64,000 nucleotides of DNA from Legionella parisiensis (GTDB lineage Bacteria; Pseudomonadota; Gammaproteobacteria; Legionellales; Legionellaceae). The notes below the pieces were generated by a model that saw only the letters and a program-made list of their open reading frames with translations, was not told the DNA's origin and searched no databases. Below are positions 1 through 64,000 of this stretch, piece by piece; the first letter of the stretch is position 1; each line of letters starts with the position of its first letter. The DNA is taken from NCBI RefSeq assembly GCF_001467945.1, contig NZ_LNYQ01000013.1:2239098-2303097 (forward strand), given 5' to 3'. The position numbers and the translations under genes were made by a program.

Positions 1-942
1 ATGGATATATATCTTGATACTTCCCATTTGCAAAAATGGCAGCAAGGGACTTTATCAAATGATGATTTAAATACATTAAACAAATTAAAAAGCTCAGGTA
101 AGCATTCCTTTGTTATATCCCCCGTGCATATTTTTGATATTACTGAGAGAACAGATACTAACAAAGCAATTGAAATAGGACAGTTTATAGATCATCTGCC
201 TAAAAAATGGCTTAGAAATTCTGTCGATTTAAAGCGTGTAGAAATCAAAGATGCATTAAAGAATTTTAAAAAAGAGGAAAAATCTCAAGTTAATCCTTTT
301 GTGGATAAATTTATAAATACTTTTGAACCAAATGAATCTACTCTCAAATTGCGGCTTGACTATAGTAATGCTTCTATGGAGATCATAATATCACATTTAT
401 TAATTAATGGACCTCAACAGCCACCATTATCCTGCCAAAAACAAAACTTAGAGACCTGGGCCTCAACCAATTACGATTTAGTTACAGCATTGTCTAGCCC
501 TCAAAATAGAGACAAAGAAATGCAAAGAACTTTTAGAAGAAGTCTTAAAAAAATGATTTCCGATAGAGAGCTTTTGGACTCAGTGATTGAAGCAGTAACA
601 TTTAAAAGCTCAAATATGCCCGAAGAGCCTCTTGAAAGTTCAACCGTTTTCTTAAATCCTCTTGATATTTTTATTGAGTGGTTAATAAAAAAACCGTCCC
701 TCATACCTAGTATCTGGTGTCCTTATTATACACAGCATTATATGCATAGAACTGATCTGACCTGGAAAATAAGTCATATTTATGATTTAGCCCATTTAGC
801 AGCTTTACCTTATGTTAACTATCTAAGTATAGATAGACAAATGCTTGGTTTTACTAAACAAGCATTAACATTTGCAAGAAAGCATTTTCCAGTAGATTGG
901 GAGAAGAAACTTATAACTTCTATTGATCAGATAAAACCATAA
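1..942 (+). CDS. Hypothetical protein, possibly PIN-like
   Basis: A 313-residue soluble protein that I do not recognise. It opens with MDIYLDTSHL, a hydrophobic strand ending in Asp-Thr-Ser that resembles the first strand of PIN-domain nucleases. Near the end, a YLSIDRQM segment could supply a second acidic residue. No signal peptide or membrane helix is visible. The ATG is the first base of the window, so the ribosome binding site cannot be seen and the true start could lie upstream. Codon use is strongly A+T-rich, like the neighbouring accessory genes. The PIN relationship is a weak guess from the N-terminus only. Confidence 0.6.
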   Translation: MDIYLDTSHLQKWQQGTLSNDDLNTLNKLKSSGKHSFVISPVHIFDITERTDTNKAIEIGQFIDHLPKKWLRNSVDLKRVEIKDALKNFKKEEKSQVNPFVDKFINTFEPNESTLKLRLDYSNASMEIIISHLLINGPQQPPLSCQKQNLETWASTNYDLVTALSSPQNRDKEMQRTFRRSLKKMISDRELLDSVIEAVTFKSSNMPEEPLESSTVFLNPLDIFIEWLIKKPSLIPSIWCPYYTQHYMHRTDLTWKISHIYDLAHLAALPYVNYLSIDRQMLGFTKQALTFARKHFPVDWEKKLITSIDQIKP

Positions 943-1028
943 AATGATTGTGATAGTTTATAAAATTAGAAATCTTAAATTATATTTAAAGTATCTGTGT
1001 TTAAGATAATTGATAAATTATTACATAT

Positions 1029-1712
1029 TCACTCATCACCGATGTAAGAAATAAATAGATCTCCCAAAGGTGTAGTTCTTTTATCTAAACGACCACTTCC
1101 AGTCATTGTAGTGGGCAATATGGTTTTATCAACATCTATAAAACCTTTAATATATAAATCTGTCCAAATATTTCCTACTAAATCTCTTGCATCTTTTAAT
1201 TCAGGATAAGCAGCTTCTAAAGTGCGTCGAACACTTCCCACTCCTCCAACTATAGGAATTGCATTTTCATCAAACCACTTTTCTGGATTATTGAATAATA
1301 TTAATATTTTTATATGCCAAATAGTAAACGTATCTATACAATTGAGAAAAACTTGTTGTATTGAGAAATCCGGAGCTTCACCAAGGGCAGAATGAATAAT
1401 TGCATTTTTAAGTGCTTGTTTCTTTTCTTTTTGATGATGTTTAAGTCCTAGAGGTATAGATTGAAATAAAATATCTATAAATTCTTCATTTTTTTGCAAC
1501 TGTTCGATATCAATTCCACTTTCTTGAATTTTATTAATAGCATCCGTTAATTCCTTTTGCCATTCTTCGGATCGTGTTTGATATGGCATTTTAAATAAAG
1601 ACAAAAGAAATTCTGTAGCTATAGCACCGCCTGGTACTACAGAGTCAATTCCCGCTTTAATTAATTTCGCGGCTTTATCTATCAATTGTTCCTGTGGTGG
1701 TTTTTTAACCAT
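1029..1712 (-). CDS. Hypothetical protein with hydrophobic glycine-rich segment
   Basis: About 227 residues, function not recognised. Residues 15-40 contain a Gly/Ala/Val-rich hydrophobic stretch (SVVPGGAIATEFLLSLF) followed by a charged helix. I have the impression of a widespread accessory-gene family with this feature, but no name can be given. The frame is open up to 1811. I chose the ATG at 1712 because GGAG lies six bases before it, and because the extra N-terminus would be translated from a REP-like palindrome (1785-1848). It stands alone and is convergent with the gene to its left. Confidence 0.6.
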   Translation of the reverse strand: MVKKPPQEQLIDKAAKLIKAGIDSVVPGGAIATEFLLSLFKMPYQTRSEEWQKELTDAINKIQESGIDIEQLQKNEEFIDILFQSIPLGLKHHQKEKKQALKNAIIHSALGEAPDFSIQQVFLNCIDTFTIWHIKILILFNNPEKWFDENAIPIVGGVGSVRRTLEAAYPELKDARDLVGNIWTDLYIKGFIDVDKTILPTTMTGSGRLDKRTTPLGDLFISYIGDE

Positions 1713-1784
1713 ATAGGGCTCCAAAAATCGTAACCTACAAGAATAATAGAATTTATATTCTGAAAAATAAATAACATGCATATC

Positions 1785-1848
1785 TGGGGTCAGTTCTTCC
1801 TTTCTTGCCAATTTCTAGGCACTAGGTAAAAAGCAAGATCTAACCCCA
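1785..1848. repeat. REP-like imperfect palindrome
   Basis: The left arm starts TGGGGTCAGTTCTT and the right arm ends GCAAGATCTAACCCCA. The arms are imperfect inverted copies flanking about 25 bases. GGGGTCAG/CTGACCCC-type ends are typical of REP-like sequences mobilised by Y1 (RAYT/TnpA-REP) transposases. No such transposase gene is visible nearby, so this would be a solo copy. Confidence 0.45.
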
Positions 1849-1912
1849 AGCACGATTAGTTTTAAGATACTTTCACTTTGATAAAACTAGGGTCCAATGA
1901 TTGAGTAGATGT

Positions 1913-1943
1913 TGTTGGGCTGCACTTCGTTTAGCCAACCTAC
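1913..1943. repeat. Short intergenic palindromic repeat
   Basis: TGTTGGGCTGCACTTCG followed by TTTAGCCAACCTAC forms an imperfect hairpin with arms TTGGGCT and AGCCAA. It resembles the TTGGGCT...AGCCCAACCTAC dispersed repeats seen between genes in many gammaproteobacteria. It lies in the 283-base gap between two accessory genes, and nothing else is visible in that gap. Confidence 0.45.
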
Positions 1944-2094
1944 ACACGCTTTCAGTTCCAAATTAAATCGATTTTTCAGCTGCCTGCGTAACTAATTCTT
2001 TCTCAGAAGTCATTTTACTATGCAATTTTACGTAGTTTGATTATGTCTTAGGCGATAATTATTTATTAATTCTGACCGATAAAAAGAAATACAA

Positions 2095-2535
2095 TCAATG
2101 ATGTAAGGGAATATTATTGATTATGAAAACAATGAACATACTAATTAGCAATAAAGTTGAAACACATAAAAAAACTAACTTCAGGATATAGTAATTTCTT
2201 ATATGCTTTCCTACTTGGTCACCAATTTCATATTTTGGTGCTCTCTTATTATACTTTATAAGTTTTTTCAATACATTTGCTTCATAGTTAAAAAGAAAAG
2301 CCCCAGCTACATATTGAATAAGATCAAAGATAAAAAAGAGTAAAAGCATAAAGTAAAAAGTAATTAGCAATGTCTTTGGACCATTTTGCATCAAAACATA
2401 CAATGCCCAAAAAATTGCTCCTTCGGCAAATGCTATTTGTCTTGCAATTTTAGAAGCTTCAGAGCTATAAAATTTATATCGCTCTTGAGCAAAATCTACT
2501 TTTTTATGCAACGGATTATCGTTTTTTTCTTTCAT
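2095..2535 (-). CDS. Small membrane protein, unknown
   Basis: 146 residues. A charged N-terminus (about 1-30) is followed by two closely spaced hydrophobic segments (roughly 38-80). A basic cytosolic stretch (KKLIKYNKR) comes next, and a final hydrophobic pair lies near the C-terminus. The gene overlaps the end of the upstream gene (start at 2827) by 20 bases, which points to translational coupling. AGGGA precedes the ATG by seven bases. No family recognised. The pair may be an effector with its membrane partner, but nothing in the sequence proves this. Confidence 0.6.
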   Translation of the reverse strand: MKEKNDNPLHKKVDFAQERYKFYSSEASKIARQIAFAEGAIFWALYVLMQNGPKTLLITFYFMLLLFFIFDLIQYVAGAFLFNYEANVLKKLIKYNKRAPKYEIGDQVGKHIRNYYILKLVFLCVSTLLLISMFIVFIINNIPLHH

Positions 2536-2827
2536 TGTTTATCCCTGGTCCAGGATCAGGACGCTCTTCCATCTCATCTATCAATCCCTCTACTAGCTTT
2601 TTAAGAGCATGATCATTTATGTTTTTTAACTCATCTTTTGATAAATATTTCTGAGCGGAATTAACACTATCACTGAAGAAATGATGTTTGCGCTTTTGTT
2701 TATGCACGAATAACAGATAGCCATCTTTATAAGTCTTAATTGAGGTTGAAAAAATGACATCATCATTTGAGAGAGAAGATTTTACAAAGTATTTTCTTAA
2801 TTTGCCTTTAAGTTCCTTCAAATCCAT
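2516..2827 (-). CDS. Hypothetical soluble protein
   Basis: 103 residues, basic and hydrophilic (KQKRKHH, ending INNERKKR), with no membrane segment. It is the first gene of a two-gene unit and overlaps the following membrane-protein gene by 20 bases. I do not recognise the family. The Shine-Dalgarno upstream of the ATG is poor: the sequence before it reads as an A/T-rich tract with a weak AGGTAACTTAA. Confidence 0.5.
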   Translation of the reverse strand: MDLKELKGKLRKYFVKSSLSNDDVIFSTSIKTYKDGYLLFVHKQKRKHHFFSDSVNSAQKYLSKDELKNINDHALKKLVEGLIDEMEERPDPGPGINNERKKR

Positions 2828-3007
2828 TTAAGTTACCTAAAGTAGTCGCCTAGTATGATAAATATTATTATAGACTATTAGTGTCAATAGTTATTTCAGA
2901 AGGAGAAGAGTTTGCAAAGGCTCGATATTCTTATTTAGTTTCATTACTTGTTATTATAAATTGTCCCTTGAGTGCCCCATTAAAATCATTTTCAATCACA
3001 AACCTAC

Positions 3008-3049
3008 TGCCGCTGAGAAGAATCGAACTCCCGACCTTTTGATTACGAA
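3008..3049 (-). pseudogene. 3' half of tRNA-Thr(CGT), attachment site remnant
   Basis: Read on the minus strand, this contains an anticodon loop TTCGTAA (anticodon CGT, complement of 3045-3047). It also holds the 3' half of the anticodon stem, a variable AGGTC, and a T-arm GGGAG-TTCGATT-CTTCT whose stem pairs with two G-U wobbles. The 3' acceptor strand CAGCGGC plus A closes it. There is no 5' half and no CCA. This is the usual scar left when an element integrates into a tRNA gene, and an integrase gene lies 170 bases away. Because the fragment's 3' end points left, the intact tRNA and the rest of the element should lie to the right. Confidence 0.75.
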
Positions 3050-3176
3050 ACTTTATTATACCGATATCAAACAATATCATTTAATTTCAAAAATAGCAAA
3101 AAACCCTTTATTTATAAGAAATAATTGAGTTTTAGCAATTCAATTAGTATCATTTGATAATATACCTATACATAAA

Positions 3177-3202
3177 TTTTGGTACCAAAAATGGTACCAA
3201 AA
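3177..3202. promoter_or_regulatory. Tandem GGTACC palindromes before the integrase
   Basis: TTTTGGTACCAAAA (3177-3190) is a perfect 14-base palindrome. GGTACCAAAA is repeated exactly at 3193-3202, 12 bases further on. The pair ends 17 bases before the integrase ATG, over the ribosome-binding region. It is a plausible operator for integrase or excisionase control, or an arm-type binding site. That role is inferred from position. Confidence 0.5.
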
Positions 3203-3219
3203 TAAAAAGGACTGTGTAG

Positions 3220-4401
3220 ATGAAATTTATCGATAGCTATATTAAAAATCTCGCGCCAGAGACCACCTGGTTTGAAAAAATAGAATCTTCTGGATTAGGT
3301 ATTAGAGTAATGCCAAGTGGTAATAAATCTTGGTTTTACCGTTTTAGTATGAATGGTAAACGTCAAAAAATGACCTTAGGAAAATATCCAGCTATTAGTC
3401 TAAAACAGGCTCGTGAATATCTTGCTAAAGCGCAAAGTTTAAAAGAGCAAGGTATAAATCCTATAGAAAATACCAAGCTAGAAAAATTAAAAGAAGACAA
3501 TACCTTTTCAAAATTAATACAGTCTTGGTACGAAAATTATGCCGTTAAAAATAGAAAGCAACCACGCCCTATCAAATATCAGATTGACTCAGAAATAATT
3601 CCTCTACTAGGCGATACTGTACTTGATAAGTTACAAACCAAAGATATTACAATCGCCCTTGACAAAATAGTACAACGAGGAGCGCCAATTCATGCGAATC
3701 GCATTCTCAGCACTATTAAACAAGTTCTAAACTATGCAGTGAGTCGTGGTTATATTCAATATAATCCAGCTACCAATATACGATCACGTGATATCGGTGG
3801 TATTGAAAAGCCCAGGGAGCGGGTACTATCGCCCGAAGAAATAAGAATAATATGGAAATTCCTTGAAAGCGATAAAAGCCAAATGTCTGAATCAGCCAGG
3901 TTAGCAATTAAAGTTATTATACTTACTGGTGTTAGAACAGGTGAAATCCGACTGGCACAATGGCATCAATTTGATTTTGAGCAATCTTTATGGACTATTC
4001 CTCCCGAGCATTCAAAAGGAGGAATAACTGTAAAAATACACTTGAGTGAACTTACAAAAAAATTACTACTTCAGTTTAAAGAACAATCTGTCTCCCCTTT
4101 TGTAATTCCAGGCATAACAATCGATGTTCCTATGTCCAAAGATGCCCTACCACGTGCAATTAAAAGAATCCAGACTCGGGTAGGAGTTCCTGAATGGACT
4201 GCTCATGATTTGAGGAGAACCTTTGCCACACAATTGGGTGAGTCACTTAATATTGATCCCGTGGTGATAGAAAAATGTCTTGGCCACAAAATGCCCCGTA
4301 TTATGGCTACTTATAATAAAAATGAGATGCTACCCCAACGCAAAGAAGCATTGGACGCCTGGGCAAGCCATATTGCAAAATTAATCTCATCAAAGGATTG
4401 A
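3220..4401 (+). CDS. int: Tyrosine integrase, DUF4102/P4 type
   Basis: 393 residues, the normal length for island integrases of the P4/CP4-57 type. The N-terminal DUF4102 domain (about 1-85, with SGLGIRVMPSGNKSWFYRF and KMTLGKYPAISLKQAR) binds arm sites. A SAM-like core-binding domain follows (about 95-180). The catalytic domain shows R239 (TGVRTGE), H329 and R332 (HDLRR), H356 (LGHK) and nucleophile Y365, a full R-H-R-H-Y set, so the enzyme looks intact. AAAAGGA precedes the ATG. It sits next to the tRNA-Thr fragment, its presumed attachment site, and reads into the element. Confidence 0.95.
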   Translation: MKFIDSYIKNLAPETTWFEKIESSGLGIRVMPSGNKSWFYRFSMNGKRQKMTLGKYPAISLKQAREYLAKAQSLKEQGINPIENTKLEKLKEDNTFSKLIQSWYENYAVKNRKQPRPIKYQIDSEIIPLLGDTVLDKLQTKDITIALDKIVQRGAPIHANRILSTIKQVLNYAVSRGYIQYNPATNIRSRDIGGIEKPRERVLSPEEIRIIWKFLESDKSQMSESARLAIKVIILTGVRTGEIRLAQWHQFDFEQSLWTIPPEHSKGGITVKIHLSELTKKLLLQFKEQSVSPFVIPGITIDVPMSKDALPRAIKRIQTRVGVPEWTAHDLRRTFATQLGESLNIDPVVIEKCLGHKMPRIMATYNKNEMLPQRKEALDAWASHIAKLISSKD

Positions 4402-4438
4402 AAAAGTCATATGAACTGCTCTATAATTAACTTAACAC

Positions 4439-4490
4439 AACCGCCACGCCTAGAGGACATTAGTCCTTGCGTAACCTTGGCGGTTTTTTT
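4439..4490 (+). ncRNA. abiF-type RNA motif upstream of the Abi gene
   Basis: An 8-bp outer stem AACCGCCA (4439-4446) pairs with TGGCGGTT (4478-4485). It encloses an inner hairpin AGGAC-ATTA-GTCCT (4454-4467) and is followed directly by a T7 run. The conserved-looking strings GGACATTAGTCCTTGCG and AACCTTGGCGG match my memory of the published abiF RNA motif found before Abi_2/AbiF genes. In recent work such RNAs act as antitoxins for their HEPN partner. The T run also makes this an intrinsic terminator, and the Abi coding region begins at the next bases. Confidence 0.75.
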
Positions 4491-5435
4491 ATGCGTATTG
4501 CTATGAATAGTCCTCTCATTAAATATCTAAAGCCAGCCCTAAGTTTTCAAGCTCAACTTGAAAAACTTCAAGCAAAAGGTCTTATTATAAATAATTGGTC
4601 TTCAGCACTGCAAAGTCTTTCAAATACCAACTATTATCGGCTTAGTGCCTACTGCTTGCCTTTTAAACGTTCCGACACATCATCAGGAAATATCACCGAA
4701 CAATTTCAAGATAATGTTACATTTGAAAATGTCATAGATCTCTATGAATTTGATCGTAAACTAAGATTGTTAGTAATGGATGGATTAGAGCGAATTGAAA
4801 TTTCAGTAAGAACCAGTATTGCTTATCACCTTGCTCATAGTTATGGACCATTTGCTTTGTCGAATCCTCAAAATTTCCATCAGCAATTTGAACATAATAC
4901 CTGGTTAGCACAAATTAATAACGAGATAGAGCGTTCCAGAGAGTACTTTATTGAGCATTATAAAAATAAATATCTGGGCTATCCTAACTTACCAATATGG
5001 ATGGCAATAGAGGTTTTATCCTTTGGTGCATTGTCGGTCTTATTTAAAGGGCTTAAAAATGAAGACAAAAGGATAATTGCTGAAGGTTATAAGTTACATC
5101 CAAAAACTTTAGCCAATTGGCTATACTTTCTAACTTATGTAAGAAATATATGTGCTCATCATAGCCGCCTTTGGAATAAAGATTTAGCCATTAAACCCAA
5201 AATTGATGCGATTAATGAACTTTGGCTACCTCCCATTACACCAAGAAATGATCGCTCATATATTATCTTGTTGATCATCAGAAAATTACTAACCACTGCG
5301 GGTAATGGCATAGATTGGGCAATATCATCCGAGAAACTTATTCAGCCTATTATTGAAAAATATGATTGGGCGCATGAAAGCATGGGAATTCCAAGGAGCT
5401 GGTTAGATCATCCATTGTGGAAAGAAGTTCAATAG
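4491..5435 (+). CDS. Abi_2/AbiF-like HEPN abortive infection protein
   Basis: About 314 residues from the ATG at 4491. ATG 4503 is an equally possible start, and an in-frame ATG at 4467 would lie inside the RNA stem and is unlikely. The sequence fits the Abi_2 family. Its N-terminus has KPALSFQAQLEKLQAKGLI, a YYRLSAYCLPF motif sits at about 50, and YEFDRKLRLLVMDGLERIEI at about 90. Near the end RNICAHHSRLWNKDL contains R218-x4-H223, the HEPN ribonuclease signature. The likely role is a phage-triggered RNase restrained by the adjacent RNA. It lies just inside an integrative element, a common site for defence genes. Confidence 0.85.
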   Translation: MRIAMNSPLIKYLKPALSFQAQLEKLQAKGLIINNWSSALQSLSNTNYYRLSAYCLPFKRSDTSSGNITEQFQDNVTFENVIDLYEFDRKLRLLVMDGLERIEISVRTSIAYHLAHSYGPFALSNPQNFHQQFEHNTWLAQINNEIERSREYFIEHYKNKYLGYPNLPIWMAIEVLSFGALSVLFKGLKNEDKRIIAEGYKLHPKTLANWLYFLTYVRNICAHHSRLWNKDLAIKPKIDAINELWLPPITPRNDRSYIILLIIRKLLTTAGNGIDWAISSEKLIQPIIEKYDWAHESMGIPRSWLDHPLWKEVQ

Positions 5436-5455
5436 CCCACATAATATGGGCTATT
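5431..5455. terminator. Bidirectional hairpin between abi and alpA
   Basis: AATAGCCCA (5431-5439) pairs perfectly with TGGGCTATT (5447-5455) around a 7-base loop. It overlaps the abi stop codon and ends just before the convergent small regulator gene. The 9-bp symmetrical stem without a long T run fits a shared terminator. Confidence 0.6.
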
Positions 5456-5458
5456 ATG

Positions 5459-5662
5459 CTAAGATAATCGCATGTTTTGTTGAATCCAATGATTAACTGT
5501 CTCAGAGTGCCATGCCAGTGTTGTGCCATTTAGTTTAACTGGTTGTGGAAATTTTCCGCTAGTCCACCAACGCCTTAATGTCAAACGGTTACGACCAAGA
5601 AGCTCCTCTAAATCAGTAATAAACAAAATCTGTTTTGGCATTTTATTATCAGAAAACTGCAT
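5459..5662 (-). CDS. AlpA/MerR-like excisionase-type regulator
   Basis: 67 residues dominated by one winged helix-turn-helix: LEELLGRNRLTLRRWWTSGKFP, then PVKLNGTTLAWHSETVNHWI. This is the pattern of AlpA-family regulators, which activate integrase or excise their island. AGGAGG stands eight bases before the ATG. It follows a small gene (5674-5931) on the same strand with a 12-base gap. Its closeness to the integrase supports a recombination-directionality or regulatory role. Confidence 0.8.
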   Translation of the reverse strand: MQFSDNKMPKQILFITDLEELLGRNRLTLRRWWTSGKFPQPVKLNGTTLAWHSETVNHWIQQNMRLS

Positions 5663-5673
5663 CTTAAAGCCTC

Positions 5674-5931
5674 CTAATGCATGTCAGCTGGAAAAAACTT
5701 CTCAGCTTTCTGCTCTCGTTTAATTTCCATATCGATAAATACAATGAATAATTTCAGCAAATTTAGCTCTACACTTCTATTTTGAGGCAATCGGTTATGG
5801 TGAAAAATCAATTGCAAATATGCAATTGGTGAGTTAGATAAGTTAGCAATTCGCTGCAACGGATAGTTAGTTGCATCTAGCAAATACTGGATAATCCCCT
5901 TGTAAATACCTACTTTATTATTATGGGACAT
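5674..5931 (-). CDS. Small island protein, HTH-like
   Basis: 85 residues. The middle (about 18-50: YPLQRIANLSNSPIAYLQLIFHHN) has the spacing of a helix-turn-helix, but I cannot place it in a named family. CAGGAG lies eight bases before the ATG. It is transcribed with the AlpA-like gene and diverges from the XRE regulator at 6141. The intervening 200 bases carry two inverted repeats, so it may take part in a regulatory switch. Confidence 0.55.
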   Translation of the reverse strand: MSHNNKVGIYKGIIQYLLDATNYPLQRIANLSNSPIAYLQLIFHHNRLPQNRSVELNLLKLFIVFIDMEIKREQKAEKFFPADMH

Positions 5932-5973
5932 GAAAAATACTCCTGTAAATCATGTGTACTAAAGTCCAATTCA

Positions 5974-6003
5974 CGTCAAATTAACATTTAGCATCATTTG
6001 ACG
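5974..6003. promoter_or_regulatory. Perfect inverted repeat in divergent intergenic region
   Basis: CGTCAAAT (5974-5981) and ATTTGACG (5996-6003) are perfect inverted copies separated by 14 bases. They lie in the region that separates the leftward 5674-5931 gene from the rightward XRE regulator. This is a typical place for the regulator's operator. Binding is inferred only. Confidence 0.5.
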
Positions 6004-6070
6004 AAACTTATATTAAAACAATATTAATTTTATTATCAATATGTGTTTTAAAGAAATTTATATTAAGATA

Positions 6071-6093
6071 CGATATGATATTGAATGATATCG
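6071..6093. promoter_or_regulatory. Second inverted repeat upstream of XRE regulator
   Basis: CGATAT (6071-6076) and ATATCG (6088-6093) are separated by 11 bases, about 48 bases before the preferred ATG. The surrounding DNA is extremely A+T-rich and should contain the promoter, although no single -35/-10 pair stands out. Confidence 0.4.
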
Positions 6094-6140
6094 TTTTATA
6101 TGATAATTTTTTTATGACGTTCGATTACAAGGATAATTTT

Positions 6141-6632
6141 ATGAGTAAGGGACCCTATCAATCGTTTGCTAACCGCTTGATTAACGCCCTCAAAGATAGA
6201 GGATATACGGCCTCTCGCTCGCCAAATGGGATCTGTATTAAAACCCTGGCTGAGTTTACTGGTGCCTCTGAACAAATCTGCCGCCGTTATATACGAGGAG
6301 ATGCTTTACCAGACTATGAAAAAGTCAAACAACTGGCTTTCCATCTTCAAGTAAACCCAGGCTGGTTACTATTTGGGGAAGACGAAAATGCAACAACTAA
6401 GAAGAATGAAGTCGATGAAAAATTGCTTCATTACATCTTGAAACAAAGCCATCATTTATACCCTATCTCTCAGGGAAGTAATGACGATTACGCCGATTTT
6501 GTGTTAGGATTGATCAAAGAAGTCAAAGCAATTGACACTTCGGAAAATAATTTACTAAAAATCATTGACTTGGCCATTGGTTCAATTTCTTCTTATGAAG
6601 AAAAGAGAAAAAAGCACAGTCATGCAGTTTAA
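6141..6632 (+). CDS. XRE-type HTH transcriptional regulator
   Basis: 163 residues from ATG 6141, chosen because AAGGA lies eight bases upstream. The open frame extends to 6075 without a comparable site. Residues about 8-75 form a Cro/CI-type helix-turn-helix: SFANRLINALKDRGYT, IKTLAEFTGASEQICRRYIRG, then VKQLAFHLQVNPGWLLFGED. The C-terminal half is a short helical region. It heads a close-packed set (regulator, unknown, deformylase, MFS) with overlapping ends, and so probably regulates that set, as well as itself through the upstream palindromes. Confidence 0.8.
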   Translation: MSKGPYQSFANRLINALKDRGYTASRSPNGICIKTLAEFTGASEQICRRYIRGDALPDYEKVKQLAFHLQVNPGWLLFGEDENATTKKNEVDEKLLHYILKQSHHLYPISQGSNDDYADFVLGLIKEVKAIDTSENNLLKIIDLAIGSISSYEEKRKKHSHAV

Positions 6633-7233
6633 AAAACTTGTAGATATGGATGTAACAGCTGTGGAAGTAAAGCTTCACCCCAAAGCCAAGGAATTTCTGT
6701 TTGAACACTTTGTCACAATACGCAGGGTGTTTTCAGATGTACTAGGGCAAGTAGAAACTGACTATGCTTCTATTGCCCTTATTAACCAGGCAGGACAGAT
6801 CTTTTTCATATCCTCGAACCCAGCCATAGAGCAAAATTTAATTGAGCAAAGTCTCTGGCTATTTGACGGTTGCTATCAACCAGAATTCCTCAGCCAGGAT
6901 CAACCGAAATTATGGAGCGAACTACCACATATAGGCTGCACAGAATCAATTGTAAAATACAAACAAATAAAACCTAGACTTATAACAGGTATCTCCATCC
7001 CCACTGAATATGATTCTTATAAAGCTATCTTTTCATTTGGATTAAAACGGATAAATCCATATATCCAGAACAAAAGCTCGATTCATTGCGAAAAACTGTT
7101 AGCCATGGGCAAATTTGCGTTAAGGCGAATTCAAGAGTATTTAATTTTCCCTGACAAACAGCCCTGCATGACGACAAAACCCAAACTGACATTAATCATC
7201 AACAATCAGGTGCCCCATGAACACACTCCTTGA
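6622..7233 (+). CDS. Unknown protein with possible sensor fold
   Basis: 203 residues from ATG 6622. This start overlaps the regulator's stop by 11 bases; ATG 6646 is an alternative. It is soluble. The middle (YASIALINQAGQIFFISSNPAIEQNLI, about 48-75) has the alternating strand pattern of PAS/GAF-like or autoinducer-binding domains. I cannot name a family. Its 3' end overlaps the deformylase start by 17 bases, so the four genes are probably translated together. It may sense a small molecule for the neighbouring regulator. That is inference from position. Confidence 0.6.
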   Translation: MQFKKLVDMDVTAVEVKLHPKAKEFLFEHFVTIRRVFSDVLGQVETDYASIALINQAGQIFFISSNPAIEQNLIEQSLWLFDGCYQPEFLSQDQPKLWSELPHIGCTESIVKYKQIKPRLITGISIPTEYDSYKAIFSFGLKRINPYIQNKSSIHCEKLLAMGKFALRRIQEYLIFPDKQPCMTTKPKLTLIINNQVPHEHTP

Positions 7234-7735
7234 TAAAAACAACCCTATTTTAAGACAAACCGCTGATCCAATTTCTGAATCAGAATTTGGTAGCAGTTGG
7301 TTAAAAGAGCTTATTAAGACTATGTTTGGCATAATGGCTGACAAGGGGGCTGTAGGCGTAGCTGCCCCCCAAATTGGCATCAGCAAACGAGTTATTGTAT
7401 TTGGTACTGATTACACCAAAAGGAGAAAACCAGAATACCCAATTCCTGATACAGCCTTAATTAATCCTTCATTAAAAATCCTATCTCAAGAAATTCAAAC
7501 TGGCTACGAGGGTTGCCTTAATTGTGGTGAATTAATGGGTGAAGTTCCAAGAGCCATGGAAATTGAATATTCAGGGTTTGACATAGATGGAAATAGAATT
7601 ACCAAAAAAGCTTCCGGTTTAGAAGCCCGCATTCTTCAACATGAAATTGATCACCTGGATGGATTTTTATTTTTAGACCGAGTGGAAGATCAAGATTCAC
7701 TAACCACTCTATCGGCAATGCAAAGTAAAGGATAA
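7217..7735 (+). CDS. def: Accessory peptide deformylase
   Basis: 172 residues, normal length. It removes the N-formyl group from nascent proteins using a metal ion. All three family motifs are present: GVGVAAPQ near residue 45, EGCLN around C100 (EGCLS is usual), and QHEIDHLDG with H142, catalytic E143 and H146. A deformylase is normally a housekeeping gene beside fmt. Here it sits between an unknown gene, which it overlaps by 17 bases, and an MFS transporter. This suggests an extra copy, either as an inhibitor-insensitive isozyme or for tailoring a small molecule. Confidence 0.92.
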   Translation: MNTLLDKNNPILRQTADPISESEFGSSWLKELIKTMFGIMADKGAVGVAAPQIGISKRVIVFGTDYTKRRKPEYPIPDTALINPSLKILSQEIQTGYEGCLNCGELMGEVPRAMEIEYSGFDIDGNRITKKASGLEARILQHEIDHLDGFLFLDRVEDQDSLTTLSAMQSKG

Positions 7736-7739
7736 TCGC

Positions 7740-9032
7740 ATGAAGCACCAAACCCGAATCATTCTGGCAGGTACACTGGGTAATTTAATTGAATCCTTTG
7801 ACATGGCTATTTGTGGCCTACTCTCAGTTTACATTGCCAAATACCTGATTGGTGATGTCTCCAAGGGTTTGTTTCTCGTCTTTCTTACTTTCTTTGCTGG
7901 ATACCTAGCCAGACCTATTGGGGCTATGATAATGGGCTTACTATCCGATATCTATGGCAGAAAAATTATCCTTGCAGGTTCTATCCTAACAATGGGCATA
8001 TCAACAACCCTTATCGGGTTTATCCCCCCTCACAGTACTATAGGTACATTTTCTGCTATTACCTTATTAGTGTTAAGAATTATTCAGAGCTTCTCCTGCG
8101 GTGCAGAATATTTAAACTCCTCTGCTTACCTAGTTGAGAATGCCGAAGCCTCAAAAAAGGGCTACTCAGGAAGCTGGGCATCCTTTGGCGCTATGTCAGG
8201 GATGCTGATAGCGTCTTTAGTTGTATTGATTGTTACTTATTTTACCAGTCACTATCCTGAACAGGACTGGATGATCTGGCGTGTTCCTTTTGTGCTTGCG
8301 CTTTTAGGATCTTCGATTGGTTTATACATCCGTTTATGTATCCCCGAGAGTATGGAATACATCGTATACTATGCAGACAGACCAAAGCCTAAATTTAAGA
8401 GTTTACTTTCTGAATCGGTAACCTATATCAAAAACAATAAAATACAATCCCTTTATGTGTTTATTTTGAGTTGTTTGGGTGTAACAACTACATTTCAAAT
8501 TTACATTTATGGTCCTATGCAAGCTCGTTTATATGGTAATTTTCAAAACCATGAAATTATCATTTCCAACATCATTTCTTTAATGGTACTTCTAGGAGTA
8601 TTTCCTCTGATTGGGAATCTATCTGATAAAATTAGTAGAGAAAAAATCGTAGTTGCAGCAAGTATAGGATTTCTAGTTCTATCTCAACCTTTTTTCAACT
8701 TCTTATCGCACAAAATATTTTATCAGTTAATTTTGAGTCAAGCTTTAATTGCTATTCCAGCAGGAGCATATTATGCAACAGTACCAGTAATGTTAGCTGA
8801 AATGTTCCCGATTAAATTACGTTGTAGTGTTTTATCAATACTATATTCCATTGCAGCAAGTTTATCCGCTGGCCTCGCTCCATTACTTTCTATGATACTT
8901 GTAAAAAAAACCGGCGTTGCATCGTCACCATCAATTTTAGTTTTTACGCTAATAGCAACAATGTTTATAATAATAATTTACAGAACCATAAAACCTGAAA
9001 AGAGATGCTCTTTAACGACACTTAAAGGCTAA
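7740..9032 (+). CDS. MFS transporter, metabolite:H+ symporter type
   Basis: 430 residues with about 12 hydrophobic segments. The loop between helices 2 and 3 reads GLLSDIYGRKIILAG, matching the MFS signature G-x3-D-x2-GR-[KR]. The N-terminus (GNLIESFDMAICGLLSVYIAKYL) and a long helix 4-5 region (SFSCGAEYLNSSAYLVENA) resemble the ProP/ShiA-like metabolite:H+ symporters. The gene starts four bases after the deformylase stop, so the two are co-transcribed. Substrate unknown. Confidence 0.88.
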   Translation: MKHQTRIILAGTLGNLIESFDMAICGLLSVYIAKYLIGDVSKGLFLVFLTFFAGYLARPIGAMIMGLLSDIYGRKIILAGSILTMGISTTLIGFIPPHSTIGTFSAITLLVLRIIQSFSCGAEYLNSSAYLVENAEASKKGYSGSWASFGAMSGMLIASLVVLIVTYFTSHYPEQDWMIWRVPFVLALLGSSIGLYIRLCIPESMEYIVYYADRPKPKFKSLLSESVTYIKNNKIQSLYVFILSCLGVTTTFQIYIYGPMQARLYGNFQNHEIIISNIISLMVLLGVFPLIGNLSDKISREKIVVAASIGFLVLSQPFFNFLSHKIFYQLILSQALIAIPAGAYYATVPVMLAEMFPIKLRCSVLSILYSIAASLSAGLAPLLSMILVKKTGVASSPSILVFTLIATMFIIIIYRTIKPEKRCSLTTLKG

Positions 9033-9413
9033 AATAATAACATCGCATGGCAATGTGCTTCGGATAAAAGTACCGCTCAGATTACTTAATGATAGTGTTG
9101 CAAAAATATTCCCAATAAATGAGGCAGATTCTAACTTTTAGGTGTATCAATTTTAACCTAAATGAATTTTCAGAAATTTAAACGGCTTATATCTAGAACC
9201 TAGATAGAAAATAACAACTCAGACTGTAAAGGTGTTAATCTCTGAAATGACGAGCTGTGCTTATCCCATTACAATTAAATAAGCATTACAAAATCGTGAA
9301 CGAAAATATTATTATGTTTAAATAATTTCTCATTGAAATAATCAAATCGTTATTTTCAGCATAGGGGGATAAATACTAACTCGTATGATAATGAAAGAGG
9401 AACCGCCTCACAG
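9033..9413. other. Intergenic, nothing recognised
   Basis: A 381-base A+T-rich gap between the convergent MFS and Sel1-repeat genes. A short palindrome, ATCTAGAACCTAGAT, lies at about 9190. I see no convincing gene, RNA or terminator. Confidence 0.4.
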
Positions 9414-10442
9414 CTAATCCTGTCTAACCAGAGCCTGCAGGCGCTCTTGAGCTTGCAAGTGACCTTGCGCAGCAGCCTTTCGGAGCCACTTTATTGCTTC
9501 CATACTATTTTGAGGAAGACTCACTCCATCATGATAAAGTGCAGCAAGCACATATTGAGCTTGGGGCAATCCTTGACTAGCAGCTAAATGAAACCATTTC
9601 AGAGCTTTTGTGTGATTTCGAATCACCCCTTTGCCGTTAAGAAAGCCCATACCTATATTATATTGAGCCACAGCATCTCCTTGTTTCGCGGCCAGACGAA
9701 ACCATTTCATCGCTTGAAAATCATCCTGTTGAACATTGCTCCCCGTTGCGTACATTAATCCAAGTGTTCGTTGAGCCATGAGATCGCCATGTTTGCCTGC
9801 TTTACGAAACCACTTAACTGCTTCCGTATCATTTTGCCGAACCCCCTTGCCTGTGACATACATAACTGCAAGATTATATTGGGCTATGGCATCTTCTTTC
9901 TCAGCTGCCTTGTGAAGCCATTTAAAAGCTTCGACATAATTTTGTTGCCCATTTTCAGCAGTGGAATATAGGATGCCAAGACTACGTTCAGCCTCTGGAA
10001 ATCCTTGTGCGGCTGCTTTATGAATCCACTTGATTGCTTCCCTATCGTTTTGCTGAGTACCCATACCTTTTTGATACATGACACCAAGATTTAATTGTGA
10101 CACGGCATCATTTTGAAGAGCGGCTTTACGAAACCATTGCATAGCCTTGCCATTATCCTGAGGGACCCCTTTGCCTGCAGCATACATCAAGCCAAGGTTG
10201 CGCTGGGCCATGGCTTCGCCTTGTTTCGCTGCCTTGCAAAACCATTTTACAGCTTCAGAGTCATTTTGTGCTACTCTTTTGCCAATCACATAATCTACAC
10301 CACGATTATTCCAGGCTGATGGGCTTTTATACCCTATTATCACATTTTCTATGGGCTCTTTAATGACATTCACTATCCCAGAATAACTTCCCACACCAAT
10401 AATAATTGCGGCTAAAACTAAGATGACAAGACGTAAACGCAT
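9414..10442 (-). CDS. Sel1-repeat (TPR-like) protein
   Basis: 342 residues. A short cytoplasmic end is followed by one hydrophobic segment (about 4-22, a signal peptide or anchor), then eight consecutive 36-residue Sel1-like repeats of the form AQYNLGxMYxxGKGVxQN-xEAxKWFRKAA. It is probably periplasmic or secreted and acts as a protein-binding scaffold. Legionella has many such proteins (EnhC, LpnE, LidL families), several affecting host entry. This one cannot be assigned to a named member. No partner gene is adjacent. Repeat four is degenerate (STAENGQQNY). Confidence 0.85.
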   Translation of the reverse strand: MRLRLVILVLAAIIIGVGSYSGIVNVIKEPIENVIIGYKSPSAWNNRGVDYVIGKRVAQNDSEAVKWFCKAAKQGEAMAQRNLGLMYAAGKGVPQDNGKAMQWFRKAALQNDAVSQLNLGVMYQKGMGTQQNDREAIKWIHKAAAQGFPEAERSLGILYSTAENGQQNYVEAFKWLHKAAEKEDAIAQYNLAVMYVTGKGVRQNDTEAVKWFRKAGKHGDLMAQRTLGLMYATGSNVQQDDFQAMKWFRLAAKQGDAVAQYNIGMGFLNGKGVIRNHTKALKWFHLAASQGLPQAQYVLAALYHDGVSLPQNSMEAIKWLRKAAAQGHLQAQERLQALVRQD

Positions 10443-10626
10443 ACTAAACTAATCCTTGTTAGAGTCGTTAATAAAAACTAAAATGAGTCTCCAACCTCAT
10501 AATAAGTTATTCTGTTGACTGAGCTCTATTATGACAAAAAGGAATTATGCTATTAAAGATTGGGCATGTAAAAATTTTATGACAAAATAGTAAAAATAGA
10601 TGAGCAAGAATAAGAATAGGAATCCC

Positions 10627-11058
10627 ATGAACGATATCACGTCATTTAAAATAAAAAAAATAGTCCTTCTTAAAATTATTTTTGCGGTAATTTTTTCGTG
10701 CACGACACTTAATGCCTGCGCCGGCACGCAATCCTATCACATCAAATACCACAAGGACTCCAAAATAAACAATGTGCCCTTATCCAATACTGAAGTATTA
10801 ATAGAGTTCCACCGTGCTGGCAATTCCCTGGGAAGACTCCTGACAAAAACGAATGAGACTCAAGACATCACCATCGACAACACTTATGGGAGCAATTTGG
10901 TTATTCATGTGCTATTCATCGAGAAAGAGGGAAAAAGAATACGATGTTGGGGGGTATCTGCTGCTAAAACAAATACCATTGAGATTCAATGTGATAAAGT
11001 GGTTTCATTGAAAAAAACAAAGGGAAACACTGGAGAGTCCACTGATTCAATCCATTAA
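10627..11058 (+). CDS. Exported hypothetical protein
   Basis: 143 residues from ATG 10627, which has AGGA seven bases upstream; ATG 10600 in the same frame is the alternative. Residues about 9-32 form a basic-hydrophobic export signal ending LNACAG. This could be a weak lipobox (Cys at LNAC) or a signal peptidase I site. The mature part looks beta-rich with two further cysteines (IRCWG, IQCDK) and a basic Ser/Thr-rich tail. Not recognised. Confidence 0.6.
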   Translation: MNDITSFKIKKIVLLKIIFAVIFSCTTLNACAGTQSYHIKYHKDSKINNVPLSNTEVLIEFHRAGNSLGRLLTKTNETQDITIDNTYGSNLVIHVLFIEKEGKRIRCWGVSAAKTNTIEIQCDKVVSLKKTKGNTGESTDSIH

Positions 11059-11151
11059 ATCACTAAGAGCTCTCTGGTTAACAAGTATTGACAAAAAGAA
11101 CAACGTGGCATGACACTATGTAACCTGCTTGATTATAAGGAAATAAACAAA

Positions 11152-11373
11152 ATGACTAATAAAATTCGTGGTAAAGTCAAATGGTTTAATAAAGACAAGG
11201 GATTTGGTTTTATTGAAAGCAGTGGCAAGGATTACTTTGTCCACTTTAGCTCGATTCAAAGTAACGGCTTTAAAACGCTTCCCGATGGGGCAACCGTTCT
11301 TTTTAAAATGGGAAAAGGACAGAAAGGACCTCAGGCCGAGGAAGTAGAGGTTATCAAAAATGACCACCATTAG
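11152..11373 (+). CDS. csp: Cold-shock domain protein
   Basis: 73 residues, the standard length. A single OB-fold with RNP1 KGFGFIE and RNP2 YFVHFS, starting [11 protein letters not shown]. It binds single-stranded nucleic acid. The ATG at 11152 has AAGGA eleven bases before it; an in-frame ATG at 11110 would add residues foreign to the family. It lies about 70 bases before phbB, so the two might share a transcript. Confidence 0.93.
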
Positions 11374-11444
11374 GTCTAGGCAAGACCGTTCTGATGAACA
11401 ATAACACTTATTTTTACTGCATGAAACCATCAAGGAGGAAAGAA

Positions 11445-12188
11445 GTGGACCAACGAGTTGCTTTAGTCACAGGGGGCACTGGTGGTATTGGTACCGCCAT
11501 ATGCCAGGCAATGCAAAAGTTAGATTATCAAGTCATTGCCTGCTATTTTAAACAGGGCAATCATGATTTGGCGAAAGAATGGCAGAAAAAACAAGCCATG
11601 CAAGGCTTTGATATCGACATTGTCTACGCTGATATTTCTTCCTTCAATGATTGTGAGAAAGTGACCGAATTGGTCATCGAAAAATACGGCAAAATCGATA
11701 TTCTAGTGAATAATGCCGGCATGACGAACGATGCCACTTTGAAAAAAATGACTCAAGAACAATGGCAGGATGTCATCAATGCCAATTTGAATAGTGTCTT
11801 TAATATGACGAAAACCGTGTTATCCAATATGTTGGATAATAGTTATGGACGTATTATCACCATTTCTTCTGTGAATGGACGCAAAGGTCAATTTGGCCAG
11901 TGTAATTACGCGGCCACTAAATCTGCATTATACGGTTTTACCAAAAGTCTGGCGCAAGAAGTGGCAAAGAAAGGCATTACAGTGAATACCGTCTCTCCTG
12001 GCTATATTAATACTGAAATGCTCGCTTCTCTAAGGGACGATATTTTAGAAGCGATTGTGGCCCAAATTCCTGTGGGACGATTAGGAAAACCCCAAGAAAT
12101 TGCTCGTGTTGTTGCCTTCCTTGCAGAGGAGCAAAGCGGTTTTATTACCGGTGCCAATTTTGATATTAATGGTGGGCAATACATGTAA
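11445..12188 (+). CDS. phbB: Acetoacetyl-CoA reductase (PhbB)
   Basis: 247 residues from a GTG at 11445, chosen because AAGGAGG (11432-11438) is six bases upstream. This start gives the exact usual length of PhaB/PhbB, while upstream ATGs would add 8-17 odd residues. It is a short-chain dehydrogenase: nucleotide-binding TGGTGGIG near residue 10, NNAG at about 85, catalytic Ser (ISSVNG) and YAATK (Tyr-x3-Lys) near 150. It reduces acetoacetyl-CoA to (R)-3-hydroxybutyryl-CoA with NADPH for polyhydroxybutyrate. It is convergent with, and 16 bases from, the PHA synthase gene. Confidence 0.93.
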   Translation: MDQRVALVTGGTGGIGTAICQAMQKLDYQVIACYFKQGNHDLAKEWQKKQAMQGFDIDIVYADISSFNDCEKVTELVIEKYGKIDILVNNAGMTNDATLKKMTQEQWQDVINANLNSVFNMTKTVLSNMLDNSYGRIITISSVNGRKGQFGQCNYAATKSALYGFTKSLAQEVAKKGITVNTVSPGYINTEMLASLRDDILEAIVAQIPVGRLGKPQEIARVVAFLAEEQSGFITGANFDINGGQYM

Positions 12189-12204
12189 CTCACGCAAAGG
12201 CGTT

Positions 12205-13998
12205 CTATTTCTGAAGCACATAAGTTCCTGGTGCCGCTTGCAGTGAGGGATTCATGACCGGTGGCGCAATGCGTTTTTTAGTGTTTTGCTGAACTAACCA
12301 CGCATGCCATGCTTGCCACCAGGAGCCCTCTCGCTTCTCTGCCATCGTAAGCCAGCTTTCAGGATTTAAGTAAGCCTCGCCTTGTTTATGCTCATGGACA
12401 CGATAAGAACGTCCTGGGTGACCCGGCTCACTGATGATGCCTGCATTATGCCCACCACCAGTGAGAACAAAGGTCACATCTCCTTCGGTCATAAGATGGA
12501 TTTTATAGACCGATTGCCAGGGCGCTACATGGTCTTTTTCAGTGCTCACAGCAAAAACAGGCAATTCGATGTTCTCAGCGGCCACCGGCTTTCCTTCCAC
12601 GGTATAACGCCCTTCGGAAAAATCATTCCTTAAGAAGAGTTTTTCAAGGTATTCACTGTGCATTTTGTAAGGCATCCGTGTGGCATCCGCATTCCAAGCG
12701 GTTAAATCAATCATCCCTCGCCGCATTCCATGCATGTAATCTTGGACCATTTTGGACCAAATTAAGTCATAAGCACGCAACATCTGAAAAGAACCCGCCA
12801 TTTGCTTGGTATCCAGATACCCTTGTTCCTTCATCATACTTTTAAGAAAATCCACTTGACTTTCAGTCACAAAAAGCATTAATTCCCCAGCCTCAGTAAA
12901 ATCCCCTTGGGCTGCCAAGAGCGTCAAGCTGTTTAAACGTTCGTCCTTGTCTCTTACCATCGCAGCTGCGGTAATCATGGCCAAGGTGCCCCCTAAACAA
13001 TACCCCATCAGATTGATTTTAGTTTCTGGCAAAAGGGTCGACACCGCATCAAATGCAGCCATAGCTCCTTGCCGATAATAATCATCCATCCCCAAATCCT
13101 GGTCCTCTTTGTCAGGATTGCGCCAAGAAATGATAAATACGGTGTGCCCCTGACTTACGAGCCACTTCACTAAGGAGTTGTCTGGTGATAAATCGAGAAT
13201 ATAATATTTCATAATCCAGGCTGGTAAGATAAGTATCGGCTCTTTATAGACTGTTTTCGTTTGGGCCTCATATTGAATGAGCTCAATTAAATGATTTTGA
13301 AAGACCACCCGCCCTGGAGTAATAGCCACTTGTTTCCCGGGGATAAAATGTTCAGAACCTGTAGGTGGTGCACCGGTTAGCTTTTCTAACCAGTCTTCAA
13401 ATGCGATTTGGCTGCCTTGGATGAGATTAAGTCCCCCAGTATGCATGGCTTCATGGAATAAATCAGGATTAGACCAAACAAAATTGGAGGGGGATAGGGC
13501 ATCAAGGGATTGACGTGCCCAGAACGAAACGGTACGCTCCACCTGGTTGGGCAATCCTGGTACGTCCGTTGTGGCACGTCGCCACCAATCCTCCATCTGC
13601 AAAAATCCTTCAGCGAATAAACGCCAAGGCATGGGCTGCCAACTGTCTTTTTTAAAACGCACGTCTTTACCATCCGCAGCACGTTCAACACAAACGATAT
13701 TATTAATGCAATCCTTGGCATGAAAAACCGGATAAAAAGCAAGTTCCCACAAAACCCCAGGGGATTGGGACAATTGCCAAAGCCAGGTGGAATAAGAAGA
13801 TCCGATGGCAGCAGGACTTATTCCTGCCGTCCATTTAGCCAGGTTGGCTTGCGCTAATCGAGTAAAAAACGGAAAGAAGCTTTCGGAAATACTCATATCA
13901 GCAGGTGCACAACAAGAGAAATCTACCCCTTCTTGCAATTCTTGGTCCTGAGTGAGTATCCTTTCCTTAGGACAACATTGTTTTTCTAATCTCTTCAT
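12205..13998 (-). CDS. phaC: Class I poly-3-hydroxyalkanoate synthase (PhaC)
   Basis: 597 residues from ATG 13998; the frame opens at 14052, which would add 18 hydrophobic residues. It polymerises 3-hydroxybutyryl-CoA on granule surfaces. It has the alpha/beta hydrolase core with lipase-like box GYCLGG (nucleophile Cys about residue 334), an Asp in STEKDHVAPW and a catalytic His in GGGHNAGIIS. Length and the N-terminal domain fit class I. It converges on phbB, so synthesis genes for the polymer lie together. No phaA thiolase or phasin gene is visible in the window. Confidence 0.95.
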   Translation of the reverse strand: MKRLEKQCCPKERILTQDQELQEGVDFSCCAPADMSISESFFPFFTRLAQANLAKWTAGISPAAIGSSYSTWLWQLSQSPGVLWELAFYPVFHAKDCINNIVCVERAADGKDVRFKKDSWQPMPWRLFAEGFLQMEDWWRRATTDVPGLPNQVERTVSFWARQSLDALSPSNFVWSNPDLFHEAMHTGGLNLIQGSQIAFEDWLEKLTGAPPTGSEHFIPGKQVAITPGRVVFQNHLIELIQYEAQTKTVYKEPILILPAWIMKYYILDLSPDNSLVKWLVSQGHTVFIISWRNPDKEDQDLGMDDYYRQGAMAAFDAVSTLLPETKINLMGYCLGGTLAMITAAAMVRDKDERLNSLTLLAAQGDFTEAGELMLFVTESQVDFLKSMMKEQGYLDTKQMAGSFQMLRAYDLIWSKMVQDYMHGMRRGMIDLTAWNADATRMPYKMHSEYLEKLFLRNDFSEGRYTVEGKPVAAENIELPVFAVSTEKDHVAPWQSVYKIHLMTEGDVTFVLTGGGHNAGIISEPGHPGRSYRVHEHKQGEAYLNPESWLTMAEKREGSWWQAWHAWLVQQNTKKRIAPPVMNPSLQAAPGTYVLQK

Positions 13999-14052
13999 GG
14001 CCACGACATCCCTGGCATTAAGCCCTATAATCAACAAGATATAATACAGCAT

Positions 14053-14433
14053 AGCACAAGAATGAACCCATCAGTTCCGTTTAAAGAGTCACCGGTTAAA
14101 GAGTCTCTCTTCAGAAATAGACAGGCTAAATAGTCACCCCTTACTATCTCTTTAGCCAAACAGCACTTCTGTTTTTTTCAAGAAATCTTATCTCATCGAT
14201 TTTGGCCAATAAGGTGTGGGCTTGTTAACTTACTTTATCCATTTTGGCTAAATTGCTTTTTTGTAGCTCAATTGGATTATTTCTTGAAAGTAATGAAACA
14301 ACGCAAAACTACAGTGTGGTAATGGTTAACACTCAATATTTCTAAACGATGCTATATTATATAAATGATTTATAAAATGAGGTGGGTTGTTTTTATCTTG
14401 ATTCAGCTATCATTTTATTTCATTGCAAGAAGC
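14053..14433. other. Intergenic upstream of phaC
   Basis: This region separates the leftward PHA synthase from the rightward small lipoprotein. It contains a short direct repetition of AAAGAGTC (about 14083-14105) and A+T-rich DNA that must carry promoters in both directions. No clear -35/-10 pair or gene is recognised. Confidence 0.35.
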
Positions 14434-14592
14434 ATGGATATGCCAAAGCAGAGACTTATTAAAGCAGTTATTGGGATAATGAGCGCGATACTTTTGTTGA
14501 CCTCTTGCACCCCAACAACAGCGACCAATAATTCACACAGTGTTTCTCATACTTATGAAGGACACAACACGGGAGGAATAGGTTGGCATTAA
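14434..14592 (+). CDS. Small lipoprotein, His/Gly-rich end
   Basis: 52 residues from ATG 14434; upstream in-frame ATGs reach 14365. A lipoprotein signal runs from MPKQRLIKAVIGIMSAILL to the lipobox LLTSC. A short tail of Asn/Ser/His residues follows, ending GHNTGGIGWH. The overall plan matches the 56-residue lipoprotein at 54176-54346. Both are near copper genes, so a periplasmic metal-binding role is possible but unproven. The Shine-Dalgarno is modest (AAGAAG). Confidence 0.5.
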   Translation: MDMPKQRLIKAVIGIMSAILLLTSCTPTTATNNSHSVSHTYEGHNTGGIGWH

Positions 14593-14695
14593 CCTGCACA
14601 GGTATGTTTTTTGCTTTTCATACCCTATTCATGAAGTGCTATGATAGGATGTTCAGTCCAAACAATTTATTGAAAAAATAATAAGGAGATTCATT

Positions 14696-15145
14696 ATGTT
14701 AAAACGGAATGTATTGATTTTATTGGCCGCCTGCAGTTTGGTTGCTACACCACTCTTTGCAGAAGACATGTCTTCTGGTTCTCAAATGAATAATACGAAT
14801 AGCATGGGAATGCAAAGCTCTAATCAGCAGTCAACCCAACTGCAAGACGAAATGAAACAAATGCAAGAAGCACTAAAACAAATGCAGGAGATGCATGATA
14901 AGCTTATGAATGCAAAAACAACGGAAGAAAAGAAATCGTTGATGCAAACACAAATGCCCATGATGGAAGAAGGCATGCATGCGATGCAAAAAGGCATGAA
15001 GATGATGAAAAGTATGCAGGATGATGCAGCTAAACAACCCGAAACGATGGAGCAGCGTACGAAAATGATGCAAATGATGATGCAAATGATGCAGATGATG
15101 ATGGATAGACAAATGATGGGATGCCCCATGATGAAAAACCAATAA
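14696..15145 (+). CDS. Methionine-rich exported protein
   Basis: 149 residues with a clean signal peptide (about 1-22, ending PLFA) and AAGGAG seven to eight bases before the ATG. The mature part is a predicted long helix packed with Met, including MQMMMQMMQMMMDRQMMG near the end, plus Gln and Glu. Met-rich periplasmic proteins commonly bind Cu(I)/Ag(I). It sits in an island full of copper genes, so I infer a copper-sequestering role. Part of the Met richness could instead reflect a coiled-coil repeat. Confidence 0.7.
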   Translation: MLKRNVLILLAACSLVATPLFAEDMSSGSQMNNTNSMGMQSSNQQSTQLQDEMKQMQEALKQMQEMHDKLMNAKTTEEKKSLMQTQMPMMEEGMHAMQKGMKMMKSMQDDAAKQPETMEQRTKMMQMMMQMMQMMMDRQMMGCPMMKNQ

Positions 15146-15189
15146 ATGTTCTATAAGAGGCCTATGCTAGGGCACTTAAACCAATCACC

Positions 15190-15217
15190 AGGGCTCTATG
15201 AGATTTCTATGAGCCCT
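15190..15217 (+). terminator. Possible terminator of the Met-rich gene
   Basis: AGGGCTC (15190-15196) pairs with GAGCCCT (15211-15217), extended by TAT/ATA-like pairs. It lies 45 bases after the Met-rich gene stop. The following sequence (ATTATAGG) lacks a good T run, so efficiency is doubtful. Confidence 0.4.
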
Positions 15218-16908
<1,691 letters not shown>

Positions 16909-16916
16909 CGACGGAC

Positions 16917-17327
16917 ATGGAGCTTTTTACTATCCATCTTAAGAGTGCCACACAATATGAAAAAATCGATAAGGTCATCAGTTTTGTGGGTGAGGATGCT
17001 TCTGGGCAATTTGGGATTTTAGCTCATCATAGCCGCATGATGACGTGCTTAAAATTCGGCTTGGCCTGGTTTCGTGATGAAAATCAAGAGACGGAGTACT
17101 TAGCCTTACCAGGTGCCGTGGTTTATTTCATTGACAATCAATTGCATATTGCGACAAGACATTATGTGCGACATCAAGAATACCAAGCCATACAAAGGGT
17201 CCTGGAGGAAGAATTACATTGGGAAGAAAACAACCTATTGCGCACTAAAGAAAGCGTGCATCGTTTGGATGAAGAAATGTTAAAGCGTTTATGGGAATTA
17301 AACCGGCAGAACAGCTATGGAATTTAA
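16917..17327 (+). CDS. atpC: N-type ATPase epsilon subunit
   Basis: 136 residues. The N-terminal beta-sandwich (FTIHLKSATQYEKIDKVISFVGEDASGQFGILAHHSRMM) matches epsilon, with the G-x-FGILxxH motif. The C-terminal half is two charged helices. It lies eight bases after atpD and overlaps the next gene by 11. It is the central-stalk subunit that inhibits or couples ATP hydrolysis. Confidence 0.9.
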   Translation: MELFTIHLKSATQYEKIDKVISFVGEDASGQFGILAHHSRMMTCLKFGLAWFRDENQETEYLALPGAVVYFIDNQLHIATRHYVRHQEYQAIQRVLEEELHWEENNLLRTKESVHRLDEEMLKRLWELNRQNSYGI

Positions 17328-17595
17328 AAATTCAAACAAGGAACTGGAACAACAAGTGAAACGAAACGTCCGAAAAATCAATAAAGCTAAAAAAGGAAAA
17401 TCAACGTTATTAGCCCAAACAGTTTACCTGGGTACTTTAGGCTTTGTTTTTGTGTTACCCATCATTGCAGGAGCCTATCTCGGGGTTTGGCTCGATGAGA
17501 AAATAAAAGGGTATTCCATGAGTTGGACCATCAATTTAATCCTCCTTGGGGTGATTATTGGCGCCATTAACGTGTATCTTTTAATTAAGGACTAA
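17317..17595 (+). CDS. atpQ: N-type ATPase AtpQ-like (AtpI family) protein
   Basis: 92 residues: a basic N-terminal helix (NVRKINKAKKGKS), then two transmembrane helices (about 38-60 and 68-90) joined by WLDEKIKGYS. This is the AtpI/AtpZ-like arrangement. In N-ATPase operons, AtpQ and AtpR occupy this place. Only this one gene lies between epsilon and subunit a, so atpR seems to be missing. A role in c-ring assembly or Mg2+ handling is assumed from the family. Confidence 0.75.
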   Translation: MEFKNSNKELEQQVKRNVRKINKAKKGKSTLLAQTVYLGTLGFVFVLPIIAGAYLGVWLDEKIKGYSMSWTINLILLGVIIGAINVYLLIKD

Positions 17596-17597
17596 CC

Positions 17598-18290
17598 GTG
17601 GGAGAAGAAGGATTCTTAGCGCATTTTGCCTTTTCAATCGGTGGATTACCCATCACACAAAGTGTCTTAACCACGTGGTTCATTATGATCTCCTTATTCA
17701 TCATGGCATGGAGTACCACTTACAAATGCTCTCTCCTACAGCCAAGCACGTACCAACTCCTTTGGGAGGGTGTTTTGAGCACCATGTACGATGCGATAAA
17801 AGAAGTATTGCCTGACCACGTTGAGCTGATATTTCCTTTTGTAGCCACCTTGTGGATTTTTATCCTTGTTTCCAATTTAATTGGTGTTATTCCGGGATTT
17901 TATTCACCAACGGCGGATTTATCGGTGACGGCATCCCTTGCGATGATGACTTTTTTATCGGTACACTGGTTTGGAATTCGTGCCGAGGGGTGGCGAGAGT
18001 ATTTGAAACATTATATTAAGCCAACTCCTTTTTTATTGCCTTTTCATTTAATCAGCGAAATCTCTCGAACCTTAGCATTGGCCGTCCGCTTGTTTGGTAA
18101 TATCATGAGCTTACAATTAACCGCCCTGATTGTCCTCATGATTGCCGGATTTTTAGTTCCTATTCCAATACTCATTTTACATATTATTGAAGCCATCATC
18201 CAAGCTTATATTTTTGGCATGCTGGCCTTAATTTACATTGCTGGGGGCATTCAAGCCCATGAGCTTAAAAGCCAAGGAGAATCGTTATGA
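17598..18290 (+). CDS. atpB: N-type ATPase subunit a
   Basis: 230 residues from a GTG start, with AAGGA upstream and only two bases after atpQ. It has five to six membrane helices. The essential arginine lies in SRTLALAVRLFGNIMS, which corresponds to E. coli aArg210 in the LRLFGNM segment. A terminal helix hairpin ends at LIYIAGGIQAHE. With the c-ring it forms the ion path. The stop overlaps the c gene by four bases. Confidence 0.93.
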   Translation: MGEEGFLAHFAFSIGGLPITQSVLTTWFIMISLFIMAWSTTYKCSLLQPSTYQLLWEGVLSTMYDAIKEVLPDHVELIFPFVATLWIFILVSNLIGVIPGFYSPTADLSVTASLAMMTFLSVHWFGIRAEGWREYLKHYIKPTPFLLPFHLISEISRTLALAVRLFGNIMSLQLTALIVLMIAGFLVPIPILILHIIEAIIQAYIFGMLALIYIAGGIQAHELKSQGESL

Positions 18291-18562
18291 ATGACATAAG
18301 TTGGTTTAGTTTAGCGTCAACCGTTATTGCAGCAATAGCCATTGCCATAGGAACTATAGGGCCGGCTCTAGCCATGGGGCGCGCGATTAGTCACGCCTTA
18401 GATGCTTTGGCAAGGCAACCTGAAGCCGAAAAATCCATCACCAGAACCTTATTTATTGGTTTGGCCATGATCGAATCGTTAGCCATTTATTGTTTGGTGA
18501 TTGTTTTGATTATCCTCTTTAGAAATCCATTATTGTCTTATTTTGTAACGCAACAGGGATAA
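18287..18562 (+). CDS. atpE: N-type ATPase c subunit (rotor ring)
   Basis: 91 residues, two helices. The loop is ALARQPEAEKS, and the ion-carrying Glu lies in the second helix (MIESLAIYCL). Aligned on RQPE with Ilyobacter c, the first-helix position that holds Gln in Na+ rings (Glu in many N-ATPases) is Met here (GPALAMGRA). In helix two the Ser after Glu and the Tyr are kept, but the following Thr is Leu. This argues against a classical Na+ site, though only an experiment can decide. Confidence 0.92.
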   Translation: MNDISWFSLASTVIAAIAIAIGTIGPALAMGRAISHALDALARQPEAEKSITRTLFIGLAMIESLAIYCLVIVLIILFRNPLLSYFVTQQG

Positions 18563-18567
18563 AACCA

Positions 18568-19311
18568 ATGGAACTCTCTTGGACCACTTTTTCATTAGAA
18601 CTCATTAATTTTCTTATTCTCATTTGGATTTTGAAACGCTTTCTTTATGCGCCTATACAAAAAACCATATTGGAACGAAAAAAAAGAGTGCAAGAACAAT
18701 TAGAGACTGCACAAACACTGCACAGGCAAGCAACGCAATTGCAAACAACCTATCAAAATCGTCTTGCCGATTGGCAACAAGAGAAAGCGACCCTACAAAA
18801 CGAGTGGCATGAGGCGATGGAACGATGGAAATCAGAAGAAAGACTCCGGTTTGAAAAACAATTGCGTCAAGAAAAAGAGCAGATTTTTTCCCATGAAATG
18901 CAAAAAGCCGCCGCCGTCATTGAAAACAATGCCAAGGAAGCGTTTTTATTGGCTGGGAAATTTGCTGAACAATTGTTAATGCCTTTTGCGGATGCCCATC
19001 TTGAAGAGAAAATCATTAAAAAAACCATTGAGGATCTGAATCATTTTCCGGTAGAGCAATGGCAATGGCTCAATACTGTGCCCGAAGAAGAAACCATTTC
19101 GATACAAACGGCCTACCCCATCCAAGAACATCAGAAACAGGATCTCTTGCACGTCATTGAACAATTGTCACCTAAAAAACTTACAGTCTCTTTTACGGAA
19201 AATCCAAAGCTTCTCGCGGGATTAACCCTTCAAATGGGCCCCATGTGCTTGCAAGCCAATCTTCGTGATGAATTAAAATTCTTTACAGAGACAAAAAATG
19301 AATTGGTCTAA
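18568..19311 (+). CDS. atpF: N-type ATPase b subunit with delta-like C-terminus
   Basis: 247 residues, far longer than ordinary b (about 156). One N-terminal membrane helix ([18 protein letters not shown]), a long coiled coil (about 30-150) rich in Gln/Glu/Arg, then a globular end. The last part ([20 protein letters not shown] with LRDEL after it) resembles the C-terminus of delta/OSCP (E-x-GG-x-L-x-G-x3-D-x-S-x-R-x-L). Since no delta gene is present, this domain probably replaces it as the cap joining the stator to alpha. Overlaps alpha by 14 bases. Confidence 0.88.
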
Positions 19312-20770
19312 CACCCCTTCTTTTCTTGAGAAGCAACGACAGCGCCTTAAGCGCTATCAATTTCAAATCAAGGTATCCGAACAAGGACGGGTGGTTTCTG
19401 TTGGAGATGGTATCATCTGGATTAAGGGCTTACCAGGGGCTGCCATCGATGAAATTCTTATTTCAGAGGATGAGTGCTGTATCGCGATGGTGTTCCACCT
19501 CACCGAAGAGCTGGTTGGCGCTGTGATGCTGGTACAAACCAAAAAATTAAAAGCAGGCACCCCTATTTTCCCTCTGAAACGCGTATTGAGTATTCCTGTA
19601 GGCGATAAACTGCTTGGGCGAGTGATTGATCCTCTAGGCCATCCATTAGACGGCGGTGAGATTCCGCCCCATGAAGAACAAGGATTACTGGATAGGCTGT
19701 CCCCCCCTATTCTTCACCGTGACTTTGTGAATCGACCATTGTACACAGGAAATAAGATGCTTGATAATCTAATTCCCATTGGAAAAGGACAAAGGGAGTT
19801 ACTGATTGGGGATAATGGGCTTGGTAAAAGTGCTTTGGCCCTTGACATTGTGATGAATCAAAAAGATAAAAAAGTGTATTGTGTCTATGTGTTGATTGGC
19901 CAAAAACGTTCCACGGTAAGCTCTACCATTCAATTATTAAAAAAAGCCAACGCCTTGGACTATACAACTGTTGTGGTGGCCCAAGCGACGGCCTTACCAG
20001 GATTACTTTATCTAGCACCTTTTGCAGGGTGCGCCATTGCCGAACACTGGATGAAAAAGGGCTTAGATACCCTGGTGGTCTATGATGATTTGAGTGCTCA
20101 TGCCAATAGTTATCGTGAACTGTCCCTTTTACTGCGTAGACCTCCTGGACGTGAAGCATTTCCTGCAGACATTTTTTATCTGCATTCCCGTTTATTAGAA
20201 CGCTCCACCTGTCTTTCCCCTGCTATGGGCGGCGGCAGTATGACGGCGTTGCCTATTATTGAAACCAAAGAAGGTGAAATGGCCACTTATATTCCAACGA
20301 ATCTCATCTCCATCACCGATGGGCAAATATTTTTTGATGAATCGTTATTCTCTTCTGGATTTCTTCCCGCCATTGATATCACCAAATCGGTCTCACGAGT
20401 CGGTGCTAAAGCGCAGCATCCGCAAATTAAAAAAGAATCCGGTCGAATGAAACTTGATTACCTGCAATTTCTTGATTTGGAACTGTTCACCCGCTTTGGA
20501 GCAAAACTGGATGCCAAAATGCAAAAACAGATTCAAAAAGGGCGAGTTTTAAGAGAAATTCTAAAACAAGAACGATTTTCACCACTACCCATTGAATTTC
20601 AACTCGCATGGCTTATTGCTTACAATGAGGGTTTCTTTGACGAATCGAATTTAGAAGACATCCCTCAAATTCTCAAAAAAATAGAGAAAGAAATAAAACA
20701 GAGCAATTTATCCTTGGGAAGTCCACGAGAACAATGGAAAAAAGCGATAAAAGAATGGCTAATGGCATAG
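19298..20770 (+). CDS. atpA: N-type ATPase alpha subunit
   Basis: 490 residues. Non-catalytic nucleotide-binding alpha with an N-terminal barrel (about 25-90), Walker [11 protein letters not shown] (the usual alpha motif is GDRQTGKTA), [31 protein letters not shown], and ITDGQIFF. The arginine finger region is [12 protein letters not shown]. The glutamine of GDRQTGKT is replaced, which is known in divergent alternative ATPases. Starts within the last codons of atpF. Confidence 0.95.
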
Positions 20771-20826
20771 AACGGACTTCTTATCCATTCCAAAATAATG
20801 GGTCTCATTGACCGCAGGGATGTATT

Positions 20827-21696
20827 ATGACAAAGCGAACGAAATTAAAAGAACATCTTCATACTTTAGAAGAAATTGGCCACATTATGACGGCCATGAG
20901 AAATCTTTCTTTAATTGAAACAGGCAAAATCACTCAATGTCTTGCTCTGCAAGACCAAGTCATTAAAACCATTCATGAGGTGAGCCATGATTTTTTAAGT
21001 TTCTATTCCATGCCCCCCATGAATCAGCAAGAAAATCCCCTCTTAGTTTCTATTCTTATTGGCTCAGAGCGAGGATTTTGTGGCTCTTTTAATGATAATG
21101 TGTTTCATCAGTTAGACGCGCACAAAGAGCACCATTCTGAATTGGAACCAGCACTTATTCTTGTAGGGCATAAACTGGCATTAAAAATGCCTAATGACTC
21201 TCGTGTCATGGCAACAATCGATGGACCCAATGCCATTGAAGAAATCCCAGCCGTGATTTCAAACGTGTTACACACGTTAGAAAAGGCCTTATTGCAAAAA
21301 AATAAAACATGGCATTCTTGGCAATGGACTGTTCTCTTCAATGAGGAAGAGCACAATCAAATTCAAGCAAAAACCTGGCAGCCCTTTAGAGAGTTGGATA
21401 CAAATCCTGCGCTTCATTTTTCTGTGCCACCTGTTTTGAATGGTTCCAAAGACCAGTTTTTCGCTGACTTGGTGGAGCATTATTTACTGGCCATGTGTTA
21501 TTCGATTTTTTATCAATCGTTTTTTGCGGAGAATCATCAAAGACTGTTTCATTTAAACCAGGCATTAGATCGCTTAGAAAATAAAAAAAATGCATTAAAC
21601 CATCGCCTCAATTTACTGCGCCAAGAAGAAATTACTGAAGAAATTCAGAATATTTTACAAAGCGCCGAAGCGATTATTGGTCATGAGCTCACATAG
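20827..21696 (+). CDS. atpG: N-type ATPase gamma subunit
   Basis: 289 residues. The N-terminal helix (LKEHLHTLEEIGHIMTAMRN) and C-terminal helix (LNQALDRLENKKNALNHRLN) form the rotating coiled coil. SERGFCGSFNDNV matches the family motif (D/S-RGLCG-x-N). It is last in the operon and lies 56 bases after alpha. It turns within alpha3beta3 and contacts the c-ring. Confidence 0.92.
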   Translation: MTKRTKLKEHLHTLEEIGHIMTAMRNLSLIETGKITQCLALQDQVIKTIHEVSHDFLSFYSMPPMNQQENPLLVSILIGSERGFCGSFNDNVFHQLDAHKEHHSELEPALILVGHKLALKMPNDSRVMATIDGPNAIEEIPAVISNVLHTLEKALLQKNKTWHSWQWTVLFNEEEHNQIQAKTWQPFRELDTNPALHFSVPPVLNGSKDQFFADLVEHYLLAMCYSIFYQSFFAENHQRLFHLNQALDRLENKKNALNHRLNLLRQEEITEEIQNILQSAEAIIGHELT

Positions 21697-21909
21697 AAAG
21701 ACAAGGTAAACTATAATATACTGATTGGACTGGGTTTCTAATCCATGAAATGAATTATTCTATGAATTCGTAGTCATCCCTTTTGAGTGATTGGAAATCG
21801 GTTACAGAATAGTGAATAAACTCATATGAGGCGGGAAAACACTCGTGCAGACTGCTCCACTTTAACCATTTTTTGAATCGTCATGTTAAGTGGGCTTTGG
21901 AGGGAAAGG

Positions 21910-23793
21910 ATGCTGTTTCAATACATTAAAAAGTTTTTCCTATTTCTATGGGTTCAAGCAGTCTCCATTTCTTTCCTGTTGGCGATGGCTTCTGTTTCCT
22001 TTGCTCAACTCACAGCACAAGACCATGCTGCCCATCATCAAGGAGAAAAAGAAGGCGAGGGAATGAGTGGTATGATGAAAAATATAGGGACTCCCTCTAA
22101 GGAACTTTACCCCTCTTTAATGAGTTTACCCACATTATCCCCCGAAAAACGCCTGGAAATTCAACAAAGGGCACATCAACGCATCACATCCGGCATGGCG
22201 CTCATGAAAGGTGGACTTAACGAGCTTTTGTTGGCATCCAGCAATAACAATTACGCTAAAATGCAGGAAGCTTTAGAGAAATTACGGGAAGGGATTACGC
22301 AATATGAGAGCGCACTGGCCGCACTTCGCGCACTGTCTGAAGGAAAAAATCCAAGCGACATCGCCTTGCAGTGGTTTAAACGAGAAATGAATCTTCTTCC
22401 AAGTAGTCCGCAAGCCGAGAGTGTCTTAGGTGGGCCTTTTTTTCATTTAACGATTATCGCTCTATTTGGTCTGTTTTTTTTGGTCATGATTTGGATGTAT
22501 TTTTTCAAAATGAGAAGAGCTGCTGCTCTGCTCGATCGCTTAACCAAACAAAATGCGGCTGTATCTTCGCAGACACCACCCCAATTCTCAAAAGCACCTG
22601 AACCAACCCCTTCCTTAACATCAGCAGAGCCCATTAAATCCTCTCAAGTTTCTAAAGTGCCATCAGAAACTGCCCCAACTATGCCTCCTACCTGCCCCGC
22701 TCATAAATGTCCAGTCCCGCAATTTCCGGTCATGAGATCACTCACCGAACCGGAAGAGAAATGGGAAGGACAACTTCGTGTTTGCCGTATCTTTCAAGAA
22801 GCACCAGGAATCAAAACATATCATTTGGCATCAACCCATGAGGTGGCTCTGCCATTTACCTATTATCCTGGCCAGTTCATAACGCTTACCGCCTTAATTA
22901 ATGGTAAAACGGTCAGGCGCAGTTACACCATGGCCTCTACCCCAACCCAATTGCATTATTGTGCCATTACCGTCAAGCGAGAAGAGCAAGGCGTGTTTTC
23001 TCGTTATTTGCATGACGAAATTAAGGAAGGGGATTTACTGGAGGTGATGGGGCCTAATGGTAAATTTACTTTTACTGGCGAAGAGGCAAAGAGCATTGTA
23101 CTGATTTGTGGAGGGGTAGGTATTACCCCGATGATGAGTATCATCCGCTACCTCACCGATATTGGATGGCACAATGACATTTATTTGCTGTACTGTTGCC
23201 GCACGACCAGTGAGTTTCTCTTTCGCGAAGAATTAGAGCAACTTCAAGAAAGATACCTCAATCTCCATGTGTACGCATCGATGCTGCGTTCAGAAGGAAC
23301 CATTTGGATGGGGTTACAAGGCCTATTTACCAAGAACATCATCAGCCATCTTGTCCCTGATATTGCCTCTCATCGTATCCACGTTTGCGGTCCTCCTGCG
23401 ATGATGGAAGCAATCCTTGGTATCTTAAAAGAGCTTAAGGTGCCCGCTGATTTGATTCTAACGGAAGCGTTTGGACCGGAAAAGAAACCAGAAATAGCCC
23501 AGGAAGAATTAGAGGCCATCAAAGCCGATACCCGCGCGATGGTTTCGTTTCGGAAATCTGAAAAAATGGTTCCGATTCTGCCAGACCGCACCCTTCTGGA
23601 AATCGCTGAAGCCAACGGGGTTACTATTGATAACGCGTGTCGAACCGGGCAATGTGGGTTATGTAAAGTAAAATTGCTATCAGGAGAGGTGACCATGGCT
23701 TGTGAAGATGCGCTTTCCAAGGAAGACAAACAACAGGGACTTATCTTAGCCTGTCAGGCCAAAGCGACCAAAAATATTGAGGTGGATGCTTAA
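21910..23793 (+). CDS. Membrane FAD/NAD(P)H reductase with 2Fe-2S domain
   Basis: 627 residues from ATG 21910, with GGAGG upstream; the frame opens at 21883. In order: export/anchor helix (about 8-33), a His/Met-rich helical region (HAAHHQGEKEGEGMSGMM), a second membrane helix (about 176-200), a Pro/Ser linker with CPAHKCPVPQ, then a ferredoxin-reductase domain. In that domain RRSYTMAS binds FAD (about 336), and CGGVGITPMMS (about 400) plus HVCGPPAMM bind NAD(P)H. It ends in a plant-type 2Fe-2S domain with C577, C582, C585 and C615. It is the electron-input end of a three-gene unit. Confidence 0.88.
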   Translation: MLFQYIKKFFLFLWVQAVSISFLLAMASVSFAQLTAQDHAAHHQGEKEGEGMSGMMKNIGTPSKELYPSLMSLPTLSPEKRLEIQQRAHQRITSGMALMKGGLNELLLASSNNNYAKMQEALEKLREGITQYESALAALRALSEGKNPSDIALQWFKREMNLLPSSPQAESVLGGPFFHLTIIALFGLFFLVMIWMYFFKMRRAAALLDRLTKQNAAVSSQTPPQFSKAPEPTPSLTSAEPIKSSQVSKVPSETAPTMPPTCPAHKCPVPQFPVMRSLTEPEEKWEGQLRVCRIFQEAPGIKTYHLASTHEVALPFTYYPGQFITLTALINGKTVRRSYTMASTPTQLHYCAITVKREEQGVFSRYLHDEIKEGDLLEVMGPNGKFTFTGEEAKSIVLICGGVGITPMMSIIRYLTDIGWHNDIYLLYCCRTTSEFLFREELEQLQERYLNLHVYASMLRSEGTIWMGLQGLFTKNIISHLVPDIASHRIHVCGPPAMMEAILGILKELKVPADLILTEAFGPEKKPEIAQEELEAIKADTRAMVSFRKSEKMVPILPDRTLLEIAEANGVTIDNACRTGQCGLCKVKLLSGEVTMACEDALSKEDKQQGLILACQAKATKNIEVDA

Positions 23794-24554
23794 TGAATGC
23801 GCAAGGACGTATGATGGTTTTGGGGTTAGTACTTCTAATGCTTATCACATGGCTAGGCTTTGCAGTCCATACGTCTTATCGTTTTGCCGGGAGTTTTTGG
23901 GGTGGCGTTTTTGGCGTGAGTGGCTCAATATTGATGCTGATACCGCTCCTCTACCTCTTTATTAAACGCATTTCATTTTTGAAAAATTGGGTAACACACT
24001 ATGTGTCCATGAGTACCCTGTTGTCATGGCATATTTACACAGGCATTATCGGCTCTATTTTAGTCTTGATTCATACCGGGCATAAATTTAATAGCGCTTT
24101 AGGTATTGCTTTGACTGCTATGACGCTCATTGTCACGCTCAGTGGTTTTATTGGCCGTTATCTCATGGGCTTTATGACTCAGGAAATCGATGAAAAAAAG
24201 ACAATCCTCTTGGGATTACAAAAGCAATACCAAATCGTAGCTCAAGAATTACAAGCAAGCGCACACCCCAAGCAAAACATCGGGAAATTACACCTGATGA
24301 CCGCTCGCTTTCTTTCCTGGTTGCTTGAAGACACCGCATTAAATGGTCAGTTAATCAAGTCAGCAGAGGTACGCGCTTTGTGCTTGGCGGATGCCATCTC
24401 TGAGCTGGAGTACGCCATTCGTTTTCACGAGCACTTCAAGCGCCTGTTTCAAAAATGGTTAACGTGTCACATTATTACAGCACTGGTATTGTATGTTTTG
24501 CTGGGTCTGCACGTGTGGTCTGGAATTTATTTTGGATTAAGGTGGTTTCAATGA
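23793..24554 (+). CDS. Membrane protein, probable b-type cytochrome
   Basis: 253 residues with about five membrane helices and a cytosolic helical insert (about 135-210). Histidines sit in helix pairs (SWHIYTGIIGSILVLIHTGHK near 75-95, and CHIITALVLYVLLGLHVW near the end). That spacing suits two b-hemes, as in ferric-reductase-like and cytochrome b561-like proteins. Its ATG shares a base with the reductase stop (TAATG). It should carry electrons across the membrane to the multiheme cytochrome encoded next. Heme binding is inferred. Confidence 0.75.
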   Translation: MNAQGRMMVLGLVLLMLITWLGFAVHTSYRFAGSFWGGVFGVSGSILMLIPLLYLFIKRISFLKNWVTHYVSMSTLLSWHIYTGIIGSILVLIHTGHKFNSALGIALTAMTLIVTLSGFIGRYLMGFMTQEIDEKKTILLGLQKQYQIVAQELQASAHPKQNIGKLHLMTARFLSWLLEDTALNGQLIKSAEVRALCLADAISELEYAIRFHEHFKRLFQKWLTCHIITALVLYVLLGLHVWSGIYFGLRWFQ

Positions 24555-25372
24555 AGCTGAGATGGGCTACACTCGCTGCCCTTACCGTAATCGCGGCACT
24601 GTCTTTTATGGCCTATTATCTGCCTTCTCATGGAGATGAGGTGAGCCGTTTGACGAACGTAGCGGAGTGGCAAAGAATGGCAAGCCCCGGAGAACTTTCC
24701 AAAGCCCACTCGTTTTTAAGTCACAACTGCACTGCATGTCATACGCCTGTGAAAGGGGTTGAGGCAGCGAACTGTATCGTCTGCCATGCCAACAACGAAT
24801 TTCTGTTAAAACGCCAGCCGACCTCCTTTCATGCCAACATAGGCAGTTGTGTTGAATGTCATAGAGAGCACCAGGGCAGAACAGCACGTATCACCCAGAT
24901 GGATCACAATGCTTTGGTTTCGTTAGGACTTCAGCAACTTCGTGCCTTTTCCAATGCAAATGATGAAGAAGAACAGTTGATTATTAATCAAGTTATGCTC
25001 TTTTTAGCGCAGAACGAATCCAATAAGTCCACATTACGGGTCAACCCCCATTTATCACCTCAAGAACTGACTTTACGCTGCGCCTCATGTCATCAAAACA
25101 AGGACAAGCACTTTAAGTTATTTGGCGACGATTGTTCTGCTTGTCATGAAACGGCTCATTGGAGCCTCTCTGAATTTAGGCACCCATCCCCTAGTTCCAT
25201 GGATTGTGCTCAATGCCACCAAGCGCCACCCAGTCATTATATGGAGCATTTTAATATGATTTCAAAAAAAGTGGCTCATGAGCATGAAGCCCGTGTCGAT
25301 CAATGTTTCCTTTGCCACCAAACCACGTTGTGGACTGATATTAAAGGAGTTGGGTTTTATAAGCATCATTGA
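24551..25372 (+). CDS. Seven-heme c-type cytochrome
   Basis: 273 residues from ATG 24551, which overlaps the upstream stop as ATGA. One N-terminal anchor or signal helix (about 5-23) precedes a periplasmic part with seven CxxCH motifs: CTACH, CIVCH, CVECH, CASCH, CSACH, CAQCH and CFLCH. Many other histidines can serve as distal ligands. The first three and last four hemes are separated by a heme-free stretch of about 75 residues, suggesting two domains. It is the likely exit point for electrons to a periplasmic acceptor. Acceptor unknown. Confidence 0.9.
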   Translation: MKLRWATLAALTVIAALSFMAYYLPSHGDEVSRLTNVAEWQRMASPGELSKAHSFLSHNCTACHTPVKGVEAANCIVCHANNEFLLKRQPTSFHANIGSCVECHREHQGRTARITQMDHNALVSLGLQQLRAFSNANDEEEQLIINQVMLFLAQNESNKSTLRVNPHLSPQELTLRCASCHQNKDKHFKLFGDDCSACHETAHWSLSEFRHPSPSSMDCAQCHQAPPSHYMEHFNMISKKVAHEHEARVDQCFLCHQTTLWTDIKGVGFYKHH

Positions 25373-25401
25373 GAGACTCTTTCTCTACAACGGAAAATTT
25401 A

Positions 25402-25432
25402 TAAGTGCCTTAACAATTTATTATGGCACTTA
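25402..25432. terminator. Shared hairpin between convergent genes
   Basis: TAAGTGCC (25402-25409) is a perfect inverted copy of GGCACTTA (25425-25432). It sits between the cytochrome gene and the oppositely directed membrane-protein gene. The A+T-rich flanks suit termination in either direction. Confidence 0.6.
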
Positions 25433-25438
25433 CCAGGG

Positions 25439-25939
25439 CTATTGATTGGGTGACTGTTTCTGCATCGGCATTTGATGTTGCATCAACAGAGGCATACCAG
25501 TAGGCGTTTGAATATATCCTTTATGCCAATACACAGTGGCATAATAAGCACTACAAATCATTCCTAAAATCGCAAAGAGAACGATGAGCCAACCAAAAAC
25601 TTTTGCCAACGAAATACCGAAACCTTCGTGACGTGAAGTCCAGACAACCAAAATAATACCAAACGCTATAGCAATCAAAGACAACATCTGAGCCACATGA
25701 AATAGGAATGCTTCACCTGACATCATTGGCATCTGGAAATAGCCTGCATACCAGTATTTAATTGCGTAATAAGAACTGCATAATTCCCCTAAAATCCCAA
25801 TAATGACAATCAGCCATCCAAATACTTTGCTTAATCCAGTACTGTTGCCTTCATTACGTAATGCCCAGACGACCAACATGATTCCAAGCGCTATTGCGAT
25901 AAGGCCGAGCATCTCGGCACTGTGAAACATAAACATCAT
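25439..25939 (-). CDS. Membrane protein with internally duplicated halves
   Basis: 166 residues, four membrane helices in two near-identical blocks of about 70 residues. Block 1 has FHSAEMLGLIAIALGIMLVV and block 2 has FHVAQMLSLIAIAFGIILVV. Each continues with KVFGWLIV, an ILG(E/M)xCS(S/A)YYA segment, and Y(F/I)Q(M/T)P. The tail is Met/Gln-rich. Function unknown. It is third in a minus-strand group with a DUF2933 protein and a methyltransferase, and overlaps the latter by four bases. That grouping occurs with copper genes. Confidence 0.7.
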   Translation of the reverse strand: MMFMFHSAEMLGLIAIALGIMLVVWALRNEGNSTGLSKVFGWLIVIIGILGELCSSYYAIKYWYAGYFQMPMMSGEAFLFHVAQMLSLIAIAFGIILVVWTSRHEGFGISLAKVFGWLIVLFAILGMICSAYYATVYWHKGYIQTPTGMPLLMQHQMPMQKQSPNQ

Positions 25940-26601
25940 GGTGCACCTCCTTTACTGTCTTGTTGTTTACCAAAACGAGGTATAAACCCAGGAGTAACCG
26001 CAGCGTAGCGTTGATATTCCTCACCAAACTCCGCCAAAACCTCTTTTTCTTCCCTACGTGCGAGACGAACATACATATAAACCAGTATAGGAAACATGAT
26101 TAAGGTCAGAATGGTTGGCCATTGCAATAAAAAACCAATCATCACCAGAATAAACCCATCGTATTGCGGATGACGAATTTTGGCGTACAGCCCACTGGTT
26201 GCAAGTTGATGCGCCTTTTGAGCACGATAAAGAGTACCCCAAGCTGATGCAATCATCCAAAGACCGCCGATAATGAAGACAAAACTTAAGATATGAAAGA
26301 CATCAAAATGGGGATCACCTTTCAAGCCAAGCAGGGTATGGAGTAAATGGCCACTGTCATGACCGTATAAATCTACTCCAGGATAATATTTAGAAAGCCA
26401 TCCTGACAGAAAATAAATGGTTAAAGGAAAACCATACATTTCGGTAAAATAAGCGATGACAAACGCAGAAAAAGCACCAAAGGCGCGCCAATCTCGCCTT
26501 GTTTTAAACGTGGTGGTAAAACTGTACGCAAACAAAATGAAAATAGCCGAATTGACAATGACCAATAACCACAAACCATAGGCATACGAAGTATGTTCCA
26601 T
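25936..26601 (-). CDS. ICMT-family membrane methyltransferase
   Basis: 221 residues with five to six membrane helices. The C-terminal half has the isoprenylcysteine methyltransferase/PEMT pattern: LATSGLYAKIRHPQYDGFIL, then RLARREEKEVLAEFGEEYQ and YAAVTPGFIPRFG. Family members use S-adenosylmethionine. The bacterial substrate in copper-associated copies is not known. It starts seven bases after the DUF2933 gene and overlaps the following gene by four bases, so the three form an operon. Confidence 0.85.
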   Translation of the reverse strand: MEHTSYAYGLWLLVIVNSAIFILFAYSFTTTFKTRRDWRAFGAFSAFVIAYFTEMYGFPLTIYFLSGWLSKYYPGVDLYGHDSGHLLHTLLGLKGDPHFDVFHILSFVFIIGGLWMIASAWGTLYRAQKAHQLATSGLYAKIRHPQYDGFILVMIGFLLQWPTILTLIMFPILVYMYVRLARREEKEVLAEFGEEYQRYAAVTPGFIPRFGKQQDSKGGAP

Positions 26602-26607
26602 TTTCGA

Positions 26608-26901
26608 TTAATCCTTATCCTCAGACGAGTCGTCCTCATTATCAGACTTATGATGATGCTCCTCTTCATGACCTCCATGTCCTCTATGCATAAACAGATG
26701 CATTAGTGGACAGAGTAAGACTAACAACAAAAAAGGCGAAGCCCCAAGAAAACTCGCAATGTGAGCACCATGCTCTACAATCAAGAAATAGCCAATAATC
26801 CCAATAATGATGATGGCCACCATGCCAGAAGGAGAACTCCAAAAGCGCATCTCTTTTTGTGGTTTTGGTGGCTGTGGGTGATGCTTAGGTTCAGGCGACA
26901 T
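26608..26901 (-). CDS. DUF2933 small membrane protein
   Basis: 97 residues from ATG 26901, chosen because AAAGGAGG lies seven bases before it; ATG 26922 is in frame but poor. Two hydrophobic segments (about 25-45, 50-68), the second ending LLCPLMHLFMHRGHGGH, a DUF2933 hallmark. A His/Asp/Glu-rich tail follows, a likely metal-binding surface. DUF2933 genes are often next to copper-efflux genes. It leads the three-gene unit. Confidence 0.8.
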   Translation of the reverse strand: MSPEPKHHPQPPKPQKEMRFWSSPSGMVAIIIIGIIGYFLIVEHGAHIASFLGASPFLLLVLLCPLMHLFMHRGHGGHEEEHHHKSDNEDDSSEDKD

Positions 26902-27020
26902 GATGTGCCCTCCTTTGCTCATTAATTCTTATTAGTATAGTCCATCCTGATAAAAGATTGCGCCAGTAAAGTATCACCCCATAAATTGTTCAAATTTCGA
27001 ACTAAAGTACTATCTTGTCT

Positions 27021-27040
27021 ATACTTAAATTGATAAGTAT
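27021..27040. promoter_or_regulatory. Inverted repeat upstream of the His/Trp-rich gene
   Basis: ATACTTA (27021-27027) and TAAGTAT (27034-27040) are perfect inverted copies around six bases. The site is about 55 bases before the rightward ATG and about 120 bases from the leftward DUF2933 start. It could serve as an operator for either unit. No regulator gene is adjacent. Confidence 0.45.
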
Positions 27041-27095
27041 TGGATTTAGACTAGATTAGAATAACGCTATCACATCCTTTACAAGGAGCGGCAAT

Positions 27096-27419
27096 ATGTG
27101 GACTTTAAAGACGTTGAAGCGGTTTGTTGTTGTAGCCGCTTTGATAGGCTCAACTGCTGTAGCTGCTGCTTTTGATACCTCAGTCAAAAATGATTCCCAA
27201 TTAGGTTCTATGATATTGGCTGCCAGTGTCCATCATCCACCTCATTGGACACCTCATGGTGGACATGGTAAGTGGCATTGGGATGGACATAGATGGCATT
27301 GGATTCAATACCACTACAAGTGGCATCATAACTGGCATCAAAATTGGCACCAACAAAACTGGCATCACGGTGGACAAGGTGGACACGGCTGGCAAGGCGG
27401 GCATGGCAGCGGACATTAA
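27096..27419 (+). CDS. Exported His/Trp/Gly-rich protein
   Basis: 107 residues. Signal peptide about 1-25 (ends AVAAA); AAGGAG precedes the ATG by eight bases. From residue 46 on, the mature chain is mainly His, Trp, Gly and Asn: repeats such as KWHWDGHRWHW, WHHNWHQNWHQQNWHH and GGQGGHGWQGGHGSGH. It cannot form an ordinary core and looks like a periplasmic metal (Cu/Ni/Zn) sponge. No family recognised. The composition and the copper genes on both sides are the only clues. Confidence 0.7.
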   Translation: MWTLKTLKRFVVVAALIGSTAVAAAFDTSVKNDSQLGSMILAASVHHPPHWTPHGGHGKWHWDGHRWHWIQYHYKWHHNWHQNWHQQNWHHGGQGGHGWQGGHGSGH

Positions 27420-27648
27420 GAAGAAGGGAGCTCATTCTCTTGATGCGTGAGTACTGTATTAACATGTTGTTAAGAGGTTTTTTTTGTGCCAAATATATTC
27501 AGTCAGGTAAATCAGTCACCGTCATAAAGACGTGAGGAAGGACCTTCTATTCTTTGGGGAGAGTAAGCCTAATACCCCAATCAACACCAATAATAGGACA
27601 ATGAGCCCCAGTAAGAAGAGGCATGAAATTCAAGCAGGATAACTCTCC

Positions 27649-28935
27649 TTATAGGCTTAGGCTTAAATTTGAAAAATATCCGCGAGTTCCTTGGGCTGTA
27701 ACTGCTTTATCGTATCGACTCAAGGCATGAATGTATGCCGCTTGCCGCATATCTGTTTGATATTGTTCCATCAGCTGCCAAATATTCTTAAATTCACGGG
27801 ATATGATAGTCTGTAATTCTTCTTGAACTTTTTCCATACTCCAATAATAACCTGATTTATTTTGAACCCACTCAAAATAGCTTACGATGACCCCACCCGT
27901 ATTGGCTAATATGTCGGGTACAATTAATACTCCCTTTTTCTGCAATAGTGCATCGGCCTCTAAGGTTATTGGACCATTTGCAATTTCAATGATTATTGGC
28001 GCCTTAATTCTGGCTGCATTTTCTTGGGTAATTTGATTTTGTGCAGCAGCTGGGATAAGTAAATCGACATCGAGTTCCAATAACTCTTCATTCGTAATGG
28101 TAGCATCCTTCGCAAGTTTACAAACAGACTCTTTGCAATATATGGACTGCACCTCTTTAGAGCTGTTTTTTATTTCAATCATGCGAGGTATATCGATGCC
28201 TTTGGTATTATAAATTCCTCCTTTCGAATCACTGATTGCAACAATTTTATAGCCATTGTCGTAAAGCAGCTTAGCAATACTTTGTCCCGCATTACCAAAT
28301 CCTTGAACAGCAACTCGTAGCTCAGAAGACTGCCATTTTTTCTTTTTTTCAAGAATTTTAATGCAATAGTAGGCACCTAGACCGGTCGCACCCTCACGCC
28401 CCAAGCACCCTCCCAAAGAAATAGGCTTGCCTGTGATTACCGCTGGACTATTTTGCCGAACAATGGTGGCATACTCATCCATCATCCAGCCCATGATCAT
28501 CTCATTGGTATACATATCAGGAGCAGGGATGTCTTTGTCTGGCCCAATAAAATCCGCTATTAACTCAATGTAACTTCGACTTAATCGCTCCAACTCCATG
28601 CGGGATAATTGTTTTGGATCAACAATTACCCCACCTTTTGCACCACCAAAGGGGATGTCGACGACAGCGCATTTTATTGTCATCCATAATGCAAGAGTTT
28701 TTATCTCATCTAAATCCAATTTTGGATGAAACCGTATGCCCCCTTTCATAGGACCACGGCTGTCATTATGATGGACTCGATAAGCTGTAAAAATTTTTAA
28801 TTCACCATTATCCATCCGAACTGGGAGAGATACTTCCAGACAGGATTTAGGGTGTTTCAGTTTCTCTAAAGCTTCGGAATCAATACGACAAAATGAAGCG
28901 GCCTTATCAAGCCGTGAAAGAGCATCTAAGTACAT
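27649..28935 (-). CDS. gdhA: Glutamate dehydrogenase (Glu/Leu/Phe/Val family)
   Basis: 428 residues from ATG 28935, five bases after GGAGG; ATG 28947 overlaps that site and is less likely. It deaminates glutamate to 2-oxoglutarate with NAD(P)+. Motifs: PMKGGIRFHP, KCAVVDIPFGGAKGGV with the catalytic lysines, and a Rossmann fold with VQGFGNAGQS. The length fits hexameric bacterial/archaeal GDH of the small-subunit type. It stands alone among metal genes. A link to acid or nitrogen stress is possible, but nothing in the sequence shows it. Confidence 0.93.
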   Translation of the reverse strand: MYLDALSRLDKAASFCRIDSEALEKLKHPKSCLEVSLPVRMDNGELKIFTAYRVHHNDSRGPMKGGIRFHPKLDLDEIKTLALWMTIKCAVVDIPFGGAKGGVIVDPKQLSRMELERLSRSYIELIADFIGPDKDIPAPDMYTNEMIMGWMMDEYATIVRQNSPAVITGKPISLGGCLGREGATGLGAYYCIKILEKKKKWQSSELRVAVQGFGNAGQSIAKLLYDNGYKIVAISDSKGGIYNTKGIDIPRMIEIKNSSKEVQSIYCKESVCKLAKDATITNEELLELDVDLLIPAAAQNQITQENAARIKAPIIIEIANGPITLEADALLQKKGVLIVPDILANTGGVIVSYFEWVQNKSGYYWSMEKVQEELQTIISREFKNIWQLMEQYQTDMRQAAYIHALSRYDKAVTAQGTRGYFSNLSLSL

Positions 28936-29124
28936 ACATTCCTCCAATTAGTGCATTCACGAGGTTTCTTCTGAACAAACCACGAGTACTAACTATTTGT
29001 TATTTGGCCTACTCTGAACTCAAAATAAGTTCAAACCCATGAGCAAGAACGTGGGCTTAAACAGGAGCTTTTATCTAGTGCATTAGGACTCCAGTATCTA
29101 GGTAAAAGCACCTCACGTGACTGT

Positions 29125-32100
29125 TTAAAAAAGTACAGCAACTCCTAACGTGATTGTATCTTGAGTGGTAGGCTCTCCTTGACTTCGAAGAATTCTCTTA
29201 AGAGCACCATATTCTTCATCATGTTCGTACTCTGTAAAAATATTAAGCCCTGGCTTAATACGATAATAAGGTCTAAGGATATAACGCATTTGATTTAAGC
29301 CATTGCCAATCTCATTTTTGACTACGGTATGAGTAGCCAAAATGCTACGAATTCCTGTGAGGAAGAAGAAATTATTGGTCAGCTGGTTAGCCCGCGCCAA
29401 CTGAATGTCAAACTTCACGCTGCCATCACGATAATACGTTCTAATGTTGGTATCAATATACCAAGGCATTAACCCTTCAATACCAATACCAGGTTGCCAA
29501 TAAGGGCCTCCTGGGCGATAAAAATAATTGACCCCTCCTTTAACCGCCCAAAATTGGCTAATCAAATGCCAATAGAACACATCGATGTCTGCGTTTTCAA
29601 CGGTTCCTTTATAAATTTCAGCGTCCTCAGTATACAACTGGAGCTTATTGTAATCTGGGCCATAGAGGCCTCTAAACGTCATTTCCTGAGCATTATGAAA
29701 AGGGTCTTCACCGAGTTCAATATAGCTTGAACGATAGAAGCCTTGATGATGCCCTGCGGGGTGTTTGATGAGCGCAGCATCCAGTGGCATGACTTCGTCT
29801 TCTCTTACAATGGGTCGATTGATGTAGGCTTGCTGATAGGCGTAATTGTCTGGCTTTCGAGTACCGTTGGCAATCTCAATGATGGTGGTGTATTGAAATA
29901 CGCGCGCCATGCCCGCGGTCATGTGTAAAAGATGGTGGCAATGGAAAAACCACTGACCGCTGGCTTCAGTATCAAAATCGGCAACGGCAGTCGCTCCTGG
30001 AGGGACTTCAATGGTATGCAATAACGGGTCGTAAAATCCATGACCATTGCGTAAAATAAACCAATGGCCGTGAATATGCATGGGGTGACGCATCATCGAA
30101 TTATTGGTAAATATAATCCGATAACGCTTTCCTGGCTCAATCAAAATCGGTTTGGCCTTGTATTCCGGTAGACCATTAATAAACCAGATATAACGGTCCA
30201 TGTAACCAAATAATTCCATTTTAATAATCCCATCGACTGGTTTATTCGGATTATTGGTTTTCACTGCTCCTTTTAACTCTTGGTATTTGGTTCCTAAGGT
30301 GGTGGCTTTTGCTGAATCAGGCGGCTCTATTTTATCGCCGATGATGGTCGGCTCAATAGGCATCTGCATGTTCGTGGAATCATTCATCGACATGCCATGT
30401 TCCATAGGCCTATCTGACTTCATGTTCCTATTCATAGACATGTCATTAGCAGAGTGAGACGTCTTACTCTGGCTCATTGCGCTATGATTCATGCCCGGCA
30501 TGGCCATGCTGTTGTTCATTGCGGTCGATGAGGAGTCAGATTTCATTTGAGCAGAGTGAGACGTCTTATTCTGGCCCATTGCGCTATGATTCATGCCCGG
30601 CATGGCCATGCTCTTGTTCATTGAGGTCGACGAGGAGTCAGATTTCATTTGAGCAGAGTGAGACGTCTTACTCTGACTCATTGCCCCATGATTCATACCT
30701 GGCATGTCCATACTCTTGTTCATCGAGGTCGATGAGGATTTGGATTTCATTGAGAATGAGGTGTGGGCGGAATGATTGGATGCCTTGTCCATTTTCTTTT
30801 GGATAGTCTTAGAGGACATCAAGTGATTAGCGCTTTGCGAACTCATTGATTGAGAGTGCGAAGACATGATCATGGAGGATTTCATCGCTGCTGATGATGT
30901 TTTTTTGTTCATCAAACTATGCTGTTGGTTTCCATCCATTGCCCCGCCATTCATAGACATCATCATGTTGGCCATCATTTCTCTTGTGACAGGAAGTGGT
31001 TCAGGGAAAGGAGTCACGTGCTGATAGTTGACGACTTGATTAGGATGGGTCACTAAGGCCCCATAAGTTTTGCCCAGCGTGTCAATCGACTCAGCATAAA
31101 TAATGTAAGGCTTGTTTTTTTGAATGGTTACCAGGATATCATAGGTTTCACCTGGTGCAATCCAAAAATCCTCAATGGGATAAGGGGTCACATCATTTCC
31201 TTGAATGTGTACCATCTCCACTTTGGCATCAGGAATTTTGACGCGATAGATGGTGCTTGCTCCTGCGCCAATGAAGCGCAGCCGCACCCTATCCCCTACC
31301 TTCACAGGAGCAGTCCAAGGATGAGATTTAGGGTGACCATTTAATAAATACGCATCATACGCCACATCACTTAAATCATAGATACTCATGCGCATTTGTT
31401 GCATCATTTTATAATCGGCAATTAATTTTTTGCGCTCTTCAGGAGACGCTTTACGATAATCATGAAGAAACTTCATAAGCGAGGGTTGTAGGGGAAATCG
31501 AGGACCGTAATAGTCGCCGTCTTTTTTTAAATTCGCAAGTACTTGTTCGGCGGGCGTGTTGCTCCAATCGGATAACACCACCACATAATCTTTGGTGTAG
31601 TGATAGCTTGGTGGATTAGGTGGGTCAATAATAAAAGTCCCGTATAAGCCTTCTTGTTCTTGCACCTTGGCATGGGCGTGGTACCAATAGGTTCCCCTTT
31701 GGTAAAGCTTAAAGCGATAATGAAACACGCCTCCTGGGGGAATTGGTTTTTGACTCACCCCGTCCACCCCATCCATTTGCCAAGGGACTAAAAGACCATG
31801 CCAATGAATGGATGTTCCCTCATCCAAATGGTTATACACATGGATGGTGACATCATCCCCTTCTTTAAAATGCAAAGTCGGTGCGGGAATTTGCCCATTA
31901 ACAGCAATAGCGCGTCTTAGTTTGCCCGCAAAATTCACCGTTTTATAAGCAACCACCAAATTAACCGTACGCTTTGCTCCACCTGTAATAGTGAGAGGCG
32001 TCACCGCTTTAGGAGATTGTTTTTTAGTGGTAGGTTGTTCCATTTTGTATTGTGCAGGTTTCGATTGAGATGGTGTAGTCTTCGAGGAAGTTAACGGTGG

Positions 32101-32214
32101 TGTTGAGGCACCATGTTGCTCATGCTGGGCAAACAAAGCAGAAGAACCGAGCAGTAAAAAGGAAAAAATAAAGCAATAGTTCCTTATTAAACAACGCAAA
32201 TCCTTTTGTAACAT
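29125..32214 (-). CDS. Multicopper oxidase fused to a CopB-like barrel
   Basis: 1029 residues from ATG 32214 (AAGGATGG upstream; the frame opens at 32322). In order: signal peptide (about 1-30); cupredoxin domain 1 with SIHWHGLL and WYHAHAK; domain 2; a Met/Ser/His-rich insert (about 400-620) with three 34-residue repeats. A final cupredoxin follows with HPMHIHGHWF and HCHHLLHMTAGM, giving all type 1-3 copper ligands. After that, about 230 extra residues match the CopB outer-membrane family (YIELGEDPFHNA, YWHLISQFWAVKGGV, ending GVAVLF). CopA and CopB are normally separate genes. Probably oxidises Cu(I) near the outer membrane. Confidence 0.9.
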   Translation of the reverse strand: MLQKDLRCLIRNYCFIFSFLLLGSSALFAQHEQHGASTPPLTSSKTTPSQSKPAQYKMEQPTTKKQSPKAVTPLTITGGAKRTVNLVVAYKTVNFAGKLRRAIAVNGQIPAPTLHFKEGDDVTIHVYNHLDEGTSIHWHGLLVPWQMDGVDGVSQKPIPPGGVFHYRFKLYQRGTYWYHAHAKVQEQEGLYGTFIIDPPNPPSYHYTKDYVVVLSDWSNTPAEQVLANLKKDGDYYGPRFPLQPSLMKFLHDYRKASPEERKKLIADYKMMQQMRMSIYDLSDVAYDAYLLNGHPKSHPWTAPVKVGDRVRLRFIGAGASTIYRVKIPDAKVEMVHIQGNDVTPYPIEDFWIAPGETYDILVTIQKNKPYIIYAESIDTLGKTYGALVTHPNQVVNYQHVTPFPEPLPVTREMMANMMMSMNGGAMDGNQQHSLMNKKTSSAAMKSSMIMSSHSQSMSSQSANHLMSSKTIQKKMDKASNHSAHTSFSMKSKSSSTSMNKSMDMPGMNHGAMSQSKTSHSAQMKSDSSSTSMNKSMAMPGMNHSAMGQNKTSHSAQMKSDSSSTAMNNSMAMPGMNHSAMSQSKTSHSANDMSMNRNMKSDRPMEHGMSMNDSTNMQMPIEPTIIGDKIEPPDSAKATTLGTKYQELKGAVKTNNPNKPVDGIIKMELFGYMDRYIWFINGLPEYKAKPILIEPGKRYRIIFTNNSMMRHPMHIHGHWFILRNGHGFYDPLLHTIEVPPGATAVADFDTEASGQWFFHCHHLLHMTAGMARVFQYTTIIEIANGTRKPDNYAYQQAYINRPIVREDEVMPLDAALIKHPAGHHQGFYRSSYIELGEDPFHNAQEMTFRGLYGPDYNKLQLYTEDAEIYKGTVENADIDVFYWHLISQFWAVKGGVNYFYRPGGPYWQPGIGIEGLMPWYIDTNIRTYYRDGSVKFDIQLARANQLTNNFFFLTGIRSILATHTVVKNEIGNGLNQMRYILRPYYRIKPGLNIFTEYEHDEEYGALKRILRSQGEPTTQDTITLGVAVLF
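30445..30750. repeat. Three tandem 102-bp repeats inside the copper oxidase gene
   Basis: Three copies of a 102-base unit encode a 34-residue Met/Ser/His repeat, beginning MKSDSSSTSMNKSMAMPGMN and ending HSAQ. Copies differ by a few codons (MDMPGMNHGAM in the first, AMNNSMAMPG in the third). The close DNA identity suggests recent expansion and possible length variation between strains. Each unit adds several Met-x-Met / Met-x2-Met copper ligands. Confidence 0.85.
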
Positions 32215-32240
32215 GTTTCCATCCTTCCATAAAAATCGTA

Positions 32241-32729
32241 TTAATGCGACGATACTGTCTTTTCTGCTGTGACAGGCAGAACACCATACCCATGCCGATA
32301 GACTAATTCCGCTCCATACCAAGCCGTCGTGAGCAACAGCACCTGGACAAAGAGCAACGCCATTAAGAAGACCAGCGTCGGTTTTTGGTGTTTAATATAA
32401 CGCCAAACCATCCAGAAAGCCACAAGTACAATAGCACTCGAGGTAGTTAGTGCCCAGTTGCGGTGAATCACTTTTACGGCGTGCACCATAGCACCATGTT
32501 TTACCGTATAAAAAGCATAAAATCCAGTGGACACCGTGGTCATCGTGCTCAATGCGGCCAGCCATAAACACCAACGAGCCACGATTTCCAATTCGCCAAT
32601 CAATGGCTTGGTGTTCCAATGAATGTAAGAGGATAAATAGGTTACAGCATAAAGAATCACCGAAACAGTAAATAAGGCCACGGTAAAATGGACAAAAATG
32701 GGGTGCCAATTGGGGATAATTTCTATCAT
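32241..32729 (-). CDS. DUF2231-like membrane protein
   Basis: 162 residues, four membrane helices. The N-terminus NWHPIFVHFTVALFTVSVIL has the HPxxVHF signature of DUF2231. It lies 26 bases before the copper oxidase start, in the same direction, so they are probably one operon. DUF2231 proteins are often beside heme- or copper-related genes. The conserved histidines may bind metal or heme, but no activity is known. Confidence 0.8.
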   Translation of the reverse strand: MIEIIPNWHPIFVHFTVALFTVSVILYAVTYLSSYIHWNTKPLIGELEIVARWCLWLAALSTMTTVSTGFYAFYTVKHGAMVHAVKVIHRNWALTTSSAIVLVAFWMVWRYIKHQKPTLVFLMALLFVQVLLLTTAWYGAELVYRHGYGVLPVTAEKTVSSH

Positions 32730-32954
32730 GGTCGATGCGTTCCTTATTCCAGTTTGGGAACCAACATCCCATTCCCTCGTTTTTTCCTATAAAAATAGCC
32801 CAATGGCTATGATGTTGACCCCTTTTTATTTCTTATTTTTGTCAATTAAATTGTTATCCGTTATGCTAAATGTCAGAGATGAAAATAGCAACAATAAACC
32901 GGGTTGTTTTTAGTCGTTGGCAAGGACAAGAACAATAATCTTGAAGGAATTGTT

Positions 32955-33110
32955 ATGAACGCTAAGGATTGTTTTGCAGAGAATGACCACGAAGAAAAAA
33001 CTAGAGAAACTAAACCTCTTTTTGATGAGAAAGAGGTTCATAAAGCCCATGACTTAGAAAATGAAATGGAGCTTGACGAGGAGTTTGATGCCATACGCTC
33101 CATGAATTAA
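32955..33110 (+). CDS. Small acidic protein, unknown
   Basis: 51 residues from ATG 32955, with GAAGGAA seven bases before it. Highly charged, about one third Asp/Glu (HEEKTRETKPLFDEKEVHKA, ending EFDAIRSMN). No hydrophobic segment. Not recognised. It is convergent with the DUF3141 gene, 12 bases away. Confidence 0.5.
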   Translation: MNAKDCFAENDHEEKTRETKPLFDEKEVHKAHDLENEMELDEEFDAIRSMN

Positions 33111-33122
33111 CGTCCTCGCCTG

Positions 33123-34802
33123 TTAATCGGGATCTTTATAAAGGGCTTCAAACCAATTGGTCATCACGTCATTACGCATGATTCGGGAGGATTCCAACGA
33201 ATCCCTCATCATCTGCGCAACACCATGCTCTATTTTTTTAAAACAATTGTTCTGTGTAGCCATGCGGCGATTGGCTTGGATGGGTGGGCTTAATAATTCG
33301 ATTGCTTTCATCAGCAGATTCACCTTTTCAGAAAACACATAACGACTTAGGCGCATGGGATGCGTTTTCTCAAGCCACCAGGATAAAAAAGGATTACTTA
33401 GGCTCTGCACAGAAGGTTGGAAAACTTTTTGATAAATTGAGTCATTGGCTTCGGATGTTTGACGAACCTTGTCAAACGGTTGCGTGGAGCTCGTTGCGCA
33501 AAGTTCTGTAAGTTCGCGCGCTTCAAAACGCACATGATATTGTTCTTTACTGCAATCGGGATCGCCCGTTGGGTTAACGATTATCATTTCATAAAGCCCT
33601 GGCTGCAATTGCTCAATGGCATTACTATGCTCTAAAATGGCACGATGGTGCAAACGAACGACCTTAGCCGACACAAAGATTCCTAAATGCCCAACGGAAG
33701 GATGAAGGAGATACACCACTCGCTGTTTGGCCTTCTTCAATGCTTGAGTTGTAGGATAAATCGTTCTTATCCAATGTAAAGCCTGCCTCGGTGGGGTAAT
33801 TTGATCGCCTTGGGAAGCAAAGAGAACAATAGGGCTTTGAATGCGTTTCAAATCGTAAACGCATCCTTTATGAATCCGCATTTCACCGCGCTCTAGTTGA
33901 TTGCCAATAAAAAGATTATTCACTGTGGCCATTATCTCTTCTTGACTGAATTGATAAAAACCATTCCACCAACGTTCAAACTCCAAAAATCGCTCACGCT
34001 CCCCATCAATATCATCAAATAAGCCATAATACTTATCCCAAATGGCTGTGGTGGGATTGAGTAACTCAAAATTAGAGACCAACCAGGCCCCATCAAAGAT
34101 TCCTTCCTTTAAATCCGATAGAAAGCGGGCACTCCAGGAACCACCCAAGAGTCCCCCTAATAACTGCATGGGATTGGCTTCTTCTTCGCTGTTGGACCAA
34201 TAAGAAACCGGTGAGCCATTCATGACCGTCAAACCAACCGATCCCACGCAATCAGAGGCCAATAAAGCTAGCATCCAACCGGCTTGGCAATTGCCATAAA
34301 GAATGGGGGCTTTGCCTTCATGCCAGGCTTGGACTTGTTCAACAAAATGGCGCAAAGTCATCAGGACATCGGCGAGCGTTTGATGAGGCACAGGATTAGG
34401 ATAAAAAATAACAAAATACACAGGATGACCACTATGTAACGCGATGCCCACTTCAGAGTCCCGTTTGAAACCACCAATCCCTGACCCATGGCCTGATCTG
34501 GGATCCACAATAATAACTGGATGAGCCTGAGGATCAAAACATTCCTCAAAGCACACATCGCCGACTTCAAGAATTTTAACCAATGCATAATTCGTTTTAG
34601 GCTCCAATGATTTCCCATCCAAAACTAATTCATATTTGAAATTAAGCAGTGGTGGCAACCCTTGTTGTTCGTGCTCCATCATATTATTGGCGCGTTCACG
34701 TAAAGTATCCCAAAACAAAATAGAACGCTGCCAACAATCCAGTTGATAAGAAAAAAAATCATGCCCCATTTGATAAGGCGAATCGGTGTTTTCCTTGCCC
34801 AT
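33123..34802 (-). CDS. DUF3141 PHA-synthase-like alpha/beta hydrolase
   Basis: 559 residues. DUF3141 family, distantly related to PHA synthases. The N-terminus has YQLDCWQRSILFWDTLRERA; VIIVDPRSGHGSGIGGFKRDSEVG and the box YGNCQAGWM (nucleophile position Cys) follow; then VLFASQGDQITPP (Asp) and HPSVGHLGIF (His). It is shorter than the 700-800 residues I recall for the family, missing part of the C-terminus, but without a visible frameshift. The partners I remember for this family are acetate kinase/enoyl-CoA hydratase-type genes, none of which is adjacent here. It lies in the same island as phbB and phaC. Confidence 0.85.
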   Translation of the reverse strand: MGKENTDSPYQMGHDFFSYQLDCWQRSILFWDTLRERANNMMEHEQQGLPPLLNFKYELVLDGKSLEPKTNYALVKILEVGDVCFEECFDPQAHPVIIVDPRSGHGSGIGGFKRDSEVGIALHSGHPVYFVIFYPNPVPHQTLADVLMTLRHFVEQVQAWHEGKAPILYGNCQAGWMLALLASDCVGSVGLTVMNGSPVSYWSNSEEEANPMQLLGGLLGGSWSARFLSDLKEGIFDGAWLVSNFELLNPTTAIWDKYYGLFDDIDGERERFLEFERWWNGFYQFSQEEIMATVNNLFIGNQLERGEMRIHKGCVYDLKRIQSPIVLFASQGDQITPPRQALHWIRTIYPTTQALKKAKQRVVYLLHPSVGHLGIFVSAKVVRLHHRAILEHSNAIEQLQPGLYEMIIVNPTGDPDCSKEQYHVRFEARELTELCATSSTQPFDKVRQTSEANDSIYQKVFQPSVQSLSNPFLSWWLEKTHPMRLSRYVFSEKVNLLMKAIELLSPPIQANRRMATQNNCFKKIEHGVAQMMRDSLESSRIMRNDVMTNWFEALYKDPD

Positions 34803-35038
34803 GCGTCACCACCATCCTGAATAACCCACCTCTTTATCTATTGTGGACGAGGGATAAGATTTTTACAAAAATTTTCTCTCCATTGGAAGACTGAAATGGA
34901 CAAGACCTATTAAAGTCAACGACTGCTCAAGGAAGTGATTAAGGGAGATTAAATAAAAAATAATCCAGTCGTAACCGTTTGTTGTTGCGCAGTAGATAAT
35001 CTATTATGGTAATACCTCATTTGATTAGGATGAATCTC

Positions 35039-35350
35039 ATGAAAAAAATCAATTTTATATTGTATTTATTAACCATGCTCGCCATATCCTTTGTGACCTT
35101 GGGTCATGGAACCACTGAAGCCACAGATACTACAAACCAAACGAAACACATGTATCGCGGCTCCTCGATTAGTCTTGAAGAGTTAGCCAAAGTTGCGGAT
35201 TTATCCTCGGCACGGAATCAAAAAGGAAACCCCGTGACCCTAGAAGAAGAAAGCTATCAAGTGGGCTCTTTTACAAAAGGCACAGTGACTATCATCCCCA
35301 AAAGTGGGAAAGCAGACGATGTCATTACTTTGGATTTAAAACCAAATTAA
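35039..35350 (+). CDS. Small exported hypothetical protein
   Basis: 103 residues from ATG 35039, with AGGA eight bases upstream; ATG 35006 is the outer alternative. The signal peptide is roughly 1-26 (INFILYLLTMLAISFVTLGHG). The mature part has SISLEELAKVADLSSARNQKGNPVTLEEE, a pattern suggesting a small beta domain. I do not recognise it. It is monocistronic, followed by a 425-base gap. Confidence 0.55.
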   Translation: MKKINFILYLLTMLAISFVTLGHGTTEATDTTNQTKHMYRGSSISLEELAKVADLSSARNQKGNPVTLEEESYQVGSFTKGTVTIIPKSGKADDVITLDLKPN

Positions 35351-35775
35351 TTTATAAACATTTTACCTGGCCCGTTTGCACTCAACATTGGACAAAATCC
35401 AATTTTATCCAATGAAAATGAGAACCAAAAATGTTGCTTGTTGCTTTTTTATTTGCAATATAACTAAACCCAATTCTCTCACAGCTAACACAAGGGGTTT
35501 GCCGCGGATTTTTTATTGTACGGGTTGCCCTTTCTCGACAAAATAAATTAAAAAACTCAAAAAAAAAATTGTGATAAGTAATTTACGACAATATACTATT
35601 TAATATTTATATAAAATGGTAGAAGAGCATCCTATAAATCAATAGGTTAGATTATCCGATTCATTAATCAAACAAGCGCAATCGATAAGCACTGTGATGT
35701 CTCTCATTCTTAAGTAAGCGAAATGGACATTGGATGAACCAAACTTTAGTTCATTAATTTTTTAAAGGTTATCGT
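35351..35775. other. A+T-rich intergenic region before the first RND operon
   Basis: 425 bases with very A+T-rich DNA (about 35545-35625, including A10) that should include the promoter of the rightward RND operon. A short inverted repeat, TGAAC-N9-GTTCA, lies at about 35734-35752 just before the gene, a possible regulator site. I see no gene or RNA. Confidence 0.35.
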
Positions 35776-37047
35776 ATGAAAACAGCCTGTTTTCTTCAAG
35801 GAATCATGACCATGATTTGCCTATGTTGGGGAGGGCTAGCCTTTGCAATTGCCAATGCACCCCTGACGTTAACCGAAGCAGAACATTTAGCTCTTGCCAC
35901 CTCCCCTGAATTAAAACGTTTCGAAGCAAATAGCCAAGCGTTACAACAGCAAGCCGTCGCCGATAGCCAATTATCCGATCCACAATTACTGGCAGGTACG
36001 ATTAATGTCCCTACCGATACCTTCAGTTTTACCCAAGACATGATGACCATGGTAGAGGTCGGTTTGCAGCAGCAATTTCCACGGGGTCGCTCTTTAAAGA
36101 TGAAATCCCAACAAACACAAGCGTTAGCGAAAGTAGAGCTTAAAAAAGCCTTTGATCAAGTCATCACCTTGTTACGTAACGTACGAGAAACTTGGTTAGA
36201 TCTGTATTATTGGACGAAAGCCTTGCAGGTTCTTCACGCCAATCGGTTGTTATATAAGGATTTACTGAAGGTCACGCAATCTCAATACAGTAACGGTAAA
36301 ATTAATCAATCCGATGTGATTCAAGTGGAATTGGAATTATCCCGCCTCAATGATCAGGAAATTCAAATTCAACAACAACTGGCTGTATTACGCGCGCAAC
36401 TCGCTCGATGGATTGGAGTTAAGGAAATCAATCGCTCATTGGTGCTTTCTATGCCCCGATGGCCTAGACCATCACCATTGAACCAGCTACAAGCTCGATT
36501 ACCCAAACATCCTTTGCTACAAGCCGATGCGGCCAATGTGAAAGCTTCTTATTACGAAGTCGCCTACGCTAAAGAACAATATAAACCGGGTTGGTTATTG
36601 GGCGTGAGTTATGGTTTTAGACAGGGGAGAATGCCAGGTGAGATGCCTCGGTCGGATATGCTAACGGCTCAAGTGACCATGGATTTGCCCTTTTTTACCG
36701 CCAATCGCCAAGATAGGCAATTAAGCGCCAGTTTCAATCGACTCAATGCGAGCCACTTTGAAAGACAAACACATTATCGAGATTTGCTTCAGGTACTCAG
36801 TGCGCAATATGCGACGTGGCAGCGTCTTTCAGAACGTGAGGTCATCTATGAAAAGCAATTGCTTCCTGAAGCAAAACAAAATGCCAAAGCGGCTTTATTG
36901 GCTTATCAAAGTGCAACCACTGAATTAACCACCGTGCTACGCGCCTACAGCAGCCAATTAACCATTCAACTGGAACAAGTACAGATACAAGTTGAGCGCC
37001 TGAAATCCCGTGCAACACTACTGTATTTAGAAGGAGTTGCTCTATGA
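35776..37047 (+). CDS. TolC-family outer membrane channel (RND system 1)
   Basis: 423 residues. Signal peptide about 1-25. Two OEP domains with long helices (LTLTEAEHLALATSPELKRFEAN at the start, then QFPRGRSLKMKSQQTQALAK). It corresponds to CusC/CzcC, the outer-membrane exit of a three-part metal pump. It overlaps the fusion-protein gene by four bases (ATGA), so the operon order is C-B-A. Confidence 0.87.
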   Translation: MKTACFLQGIMTMICLCWGGLAFAIANAPLTLTEAEHLALATSPELKRFEANSQALQQQAVADSQLSDPQLLAGTINVPTDTFSFTQDMMTMVEVGLQQQFPRGRSLKMKSQQTQALAKVELKKAFDQVITLLRNVRETWLDLYYWTKALQVLHANRLLYKDLLKVTQSQYSNGKINQSDVIQVELELSRLNDQEIQIQQQLAVLRAQLARWIGVKEINRSLVLSMPRWPRPSPLNQLQARLPKHPLLQADAANVKASYYEVAYAKEQYKPGWLLGVSYGFRQGRMPGEMPRSDMLTAQVTMDLPFFTANRQDRQLSASFNRLNASHFERQTHYRDLLQVLSAQYATWQRLSEREVIYEKQLLPEAKQNAKAALLAYQSATTELTTVLRAYSSQLTIQLEQVQIQVERLKSRATLLYLEGVAL

Positions 37048-38300
37048 ACAAGAAATTACTACTCATAATCGTAATCTCCATTATTTTGGGAGTGTTCCTG
37101 GGACGTTGGACAACTAACATCATTACTGGAAAAGCTTCACAAGAGGCAACCAACAAAAAACCACTCTATTGGATTGATCCCATGGAGCCAATGATTCATT
37201 ACCCAGGACCCGGAAAATCGCGCATGGGCATGGAACTTGTTCCGGTCTATCCAGACGACAACCAAGAAAAAGGTGAAAAAGCAACAGTTCAAATCTCACC
37301 ATCTGTAGTCAATAATCTTGGTGTACGTACAGTTCCAGTGATACAAACAACATTAGCAAGACATATAGACACAGTGGGGTTTGTAGAGCCTAATGAAAAT
37401 CAAATCAGCCATATTCATACTTATGCTGATGGCTGGGTGAAAAATCTGGTAGTCAAGGCAGTAGGTGATTCTGTTAAAAAAGGCCAATTGCTGTTGCAAT
37501 ATTACTCACCCCAATTAGTAACTGCTCAAGAAGAATATCTAATTGCCTTGGAAGGTAATAATCAATCCTTAATTACAGCGTCTTATAAACGATTACAAGC
37601 CTTACACATTTCCGAACAACAAATTGAAGACATCAAAAAAGGTCATCAATCGAATCAATTAGTAGCTGTTTATGCTCCACAAGATGGCATTGTTGCCGCT
37701 CTTAATATTCGAGAAGGTATGCGAGTTACGCCGGATGTGGAAATAATGAGTTTAGTTGATCTTGCCAACGTTTGGATGATTGCCCAAATTTTTGAAGAAC
37801 AAGCCAATTGGGTCAAGATAGGTGACCAAGCCGAAGCACGAATATCAGCGTTCCCACAAAAACAATGGAAAGGTAGGGTAGAATATATTTACCCTCGATT
37901 AGAGCCCATGACTCGCACCGTCAAAGTAAGATTTCGTTTTGATAATCCCGATAATCAATTAAAACCTAATATGTATGCCAGCATTTCTATCCTGGTCAAT
38001 CCGAAATCCAATGTGCTGAGTATTCCTCTTGAGGCTTTGATTCGAAGTCCACAAGGTGATCGAGTGATCGTGGCCTTAGGTAAGGGACGTTTTCAAGTCC
38101 GCCAAGTCAAAGCAGGTATGGAATCGGGTGATCGAGTCGAAATTCTTTCGGGCCTTAAGGTAGGAGAAAACGTCGTTGTTTCCGGACAATTTCTGCTTGA
38201 TTCCGAGTCGAATTTAAAAGCGGGTTTGGAGCGCTTGGAAACACCTGAAGAAAATGAAAAAAGGATACAATCAACGAACCCCAAAGGACAAAAACCATGA
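37044..38300 (+). CDS. cusB: CusB-type membrane fusion protein (RND system 1)
   Basis: 418 residues. N-terminal anchor helix (about 4-24). A heavy-metal-binding segment (YWIDPMEPMIHYPGPGKSRM, then GMELVPVY) corresponds to the YxCPMHP...GMxL module with the cysteines replaced and methionines kept, as in CusB. Barrel-sandwich, helical hairpin and beta-barrel domains follow (VDLANVWMIAQIFEEQANWV). It links pump to channel and delivers Cu(I)/Ag(I). Overlaps neighbours by four bases on both sides. Confidence 0.9.
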   Translation: MNKKLLLIIVISIILGVFLGRWTTNIITGKASQEATNKKPLYWIDPMEPMIHYPGPGKSRMGMELVPVYPDDNQEKGEKATVQISPSVVNNLGVRTVPVIQTTLARHIDTVGFVEPNENQISHIHTYADGWVKNLVVKAVGDSVKKGQLLLQYYSPQLVTAQEEYLIALEGNNQSLITASYKRLQALHISEQQIEDIKKGHQSNQLVAVYAPQDGIVAALNIREGMRVTPDVEIMSLVDLANVWMIAQIFEEQANWVKIGDQAEARISAFPQKQWKGRVEYIYPRLEPMTRTVKVRFRFDNPDNQLKPNMYASISILVNPKSNVLSIPLEALIRSPQGDRVIVALGKGRFQVRQVKAGMESGDRVEILSGLKVGENVVVSGQFLLDSESNLKAGLERLETPEENEKRIQSTNPKGQKP

Positions 38301-41300
38301 TTGCAAGCATCATTCGTTGGTCAATTAACAACCGATTTCTAGTGATACTCGTCACTGTAATGATGATAGTAGGAGGCCTCTACACCATCAATAACACCGT
38401 TGTTGATGCCATTCCCGATTTATCGGATGTCCAAGTGATTATTAAAACAGAATTTCCCGGACAAGCACCACAAGTGGTTGAAGATCAGGTGACTTATCCC
38501 TTAACCACCGCCATGTTAGCAGTACCCGGAGCTGTTACAGTAAGAGGTGAGTCAGGTTTTGGGGTGTCTTATGTGTATATCATTTTTAAAGATGGCGTTG
38601 ATCTGTATTGGGCACGTTCACGGGTTCTGGAATATTTAAGCCAAATTGCCAATCAATTACCACCTGGAGCACAAGTAGCTTTAGGACCTGATGCAACAGG
38701 TGTTGGATGGGTCTATGAATACGCGCTTGTTGATCGCACAGGCCAACATGATTTAGCTCAACTCACCAGTTTACAAAACTGGGTTCTCAAATTTGAATTA
38801 CAAAAAGTACCTGGTGTTGCTGAAGTAGCCACTGCAGGTGGCATGGTGAAACAATATCAAATTACTTTAGATCCCAACCGATTACGCGCCTACGGTTTGA
38901 CTCTCGACCAGGTCAAGCAAGCGGTGCAGAGAGGTAATCGTGAAGCAGGAGGCGCCACCATTGAAATGGGCGAAGCAGAATACATGATAAGAGCCAAAGG
39001 CTATTTGCAATCCATTCGGGACATTGAGCAAATTCCAGTGGGTTTAGGTAAAAATGGCATACCCATTTTGCTAAAAGAAATCGCTCATATACAACTAGGT
39101 CCACAAATACGACGCGGTATGACCGAATTAAATGGCGAAGGGGAAGTAGTGGGTGGCATTATTGTCATGCGCTCAGGCCAAAATGCCATGCAAACCATTG
39201 CCGGTGTCAGAGCAAAACTCAATCAATTGCAAGCAAGTCTTCCTAAAGGCGTGGAAATCATTACTACCTATGATCGCTCAAGTTTAATCCAACGAGCGAT
39301 TAATACTTTAAGGGATAAATTAATTGAAGAATTTATTGTTGTTTCCCTAATTTGTGTGGTTTTTTTATTCCATTTTCGCTCTTCATTAATCATTGTGATT
39401 AGCTTACCTATTGCTATTTTACTCGCATTGATAGTCATGCATGTGCAAGGGATTAATGCCAATATTATGTCCTTAGGGGGTATTGCTATTGCCATTGGTG
39501 CCATGGTAGATGCGGCCATTGTCATGATTGAAAATGCCCACAAGCACCTAGAGCATAATGCCATTACTTCAGAAAATCGCTGGCCAATGATGCAACAAGC
39601 AGCTCTTGAAATGGGGCCACCTTTATTTTTCTCTTTACTTATCATTACGGTGAGTTTCTTACCGGTTTTTACCTTACAAGCTCAAGAAGGACGGTTGTTT
39701 GCACCGCTTGCATATACCAAAACCTATGCAATGGCAGCTGCTGCAGCACTTTCAATTACCTTAGTACCTGTGTTAATGGGTTATCTTATCCGTGGCAAAA
39801 TAAAGGCGGAGCAAGAAAATCCAATCAATCGTGCCTTAATGGCTGTTTACCGACCGATTCTACAAGCGAGTTTGAAAACACCCAAAACAACACTGACAAT
39901 CGCAGCCTTCATCATGCTTATTGGATTTTGGCCTGTCTCTTATCTTGGTGGTGAATTTATGCCAGAACTGGATGAGGGGGACTTACTCTACATGCCAACC
40001 ACTTTTCCAGGCATTTCGGCAGGCAAAGCACAGCAACTTTTACAACAAACTGATAAATTGATTGCAAGTATCCCTGAGATTAAAACGGTATTTGGTAAGA
40101 TTGGGCGTGCTGAAACAGCAACGGACCCAGCTCCCTTATCGATGATAGAGACCACCATCCAGTTCAAACCTAAAAATGAATGGCGTCCTGGCATGACTAT
40201 GAATAAATTGCGTGATGAACTGGAGTCACGTCTCAAATTGCCAGGGCTTTCCAACGCGTGGGTGATGCCCATTAAAACCCGCATTGACATGTTAGCCACT
40301 GGGATTAAAACGCCTGTAGGGATTAAAGTTGCAGGACCTGATTTAAAAACCATTCAATCCATTGGCCAACAAATTGAAACTGTATTGAAAAAAGTACCGG
40401 GCACAACGTCTGTTTTTGCTGAACGAGTAGCCAGCAGCCGTTATGTGACAGTAGATATCAACCGCGTGAAAGCCGCGCGTTATGGGTTAAATATTGAAGA
40501 CATTCAGCAAATTATTGAAACAGCCGTTGGTGGAATGAATGTGACACAAACGATTGAAGGAAGGGAACGTTATCCGGTTAACTTGCGTTACCCGAGGGAG
40601 ATTCGCGATTCATTAGAAAACTTACGCTCACTGCCCATTGTCACTCCAACAGGAGCCACCATTCCTTTAAGTGAAGTGGCTAATGTTACGATTACCGAAG
40701 GACCTGATATGATTCGCAGTGAGAACGCCAGACTCAATGGCTGGGTTTATGTGGATATTACAGGACGTGATTTGGGCTCTTATGTGAAAGAAGCTCAGAA
40801 TATTATTAGACAACAGGTGAAGTTACCCGCAGGTTATTCACTAACCTGGTCTGGCCAATACGAATATTTGGAACGTGCCAAAGAACGCTTGTCTCTGGTT
40901 GTTCCTTTTACAATAGCCATTATTGCCTTCCTGCTGTATCTCAATTTTCGTCGCTTTGCTGAGGTCATCATTATTTTAGCAACCCTGCCCTTGGCATTAA
41001 TCGGCGGCATTTGGCTACTTTATTTATTGGGATATCATTTATCCGTTGCCGTAGGAGTTGGCTTTATTGCTTTGGCGGGCGTTGCTGCTGAAACAGGGGT
41101 CATCATGCTGGTATTTCTTAATCAAGCCTTGGAAAAACAACAGCAGCAAGCGAAGCAAGAGCAGCGTGCTCTTACCAAAGATAATGTGTATACCGCCGTA
41201 GTCGAAGGAGCACTCCTGCGCCTACGGCCCAAAATCATGACAGTGACTGCCATTATTGGAGGTTTATTGCCGATTATGCTATTAAGCGGCACGGGCTCTG

Positions 41301-41431
41301 AAGTGATGCGACGTATTGCTGCACCGATGGTTGGCGGGATGGCTAGTGCCACCATACTCACTCTGATTGTTATTCCGGTGATTTATCTTTTGTGGCAACA
41401 GAAAAAAATACTAATAAAAAATTTGAGTTAG
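38297..41431 (+). CDS. cusA: CusA-type heavy-metal RND pump (system 1)
   Basis: 1044 residues, 12 membrane helices with two large periplasmic loops. The helix-4 signature AIAIGAMVDAAIVMIENAHK is that of Cu(I)/Ag(I) HME-RND pumps. SNAWVMPIKTRIDMLATGIK matches the Met-containing binding cleft of CusA. Proton-antiport export of monovalent metal from periplasm or cytosol is inferred. Last gene of a CusCBA operon. No regulator gene is attached. A second CusA-type pump is encoded at 58151-61294, so the function is duplicated. Confidence 0.95.
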   Translation: MIASIIRWSINNRFLVILVTVMMIVGGLYTINNTVVDAIPDLSDVQVIIKTEFPGQAPQVVEDQVTYPLTTAMLAVPGAVTVRGESGFGVSYVYIIFKDGVDLYWARSRVLEYLSQIANQLPPGAQVALGPDATGVGWVYEYALVDRTGQHDLAQLTSLQNWVLKFELQKVPGVAEVATAGGMVKQYQITLDPNRLRAYGLTLDQVKQAVQRGNREAGGATIEMGEAEYMIRAKGYLQSIRDIEQIPVGLGKNGIPILLKEIAHIQLGPQIRRGMTELNGEGEVVGGIIVMRSGQNAMQTIAGVRAKLNQLQASLPKGVEIITTYDRSSLIQRAINTLRDKLIEEFIVVSLICVVFLFHFRSSLIIVISLPIAILLALIVMHVQGINANIMSLGGIAIAIGAMVDAAIVMIENAHKHLEHNAITSENRWPMMQQAALEMGPPLFFSLLIITVSFLPVFTLQAQEGRLFAPLAYTKTYAMAAAAALSITLVPVLMGYLIRGKIKAEQENPINRALMAVYRPILQASLKTPKTTLTIAAFIMLIGFWPVSYLGGEFMPELDEGDLLYMPTTFPGISAGKAQQLLQQTDKLIASIPEIKTVFGKIGRAETATDPAPLSMIETTIQFKPKNEWRPGMTMNKLRDELESRLKLPGLSNAWVMPIKTRIDMLATGIKTPVGIKVAGPDLKTIQSIGQQIETVLKKVPGTTSVFAERVASSRYVTVDINRVKAARYGLNIEDIQQIIETAVGGMNVTQTIEGRERYPVNLRYPREIRDSLENLRSLPIVTPTGATIPLSEVANVTITEGPDMIRSENARLNGWVYVDITGRDLGSYVKEAQNIIRQQVKLPAGYSLTWSGQYEYLERAKERLSLVVPFTIAIIAFLLYLNFRRFAEVIIILATLPLALIGGIWLLYLLGYHLSVAVGVGFIALAGVAAETGVIMLVFLNQALEKQQQQAKQEQRALTKDNVYTAVVEGALLRLRPKIMTVTAIIGGLLPIMLLSGTGSEVMRRIAAPMVGGMASATILTLIVIPVIYLLWQQKKILIKNLS

Positions 41432-41575
41432 GTAATAAAAGAAAAAACTTAACGTTGAAGGAAGTTTGATGGCAATTTCCATAATAAATAGTGGTAGATT
41501 CTCGATTAAAAAATTTATCCCAAGTTATATAGAATGATAGGTAACCCAATCAAATGTTTCTATTAGTATTACTAT

Positions 41576-41604
41576 TTGACAGGTGATGCAAAAGTGTTAC
41601 ACTT
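41576..41604 (+). promoter_or_regulatory. Promoter and palindromic operator of toxin-antitoxin pair
   Basis: TTGACA (41576-41581) is a perfect -35 box. TACACT (41598-41603), 16 bases on, is a good -10. The perfect palindrome AAGTGT-T-ACACTT (41592-41604) overlaps the -10, the usual layout for antitoxin autorepression. Thirty bases later the antitoxin ATG follows. Confidence 0.65.
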
Positions 41605-41633
41605 ATATTAGGCACCAATTTAGGAGCAATATC

Positions 41634-41855
41634 ATGCCTACTAAAAATCCAAGAATAAATATTACTTTTGAGGAATCAACAGCAGGGTTACTTGCCTACC
41701 TTGCAGAGCTAGAACATAAATCGATTTCAGGCTTGGCTAAAGAACTTATCATGGAGGCATTGGAAAGACGTGAAGATAAAGTATTGTCTGCCATTGCTGA
41801 ATTTCGTGATCATGCTACAGTAAAAAGAGTGAAGCATGATGACGCCTGGAAGTAA
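41634..41855 (+). CDS. Ribbon-helix-helix antitoxin (RelB/CopG-like)
   Basis: 73 residues from ATG 41634, with TAGGAG seven bases upstream. The N-terminal strand (PRINITFEESTAGLLAYLAELEHKSISGLAKELI) has the ribbon-helix-helix pattern that binds DNA and dimerises. The C-terminal helix would wrap the toxin. It overlaps the toxin gene by 20 bases, allowing coupled synthesis. Confidence 0.82.
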   Translation: MPTKNPRINITFEESTAGLLAYLAELEHKSISGLAKELIMEALERREDKVLSAIAEFRDHATVKRVKHDDAWK

Positions 41856-42123
41856 ACTGTATCAAATTGAATATATAGAAGATGTTGTTAAAAACGACAT
41901 GCCTAGTTTGTCAACTTCAGCCAAAAAGCTCATAAAAAAAGCCATCGAAGAGCGTTTGATGGCTGATCCTATCGGTTTCGGTAAGCCACTGCGATATAGC
42001 CTTAAAGGACATAGACGTTTGCGAGTTAGTGATTATAGGATTGTTTACCGCATCGAAGCAGAAACAAATACCGTCGTTATTATTGCAATAAAACATCGAA
42101 AAGAAGTTTACGATGATTTTTAG
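41836..42123 (+). CDS. RelE/ParE-family toxin
   Basis: 95 residues; ATG 41839 is also possible. RelE-superfamily fold: YQIEYIEDVVKNDMPSLSTSAKKLIKKAI, then GKPLRYSLKGHRRLRVSDYRIVYRI and VIIAIKHRKEVYDDF. Basic residues (R, K, H) in the central and final strands suit ribosome-dependent mRNA cleavage (RelE). The alternative, gyrase poisoning (ParE), cannot be excluded. Pairs with the antitoxin encoded just upstream and probably stabilises the island. Confidence 0.87.
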   Translation: MMTPGSKLYQIEYIEDVVKNDMPSLSTSAKKLIKKAIEERLMADPIGFGKPLRYSLKGHRRLRVSDYRIVYRIEAETNTVVIIAIKHRKEVYDDF

Positions 42124-42350
42124 AACATTTCTATCCAGACAAGTATCAGACTTATACACCGGCTCCATCACAGTACCTGCTAGAGTGATAAGATAGAGAG
42201 CCTGAGATTCTCCCCTACCTCACTATTACTTCAAAGCAGGCTACACAACAAAAATCAACCTGTCCTAGTATTTCTATTAACCCTAAATCAAGGTTGTTAA
42301 CACCATTTATCGCACCATTCGACTCGTTAACTATACAAAAAGCACAGTAC

Positions 42351-42406
42351 TTGACTTCAATTAGCTAGCATAATATTGTAATGTTGGAATGTTAAAAATC
42401 ATTCCA
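42351..42406 (+). promoter_or_regulatory. Promoter and inverted repeat of the Cys-Cys-Trp microgene
   Basis: TTGACT (42351-42356) and TATTGT (42374-42379) are 17 bases apart. A perfect inverted repeat TGGAATG (42385-42391)/CATTCCA (42400-42406) lies immediately downstream, where the transcript should begin. It could be an operator or a 5' hairpin. The microgene ATG follows at 42433. Confidence 0.5.
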
Positions 42407-42432
42407 TCTCATGTCATTTAAAAGGAGCTAAA

Positions 42433-42513
42433 ATGAATAAGTCAGATCTCATAAGGACAATTGTTACAAAAAAAATGAAAAATACTAAAGGGCGTAATCT
42501 TTGTTGTTGGTAA
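42433..42513 (+). CDS. 26-residue peptide ending Cys-Cys-Trp
   Basis: A tiny open frame, below the usual gene-calling limit. A strong AAAGGAG stands six bases before the ATG. The peptide is basic (MNKSDLIRTIV, then Lys/Arg-rich) and ends GRNLCCW. A promoter, an inverted repeat and a 13-bp hairpin frame it. The layout resembles genes for ribosomal peptide precursors such as microcin C, or leader peptides of attenuators (Cys/Trp codons just before a hairpin). No function is known. The downstream gene at 42590 is the obvious partner. Confidence 0.55.
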   Translation: MNKSDLIRTIVTKKMKNTKGRNLCCW

Positions 42514-42531
42514 TACCAGTATTATAAAAAG

Positions 42532-42565
42532 ATACCATTCACCTCATGACTTAGGTGAATGGTAT
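42532..42565 (+). terminator. 13-bp perfect hairpin after the microgene
   Basis: ATACCATTCACCT (42532-42544) pairs perfectly with AGGTGAATGGTAT (42553-42565) around an 8-base loop. TTTATCTT follows, a weak T tract. It lies 18 bases after the peptide stop and 24 bases before the next ATG. It could end most transcripts while letting some read through to the downstream gene. Confidence 0.65.
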
Positions 42566-42589
42566 TTATCTTATTAAGAGGTCATTTTC

Positions 42590-43045
42590 ATGACAACGCC
42601 AATTGATAAATTATTAGAATACAAAAACACACAAGTATTAAATAGGTATAAAAAAGATTATCCCAATAATAAATTAAAAGCCGAAGAAGCCTTTCCAGAG
42701 TTATTGAAATACTTATGGATTTCTCAAAAACATAAAGAAGATTTATGTCATTTTCCAGAAAATGACGAATTAAAGTTCTCCTGTGGAATATACCCTGACA
42801 TGTTGGATATTGATGACATGTGGCATACTTTCCTTCTTTTTACAAAGGATTATATGGCTTTTTGTGATCAATTTTTTGGAAAGTATGTACATCATACACC
42901 CACTTCAGACAACGAGCCAATACCTAACAATGAATTTGAAGTCGATTTCAGTCGATATTTATTCTATATTTATGACCATCTAGGAGAAGAAACCGTAAAA
43001 AAATGGTTTGGCGAACTACTAGAGGAAGAAGTTGATATGGCCTAA
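42590..43045 (+). CDS. GRDP-like unknown protein with WHTF and HHTP motifs
   Basis: 151 residues, soluble and acidic. AAGAGG is about nine bases before the ATG. The centre reads LDIDDMWHTFLLFTKDYMAF, then CDQFFGKYVHHTP. The His/Asp/Cys-rich pattern (DxDDMWHT and HHTP) resembles the glycine-rich-domain-protein-like (GRDP-like) family and suggests metal binding. I cannot assign an activity. It is directly downstream of the Cys-Cys-Trp peptide and may modify it or be regulated by it. Confidence 0.6.
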   Translation: MTTPIDKLLEYKNTQVLNRYKKDYPNNKLKAEEAFPELLKYLWISQKHKEDLCHFPENDELKFSCGIYPDMLDIDDMWHTFLLFTKDYMAFCDQFFGKYVHHTPTSDNEPIPNNEFEVDFSRYLFYIYDHLGEETVKKWFGELLEEEVDMA

Positions 43046-43081
43046 TGCAATTTTGCAAACACTGCCTACCAATATTGTCAC

Positions 43082-44137
43082 TTATGCACAGCAATTGAAT
43101 GGAATTGAAAATTGATAATCAGGAATCTCATGAATCGTCTTGCTGCTTGCTTTAAATAAATGAGTGCATTTTCTCAATGTATAATAATGCTCTTGTTTTA
43201 AAATTAGGTTGTTTTCATGTTTTTTCGCATTGTTTATATCCCCCATGAGCATCAGAAGATCTTTAAATAAATTTTTATAAATCACCTCAAAACCATAAGC
43301 TGCTACAAATCGACTAACCTCGTCAGGCGGTAAAGAAAAACAATGCAGTTCTCTAGATACAATTGGCATGTCTTCTGAAAAAGAATTAATTATTTTAGGA
43401 ATAAAACTCAATATGAATTCATCATGCTCCTCAAGAAGATTAGCCAACCCTGCTAATAACTGCATTACTCCCTTTTCATTTAAATACATCGTAAGACCTT
43501 CTGCGATTACTAATGTTTTGCTTCCTTTCTTAAATCCATTAGCACACAGAACTTCTTCTAAATTATCTTCTAAAAAATCACAGTCTACACAAAAGAAATT
43601 TTCATTAAAAATGTGGGTATGGTTAATTCTTATATCAACAGGTGCTTGTCGGATTCCAATTTCCTTTGGAATATTCAAGAGTGCTTTCAGTTTTATTTGA
43701 CGAGTTTGTCCCCTATCCAATTCATAAAACTGAACGTTTGGAAATTTTATTGATGAGATAAACGCTCGTACATCATAGCCACCACCTAGAAAAATAACTT
43801 GTCTTACACCGTTAGATAAAATTCCCTTTTCTACCTTGTGTTTCAGCATTAGTTTTCTAGCTAATATCATTGAGTGATAACCAGGAGTAACTGTTTTATT
43901 AAAAAAATTATGTTGTAAATAATGTAACAGTTTTTTTAGACTGTTTTCATCTCCATAAGAGCAGCCATAAGATTCGAAATCAACCACTGATGAAATGATG
44001 TGTTGGGCTAAACATAGTTCGATATAAAATTCAGAGGGTATTAATGGCTTATTTATAGATTGAATATAACTGCTCATCACGGAAAGCGCTGTTAAACTTG
44101 CGTTAACTCTATTGTTCTCTTTCATCACCTGAGTCAT
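43082..44137 (-). CDS. LCM-family SAM-dependent methyltransferase
   Basis: 351 residues. The SAM-binding motif QVIFLGGGYDVRAFIS and the post-motif VQFYELDRGQTRQIK match the leucine carboxyl methyltransferase (PPM/LCM) family, as do LVIAEGLTMYL and NLLEEHDEFILSFIP. Members methylate C-terminal or small-molecule carboxyl groups. It is convergent with the GRDP-like gene, 36 bases away, and carries its own promoter region. Whether it acts on the small peptide is speculation. Confidence 0.85.
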   Translation of the reverse strand: MTQVMKENNRVNASLTALSVMSSYIQSINKPLIPSEFYIELCLAQHIISSVVDFESYGCSYGDENSLKKLLHYLQHNFFNKTVTPGYHSMILARKLMLKHKVEKGILSNGVRQVIFLGGGYDVRAFISSIKFPNVQFYELDRGQTRQIKLKALLNIPKEIGIRQAPVDIRINHTHIFNENFFCVDCDFLEDNLEEVLCANGFKKGSKTLVIAEGLTMYLNEKGVMQLLAGLANLLEEHDEFILSFIPKIINSFSEDMPIVSRELHCFSLPPDEVSRFVAAYGFEVIYKNLFKDLLMLMGDINNAKKHENNLILKQEHYYTLRKCTHLFKASSKTIHEIPDYQFSIPFNCCA

Positions 44138-44417
44138 GTATGCTTATCCTAATTTATTGTTTTGCCTAAGCCTATTTTTTAGCTATCTTTGCAGAAGAGA
44201 CGAAACAAATATGCCGCGCACGCTATTTTACATCAATATATTTAGTCAAGTAACCACTCCTCAGTAATGGGGAACGGATACTTGACAAGTCTGATCTCAT
44301 TTTAGCAACTGCAATATCCCTCTGGGCAAACGCATTTGCACCTGTTTGGCTATATAGGACAAATGTGAATCAGTAATAAACTGCGAATCACAGGATATAT
44401 TACAACCGATGCCTTGA

Positions 44418-44870
44418 TTAATTAGGGGCATCCGAAGGATACAAAGAACGCAGCTGTGTCAACACTTTTTGCAATTTTTCCCAGTTGACTTGTGTCCCTT
44501 TTTTATCATTGGCATCGCCTGATTTATCAAGACGCGTGGCCAATTGACTGACATAGCTTAGATTTTGCTGCAGTGTTTTTTTCTGTTCCTCTGACAAATC
44601 CTTACTTAACGCAGGTAATGCGTTGACTAAATCGCGAATCGCAAACGCATGCTGGTGTATGGTCGTTAAATCATCACCACCGAGCACTTGATTAATGGAT
44701 GCCGCATGCTTATCTACTGCCTCCCAAAGGGCTGGAATCGTTTTGGGAATGGATTGTGTTGACTCTTCAGTAGAATCAGCCATTGCTTGAGAATACCCAC
44801 AAACCAACAAAACACTGGTGATAAGCCCCAACCAAAAATGGCTTTTTTGTTTCAAAGTAACGTGCTTCAT
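44418..44870 (-). CDS. Periplasmic helical protein of RND system 2
   Basis: 150 residues. Signal peptide about 1-31 (ends SQAMA). The mature part is all helical with His residues (HAASINQVL, TIHQHAFAIRDLV) and no cysteines. It overlaps the pump gene stop by four bases, so it is the last gene of this operon. Similar small helical proteins accompany CzcA-type pumps. Its role, perhaps metal sensing or buffering, is not known. Confidence 0.65.
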   Translation of the reverse strand: MKHVTLKQKSHFWLGLITSVLLVCGYSQAMADSTEESTQSIPKTIPALWEAVDKHAASINQVLGGDDLTTIHQHAFAIRDLVNALPALSKDLSEEQKKTLQQNLSYVSQLATRLDKSGDANDKKGTQVNWEKLQKVLTQLRSLYPSDAPN

Positions 44871-47800
44871 GTTGTTTCTCCTTGTTCTGTTTTATTGAAT
44901 TGCATCCGCTGTTCTCGCCATACTTCAATGGCGTTATACACCGTAGGTACCACAAACATATTGAGTACAGTAGAAGTAAATAATCCTCCCAAAAGCACCT
45001 GAGCTAAAGGGCGCTCCAATTCCTTACCAGCAGGCGAACCCCATAACAGAGGAATTAAGCCAAGTGCTGCTGTTGCGGCGGTCATGAGTACGGGCACTAA
45101 GCGATCGAGGGTTCCTTGAATGACCACTTGCTCACGTGGTTGTCCCTGGACACGTAATTGATTGTAGTGGCTCACTAAAATAATCCCATTACGTGCCGCG
45201 ATTCCAAATAAGGTGATAAAACCAATCATAGCCGCCACACTCATGTTAGCACCGGCAAGAAACAAAGAAATGACCCCACCAATCAAAGCCAAAGGCAAAT
45301 TGAACATCACAAGCAGTGCCTCACGAAATGTGCCGAAAGCCTTATGAAGCAGGATTAACATGATAAAAACAGCAAGTGCACCAAAAAGAATAATCACGCG
45401 AGAGGCTTGCTGCTGACTTTCAAACTGACCACCATACTGAATGAAATAACCGCTGGGCAATGTCACCTTTTCCTTAACCCGTTGTTGCACTTCTTGAATC
45501 ACACTACCTAAATCCCTCTCTTGCACATTAAAAGCAATCACCAAAACACGCTGCACATTTTCCCGATTAATTGCAAAAGGCTGGGGTTCTAGGCGAATAT
45601 CAGCTACCGCACGCAAAGGAATTTTAGTTTTCTGATTCTCCGCTCCATGAGCGTCAATCAGCATGTTTTGAATGGCTTTAACACTGTCTCGTCCTGTTTC
45701 ACTCATGCGCAAATACAAATCAAAGGTTCGCTGCCCTTCAAGAATACTCGACACGGTTATGCCATTCAAAAGAACTTGAACATCCTCGGAAATTTGCCCC
45801 ACATTAATGCCATAACGTGTGGCTTTTTCTCGGTCAATGGTAATGACCAACTGGGGTACATTAATTTGTTGCTCTTTGTTAACATCCACTATTCCTGGTA
45901 CGGTTTTTAATAGGACTTCGACTGATTGACCCAGTTCGTTTAATGTCGCAAGATTATCACCAAAGAGCTTCACCGCCACTTGTGCTCTGACCCCTGATAG
46001 CACTTCATCCATACGATGGGCAATAAATTGACCCACATTAAACAGCGCTCCTGGGATGTTTGCCAAATCCGCTCGAATGCGTTGCAATAATTCATCCGCA
46101 GACATGGTCTTGTCTTTGCCAAAATCCAGGCGCACATCGAACTCACTGATGTTGGGTGGTAGGGCATCTTCGTCCAATTCACTGCGGCCTGCCCGTTGAG
46201 CAATGGAAATCACTTGCGGATACTTCAACAAGGTTTTACTGACTTGATTGCCTAAGCGCATGGACTCATCCAGCGAGGTTCCTGGCAACGTACTCATTAC
46301 AATAATAAAATTGCCCTCATGAAACTCAGGTAAGAAGGAAGTCCCAAAAAAAGGAAGTAAAGCTAAAGCAAAAGCAAATGCACCAATTGCGATAGTCACG
46401 ACCGTTTTACAATGGTCCAATGACCAATTTAACCCCATTAAAAAATGTTTTTTTAGCCAAATCACAAAACGAGTTTCCGCTTGAGATTGTTTGGCTGCTT
46501 CTTCTTCCGTCAAATGATAACGTTCCTCTTGAGATAAAACATGCATCACCACTTTATTCTCTTGCTGTTTTTCACTTTTTCGCACTAAAAGGAGATAACA
46601 AAGGGCCGGCACCATAGTAATAGAGACAACAAGAGAGCCTAAGACTGATGCGATATAAGCAATGGCTAAAGGACTAAAAATCCGCTCAGGGATTCCTGAC
46701 AGAAAGAAAATGGGCAAAAACACAAGGCTAATAATAATGGTCGCATAAACCACGGAACTTCGAATTTCCAAAACCGCATCAAAAACAATTTCAATCGTGG
46801 GTAACGGTTTATCGCTCATGCGATTAAGCCTTAAGCGATGGACCACGTTTTCAACGGTGATGATGCCATCGTCCACCACTTCACCAATCGCAATTGCCAT
46901 CCCACCCAAGGTCATCGAATTGATACCAAAACCAAAATAATGAAGCACCAGGATACCGACAATAAAAGAAACCGGCATGGACAAAAACGTAATAAAAGAA
47001 GCTCGCCAATTCATTAAAAAAAGAAACAATACCGCAATGACGATAATTGCTCCTTCAATCAGGGCTTTCGTTAAGTTATGAATAGCCGATTCAATAAAAT
47101 TGGCTTGACGAAACACCTCGGTAATTAATTCAATCCCTGCGGGCAACGATTTTTTGATATCCGCTAAAGCTTGTTCCACTTTATGTGTCGTGGTTAATGT
47201 GTCGGCGCCATAAATTTTAGAAACAGTACCAATCACCGCATGTTCTGCATTATAAGACGCATCACCCCGTTTAATTTCACCACCGAAAGCGACTGCAGCC
47301 ACATTATCAATGGTAATAGGAACCCCGTTACGGACTACAATCAGTGTTTTTTTAATATCCTTAAGCGTTTTAATCCGTCCAATGGTGCTCACTACGAATT
47401 CAGTACCGGCCTGATGGACAAAAGCACCAGGCACATTTTGATTTCCTGTTGTTAACGCTTGGCGCACTTCTTCAACCGTGATGCCATAGGCCAGCATGCG
47501 CGAAGGAATAAGCTGCACTTGATATTGCTTGACTTCTCCGCCTAAGGAAACTACAGAAGCCACCCCGCCTAAAGCTAAGAGGCGCGGACGAATAGTCCAA
47601 TCGGAAATGGTTCGCAGTGTTTCTGGGCTTTCCGTGCGGCTCACCAATGCATATTTAAGCAACCACCCGACCGCTGAGGTGACTGGCAGCATCACCGGTG
47701 ACGAGACCCCCGGAGGAAGGCGATTTACTACTTGTTGAATACGTTCATTAACCAGTTGGCGATTGCGGTAGATGTCCGTTTTATCATCAAATACCACGGT

Positions 47801-48079
47801 AATGGTCGATAATCCAACGGAAGTTTTTGAGCGAACACTAGCTACCCCTGGTGTTCCATTAATAGCGCTTTCCAAAGGGTAAGTCACCAGGGTTTCCACA
47901 TCTTGGGTTGCCATGCCAGGCGCTTGGGTTTGAACTACCACTTGCGGTGGTGCAAATTCAGGAAAAACATCCACCGGCATTCGTTTTAGGGTATAACCAC
48001 CCAGTAAACAAAGAATAATCGTTAACGCCAAAATCAAAGGGCGATTATGTAAAGACCAGGCAATGAGGCGAGTAAACAT
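44867..48079 (-). CDS. Heavy-metal RND pump, CzcA family (system 2)
   Basis: 1070 residues, 12 membrane helices. The helix-4 signature MAIAIGEVVDDGIITVENVV differs from the CusA form (MVDAA) and fits the less-studied HME5-like group, whose substrate is unsettled. The periplasmic segment FIAHRMDEVLSGVRAQVAVK also lacks the CusA methionine. It is preceded by its fusion protein, whose gene abuts directly, and by a TolC-like channel. Likely a divalent metal pump. Cytoplasmic charged loop about 490-530. Confidence 0.93.
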   Translation of the reverse strand: MFTRLIAWSLHNRPLILALTIILCLLGGYTLKRMPVDVFPEFAPPQVVVQTQAPGMATQDVETLVTYPLESAINGTPGVASVRSKTSVGLSTITVVFDDKTDIYRNRQLVNERIQQVVNRLPPGVSSPVMLPVTSAVGWLLKYALVSRTESPETLRTISDWTIRPRLLALGGVASVVSLGGEVKQYQVQLIPSRMLAYGITVEEVRQALTTGNQNVPGAFVHQAGTEFVVSTIGRIKTLKDIKKTLIVVRNGVPITIDNVAAVAFGGEIKRGDASYNAEHAVIGTVSKIYGADTLTTTHKVEQALADIKKSLPAGIELITEVFRQANFIESAIHNLTKALIEGAIIVIAVLFLFLMNWRASFITFLSMPVSFIVGILVLHYFGFGINSMTLGGMAIAIGEVVDDGIITVENVVHRLRLNRMSDKPLPTIEIVFDAVLEIRSSVVYATIIISLVFLPIFFLSGIPERIFSPLAIAYIASVLGSLVVSITMVPALCYLLLVRKSEKQQENKVVMHVLSQEERYHLTEEEAAKQSQAETRFVIWLKKHFLMGLNWSLDHCKTVVTIAIGAFAFALALLPFFGTSFLPEFHEGNFIIVMSTLPGTSLDESMRLGNQVSKTLLKYPQVISIAQRAGRSELDEDALPPNISEFDVRLDFGKDKTMSADELLQRIRADLANIPGALFNVGQFIAHRMDEVLSGVRAQVAVKLFGDNLATLNELGQSVEVLLKTVPGIVDVNKEQQINVPQLVITIDREKATRYGINVGQISEDVQVLLNGITVSSILEGQRTFDLYLRMSETGRDSVKAIQNMLIDAHGAENQKTKIPLRAVADIRLEPQPFAINRENVQRVLVIAFNVQERDLGSVIQEVQQRVKEKVTLPSGYFIQYGGQFESQQQASRVIILFGALAVFIMLILLHKAFGTFREALLVMFNLPLALIGGVISLFLAGANMSVAAMIGFITLFGIAARNGIILVSHYNQLRVQGQPREQVVIQGTLDRLVPVLMTAATAALGLIPLLWGSPAGKELERPLAQVLLGGLFTSTVLNMFVVPTVYNAIEVWREQRMQFNKTEQGETT

Positions 48080-49051
48080 TTATTGGGGCTCCTCATGACT
48101 GCCGGATTGAAATTTACTACCACCACTAAGCCATAATGTATAAAGCTCACGATTGCCTTGAGTGACAACGAGGTCGCCAGGAACTAAGCCATCTGTAATT
48201 TCTGAGAAGTCATCATCCACAGCACCGACTTGAACATCCACTCGCTCGTAAGTATCCCCATTTTGCACAAAAACAAATTGCTCATTATCCGCCTGTAAAA
48301 GAGCAGCGTTAGGTATGGCAAGTGCTGCCTCATTACGCGCTAAAATCACATTAGCCCGCACAAACATCCCAGTCTTGAGAAGTCCCTCCTTATTGTCCAA
48401 AGTAATTCGCACATTGACGGTACGGGTTAATGGATCAAGATTGGGTTCAATTAAAGTCACTTGGCCTGCAAAAACCTTCTTTGGGTAACTTAAAGCATGA
48501 ATGTTTACTTTTTGCCCTACTTTAATCTTGCCTAAATCTTCTTCATACACTTGAGCGACGACTAATAATTTATCGCGATTGCTGATGTGAAAAAGAACGG
48601 TGTTCGGCTCAACCGCTTGGCCCAAATTGATATTCCTGGCATCAATGATGCCTGCAATGGGAGCTGTGACGGCGACACTTGGTGGAGGATTACCCACTAA
48701 TCGTGATTGCACTGTGGCTAGACGCTGTCCTGCCTTGACGCTATCCCCTAAATTCACATCAATGGCGGTCACACTCCCACTAATCCGAATGCTGACATCG
48801 GCTTGCGCATCAGGTAACAATTGAATTTGGCCATTTAAACCAAGCATTTGCGCCATGGGGCGATTGGTTGCTTCCACCACCTTGATGTCAAGCATTTTAG
48901 TTTGTGCGGGTGTTAAATGAACTGGCCCTTTGGCGCCTCCTTCACTCACTTCAATTTCTTCTCCATGGGCAAAGCACCCTTGAATAGGAAAGAGTAAACT
49001 AAGAAACAGACTAATTAATGCCATCCTTCTCATTTGCTGCCACCATCTCAT
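48080..49051 (-). CDS. RND membrane fusion protein (system 2)
   Basis: 323 residues. The N-terminal signal has a possible lipobox (FPIQGC near 28). His/Glu-rich start of the mature chain (AHGEEIEVSEGG). Biotinyl/lipoyl-like halves around VDVNLGDSVKAGQRLATVQS and IAGIIDARNINLGQAVEPNT; beta-barrel VYEEDLGKIKVGQKVNIHAL. It lacks the CusB metal-binding insert of system 1. Abuts the pump gene and overlaps the channel gene by four bases. Confidence 0.88.
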   Translation of the reverse strand: MRWWQQMRRMALISLFLSLLFPIQGCFAHGEEIEVSEGGAKGPVHLTPAQTKMLDIKVVEATNRPMAQMLGLNGQIQLLPDAQADVSIRISGSVTAIDVNLGDSVKAGQRLATVQSRLVGNPPPSVAVTAPIAGIIDARNINLGQAVEPNTVLFHISNRDKLLVVAQVYEEDLGKIKVGQKVNIHALSYPKKVFAGQVTLIEPNLDPLTRTVNVRITLDNKEGLLKTGMFVRANVILARNEAALAIPNAALLQADNEQFVFVQNGDTYERVDVQVGAVDDDFSEITDGLVPGDLVVTQGNRELYTLWLSGGSKFQSGSHEEPQ

Positions 49052-50361
49052 TTACTATCCCCATTCCTTTGATACGCTAAATAAGGGCAAAACCCATTGG
49101 TTTTACCAGGACCAATCGCCGTACATAAAGCCACATACACTTGCAAATACTTTTCTAAAGTATTGAGATAAGTTGTTTGCAAATCATTTTGTTGTTTTTG
49201 CACTTGCAATACATTCAAAAAAGAAATTTGTCCGCTCTCATAAGAATCACGTGCCAATTTGACATTCTCAACTGCTAATTTAAGAGAAACAGTCTGCGTT
49301 TCTCTAAGGCTCATTTGAAGTGCTTTCAGTTGGGCATAATTACTCGCTATTTCAGTTTCAATAACTAAATCCAAGGCACGTAATGCCATCATGGCTTGAG
49401 TTCCTGTGTGACTGGCTTCTAAAATTCGTCCCTGATTACGGTTTAAAAGAGGAAGAGGAACGGAAAGTGTGATCCCCAAAGTGCGATCAGCGGGTTGGGG
49501 TGGCCCCTCTTCCACCACAATTTTATCTTGTTGAACACCAAGCCCTACCGTCCAATCCGCAAAACGCTCGGCTTTGGCCAAACGCCTGTCGGCATTGGCG
49601 CGGTGAATCGATAAGGCGATGGCCTGACGATCAGGACGATTTTTAAGGGCTAATGTTTTTAAGAAGGCTAACTCAGAAAGTTTTTTACCTGCGATGACAT
49701 CCCTCTTAAGAGATAAAGGAGAATTGGCTTCCCGCCCCATCAATTGATTCAGTAGGGCATATTGACTGATACTAAAACTATGCAAAAGATGTTTTTCTTG
49801 CCCAATCCGCAGATACTCAATGCGTGCTGCATTCTCATCCAGCTTTGAAATTTCAGCCGCATGATAACGGTTGTGAATCACATCGACAAGCTCGTGGTTT
49901 ATCCGTAATAAGTAATTCACCTGTTGCAGGCGACGCTCGGTAATCACCGCAGCATAATACGCATTGGCCACTTTGCTGCTTAATTGACGCTCCGCTTCCC
50001 TAATTTCTGCCATGGCTTTTAACACATCCAAGCGCGCCACGGTCTTTTGTTTTGCAATACGCCCAGAGATAGGGAATGCTTGGCTAAAACCAGCACTGCG
50101 TGAATATTCCCCTTCGTCATTAAATAAGCGATCGTCGTTATTGGAAAGATTAAGACTTGGATTAGGCCAAAGACCTGCTTGGATTAAACGCGCCTTGGCA
50201 ATAGCCACAGTATAACGGGCTGCTTTTAAATCCTTGTTGTTCGCTAGAGCAATTTGGGTTATTTCTTGAAGGGTTAATACGTTGCCTGCTGTAGCCAGAG
50301 AGGAACACAGTAACAGAAACATCATCCAGCAAAAAAACCACCTCATAGAATTATTTTCCAT
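49048..50361 (-). CDS. TolC-family channel (CzcC-like, system 2)
   Basis: 437 residues. Signal peptide about 1-25 (ends LATA). OEP helices with LTLQEITQIALANNKDLKAARYTVAIA and the second repeat LALKNRPDRQAIAL. It ends GFCPYLAYQRN with a single Cys. First gene of a C-B-A operon with a fourth small gene. ATG 50346 is an alternative start; neither has a good Shine-Dalgarno. Confidence 0.87.
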   Translation of the reverse strand: MENNSMRWFFCWMMFLLLCSSLATAGNVLTLQEITQIALANNKDLKAARYTVAIAKARLIQAGLWPNPSLNLSNNDDRLFNDEGEYSRSAGFSQAFPISGRIAKQKTVARLDVLKAMAEIREAERQLSSKVANAYYAAVITERRLQQVNYLLRINHELVDVIHNRYHAAEISKLDENAARIEYLRIGQEKHLLHSFSISQYALLNQLMGREANSPLSLKRDVIAGKKLSELAFLKTLALKNRPDRQAIALSIHRANADRRLAKAERFADWTVGLGVQQDKIVVEEGPPQPADRTLGITLSVPLPLLNRNQGRILEASHTGTQAMMALRALDLVIETEIASNYAQLKALQMSLRETQTVSLKLAVENVKLARDSYESGQISFLNVLQVQKQQNDLQTTYLNTLEKYLQVYVALCTAIGPGKTNGFCPYLAYQRNGDSK

Positions 50362-50385
50362 AAATAATAAGACTCAAAATAACTA

Positions 50386-50757
50386 TTAATTCGTCTTACA
50401 TCGGTACGCTCGACCGACCATCCAATGGTCTGCTACGAAATCATTTTTGGGATTGCCTTCATAAGTTTGCTGATGTTGAGTCACTAAAACCGTGTTAGCA
50501 CCTAATAGAGCTGCTTCATTTCTTAGGATATTTAATTCATCCTGAATCAAATGATCATGGGATTGATAGGATTGGCTCATGCCATTGCGATCGGAGGCTC
50601 TGACTTCCCCTAAAAAAGCGCAGGCTTTGGAAGGCTTACCGGATTGGAGAAGGGTCACTTTTTCTCCCTCAGGAGTTAACTTGGCATTATAAGAACAGCT
50701 CACAAGGAGTGCAGAGACCATCAATAGGATGGTGCGTTTCATCTGAAAATGGGTCAT
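50386..50757 (-). CDS. DUF4156 lipoprotein
   Basis: 123 residues with lipobox LLVSC at about 21. DUF4156 pattern: LTPEGEKVTLL, CAFLGEVRASD, NILRNEAALLGANTVLVT, ending GRAYRC. AAGGG lies nine bases before ATG 50757; ATG 50742 is the inner alternative. Its function is unknown in general. 24 bases upstream of the RND channel gene, same strand, so possibly co-transcribed. Confidence 0.8.
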   Translation of the reverse strand: MTHFQMKRTILLMVSALLVSCSYNAKLTPEGEKVTLLQSGKPSKACAFLGEVRASDRNGMSQSYQSHDHLIQDELNILRNEAALLGANTVLVTQHQQTYEGNPKNDFVADHWMVGRAYRCKTN

Positions 50758-50926
50758 GAATTAATCCCTTCTTTTTATTATGTTATTCTCTAGTATCTCC
50801 CACCCAATGCCATTAAACAAGAGTGGTGTATTAATTGACGAGGTAGAACAAAAAATAGAAAAGCACGCTATTAGCGAACTTAATGCACTGCTGCAGTAAG
50901 ACGACTGTTTTGTGCGTTTTCATTTT

Positions 50927-51808
50927 TTATTCGGCAACTTGATGAATGCCCAAATCAATCGTATCGTTCCTTGTTGCAAGCATCGAATTATAGACACAAA
51001 CGGAACCATTGATTTTTCTTTGCTTTGCCGCATAACACGCCAAATCCGCTTCTTTAATCACGCTATTCACTGAAGCCGAGTGTGGATTCATCTGAGTGAT
51101 GCCAATGGAGCAGCCTAGATTAAGCTTCGATAAAATACCTTTTTTGAAGGATTGTTTGGCTACTGTGATAAGATTTTCTGCAATTTTTTTCGCTTCATCC
51201 AAGGAGACGTGTTCCATCACAGCAATGAATTCATCACCACCATAACGAGCCACGATATCATCCTTTCGCAATCGCTGCCTTAGGAGTTGTCCAAATGCTG
51301 CCAAGGTGTTATCTCCCACATCATGGCCATAACGATCGTTCACGTCCTTAAATTTATCCATATCAATAAAAAGGACAATAACCCATCCATCATTGCTCTT
51401 AATTTGCTGAAACCGTGCGTTCAACATTTCAAAAAGAGTCTCTCGGTTATGGCAACCGGTCAGCGAATCGTATTTGACATGATGCCTTAATAGTTCATAG
51501 CGATTTTTTAAATCATCCATCACTTCCATCTTTTGAATGGTCTTCGTCATAAGACGACAAGACAAATAAACATAGGTAGCGCCTAATAAAAACACACTGC
51601 CATAAAAATAATTAAGACAATGGGGATCAACCAAGAGACCATAAAAAATACTGGCCGAATAACTTAGAATAAACGCGCCAATAAAAACAAGATAAACGAG
51701 CCACTGCCAACGATAATGGTTCGTTTGTTGCAGTACGCTTTTAATTAAATAGGCACTACCGATGAGAAAGACAATACCAACCACAATCATAATAACTGGG
51801 AACACCAT
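50927..51808 (-). CDS. Membrane diguanylate cyclase (GGDEF)
   Basis: 293 residues. Four predicted helices (about 3-100), then a GGDEF domain: DSLTGCHNRETLFEML, FIDMDKFKDVNDRYGHDVGD and active-site RYGGDEFIAVM. An intact GGDEF supports c-di-GMP synthesis. No RxxD inhibitory site is obvious five residues before it. Single gene between the DUF4156 gene and the copper ATPase. It could link metal or surface cues to biofilm-type behaviour. Confidence 0.92.
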   Translation of the reverse strand: MVFPVIMIVVGIVFLIGSAYLIKSVLQQTNHYRWQWLVYLVFIGAFILSYSASIFYGLLVDPHCLNYFYGSVFLLGATYVYLSCRLMTKTIQKMEVMDDLKNRYELLRHHVKYDSLTGCHNRETLFEMLNARFQQIKSNDGWVIVLFIDMDKFKDVNDRYGHDVGDNTLAAFGQLLRQRLRKDDIVARYGGDEFIAVMEHVSLDEAKKIAENLITVAKQSFKKGILSKLNLGCSIGITQMNPHSASVNSVIKEADLACYAAKQRKINGSVCVYNSMLATRNDTIDLGIHQVAE

Positions 51809-51897
51809 GATTTTGCCTTACGAACAACCGATGCTTCCTATTAGTATAGATCTCTTTTGTTTTTATTCTATGAACAACCGTTTTTTTCATCTTTTGT

Positions 51898-54114
51898 TCA
51901 TAGCCTTACCCGTCGTAGTCTCAGCGCATTAACAATGACCGAAACAGAAGACAGTGCCATCGCTGCTGCTGCAATGATAGGGCTTAAAAGTAACCCTGTG
52001 AAAGGATACAAAACACCTGCTGCTAAGGGCACACCCAGTACATTATAAATAAATGCAAAGAATAGATTTTGGCGAATGTTGCTCATGGTCATTTCTGACA
52101 AACGACGCGCTTTGGCGATACCACGCAAATCCCCATGTAACAAGGTAATACCAGCGCTTTCGATGGCCACATCAGTACCCGTTCCCATGGCAATACCAAT
52201 GTCTGCTTTTGCCAAGGCCGGGGCATCATTCACTCCATCTCCTGCCATGGCAACAGTGAGGCCTTTATCTTTTAATTCACTCACGATGCGGCTCTTATCT
52301 TCAGGCATGATTTCAGCCACTACCTTTTTGATACCGAGGGTACCTGCCACCGCTTCGGCTGTTTTCTTACTATCTCCGGTGAGCATAACCATTTCGATAC
52401 CGCTTTGCTGCAACTCACGTATTGTTTCAGGGGTGGTCGATTTAATGGGGTCTTCCACCACCAAAAGAGCAACCGTTTTACCACCCACTGCCATGAACAT
52501 GACTGATGCGCCTTTGCTGCGAAGTTCATCGGCTTTTTCAAAAAGAGAAGTGTTATCACTGCCATGCTCTTGCATTAATCGTGCATTACCAATGGCAATA
52601 CGATGGCCATTGATTTTACCTATCACACCCATTCCAGTAGGTGCTTCAAAGTCTTCAACCGTCCCCAATGACAATTGTTTTTCTTTTGCTGCCATAACAA
52701 TGGCAGTGGCGAGTGGATGCTCGCTTTGATGTTCGATGCTCGCCGCAAACGTCAAAATGGCCTCTTCATCAAACTCATCATCAGTGACAATACGCGTCAG
52801 TTTAGGATGTCCTTCGGTAAGCGTTCCTGTTTTATCAACTACTAACGTATTGACCTTTTCCATGCGCTCTAAACTTTCGGCATTTTTAATCAAAACGCCA
52901 CTCTGCGCGCCTTTCCCCACCCCGACCATGATGGACATGGGTGTTGCTAAGCCTAGCGCACAAGGACACGCAATGATGAGTACGGAAACGGCAGCGATTA
53001 ATCCATAGCTAAAGGCTGGTTGTGGGCCGAACAGTGCCCACAGAATGAAAGACAACACCGCAACCCAAATCACCGCCGGCACAAACCAACCTGAGACGGT
53101 ATCCGCCAATCGCTGAATCGGCGCACGGCTTCGTTGCGCCTCACTGACCATTTGGACAATGCGTGCCAGCATGGTATCACTGCCCACATGCATGGCTTTC
53201 ATGATAAAACTGCCTGTCTGATTGATTGTTGCACCAATCACTTTGGCGCCCGCTTCTTTGGTAACGGGAATAGGCTCACCGGTCACCATGGATTCGTCAA
53301 TAAAACTTCGTCCTTCCAGAACTTCACCATCCACCGGTATTTTTTCACCAGGACGAACACGAAGCTTATCCCCAACGTGCACCTTATCAAGCGATACCTC
53401 TTCTTCACCACCATCCTCTTTAATGCGATGGGCACTTTCAGGAGCTAATTTCAGCAAAGCACGAATGGCACTGCCCGTTTGTTCTCGTGCTTTTAATTCC
53501 AGCACCTGCCCTAATAAGACCAGAGTCGTAATCACTGCCGCCGCTTCAAAATAAACAGCCACTGTGCCGAATTGACTGCGAAAGGCAAAGGGAAATATCC
53601 CAGGAAACAGAACAGCCACCACACTATAAGCCCAAGCCACCCCAATGCCCATGGCAATTAGAGTAAACATGTTTAATTGACGTGTTTTTAGAGAGTGCCA
53701 ACCACGCACAAAAAAAGGCCAACCACCCCACAATACCACGGGTGTCGCCAAGAGCAGCTGAACCCAGTTTGAGATATTGGCAGAGAGGAAATGCCCAAGT
53801 CCATGGGCTCCCATTTCCAACACTACAATAGGAAAAGTAAGAACCAACCCCACCCAAAATCGCCATCTCATGTCGAGGTACTCAGTGCTCGCTCCCTCCT
53901 CAGTAGTTATCGATTCCGGTTCTAAAGCCATACCACAAATGGGGCAAATGCCAGGGTTTGATTGGCGAACTTCTGGGTGCATGGGACACGTATAAATGAC
54001 GGCACCATCGGTTTTAGAAGCCGTGTCTTGCCACTTGTGGAGGCCATGCTCTTTGTGACAACAAGTAGGCTCTTTGTTAGTATGGGTATGTCCTTGGTGA
54101 TGGTTGTGTTTCAT
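51898..54114 (-). CDS. copA: Copper-exporting P1B-type ATPase
   Basis: 738 residues. A His-rich N-terminus ([11 protein letters not shown]) and a metal-binding segment [20 protein letters not shown] (about 43-62) replace the usual CxxC ferredoxin-like domains. The membrane metal site is [11 protein letters not shown] (about 383), the phosphorylated Asp lies in [11 protein letters not shown] (about 427), then SEHPLATAI and [17 protein letters not shown]1B-1 type (Cu+/Ag+), like silver/copper ATPases of resistance islands. Directly downstream of a small Gly/His lipoprotein gene. Confidence 0.95.
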
Positions 54115-54175
54115 GGTTTTCCCTATCTGCTCTGTGAGTACGCTTTAACTTGATTTACCAAAACAGCGAATATAC

Positions 54176-54346
54176 TTAATGCCCAGCGCCGCCATGACCA
54201 CCATGCCCACCCGCGCTATGACCTCCATAGCCATCAGACTCTTGTGAACTCTGTTTCACCGCTCCATCACAAGAGCTCAAAAAGGAAGTCGCAAAAACCA
54301 GCCCAATGAACACCATAATGATCCTGATTACTTTAAAAAATGACAT
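54176..54346 (-). CDS. 56-residue Gly/His-rich lipoprotein
   Basis: Too short for routine calling, but well supported: AAGGAG six bases before the ATG, a signal helix (VIRIIMVFIGLVFATSF), lipobox LSSC at residue 26, and a tail GYGGHSAGGHGGHGGAGH. It lies between the PRPP synthetase and copper ATPase genes, 61 bases before the latter, on the same strand. A His-rich membrane-tethered tail suggests metal capture at the periplasmic face. It resembles the product at 14434-14592 in plan. Confidence 0.75.
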   Translation of the reverse strand: MSFFKVIRIIMVFIGLVFATSFLSSCDGAVKQSSQESDGYGGHSAGGHGGHGGAGH

Positions 54347-54379
54347 GAAATACTCCTTCTCTATTAAGACTTTTCCAAC

Positions 54380-55285
54380 TTATTTTTTATAAGTCTTTGC
54401 CAACTTATATTGTGCTAAATCCTTCGCAATCAAATCACTGACATCAATCGCATTGGTGACATGACGAATGGTGTTACACGTAATGATTTGCACCCCTTCT
54501 ATTCCTGATAATAGGGAATAAGCGTCTTGTGCAAACAATGCATGCACCCCAATACAAACAACGGACTTAACTCCTGCTTGGTGTAAATGCTTCACCGTCT
54601 CTACCATGGTTCTCGCGGTAGAGATAATGTCATCCACCAATATGGGGGTTGACGATTCAAGCTTAAGTAGATTGGGTACTGAAATAGCCACCTCTTTATC
54701 ACCATGACGAACTTTTTCCAAAATGACATAAGGAAAAGAACCTTTTTCTGCAATGTCTGCCACCCACTGCTCACTTTCCATATCAGGACCAATAAGAACT
54801 GGCTTAGGAACATGATGTTTAATCCATGTGGCAATAGGAGCTGTGGCATGCAAAACAAAAGTGGGAATTGAGTAGATTTCATCTAAAGAATGATAGCGAT
54901 GCAAGTGCGGATCAATCGTCATGAGCCAATCGAATGAAGTGGATAAAATGTCTGCAAAATAGCGTGATGTAATTCCTTCGCCTTCATGAAAACGTTTATC
55001 TTGCCGTAGGTAGGAAAGATAAGGGGCAATTAAGCCGATTTTTTGAGCACCCAATTCTTTAGCTGTTTTGGCAAAAAACAACAAAGGCAGTATTTTTTCA
55101 TCCGGCTGGTTTAAACTGTCCACTACAATAAGGCTGCGATTTTTAACCTCTGAATCAATTTTTAAGTACCACTCTCTATCAGGGAAACGATGAAAAGTGA
55201 CCCTACCCACCTCCACTTGAAGTGTCTTTTGTAATTGTCCGGCGATTTCTGAAGAATCAAATAATGAAAATAACAGAGGCTTCAA
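54380..55285 (-). CDS. Ribose-phosphate pyrophosphokinase-like enzyme
   Basis: 301 residues. PRPP-synthetase fold with the PRPP loop PILVDDIISTARTMVE (usual VDDIxxTGxT), the N-terminal RVTFHRFPDREWYLKI, and PYLSYLRQDKRFHEGE before the catalytic-histidine-type region DPHLHRYHSL. It makes PRPP from ribose-5-phosphate and ATP. Overlaps the AMP-phosphorylase-like gene by four bases, which suggests a joint pathway. Divergent from housekeeping Prs; an extra copy. Confidence 0.9.
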   Translation of the reverse strand: MKPLLFSLFDSSEIAGQLQKTLQVEVGRVTFHRFPDREWYLKIDSEVKNRSLIVVDSLNQPDEKILPLLFFAKTAKELGAQKIGLIAPYLSYLRQDKRFHEGEGITSRYFADILSTSFDWLMTIDPHLHRYHSLDEIYSIPTFVLHATAPIATWIKHHVPKPVLIGPDMESEQWVADIAEKGSFPYVILEKVRHGDKEVAISVPNLLKLESSTPILVDDIISTARTMVETVKHLHQAGVKSVVCIGVHALFAQDAYSLLSGIEGVQIITCNTIRHVTNAIDVSDLIAKDLAQYKLAKTYKK

Positions 55286-56796
55286 GAATTTTCTCCTAAA
55301 ATAATGATGTCTTGTTTATCGCGAAGTAAATCACAAGCGTAATTGAGCTCCCCTGAGGACTCCGAATGAATTGTAAACAAAGGTTCGCCTTGTTCAACGG
55401 ATTCGCCGACATGGGCATGGAGGTCAATACCCGCCGATTTCGATTTTGGCGCACCAGCAAGCTTAGCTATTTTTGCAAGCTTTCGATTGTCAATGAGGGA
55501 GACTTTTCCTTCCTTTGCAGCCACAACAGGATGAGTAAAACGTGCCTTGGTCAATTCCCTCATCCCACCCTGGGCCTCACAAATGGCCTGAAATTTTTTA
55601 AACGCTTTCCCACTCTCCAATATTTGTTTCGCAATGGATTTCCCTAAACCCGGTTGAACTTTCGAAGAACACTCTAATGCAGCACCTGCAAGCGTCAACG
55701 CTCGTTCACGCAAATCATTGGGGGCATCAGGCAACCCTTGTAATACTGACATTACATCGCGAGCTTCTAACGACGGGCCAATGCCATGTCCTACCGGCTG
55801 CGACCCATCGGTCAATATCGTATGGACAACCAATCCTAACTCGTTACCTACCTCCTCAAGCGATTGTTTCAGAAGGAGCGCCATAGACTGATTCCTGACT
55901 TTGGCAGTAGGTCCTACGGGGATATCAATGACTGCATGCGTAGCACCTGTTGCAATTTTTTTAGAAAGAATGGACGCCACTAATTGCCCTTCACTATCTA
56001 AATCAATGGCTCGTTCCACACGGATGAGCACGTCATCAGCAGGACTTAAACTCACAGCCCCACCCCAGACGATACAGCCGTTTTCTTGTTCAACCACTTG
56101 GCGCATCTTTTGGGGACTTAAGTGGACTGGAGCTAAAGTCTCCATGGTATCCGCAGTCCCCGCGGGTGATGTAATGGCACGTGATGATGTTTTTGGAATC
56201 ATCAATCCAAAAGCGGCCACAATGGGAACTACAATCAGAGTTGTGCGATTTCCCGGCAATCCTCCCACGCAATGTTTATCGACGACCAGAGGTGAAGACC
56301 AGGATAAGCGATCACCACTGTCTATCATGGCTTTGGTGAGTTTCATGATTTCCGTACGGGTTAGACGTCCTGCACTACTTGCCGCTAAAAAAGCGGAGAT
56401 TTGTACATCAGAAAGACGACCGCTTAACACATCATCAATGATGACCTTCATTTGTTCATAAGACAGTTCATTGCCATAAATCTTGGTATGCACATAGCTT
56501 AGGGATTCCAAGGGTTTTGGATGGGAAACTTGAATTTCATCGCCTTCTTTGGCATGTAAAGCATCCCAGGCATAATCTGACAAACCAGCTTCCCCTGGAG
56601 CTAGAAGCTCTGAGGTCACCACATTAAGGGTGGCTATAATAGAGTGCTGACCTAAAGTCACTTGGATACGGGTCTGTACTTCGAATCCTTCCGAATGACA
56701 AACATGACAATCCTCGCGCATGTAAATAATGGCCTCATGGTAGGTTTTAATCCCTAAATGCTTTAAACGAAGCCCATGAGCGGTTTTCTTACTCAT
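55282..56796 (-). CDS. AMP phosphorylase-like (thymidine phosphorylase family)
   Basis: 504 residues from ATG 56796 (GGAGGAG five bases before). Family members release ribose-1-phosphate or ribose-1,5-bisphosphate from nucleosides or nucleotides. The length and an N-terminal extra domain (about 1-85) match archaeal AMP phosphorylase, as do DKHCVGGLPGNRTTLIVVPI and KTSSRAITSPAGTADTME. Ordinary DeoA is about 440 residues with KHSTGGVGD. Product would be ribose-1,5-bisphosphate. No RuBisCO or isomerase gene is visible. Overlaps genes on both sides by four bases. Confidence 0.88.
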   Translation of the reverse strand: MSKKTAHGLRLKHLGIKTYHEAIIYMREDCHVCHSEGFEVQTRIQVTLGQHSIIATLNVVTSELLAPGEAGLSDYAWDALHAKEGDEIQVSHPKPLESLSYVHTKIYGNELSYEQMKVIIDDVLSGRLSDVQISAFLAASSAGRLTRTEIMKLTKAMIDSGDRLSWSSPLVVDKHCVGGLPGNRTTLIVVPIVAAFGLMIPKTSSRAITSPAGTADTMETLAPVHLSPQKMRQVVEQENGCIVWGGAVSLSPADDVLIRVERAIDLDSEGQLVASILSKKIATGATHAVIDIPVGPTAKVRNQSMALLLKQSLEEVGNELGLVVHTILTDGSQPVGHGIGPSLEARDVMSVLQGLPDAPNDLRERALTLAGAALECSSKVQPGLGKSIAKQILESGKAFKKFQAICEAQGGMRELTKARFTHPVVAAKEGKVSLIDNRKLAKIAKLAGAPKSKSAGIDLHAHVGESVEQGEPLFTIHSESSGELNYACDLLRDKQDIIILGENS

Positions 56797-58154
56797 AACA
56801 ACTCCTCCATTTGCAGATAAGAAGGAATGGTGCAAGAAAAACCTAATTGCTTTTCAATCCTCTCTTTTAGAGTTTGAGCACTGTGAGGCTCCCCATGGGT
56901 GATAAAGACTTTTTGGGGTGGACGAGCAAAATGTTGTAGCCATTCTAACAATTCCAAATAATCAGCATGAGCTGACGTACTGCTCATAACCACGACCTGG
57001 GCTTGTATCGGAATAAGGCTTCCATGAATTTTGACTTGTCTCTCCCCATTCACAATTCGAGCACCACGAGTCCCGCCCGCCTGAAAGCCAGTAAATAACA
57101 AAGTGTTTCTAGGATTAGGTGCAAAGGCTTTCAAATGATGCAGAATACGACCTCCTTGCGCCATGCCACTGGCGGCTATGATGATTTGCGGCATGTGATG
57201 CCTGTCAATCTCCTTAGATTCCTCAGGTGTGTTCACATAGGTGGCAACATGGCATAACCCTCGACATTGCTCTGCAGTTAAATGATGGTCTTCTTTATAA
57301 GTGCAGAGTAAATGAGTGGCATCAATGGCCATGGGGCTATCTAAAAAGACAGGAATGTCTTTGGGAATTTTCCCCTGTCGTTTCAGTTCGTAAATAAAAT
57401 AAAGAAGGCTTTGCGCTCGCCCTACTGCAAAAGCAGGAATAATAACTGAGCCCCCTCGTTTAACGGTTTGATTAATCACCTGAGCCATTTGAGGCAAAGG
57501 ATCTGTGGCATCATGCAATCGGTCGCCATAGGTCGATTCCATCACCAGGAAATCCGCTTCTTCAATAGCGCTCGGGGATTTCATGACGGGATCATGAGGG
57601 CGGCCAATGTCTCCAGTAAATACAATGGAACCCTTTTTGGTTTTTATTTTGACCATGGCCGCACCGACGATGTGACCTGCACGATGATACTCAAAACTGA
57701 ACTCGTGGAATAATTGATGCGGGGTATCAAAATCAATGGTTTCAAAATACTGCAATGCAGCCCTGGCTTCTTTTTCAGTATAAAGAGGAAGAGCAGGTTG
57801 GTGCTTGGAGAATCCATACTTATTGGCCAAGCGGGCTTCTTCTTCCTGCAGATAACCACTGTCGGGTAATAATATGGAACACAGTGCTTTGGTACCCGGT
57901 GTTGCATAAATTTTACCTTGGAATCCGTTTTTTACTAATAAGGGCAAATAACCCGTGTGGTCAATATGGGCATGAGTGATAATCACCGCATCGATGTCAT
58001 GGGGGTCAATAGGTAAAGGAGCCCAGTTGCGTAATCGTAATTCTTTGTAGCCTTGAAAAAGACCGCAATCAATCAGAATTTTTTTAGAACCAATGGTCAA
58101 AAGATATTTTGAGCCGGTGACGGTCTGAGTAGCTCCTAAAAAAGTTAATTTCAT
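56793..58154 (-). CDS. MBL-fold/beta-CASP metallohydrolase
   Basis: 453 residues from ATG 58154, with GGAGG five bases upstream; the frame opens at 58205. The metallo-beta-lactamase core has ITHAHIDHTG (HxHxDH) near 60 and FTGDIG. The beta-CASP part shows VLESTYGDR-like VMESTYGDRLHD, AFAVGRAQSL and SGMAQGGRI. The C-terminal RNA-specificity motif is SSTSAHADYLEL and VFITHGEP. Probably a ribonuclease related to CPSF-73/YSH1. It is part of the nucleotide trio and overlaps cusA by four bases. Confidence 0.9.
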   Translation of the reverse strand: MKLTFLGATQTVTGSKYLLTIGSKKILIDCGLFQGYKELRLRNWAPLPIDPHDIDAVIITHAHIDHTGYLPLLVKNGFQGKIYATPGTKALCSILLPDSGYLQEEEARLANKYGFSKHQPALPLYTEKEARAALQYFETIDFDTPHQLFHEFSFEYHRAGHIVGAAMVKIKTKKGSIVFTGDIGRPHDPVMKSPSAIEEADFLVMESTYGDRLHDATDPLPQMAQVINQTVKRGGSVIIPAFAVGRAQSLLYFIYELKRQGKIPKDIPVFLDSPMAIDATHLLCTYKEDHHLTAEQCRGLCHVATYVNTPEESKEIDRHHMPQIIIAASGMAQGGRILHHLKAFAPNPRNTLLFTGFQAGGTRGARIVNGERQVKIHGSLIPIQAQVVVMSSTSAHADYLELLEWLQHFARPPQKVFITHGEPHSAQTLKERIEKQLGFSCTIPSYLQMEELL

Positions 58155-61100
58155 CTTGCCTCCATTAAGCCTGCTGTTTTTTTCAAATCCACTTGGCCCC
58201 GCCACATCACATAAACCACGGGAATCACAATTAAGGTCAGCACAAGTGCAGAAAAAACCCCACCGACCATAGGAGCTGCCAGACGTTTCATCACATCAGC
58301 CCCAATGCCCGTGGCCCACATCACCGGTAATAAACCAAGGATGTTAGCCAACCCCGCCATGGCCATCGGACGAATGCGTGAGACCGCGCATTGTTGCACC
58401 ATCCGAATCAAATCGGGTAAGGTTTTGAGTACCCCTTTTTCTTTTTGTTCGTTGTAATCGGAATCAAGGTAAGCGAGCATCACAGCACTCGTTTCAGCCG
58501 CAACTCCTGCCAGCGCAATCATCCCTACCCAAACGGCAATACTCATGTTGTATCCCAATACATAAAGCAATAAAAAGCCGCCAAATAAAGCAAAGGGAAC
58601 GCCTAACATCACCATCAAAGTCTCGGTGATGGTGCGGAAAGTAAAGTAAAATAAGACAAAAATGATGGCCAAGGTCAGTGGCACAAAAATTTTAAGTCGC
58701 TCATACACCCGTTGCATGAACTCATATTGTCCCGACCAGGCCAATGTATAGCCTGGAGGCAATTTCACTTTGACTTTGACCGCTTGCTTTAACTCCTCCA
58801 CATAGCCGCCAATGTCTCGGCCGCTGATGTCAATGAACACGTAACCCGCCAACATGCCATTCTCATCGCGAACCATGGCAGGTCCTGAACGAAAGGTTAA
58901 AGTCACCAATTGCGCAACGGGTACTTCCGCACCACTGGGTGTTTTGACTAAAATACGATTGAGTTTGTCGGGGTCGTCGCGTAATTCTCGCAAATAACGC
59001 ACATTCACTGGGTAGCGCTCACGCCCCTCAATCGTGGTGGCAATGTTTTCACCACCCACAGCGGATTCAATGATGCGATTGACATCCATAATGGTTAAAC
59101 CATAGCGAGCCAACTGGTCTCGATTGATTTGAAAATCAAGGAAGTAGCCTCCAGCCACCCGCTCGGCATAAACCGTACTGGTGCCCTTTACTTCTTTGGC
59201 CACCATTTCAATTTCTTTGCCAATGGCTTCAATCTTTTTAATGTCGGGACCAAAAATTTTAATCCCTACAGCCGTTCGAATGCCTGTGGTGAGCATGTCA
59301 TTGCGCGCTTTAATGGGCATAGTCCAGGCATTACTCACACCTGGGAATTGCAAGGCTTTATCCATCTCGGCCACCAAGCCCTCATAAGTCATTCCTTTGC
59401 GCCAAAATTCTTTAGGTTTTAACTCCACAATCACTTCCATCATATTAAATGGAGAAGGGTCGGTAGACGTTTCAGCTCTTCCCGTCTTGCCAAAAACGTG
59501 TGCCACCTCTGGAAATGCTTTTAATTTCTTATCCATTTCCTGAAGCAAAGCCGTCGCTTGCGTCACCGAAATGCCTGGTAAGGTCACTGGCATATACAAA
59601 ATGGTGCCTTCATAAAGAGGCGGCATGAATTCGGAGCCAATGAGTTTATAAAGAGGAATGGTGGCCATAGCCAATACAATGGCAATTCCCACCACGAATT
59701 TTCGATACCTCAAAGCAAGCCTCAGCACGGGTGCGTACATGGCTTGCATCCACCGCGTAATTGGATGTTTTTGTTCAGGAATGATTCGACCACGTACCAA
59801 AAGAGGCAATAACACAGGAATTAAGGTGATGGCGAGTAAAGCGCTCATGAAAATGGCCAAGTTTTTGGTATAAGCCAAGGGCGAAAACAGCCGCCCTTCT
59901 TGGGCTTCCAAGGTAAAAACGGGCATGAAGGAGATGGCAATCACTAAAAGGGATGAGAAAATCGCAGGCCCCACTTCTTTCGCCGAATCAATCAACACTT
60001 GGGTGCGATCCCCCGGACTTCCTTTTGCTTCCCAATCGGCTAAGCGTTTATGAGCATTGTCGACCATGATGATGGCCGCATCGACCATATCGCCAACAGC
60101 GACTATAATGCCACCAATGGACATGATGTTCAGTCCAACATGTAAGAAATAAATGGGAATAAACGAAATCAAAATCGCCAGCGGCAAGGTAATAATGGGA
60201 ATGAGTGCGGAACGAAAATGACCTAAAAACACAATAATGAGTAACCCAACCACGACGAGCTCTTCAATCAAGTTCCAATTGGCCGTGGAAATCGCTTCCC
60301 GGATTAAATTACTTCGGTCATACACAGGAACCATTTTTATCCCTTCCGGGATGGCTGAAGCTAATTCTTTCAATTTATCCTTGATGCGACCAATCACTTG
60401 CAATACGTCTTCACCAAAGCGCATGATGACAATCCCGCCCACGGCTTCGCCTTGGCCATTTAAATCGACCACCCCGCGGCGCATGTCCGAGCCAAGCTGA
60501 ACAGTCGCCACATCACGTAATAAAATCGGTGTGCCATTGGCATTGGTGCCCACGGCAATTTTTTCAATATCCTCAGTAGACTTAATGTACCCGCGACCAC
60601 GAATCATGTACTCCACGCCTGAGAACTCAATGACTCGACCACCGGTGTCGTTATTACTCATGCGAATTTTTTCAACAATCTCAGGAACCGATAGGTTGTA
60701 GGCAAGGACTTTGACTGGATCCAAATTGACTTGGTATTGCTTGACAAAACCTCCCACACTGGCTACTTCAGACACCCCAGGAACTGCTCTTAACCAATAG
60801 CGCAAATACCAATCTTGAAACGTGCGTAACTCAGCCAGGTTATGTTTGCCATTTTCATCCACCAAGGCGTATTGATAAATCCAGCCCACGGGTGTGGCAT
60901 CAGGCCCCAATTGAGGAGTCACTCCTTCAGGCAATTTTCCAGCCAGCTGACTCATGTACTCCAAGACCCTACTTCGCGCCCAATAAATATCCGTACCATC
61001 CTCAAAAATGATGTAGACATAAGAAAAACCAAAGTCAGAAAATCCCCGCACAGCAACAACCTTTGGTGCGGATAAGAGGGCTGTTACAATGGGGTAAGTG

Positions 61101-61294
61101 ACTTGGTCTTCCATCAGATCGGGCGAGCGCCCCATCCAGGTCGTATACACAATGACCTGAGTGTCTGAAATGTCAGGCAATGCGTCCATACGGGTATTCT
61201 TCAAGGCAATGTAACCCATGAAAGAAAACCCGAGTACAAAAAGCAACACAATAAAACGATTGCGTGCACAAAATTCAATAATCCGTTCGACCAT
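58151..61294 (-). CDS. cusA: CusA-type heavy-metal RND pump (system 3)
   Basis: 1047 residues, 12 membrane helices. The helix-4 signature GGIIVAVGDMVDAAIIMVDN, with Met-Val-Asp-Ala-Ala, is Cu/Ag-type. SNAWTMPIKARNDMLTTGIR matches the Met cleft of CusA. The fusion-protein gene is 78 bases upstream, and the stop overlaps the MBL gene by four bases. The sequence looks richer in G+C than the island's left end and is only moderately similar to system 1, so the two Cu/Ag pumps probably have separate origins. Confidence 0.95.
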   Translation of the reverse strand: MVERIIEFCARNRFIVLLFVLGFSFMGYIALKNTRMDALPDISDTQVIVYTTWMGRSPDLMEDQVTYPIVTALLSAPKVVAVRGFSDFGFSYVYIIFEDGTDIYWARSRVLEYMSQLAGKLPEGVTPQLGPDATPVGWIYQYALVDENGKHNLAELRTFQDWYLRYWLRAVPGVSEVASVGGFVKQYQVNLDPVKVLAYNLSVPEIVEKIRMSNNDTGGRVIEFSGVEYMIRGRGYIKSTEDIEKIAVGTNANGTPILLRDVATVQLGSDMRRGVVDLNGQGEAVGGIVIMRFGEDVLQVIGRIKDKLKELASAIPEGIKMVPVYDRSNLIREAISTANWNLIEELVVVGLLIIVFLGHFRSALIPIITLPLAILISFIPIYFLHVGLNIMSIGGIIVAVGDMVDAAIIMVDNAHKRLADWEAKGSPGDRTQVLIDSAKEVGPAIFSSLLVIAISFMPVFTLEAQEGRLFSPLAYTKNLAIFMSALLAITLIPVLLPLLVRGRIIPEQKHPITRWMQAMYAPVLRLALRYRKFVVGIAIVLAMATIPLYKLIGSEFMPPLYEGTILYMPVTLPGISVTQATALLQEMDKKLKAFPEVAHVFGKTGRAETSTDPSPFNMMEVIVELKPKEFWRKGMTYEGLVAEMDKALQFPGVSNAWTMPIKARNDMLTTGIRTAVGIKIFGPDIKKIEAIGKEIEMVAKEVKGTSTVYAERVAGGYFLDFQINRDQLARYGLTIMDVNRIIESAVGGENIATTIEGRERYPVNVRYLRELRDDPDKLNRILVKTPSGAEVPVAQLVTLTFRSGPAMVRDENGMLAGYVFIDISGRDIGGYVEELKQAVKVKVKLPPGYTLAWSGQYEFMQRVYERLKIFVPLTLAIIFVLFYFTFRTITETLMVMLGVPFALFGGFLLLYVLGYNMSIAVWVGMIALAGVAAETSAVMLAYLDSDYNEQKEKGVLKTLPDLIRMVQQCAVSRIRPMAMAGLANILGLLPVMWATGIGADVMKRLAAPMVGGVFSALVLTLIVIPVVYVMWRGQVDLKKTAGLMEAR

Positions 61295-61372
61295 AAAATC
61301 CCTTTATTCCAAGGCCAAATTACGCCTCTTTATTAGAGCTTCTTTCCTATTATAGAGGCTCGGAAAGAAAGT

Positions 61373-62506
61373 CTATTGATGTTGCATGCCTCCCATGGCC
61401 GCTTTCAACTGGCTCTCTGAGTCAATGAGGAAATTGGCAGACGTAATAATTTGATCGCCCTCTTTAACCCCTTTGATTATCTCAAGCAAATCCCCTGCCC
61501 TAACCCCTAAGGTCACGTCTCGCCATTCAATTTTGCCATTGCCATGGTAAATAAACACCACTGCGCGCTCACCTGTGAGTAGAACAGCATTTTTAGGGAC
61601 CACAAGACGTTCACCCAACGGTACTTTGAGTTCCAGGTTAACATACATGCCAGGTTTTAATTGCTCTTTTTGATTGTCCACTTCAAAGCGAACCTTGGCT
61701 GTACGTGTTTTCATGTCAATCGTAGGATAGATAAAATCAAGCTTGGCTTTAAATAATTCATTGGGCAAGTAGGTAAGAGTCAAATCAGCCATTTGACCAA
61801 GACGAATATAAGGAAGCTCGTATTCGTAAATGTCCCCTAAAACCCACAAGCGTGATAAATCAGCAATGGTATAGAGTTCATCTCCTGGCTCAATGCGCAT
61901 GCCCACCAGCGCCATTTTTTTAAGAACCGTACCTTGGATGGGGGAATGAATCGTCATCGTCCGAGTGATTTTGCCCGTACGTCTTAATTGCTCAATGTCT
62001 TTTTCGGAAATCCCCCACAGCAACAACCTTTGGTGGGCTGCTTGAAAAGCAGACTGCGCACCACGAGCCGCACTCGATGTCGTATTTTTGCTTAATATTT
62101 TTTGGGCATTAAGGGCGAGCAAATATTCTTGCTGGGTGGCTACAAGTTCCGGACTATAAACAGTAAACAGAGCTTGGTCTGCTTTGACTTTTTCTCCGGT
62201 AAAATTAATGAATAAGTTCTCAATCCATCCATCAAAGCGCACATGAATATGGGCAACACGCCGCTCATCGGCTTCAACACGCCCCACGGTACGGATTATT
62301 TTTTCAACCACTTGGCGACGCACCGGCTCTGACGTAATGCCAATGGCTTGTAAACGAGCCGGATCAATCACAATCTCATTTCCTTGAGTGGACTGTTTCA
62401 TGTCCATCTTGCCATGATTATCCATGGCCTGTTGCGCCTGAATTACCTGCAACAACGAAAGTAAACTCAAAATAACCACACTCTTGATTATTAGCTTAAG
62501 ATTCAT
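61373..62506 (-). CDS. cusB: CusB-type membrane fusion protein (system 3)
   Basis: 377 residues. Signal peptide about 1-24 (ends IQAQQ). A short His/Met patch (MDNHGKMDMKQS) stands where the CusB metal site lies. Then FDGWIENLFINFTGEKVKADQ, VYSPELVATQQEYLLA and the barrel segment RLWVLGDIYEYELPYI. It lacks the larger CPMHP-like insert of system 1. Overlaps the channel gene by four bases. Confidence 0.9.
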   Translation of the reverse strand: MNLKLIIKSVVILSLLSLLQVIQAQQAMDNHGKMDMKQSTQGNEIVIDPARLQAIGITSEPVRRQVVEKIIRTVGRVEADERRVAHIHVRFDGWIENLFINFTGEKVKADQALFTVYSPELVATQQEYLLALNAQKILSKNTTSSAARGAQSAFQAAHQRLLLWGISEKDIEQLRRTGKITRTMTIHSPIQGTVLKKMALVGMRIEPGDELYTIADLSRLWVLGDIYEYELPYIRLGQMADLTLTYLPNELFKAKLDFIYPTIDMKTRTAKVRFEVDNQKEQLKPGMYVNLELKVPLGERLVVPKNAVLLTGERAVVFIYHGNGKIEWRDVTLGVRAGDLLEIIKGVKEGDQIITSANFLIDSESQLKAAMGGMQHQ

Positions 62507-63762
62507 AAGAACGTCCCTGTACTTTCTTCGATTTGTGCAATCGCTTTTTCATGTTCAGCGAGTTCACCGTGCCATTCCAATTCATTTTCTTGCAGCGTCA
62601 ATAAATTATTCAGCATCGTTAAGAAATCCACTTTGCCCACGCCGTAGGTGGCTTGTGATGAAGTAAATGTTAAAGTGGCTTGTGGAATGATGGTATGTTG
62701 AATCAGATGAATAAGTTTTGCAGAGCGCTCTGCCAATAAATAGGCATTTTTCACTTGAAAAGAAAGCATACGATAGGTCGTCTGCAAATCCTCAATATCC
62801 GCATTATACCGCGCAAGTGATTCGCGCACGGCATGATTTTGCTTTTGCATGAAATAAAGTGGAACCGTTGCTTTTAACAACACTTGATAGCCTTTGGTGT
62901 GCATCCCCGTATCATGAAGTCGTCCCCCTTCGATTTCCACATCCGGGAAATACTCCATTTTACTTAAGCGGATGGCTTGTCGTCCTTTTTGAACAGCGCG
63001 CTGTTGCATGATTAATTGTGGTGCTCGGCTCTTAACAAGGGTATAAAAATACTCTAAATTATGCCCCATGGGCGTTACGGGGAGTGTTCCTGGTGTATCG
63101 ATTTTAATTTCTAACGAACGATTTAAAAGGCGATTGATATCCGCCTGCAGGGATCCCCGTTGTTGTTTTAATATCACCAAGCGCATCAAAAGGCGAGAAA
63201 TCTCCGTTTGAGCACGATAAATGTCTTGTTGCGGTGTTTTCCCCACACTGTAAGTCGCTTCAGCACTCTTCTCCATCTCATGAAGAAGTTCTTGGTTTCT
63301 TTGTACGATCTCAATGGATTTATTGACAAAATAAAGGTCATAATACAGCCGTTTGAGTTCCGCAATAACCGCGAAACACGTTGCATGATACTCCGCTTTG
63401 GCTCTTTTGGCCTCTAGCGTTGCTATCCTTCCTCGCACAATGAGTTTGCCAGGAAAAGGAATTTCTTGTTGGCCACCTAACATTTGCTCGCGTCTTGGAT
63501 CCACATCCATAGGGATATTCTCTGACATGTTGATGTAACCTGCATTCAATTTGGGATCGGGCAATGCTGTTGCCTGGGGAATCACATGGATTGCGGCCAT
63601 TAGTCGGTCACGTGCGGCGCGAATCTGAGGATTGTTTTGCGTAGCCTCCTTAATTAGCTGCGATAAAGCAGGCGGTGTTCTGGCATAAGATATTGGCCCT
63701 GTAAAACAACAAAAACCTAAGAGAATAGTGTAAGTGATTTGTTTCATACTAAAATGCTTCAT
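62503..63762 (-). CDS. cusC: TolC-family channel (CusC-like, system 3)
   Basis: 419 residues. Signal peptide about 1-27. OEP helices LSQLIKEATQNNPQIRAARDRLMAA and GKLIVRGRIATLEAKRAKAEY. AAGGAAGG lies about six bases before ATG 63762. Its first bases overlap the 3' end of the P-type ATPase gene by 14, so efflux ATPase and RND genes share one transcript. Confidence 0.88.
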   Translation of the reverse strand: MKHFSMKQITYTILLGFCCFTGPISYARTPPALSQLIKEATQNNPQIRAARDRLMAAIHVIPQATALPDPKLNAGYINMSENIPMDVDPRREQMLGGQQEIPFPGKLIVRGRIATLEAKRAKAEYHATCFAVIAELKRLYYDLYFVNKSIEIVQRNQELLHEMEKSAEATYSVGKTPQQDIYRAQTEISRLLMRLVILKQQRGSLQADINRLLNRSLEIKIDTPGTLPVTPMGHNLEYFYTLVKSRAPQLIMQQRAVQKGRQAIRLSKMEYFPDVEIEGGRLHDTGMHTKGYQVLLKATVPLYFMQKQNHAVRESLARYNADIEDLQTTYRMLSFQVKNAYLLAERSAKLIHLIQHTIIPQATLTFTSSQATYGVGKVDFLTMLNNLLTLQENELEWHGELAEHEKAIAQIEESTGTFL

Positions 63763-64000
63763 TGGGTGCCTTCCTTAGTCGTTTCTGAGCTTCTATGATG
63801 AGCAAAGGCACCATGCCCAATAGAATCCAAACCAGGCATTGGGTGAATGAGACCGGTTGTATCCCAAATAATTCGCGCAATACCGGGATATGATGAATCA
63901 AGACCTGCAGGGAAAAACTGATGCTCACAATAAAAAAGAGTCTTAAATTGGAAAACAATCCTACTTGCCAAATGTTCTTCGTGTCGCTTCGCGCTCCAAA
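63749..64000 (-). CDS. C-terminus of a cation-transporting P-type ATPase (partial)
   Basis: 84 residues up to the window edge; the gene continues beyond 64000. RSDTKNIWQVGLFSNLRLFF, then SFSLQVLIHHIPVLRELFGI and a final helix with QCLVWILLGMVPLLIIEAQK, match the Cation_ATPase_C region of Ca2+/Mg2+-type P2 ATPases. The last two membrane helices are present. The frame must be read through TTG 63958, which is not a start. Substrate cannot be told from this piece. Confidence 0.8.
   Translation of the reverse strand, partial: FGARSDTKNIWQVGLFSNLRLFFIVSISFSLQVLIHHIPVLRELFGIQPVSFTQCLVWILLGMVPLLIIEAQKRLRKAPNEAF

What the first reader, a model, noticed from the sequence alone, without database searches (positions are those of the whole stretch)
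42351..43045. Self-contained microgene for a Cys-Cys-Trp peptide in front of an unknown metal-motif protein
Between the toxin-antitoxin pair and a WHTF/HHTP-motif gene, a 26-codon frame has its own -35/-10, a 7-bp inverted repeat at the likely transcript start, a strong Shine-Dalgarno and a perfect 13-bp hairpin after the stop. The peptide is basic and ends GRNLCCW. This layout is that of microcin-C-like or other RiPP precursors with a read-through terminator, the next gene being a candidate modifying enzyme. A Cys/Trp attenuator leader is the competing explanation. I know of no described system with this pair.
Basis: partly seen in the sequence, partly recalled or inferred. Interest (0 to 1): 0.8.

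Follow-up and report, generated by a model that had tools for sequence, protein, structure and literature searches.

The report
Split Cys-peptide precursor and partner protein
A tiny Legionella gene for a peptide ending in Cys-Cys-Trp, paired with an undescribed protein, belongs to a widespread bacterial family of Cys-containing peptides encoded beside that protein; one relative, where the two parts are fused, is a required gene of an E. coli microcin.

Summary
In detail: a 26-codon ORF with a Shine-Dalgarno site, then a perfect 13-bp hairpin and a 151-aa WHTF/HHTP protein. The promoter match is not above chance.

The pair is a real family. Of 77 loci (Legionella and Bacteroidota, window included) with a homologue of the 151-aa protein, 74 carry a short Cys-containing peptide gene: 72 directly upstream, two downstream on the opposite strand. 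The misses are two contig ends and one split gene. A peptide profile built without the window ranks the window peptide first of 2,549 frames (E 1.7e-5; next 1.9). Relatives' peptides are under purifying selection.

Distant loci show what it works like. One gammaproteobacterial genus has tandem double-glycine-leader Cys peptides, this protein, HlyD and a C39-peptidase exporter; other loci have TonB receptors. On E. coli plasmid p0.1229_3 the protein is fused to a Cys-rich tail: this is MctA, required for microcin Mcc1229, whose class a review calls unclear.

Best reading: a split RiPP-like precursor with a dedicated, probably metal-dependent, maturation partner. Chemistry and product are unknown, and no such exporter or receptor is seen beside the Legionella pairs examined. 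Attenuator and microcin-C readings are not supported. Selection on CCW itself cannot be tested: only two near-identical genomes carry it.

The parts
42351..42379 (+). promoter-like -35/-10 (TTGACT-17-TATTGT)
   Evidence: consensus scan, 9 of 12, not above chance
42385..42406 (.). 7-bp inverted repeat near the likely transcript start (possible operator)
   Evidence: one arm altered in L. gratiana; 18 of 33 non-MTKEE-type loci carry GTTAC-N6-GTAAC instead, the window copy does not
42422..42427 (+). Shine-Dalgarno AAGGAG of the peptide gene
   Evidence: sequence
42433..42513 (+). precursor peptide gene, 26 aa: basic leader (about residues 1-18, boundary inferred) and C-terminal segment GRNLCCW
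   Evidence: best of 2,549 window frames with a profile that left it out, E 1.7e-5
42532..42565 (+). perfect 13-bp stem, 8-nt loop, terminator-like, between peptide and partner genes
   Evidence: equivalent hairpins in other family loci
42590..43045 (+). partner protein, 151 aa, D-x2-WH and HH motifs, homologue of the N-terminal part of MctA (microcin 1229)

Best explanation
The locus is a two-gene RiPP-like module. The 26-aa peptide is a precursor: an N-terminal basic leader recognised by the cognate partner, and a short Cys-bearing core (here NLCCW). Partial read-through of the hairpin yields less partner mRNA than peptide mRNA, as expected for a catalyst and its substrate. The 151-aa protein binds the leader and matures the core, most likely through a metal site made from the near-universal D-x2-WH and HH residues acting at or near Cys. 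The product is probably a small Cys-based peptide for metal capture or competition, as suggested by relatives with TonB receptors or bacteriocin exporters and by microcin 1229, where the same domain is fused to its Cys-rich segment. Shown: gene pairing, sequence conservation, hairpin recurrence, fused and split forms, exporter and receptor contexts of distant relatives. Inferred: leader binding, catalysis, the metal, export, the product and its role in Legionella.
For: Pairing: 71 of 77 loci by rule, plus L046, L011 and L012, so 74 of 77 (window included; L005 and L009 are one L. gratiana gene, so 73 of 76 distinct). Family-blind control: a Cys-ending 24-42-aa ORF with a ribosome site lies upstream of 15 of 25 partner genes and 3 of 237 other genes. 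Leave-out profile: window peptide E 1.7e-5, next 1.9. Selection: dN/dS about 0.09-0.12 in three groups of relatives. Hairpins: 19 of 23 spacers with z below -2. Tandem GG-leader Cys peptides + partner + HlyD + C39-peptidase ABC exporter. TonB receptors in 6 of 24 context loci. Fused forms with Cys tails, one with CGPGTC, the core of split Legionella peptides. MctA, homologue at E 4e-15, is required for microcin 1229 activity.
Against: No relative of MctB, MctC, the C39 exporter, its HlyD or two TonB receptors is found in any of 15 Legionella contexts of 12-13 kb, window included (tblastn, E 1e-3); near the window pair there are only RND pumps and an adaptor. No catalytic activity is known to me for any member. 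No solved structure matches and no fold could be predicted. MctA needs an additional JmjC/cupin protein. The window core is seen only in two near-identical genomes. Two peptides lie downstream on the opposite strand, which does not fit the read-through model.
Confidence: 0.6

Rival explanations
1. The partner is not an enzyme. It is a leader-binding chaperone, stability factor or immunity-like protein, and the peptides act unmodified, as disulfide-linked or metal-binding Cys peptides, with other enzymes (such as MctC in E. coli) doing any chemistry.
For: No characterised enzyme family matches at a meaningful score. MctC is also required for microcin 1229. The domain is small (about 140 aa).
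Against: Near-universal D-x2-WH and HH residues across 138 distinct cores look more like a metal or active site than a binding surface. No relative of MctC is found in 15 Legionella contexts.
Confidence: 0.22
2. The pair works inside the cell: an intracellular metal-handling or redox peptide with a helper, or a toxic peptide with its protective partner, rather than a secreted product.
For: One pair type (MTKEEMICR...CCG) occurs once in 39 of 45 Legionella genomes, in 22 of 38 such loci behind the same upstream ORF end. No relative of the exporters or receptors of other family members lies in 15 Legionella contexts. Window neighbours are two RND efflux pumps, one with a heavy-metal-binding adaptor.
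Against: Exporter, GG-leader and TonB-receptor contexts in distant relatives and the secreted microcin 1229.
Confidence: 0.15
3. A Cys/Trp attenuator leader that controls the downstream gene.
For: UGU UGU UGG followed by a stop and a terminator-like hairpin.
Against: Homologous peptides end in CGPGTCIG, KCCRYS, CCG, HCGGGGHCTSSL and the like; Cys pairs occur but CCW does not recur. dN/dS is about 0.1 over the peptides. The minimum-energy fold of the spacer has the terminator stem and one small hairpin, no competing stem. The downstream gene has no recognisable link to Cys or Trp synthesis.
Confidence: 0.02
4. Chance ORF: the short frame is not a gene.
For: Short ORFs are common; the promoter match is not above chance.
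Against: Leave-out profile E 1.7e-5; 15 of 25 against 3 of 237 in the control.
Confidence: 0.01

Closest known systems
Microcin 1229 (Mcc1229; mctABC of E. coli p0.1229_3; PMC8853679: abstract, passages, section on mctABC and discussion read)
   Same: MctA carries the same domain (28.8% identity over 93% of the window protein, E 4e-15) followed by a Cys-rich segment.
   Different: Domain and Cys segment are one 232-aa protein. The operon adds an ABC transporter and a JmjC/cupin protein, with two immunity genes beside it; no relative of MctB or MctC lies near the window pair.
Borosins, fused and split (PMC8429565: search listing and passages read)
   Same: A maturation domain fused to its precursor in some members and encoded apart in others; the same pattern is seen here.
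   Different: Borosin enzymes are alpha-N-methyltransferases; the partner here matches no methyltransferase model.
MNIO (DUF692) RiPPs: bufferins and relatives (PMC12452194: search listing and passages read)
   Same: Cys-bearing precursors beside a metal-dependent partner; bufferins are reported in Legionella.
   Different: No DUF692 match to the partner. Bufferin precursors are longer and of other families (recalled).
Class II microcins / GG-leader bacteriocins with C39 exporters
   Same: Some distant family loci have such leaders, HlyD and a C39 exporter.
   Different: The window peptide has no GG leader and no such exporter nearby.
Pfam GRDP-like, PF07173
   Same: Distant relatives give sub-threshold hits over the D-x2-WH stretch (best 20.6 bits, cut-off 22.7).
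   Different: The window protein and its 35 aligned relatives give none at E 0.1.

Membership tests
RiPP | short precursor gene with conserved leader and variable core, beside a partner gene | tested here: met
RiPP | post-translational modification of the core | not testable with these tools
   needs mass spectrometry
RiPP | purifying selection on the peptide | tested here: met
   dN/dS about 0.09-0.12 in three groups of relatives; not testable on CCW itself
Microcin 1229 family | MctA-like domain | tested here: met
   E 4e-15 over 93% of the window protein; tree
Microcin 1229 family | MctB-like ABC transporter and MctC-like JmjC/cupin protein in the locus | tested here: not met
   no tblastn hit in 13 kb around the window pair
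Microcin 1229 family | immunity genes (DUF4440, DUF2164) | not tested
   no such ORF was noticed beside the pair, but it was not searched for
Microcin C | ThiF/E1-like adenylating enzyme and heptapeptide precursor (both recalled) | tested here: not met
   no such match of the partner; peptide is 26 aa
Class II microcin | double-glycine leader and C39-peptidase exporter | tested here: not met
   window peptide lacks GG; no such exporter near it; met in distant family loci
MNIO RiPPs | DUF692 enzyme | tested here: not met
   partner has no match; elsewhere in the genome not searched
Pfam GRDP-like PF07173 | gathering score | tested here: not met
   0 of 36 members at E 0.1
Attenuator leader | control codons plus mutually exclusive stems upstream of a biosynthetic gene | tested here: not met
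   no competing stem in the fold of the spacer, no biosynthetic gene recognised, codons not conserved in relatives
Known structural RNA | Rfam match at gathering score | tested here: not met
   0 matches in the window

The most novel reading that the evidence does not exclude
The partner proteins are a new family of small metal-dependent enzymes that act on Cys-bearing peptides. They found a RiPP class that comes both split (Legionella, Bacteroidota, GG-leader loci of gammaproteobacteria) and fused to its own substrate (MctA of microcin 1229, Cys-tailed proteins of other bacteria), and they explain the so far unclassified microcin 1229.
Probability: 0.4. Interest if true: 0.9.

Novelty: new variant of a known kind. 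Interest (0 to 1): 0.78.

Why it matters
It turns one odd microgene into a family of peptide-partner pairs, including one type with a single copy in 39 of 45 Legionella genomes, for which none of my ten paper searches listed a description. It offers a class for microcin 1229, whose chemical identity is stated to be unknown and whose class unclear. It points to a protein family without a match among solved structures or known activities that probably makes or handles Cys-based peptides, and it gives tractable pairs in non-pathogens for testing this directly.

Tried and rejected
Viral contigs: 8 pattern matches, no relative. Phage records: 2 with weak matches. PHROGs and PADLOC: none at E 0.001 for 36 members. 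Rfam: none. Two weak model hits of relatives were set aside as chance, far below the models' cut-offs: MctA to NF033719 (E 5e-4, 19.5 of 425 bits) and one L193 partner to NF041881 (E 0.033).

Rejected: microcin-C-like (no E1-type partner), attenuator, chance ORF, MNIO. A Fur box at the window locus was considered because microcin 1229 is Fur-regulated; I ran no test for one. The GTTAC-N6-GTAAC site of 18 of 33 non-MTKEE-type loci is absent from the window copy; its background rate in random 160-mers (63 of 10,050) includes real sites.

Limits of counts: one search scanned some loci on the wrong strand and was redone. One partial 41-residue match (genome G026) was not fetched. L007 and L028 have 135 and 60 bases of upstream sequence only, so their lack of a peptide means nothing. 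One search used a profile that included the window peptide, so its hits at known loci are by construction; one search is the fair test. In one search I gave the labels split and fused. dN/dS values are rough because synonymous sites are near saturation; for the last seven codons of the CCG group they are saturated and no ratio can be given. One search counts by pattern: of 5 misses of D-x2-WH, four are wrong placements and one an empty string; of 7 misses of HH, two (L112, L188) are real departures. Neighbour clusters had one or two members each scanned by Pfam, the rest are by BLAST similarity; part of the output was cut.

Full report
WHAT IS THERE. The window lies in a Legionella genome (G000) whose locus is almost identical to one in L. 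gratiana (L005; 861 of 870 bases over 42251-43120). The hairpin is far more stable than shuffles (z -4.82). The promoter match is not above chance. Between the two genomes the peptide gene differs by one synonymous base and the 151-aa protein by one residue, so selection on CCW itself cannot be measured.

THE PAIR IS A FAMILY. Homologues of the 151-aa protein occur in 40 of 45 Legionella genomes searched, 4 copies in the window's own genome, and in Bacteroidota. I examined 77 loci, the window's own among them (76 distinct genes, since L005 and L009 are one). 71 have a Cys-bearing peptide of 26-38 aa directly upstream by a fixed rule. L046 has one that the rule missed. L011 and L012 have one 55-72 bases downstream on the opposite strand. 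That makes 74 of 77. Of the other three, L007 and L028 are cut at a contig end before the upstream region, and L068 is a partner gene in pieces. Examples: MKEKIIKKIVREKALKKSKGWCGPGTCIG, MKKQLVQQIVKAKIAKGMMRCKCCRYS, MTKEEMICRIVRYVTQKPSTKKACCG, MNTIKKDLIAQILEDKAANAVGGTHCGGGGHCTSSL. One type (MTKEE...CCG and close variants) is found once in 39 of the 45 genomes.

CONTROLS. A profile of 27 peptides, without the window's, ranks the window peptide first of 2,549 frames of the window at E 1.7e-5; the next is 1.9. A rule blind to the family (24-42 aa, ribosome site, Cys near the end) holds upstream of 15 of 25 partner genes and of 3 of 237 other genes in the same contexts. Synonymous changes far exceed non-synonymous ones in all three peptide groups (dN/dS 0.086, 0.104, 0.119); these are rough because synonymous sites are near saturation. 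In the KCCRYS group (5 sequences) the last ten residues show no amino-acid change; in the MTKEE group the two adjacent Cys are invariant. A hairpin between peptide and partner recurs with different sequences: 19 of 23 spacers of 40-130 nt have z below -2 (L001, L005 and L009 are the same or nearly the same locus); L027 has none and L026 is not above shuffles. In the MTKEE type the genes overlap or nearly touch instead (-8 to +14 bases in 38 loci).

REGULATION. 18 of 33 non-MTKEE loci have GTTAC-N6-GTAAC 78-85 bases before the peptide start, just before a TTGAC in the sequences printed. An HxlR-type gene is in six of 24 context loci and a LysR-type gene in four (one member of each cluster scanned). 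The window copy has no such site; it has its own 7-bp repeat.

RELATIVES TELL WHAT IT WORKS LIKE. At E 1e-6, 29 of 369 genomes of the class match, 16 of 398 of the phylum and 9 of 295 of a Bacteroidota class; many of these are distant, matching only around D-x2-WH...HH. Four forms appear. (1) Split pairs, as here, also with two partner genes and two peptides (L081) or three tandem peptides (L082). (2) A gammaproteobacterial genus in which 7 of 36 genomes match (10 of 60 with other families). Three loci (L193, L196, L197) show three to five peptides with a ...NISGG or ...VSGG leader and Cys-rich cores, one or two partner genes, HlyD and a C39-peptidase exporter; a fourth (L198) has partner and exporter genes at a contig start. 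The L193 exporter scores as Peptidase_C39 plus ABC and is closest to NHLP bacteriocin exporters, below that model's cut-off. The three other loci fetched from that genus (L199-L201) show no relative of that exporter. (3) Loci with a TonB receptor: 6 of 24 contexts, plus a Piscirickettsia plasmid; in L142 the receptor gene is in pieces. In Aureibacter, CobN, ExbB, peptide, partner and receptor genes follow in one direction. (4) Fusions, where the domain carries its own Cys-rich tail. One tail (L149) reads CGPGTC, the core of many split Legionella peptides; L101, L114, L116 and L118 end in CWHDC-like tails. A tree of 75 rows needs at least 3 changes between split and fused, 2 of them forced by well-supported branches (quick method, some long branches).

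THE KNOWN MEMBER. tblastn finds the domain on 25 E. coli plasmid records, and mctA is on plasmids in 36 of 5,426 E. coli genomes. One is p0.1229_3, on which mctA, mctB and mctC are each required for the activity of microcin 1229, with CirA and TonB needed for entry, Fur control and a two-gene immunity region (PMC8853679, abstract, passages and two sections). The authors note the Cys-rich end of MctA; in what I read they name no domain in it. A review calls the class of this microcin unclear (PMC10233263, passages). MctA on the sister plasmid pHUSEC41-3 is the partner domain followed by a Cys-rich tail...CGCSGKGCGAGCSCNSR. MctC is a JmjC/cupin protein.

AGAINST A SECRETED PRODUCT IN LEGIONELLA. 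tblastn with MctB, MctC, the C39 exporter, its HlyD and two TonB receptors finds nothing at E 1e-3 in 15 Legionella contexts of 12-13 kb, the window's included. A product used inside the cell, or exported by genes elsewhere, is therefore possible.

MECHANISM. D-x2-WH is found in 133 of 138 distinct cores and HH in 131 (most misses are artefacts of the pattern). In 36 aligned members D75, W78, H79, H101 and H102 are invariant. I therefore propose a small metal-dependent protein that binds the peptide leader and acts on the Cys-bearing core. Pairing, conservation, hairpin and relatives are shown; binding, metal, chemistry, export and role are inferred. No solved structure matches, and a non-catalytic partner is possible.

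NOVELTY. The partner matches nothing useful in Pfam, NCBIfam, PHROGs or PADLOC, and the window peptide and the four other peptides tested match nothing. Paper searches listed no paper that, by title, abstract start or the parts read, describes this peptide-partner family; subscription journals are mostly not held, and an earlier paper on microcin 1229 (PMC6932236) was not held. I file the pair as a new variant of a known kind (RiPP/microcin-like), not as a member of any named class.

Noticed in passing
window 43082-44137 (-): LCM-family SAM methyltransferase convergent with the pair; a different methyltransferase cluster (one member scanned as Methyltransf_25) lies near four other Legionella pair loci, so a tailoring link is possible but unproven.
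   Followed up: partly
window 37044-41431 (+) and 44867-48079 (-): The pair sits between two RND efflux systems, one adaptor with a heavy-metal-binding domain.
   Followed up: partly
L193, L196, L197 (gammaproteobacterial genus): Apparent bacteriocin loci: three to five GG-leader Cys-rich peptides, one or two partner genes, HlyD, C39-peptidase exporter.
   Followed up: partly
L199 4789-5058 (+): A frame with a ...ILNNISGG leader lies about 1.8 kb upstream of a partner gene without that exporter.
   Followed up: no
L170 (genome G044): A degenerate peptide relic in a Legionella genome in which no partner gene was found.
   Followed up: no
L083, L084, L086-L089, L092, L093, L147, L148, L151-L157: Partner-domain proteins with an apparent N-terminal membrane segment (by eye) and Gly/Cys-rich tails such as CGGGCGGD, role unknown.
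   Followed up: no
L101, L114, L116, L118: Partner-domain proteins ending in CWHDC...CWHAC-like tails.
   Followed up: no
18 Legionella loci such as L002, L013, L022: GTTAC-N6-GTAAC just before the -35-like TTGAC of peptide genes; an HxlR regulator gene lies in six context loci.
   Followed up: partly
22 of 38 MTKEE-type loci: The pair follows the same upstream ORF end (...RCVIW), identity not determined.
   Followed up: partly
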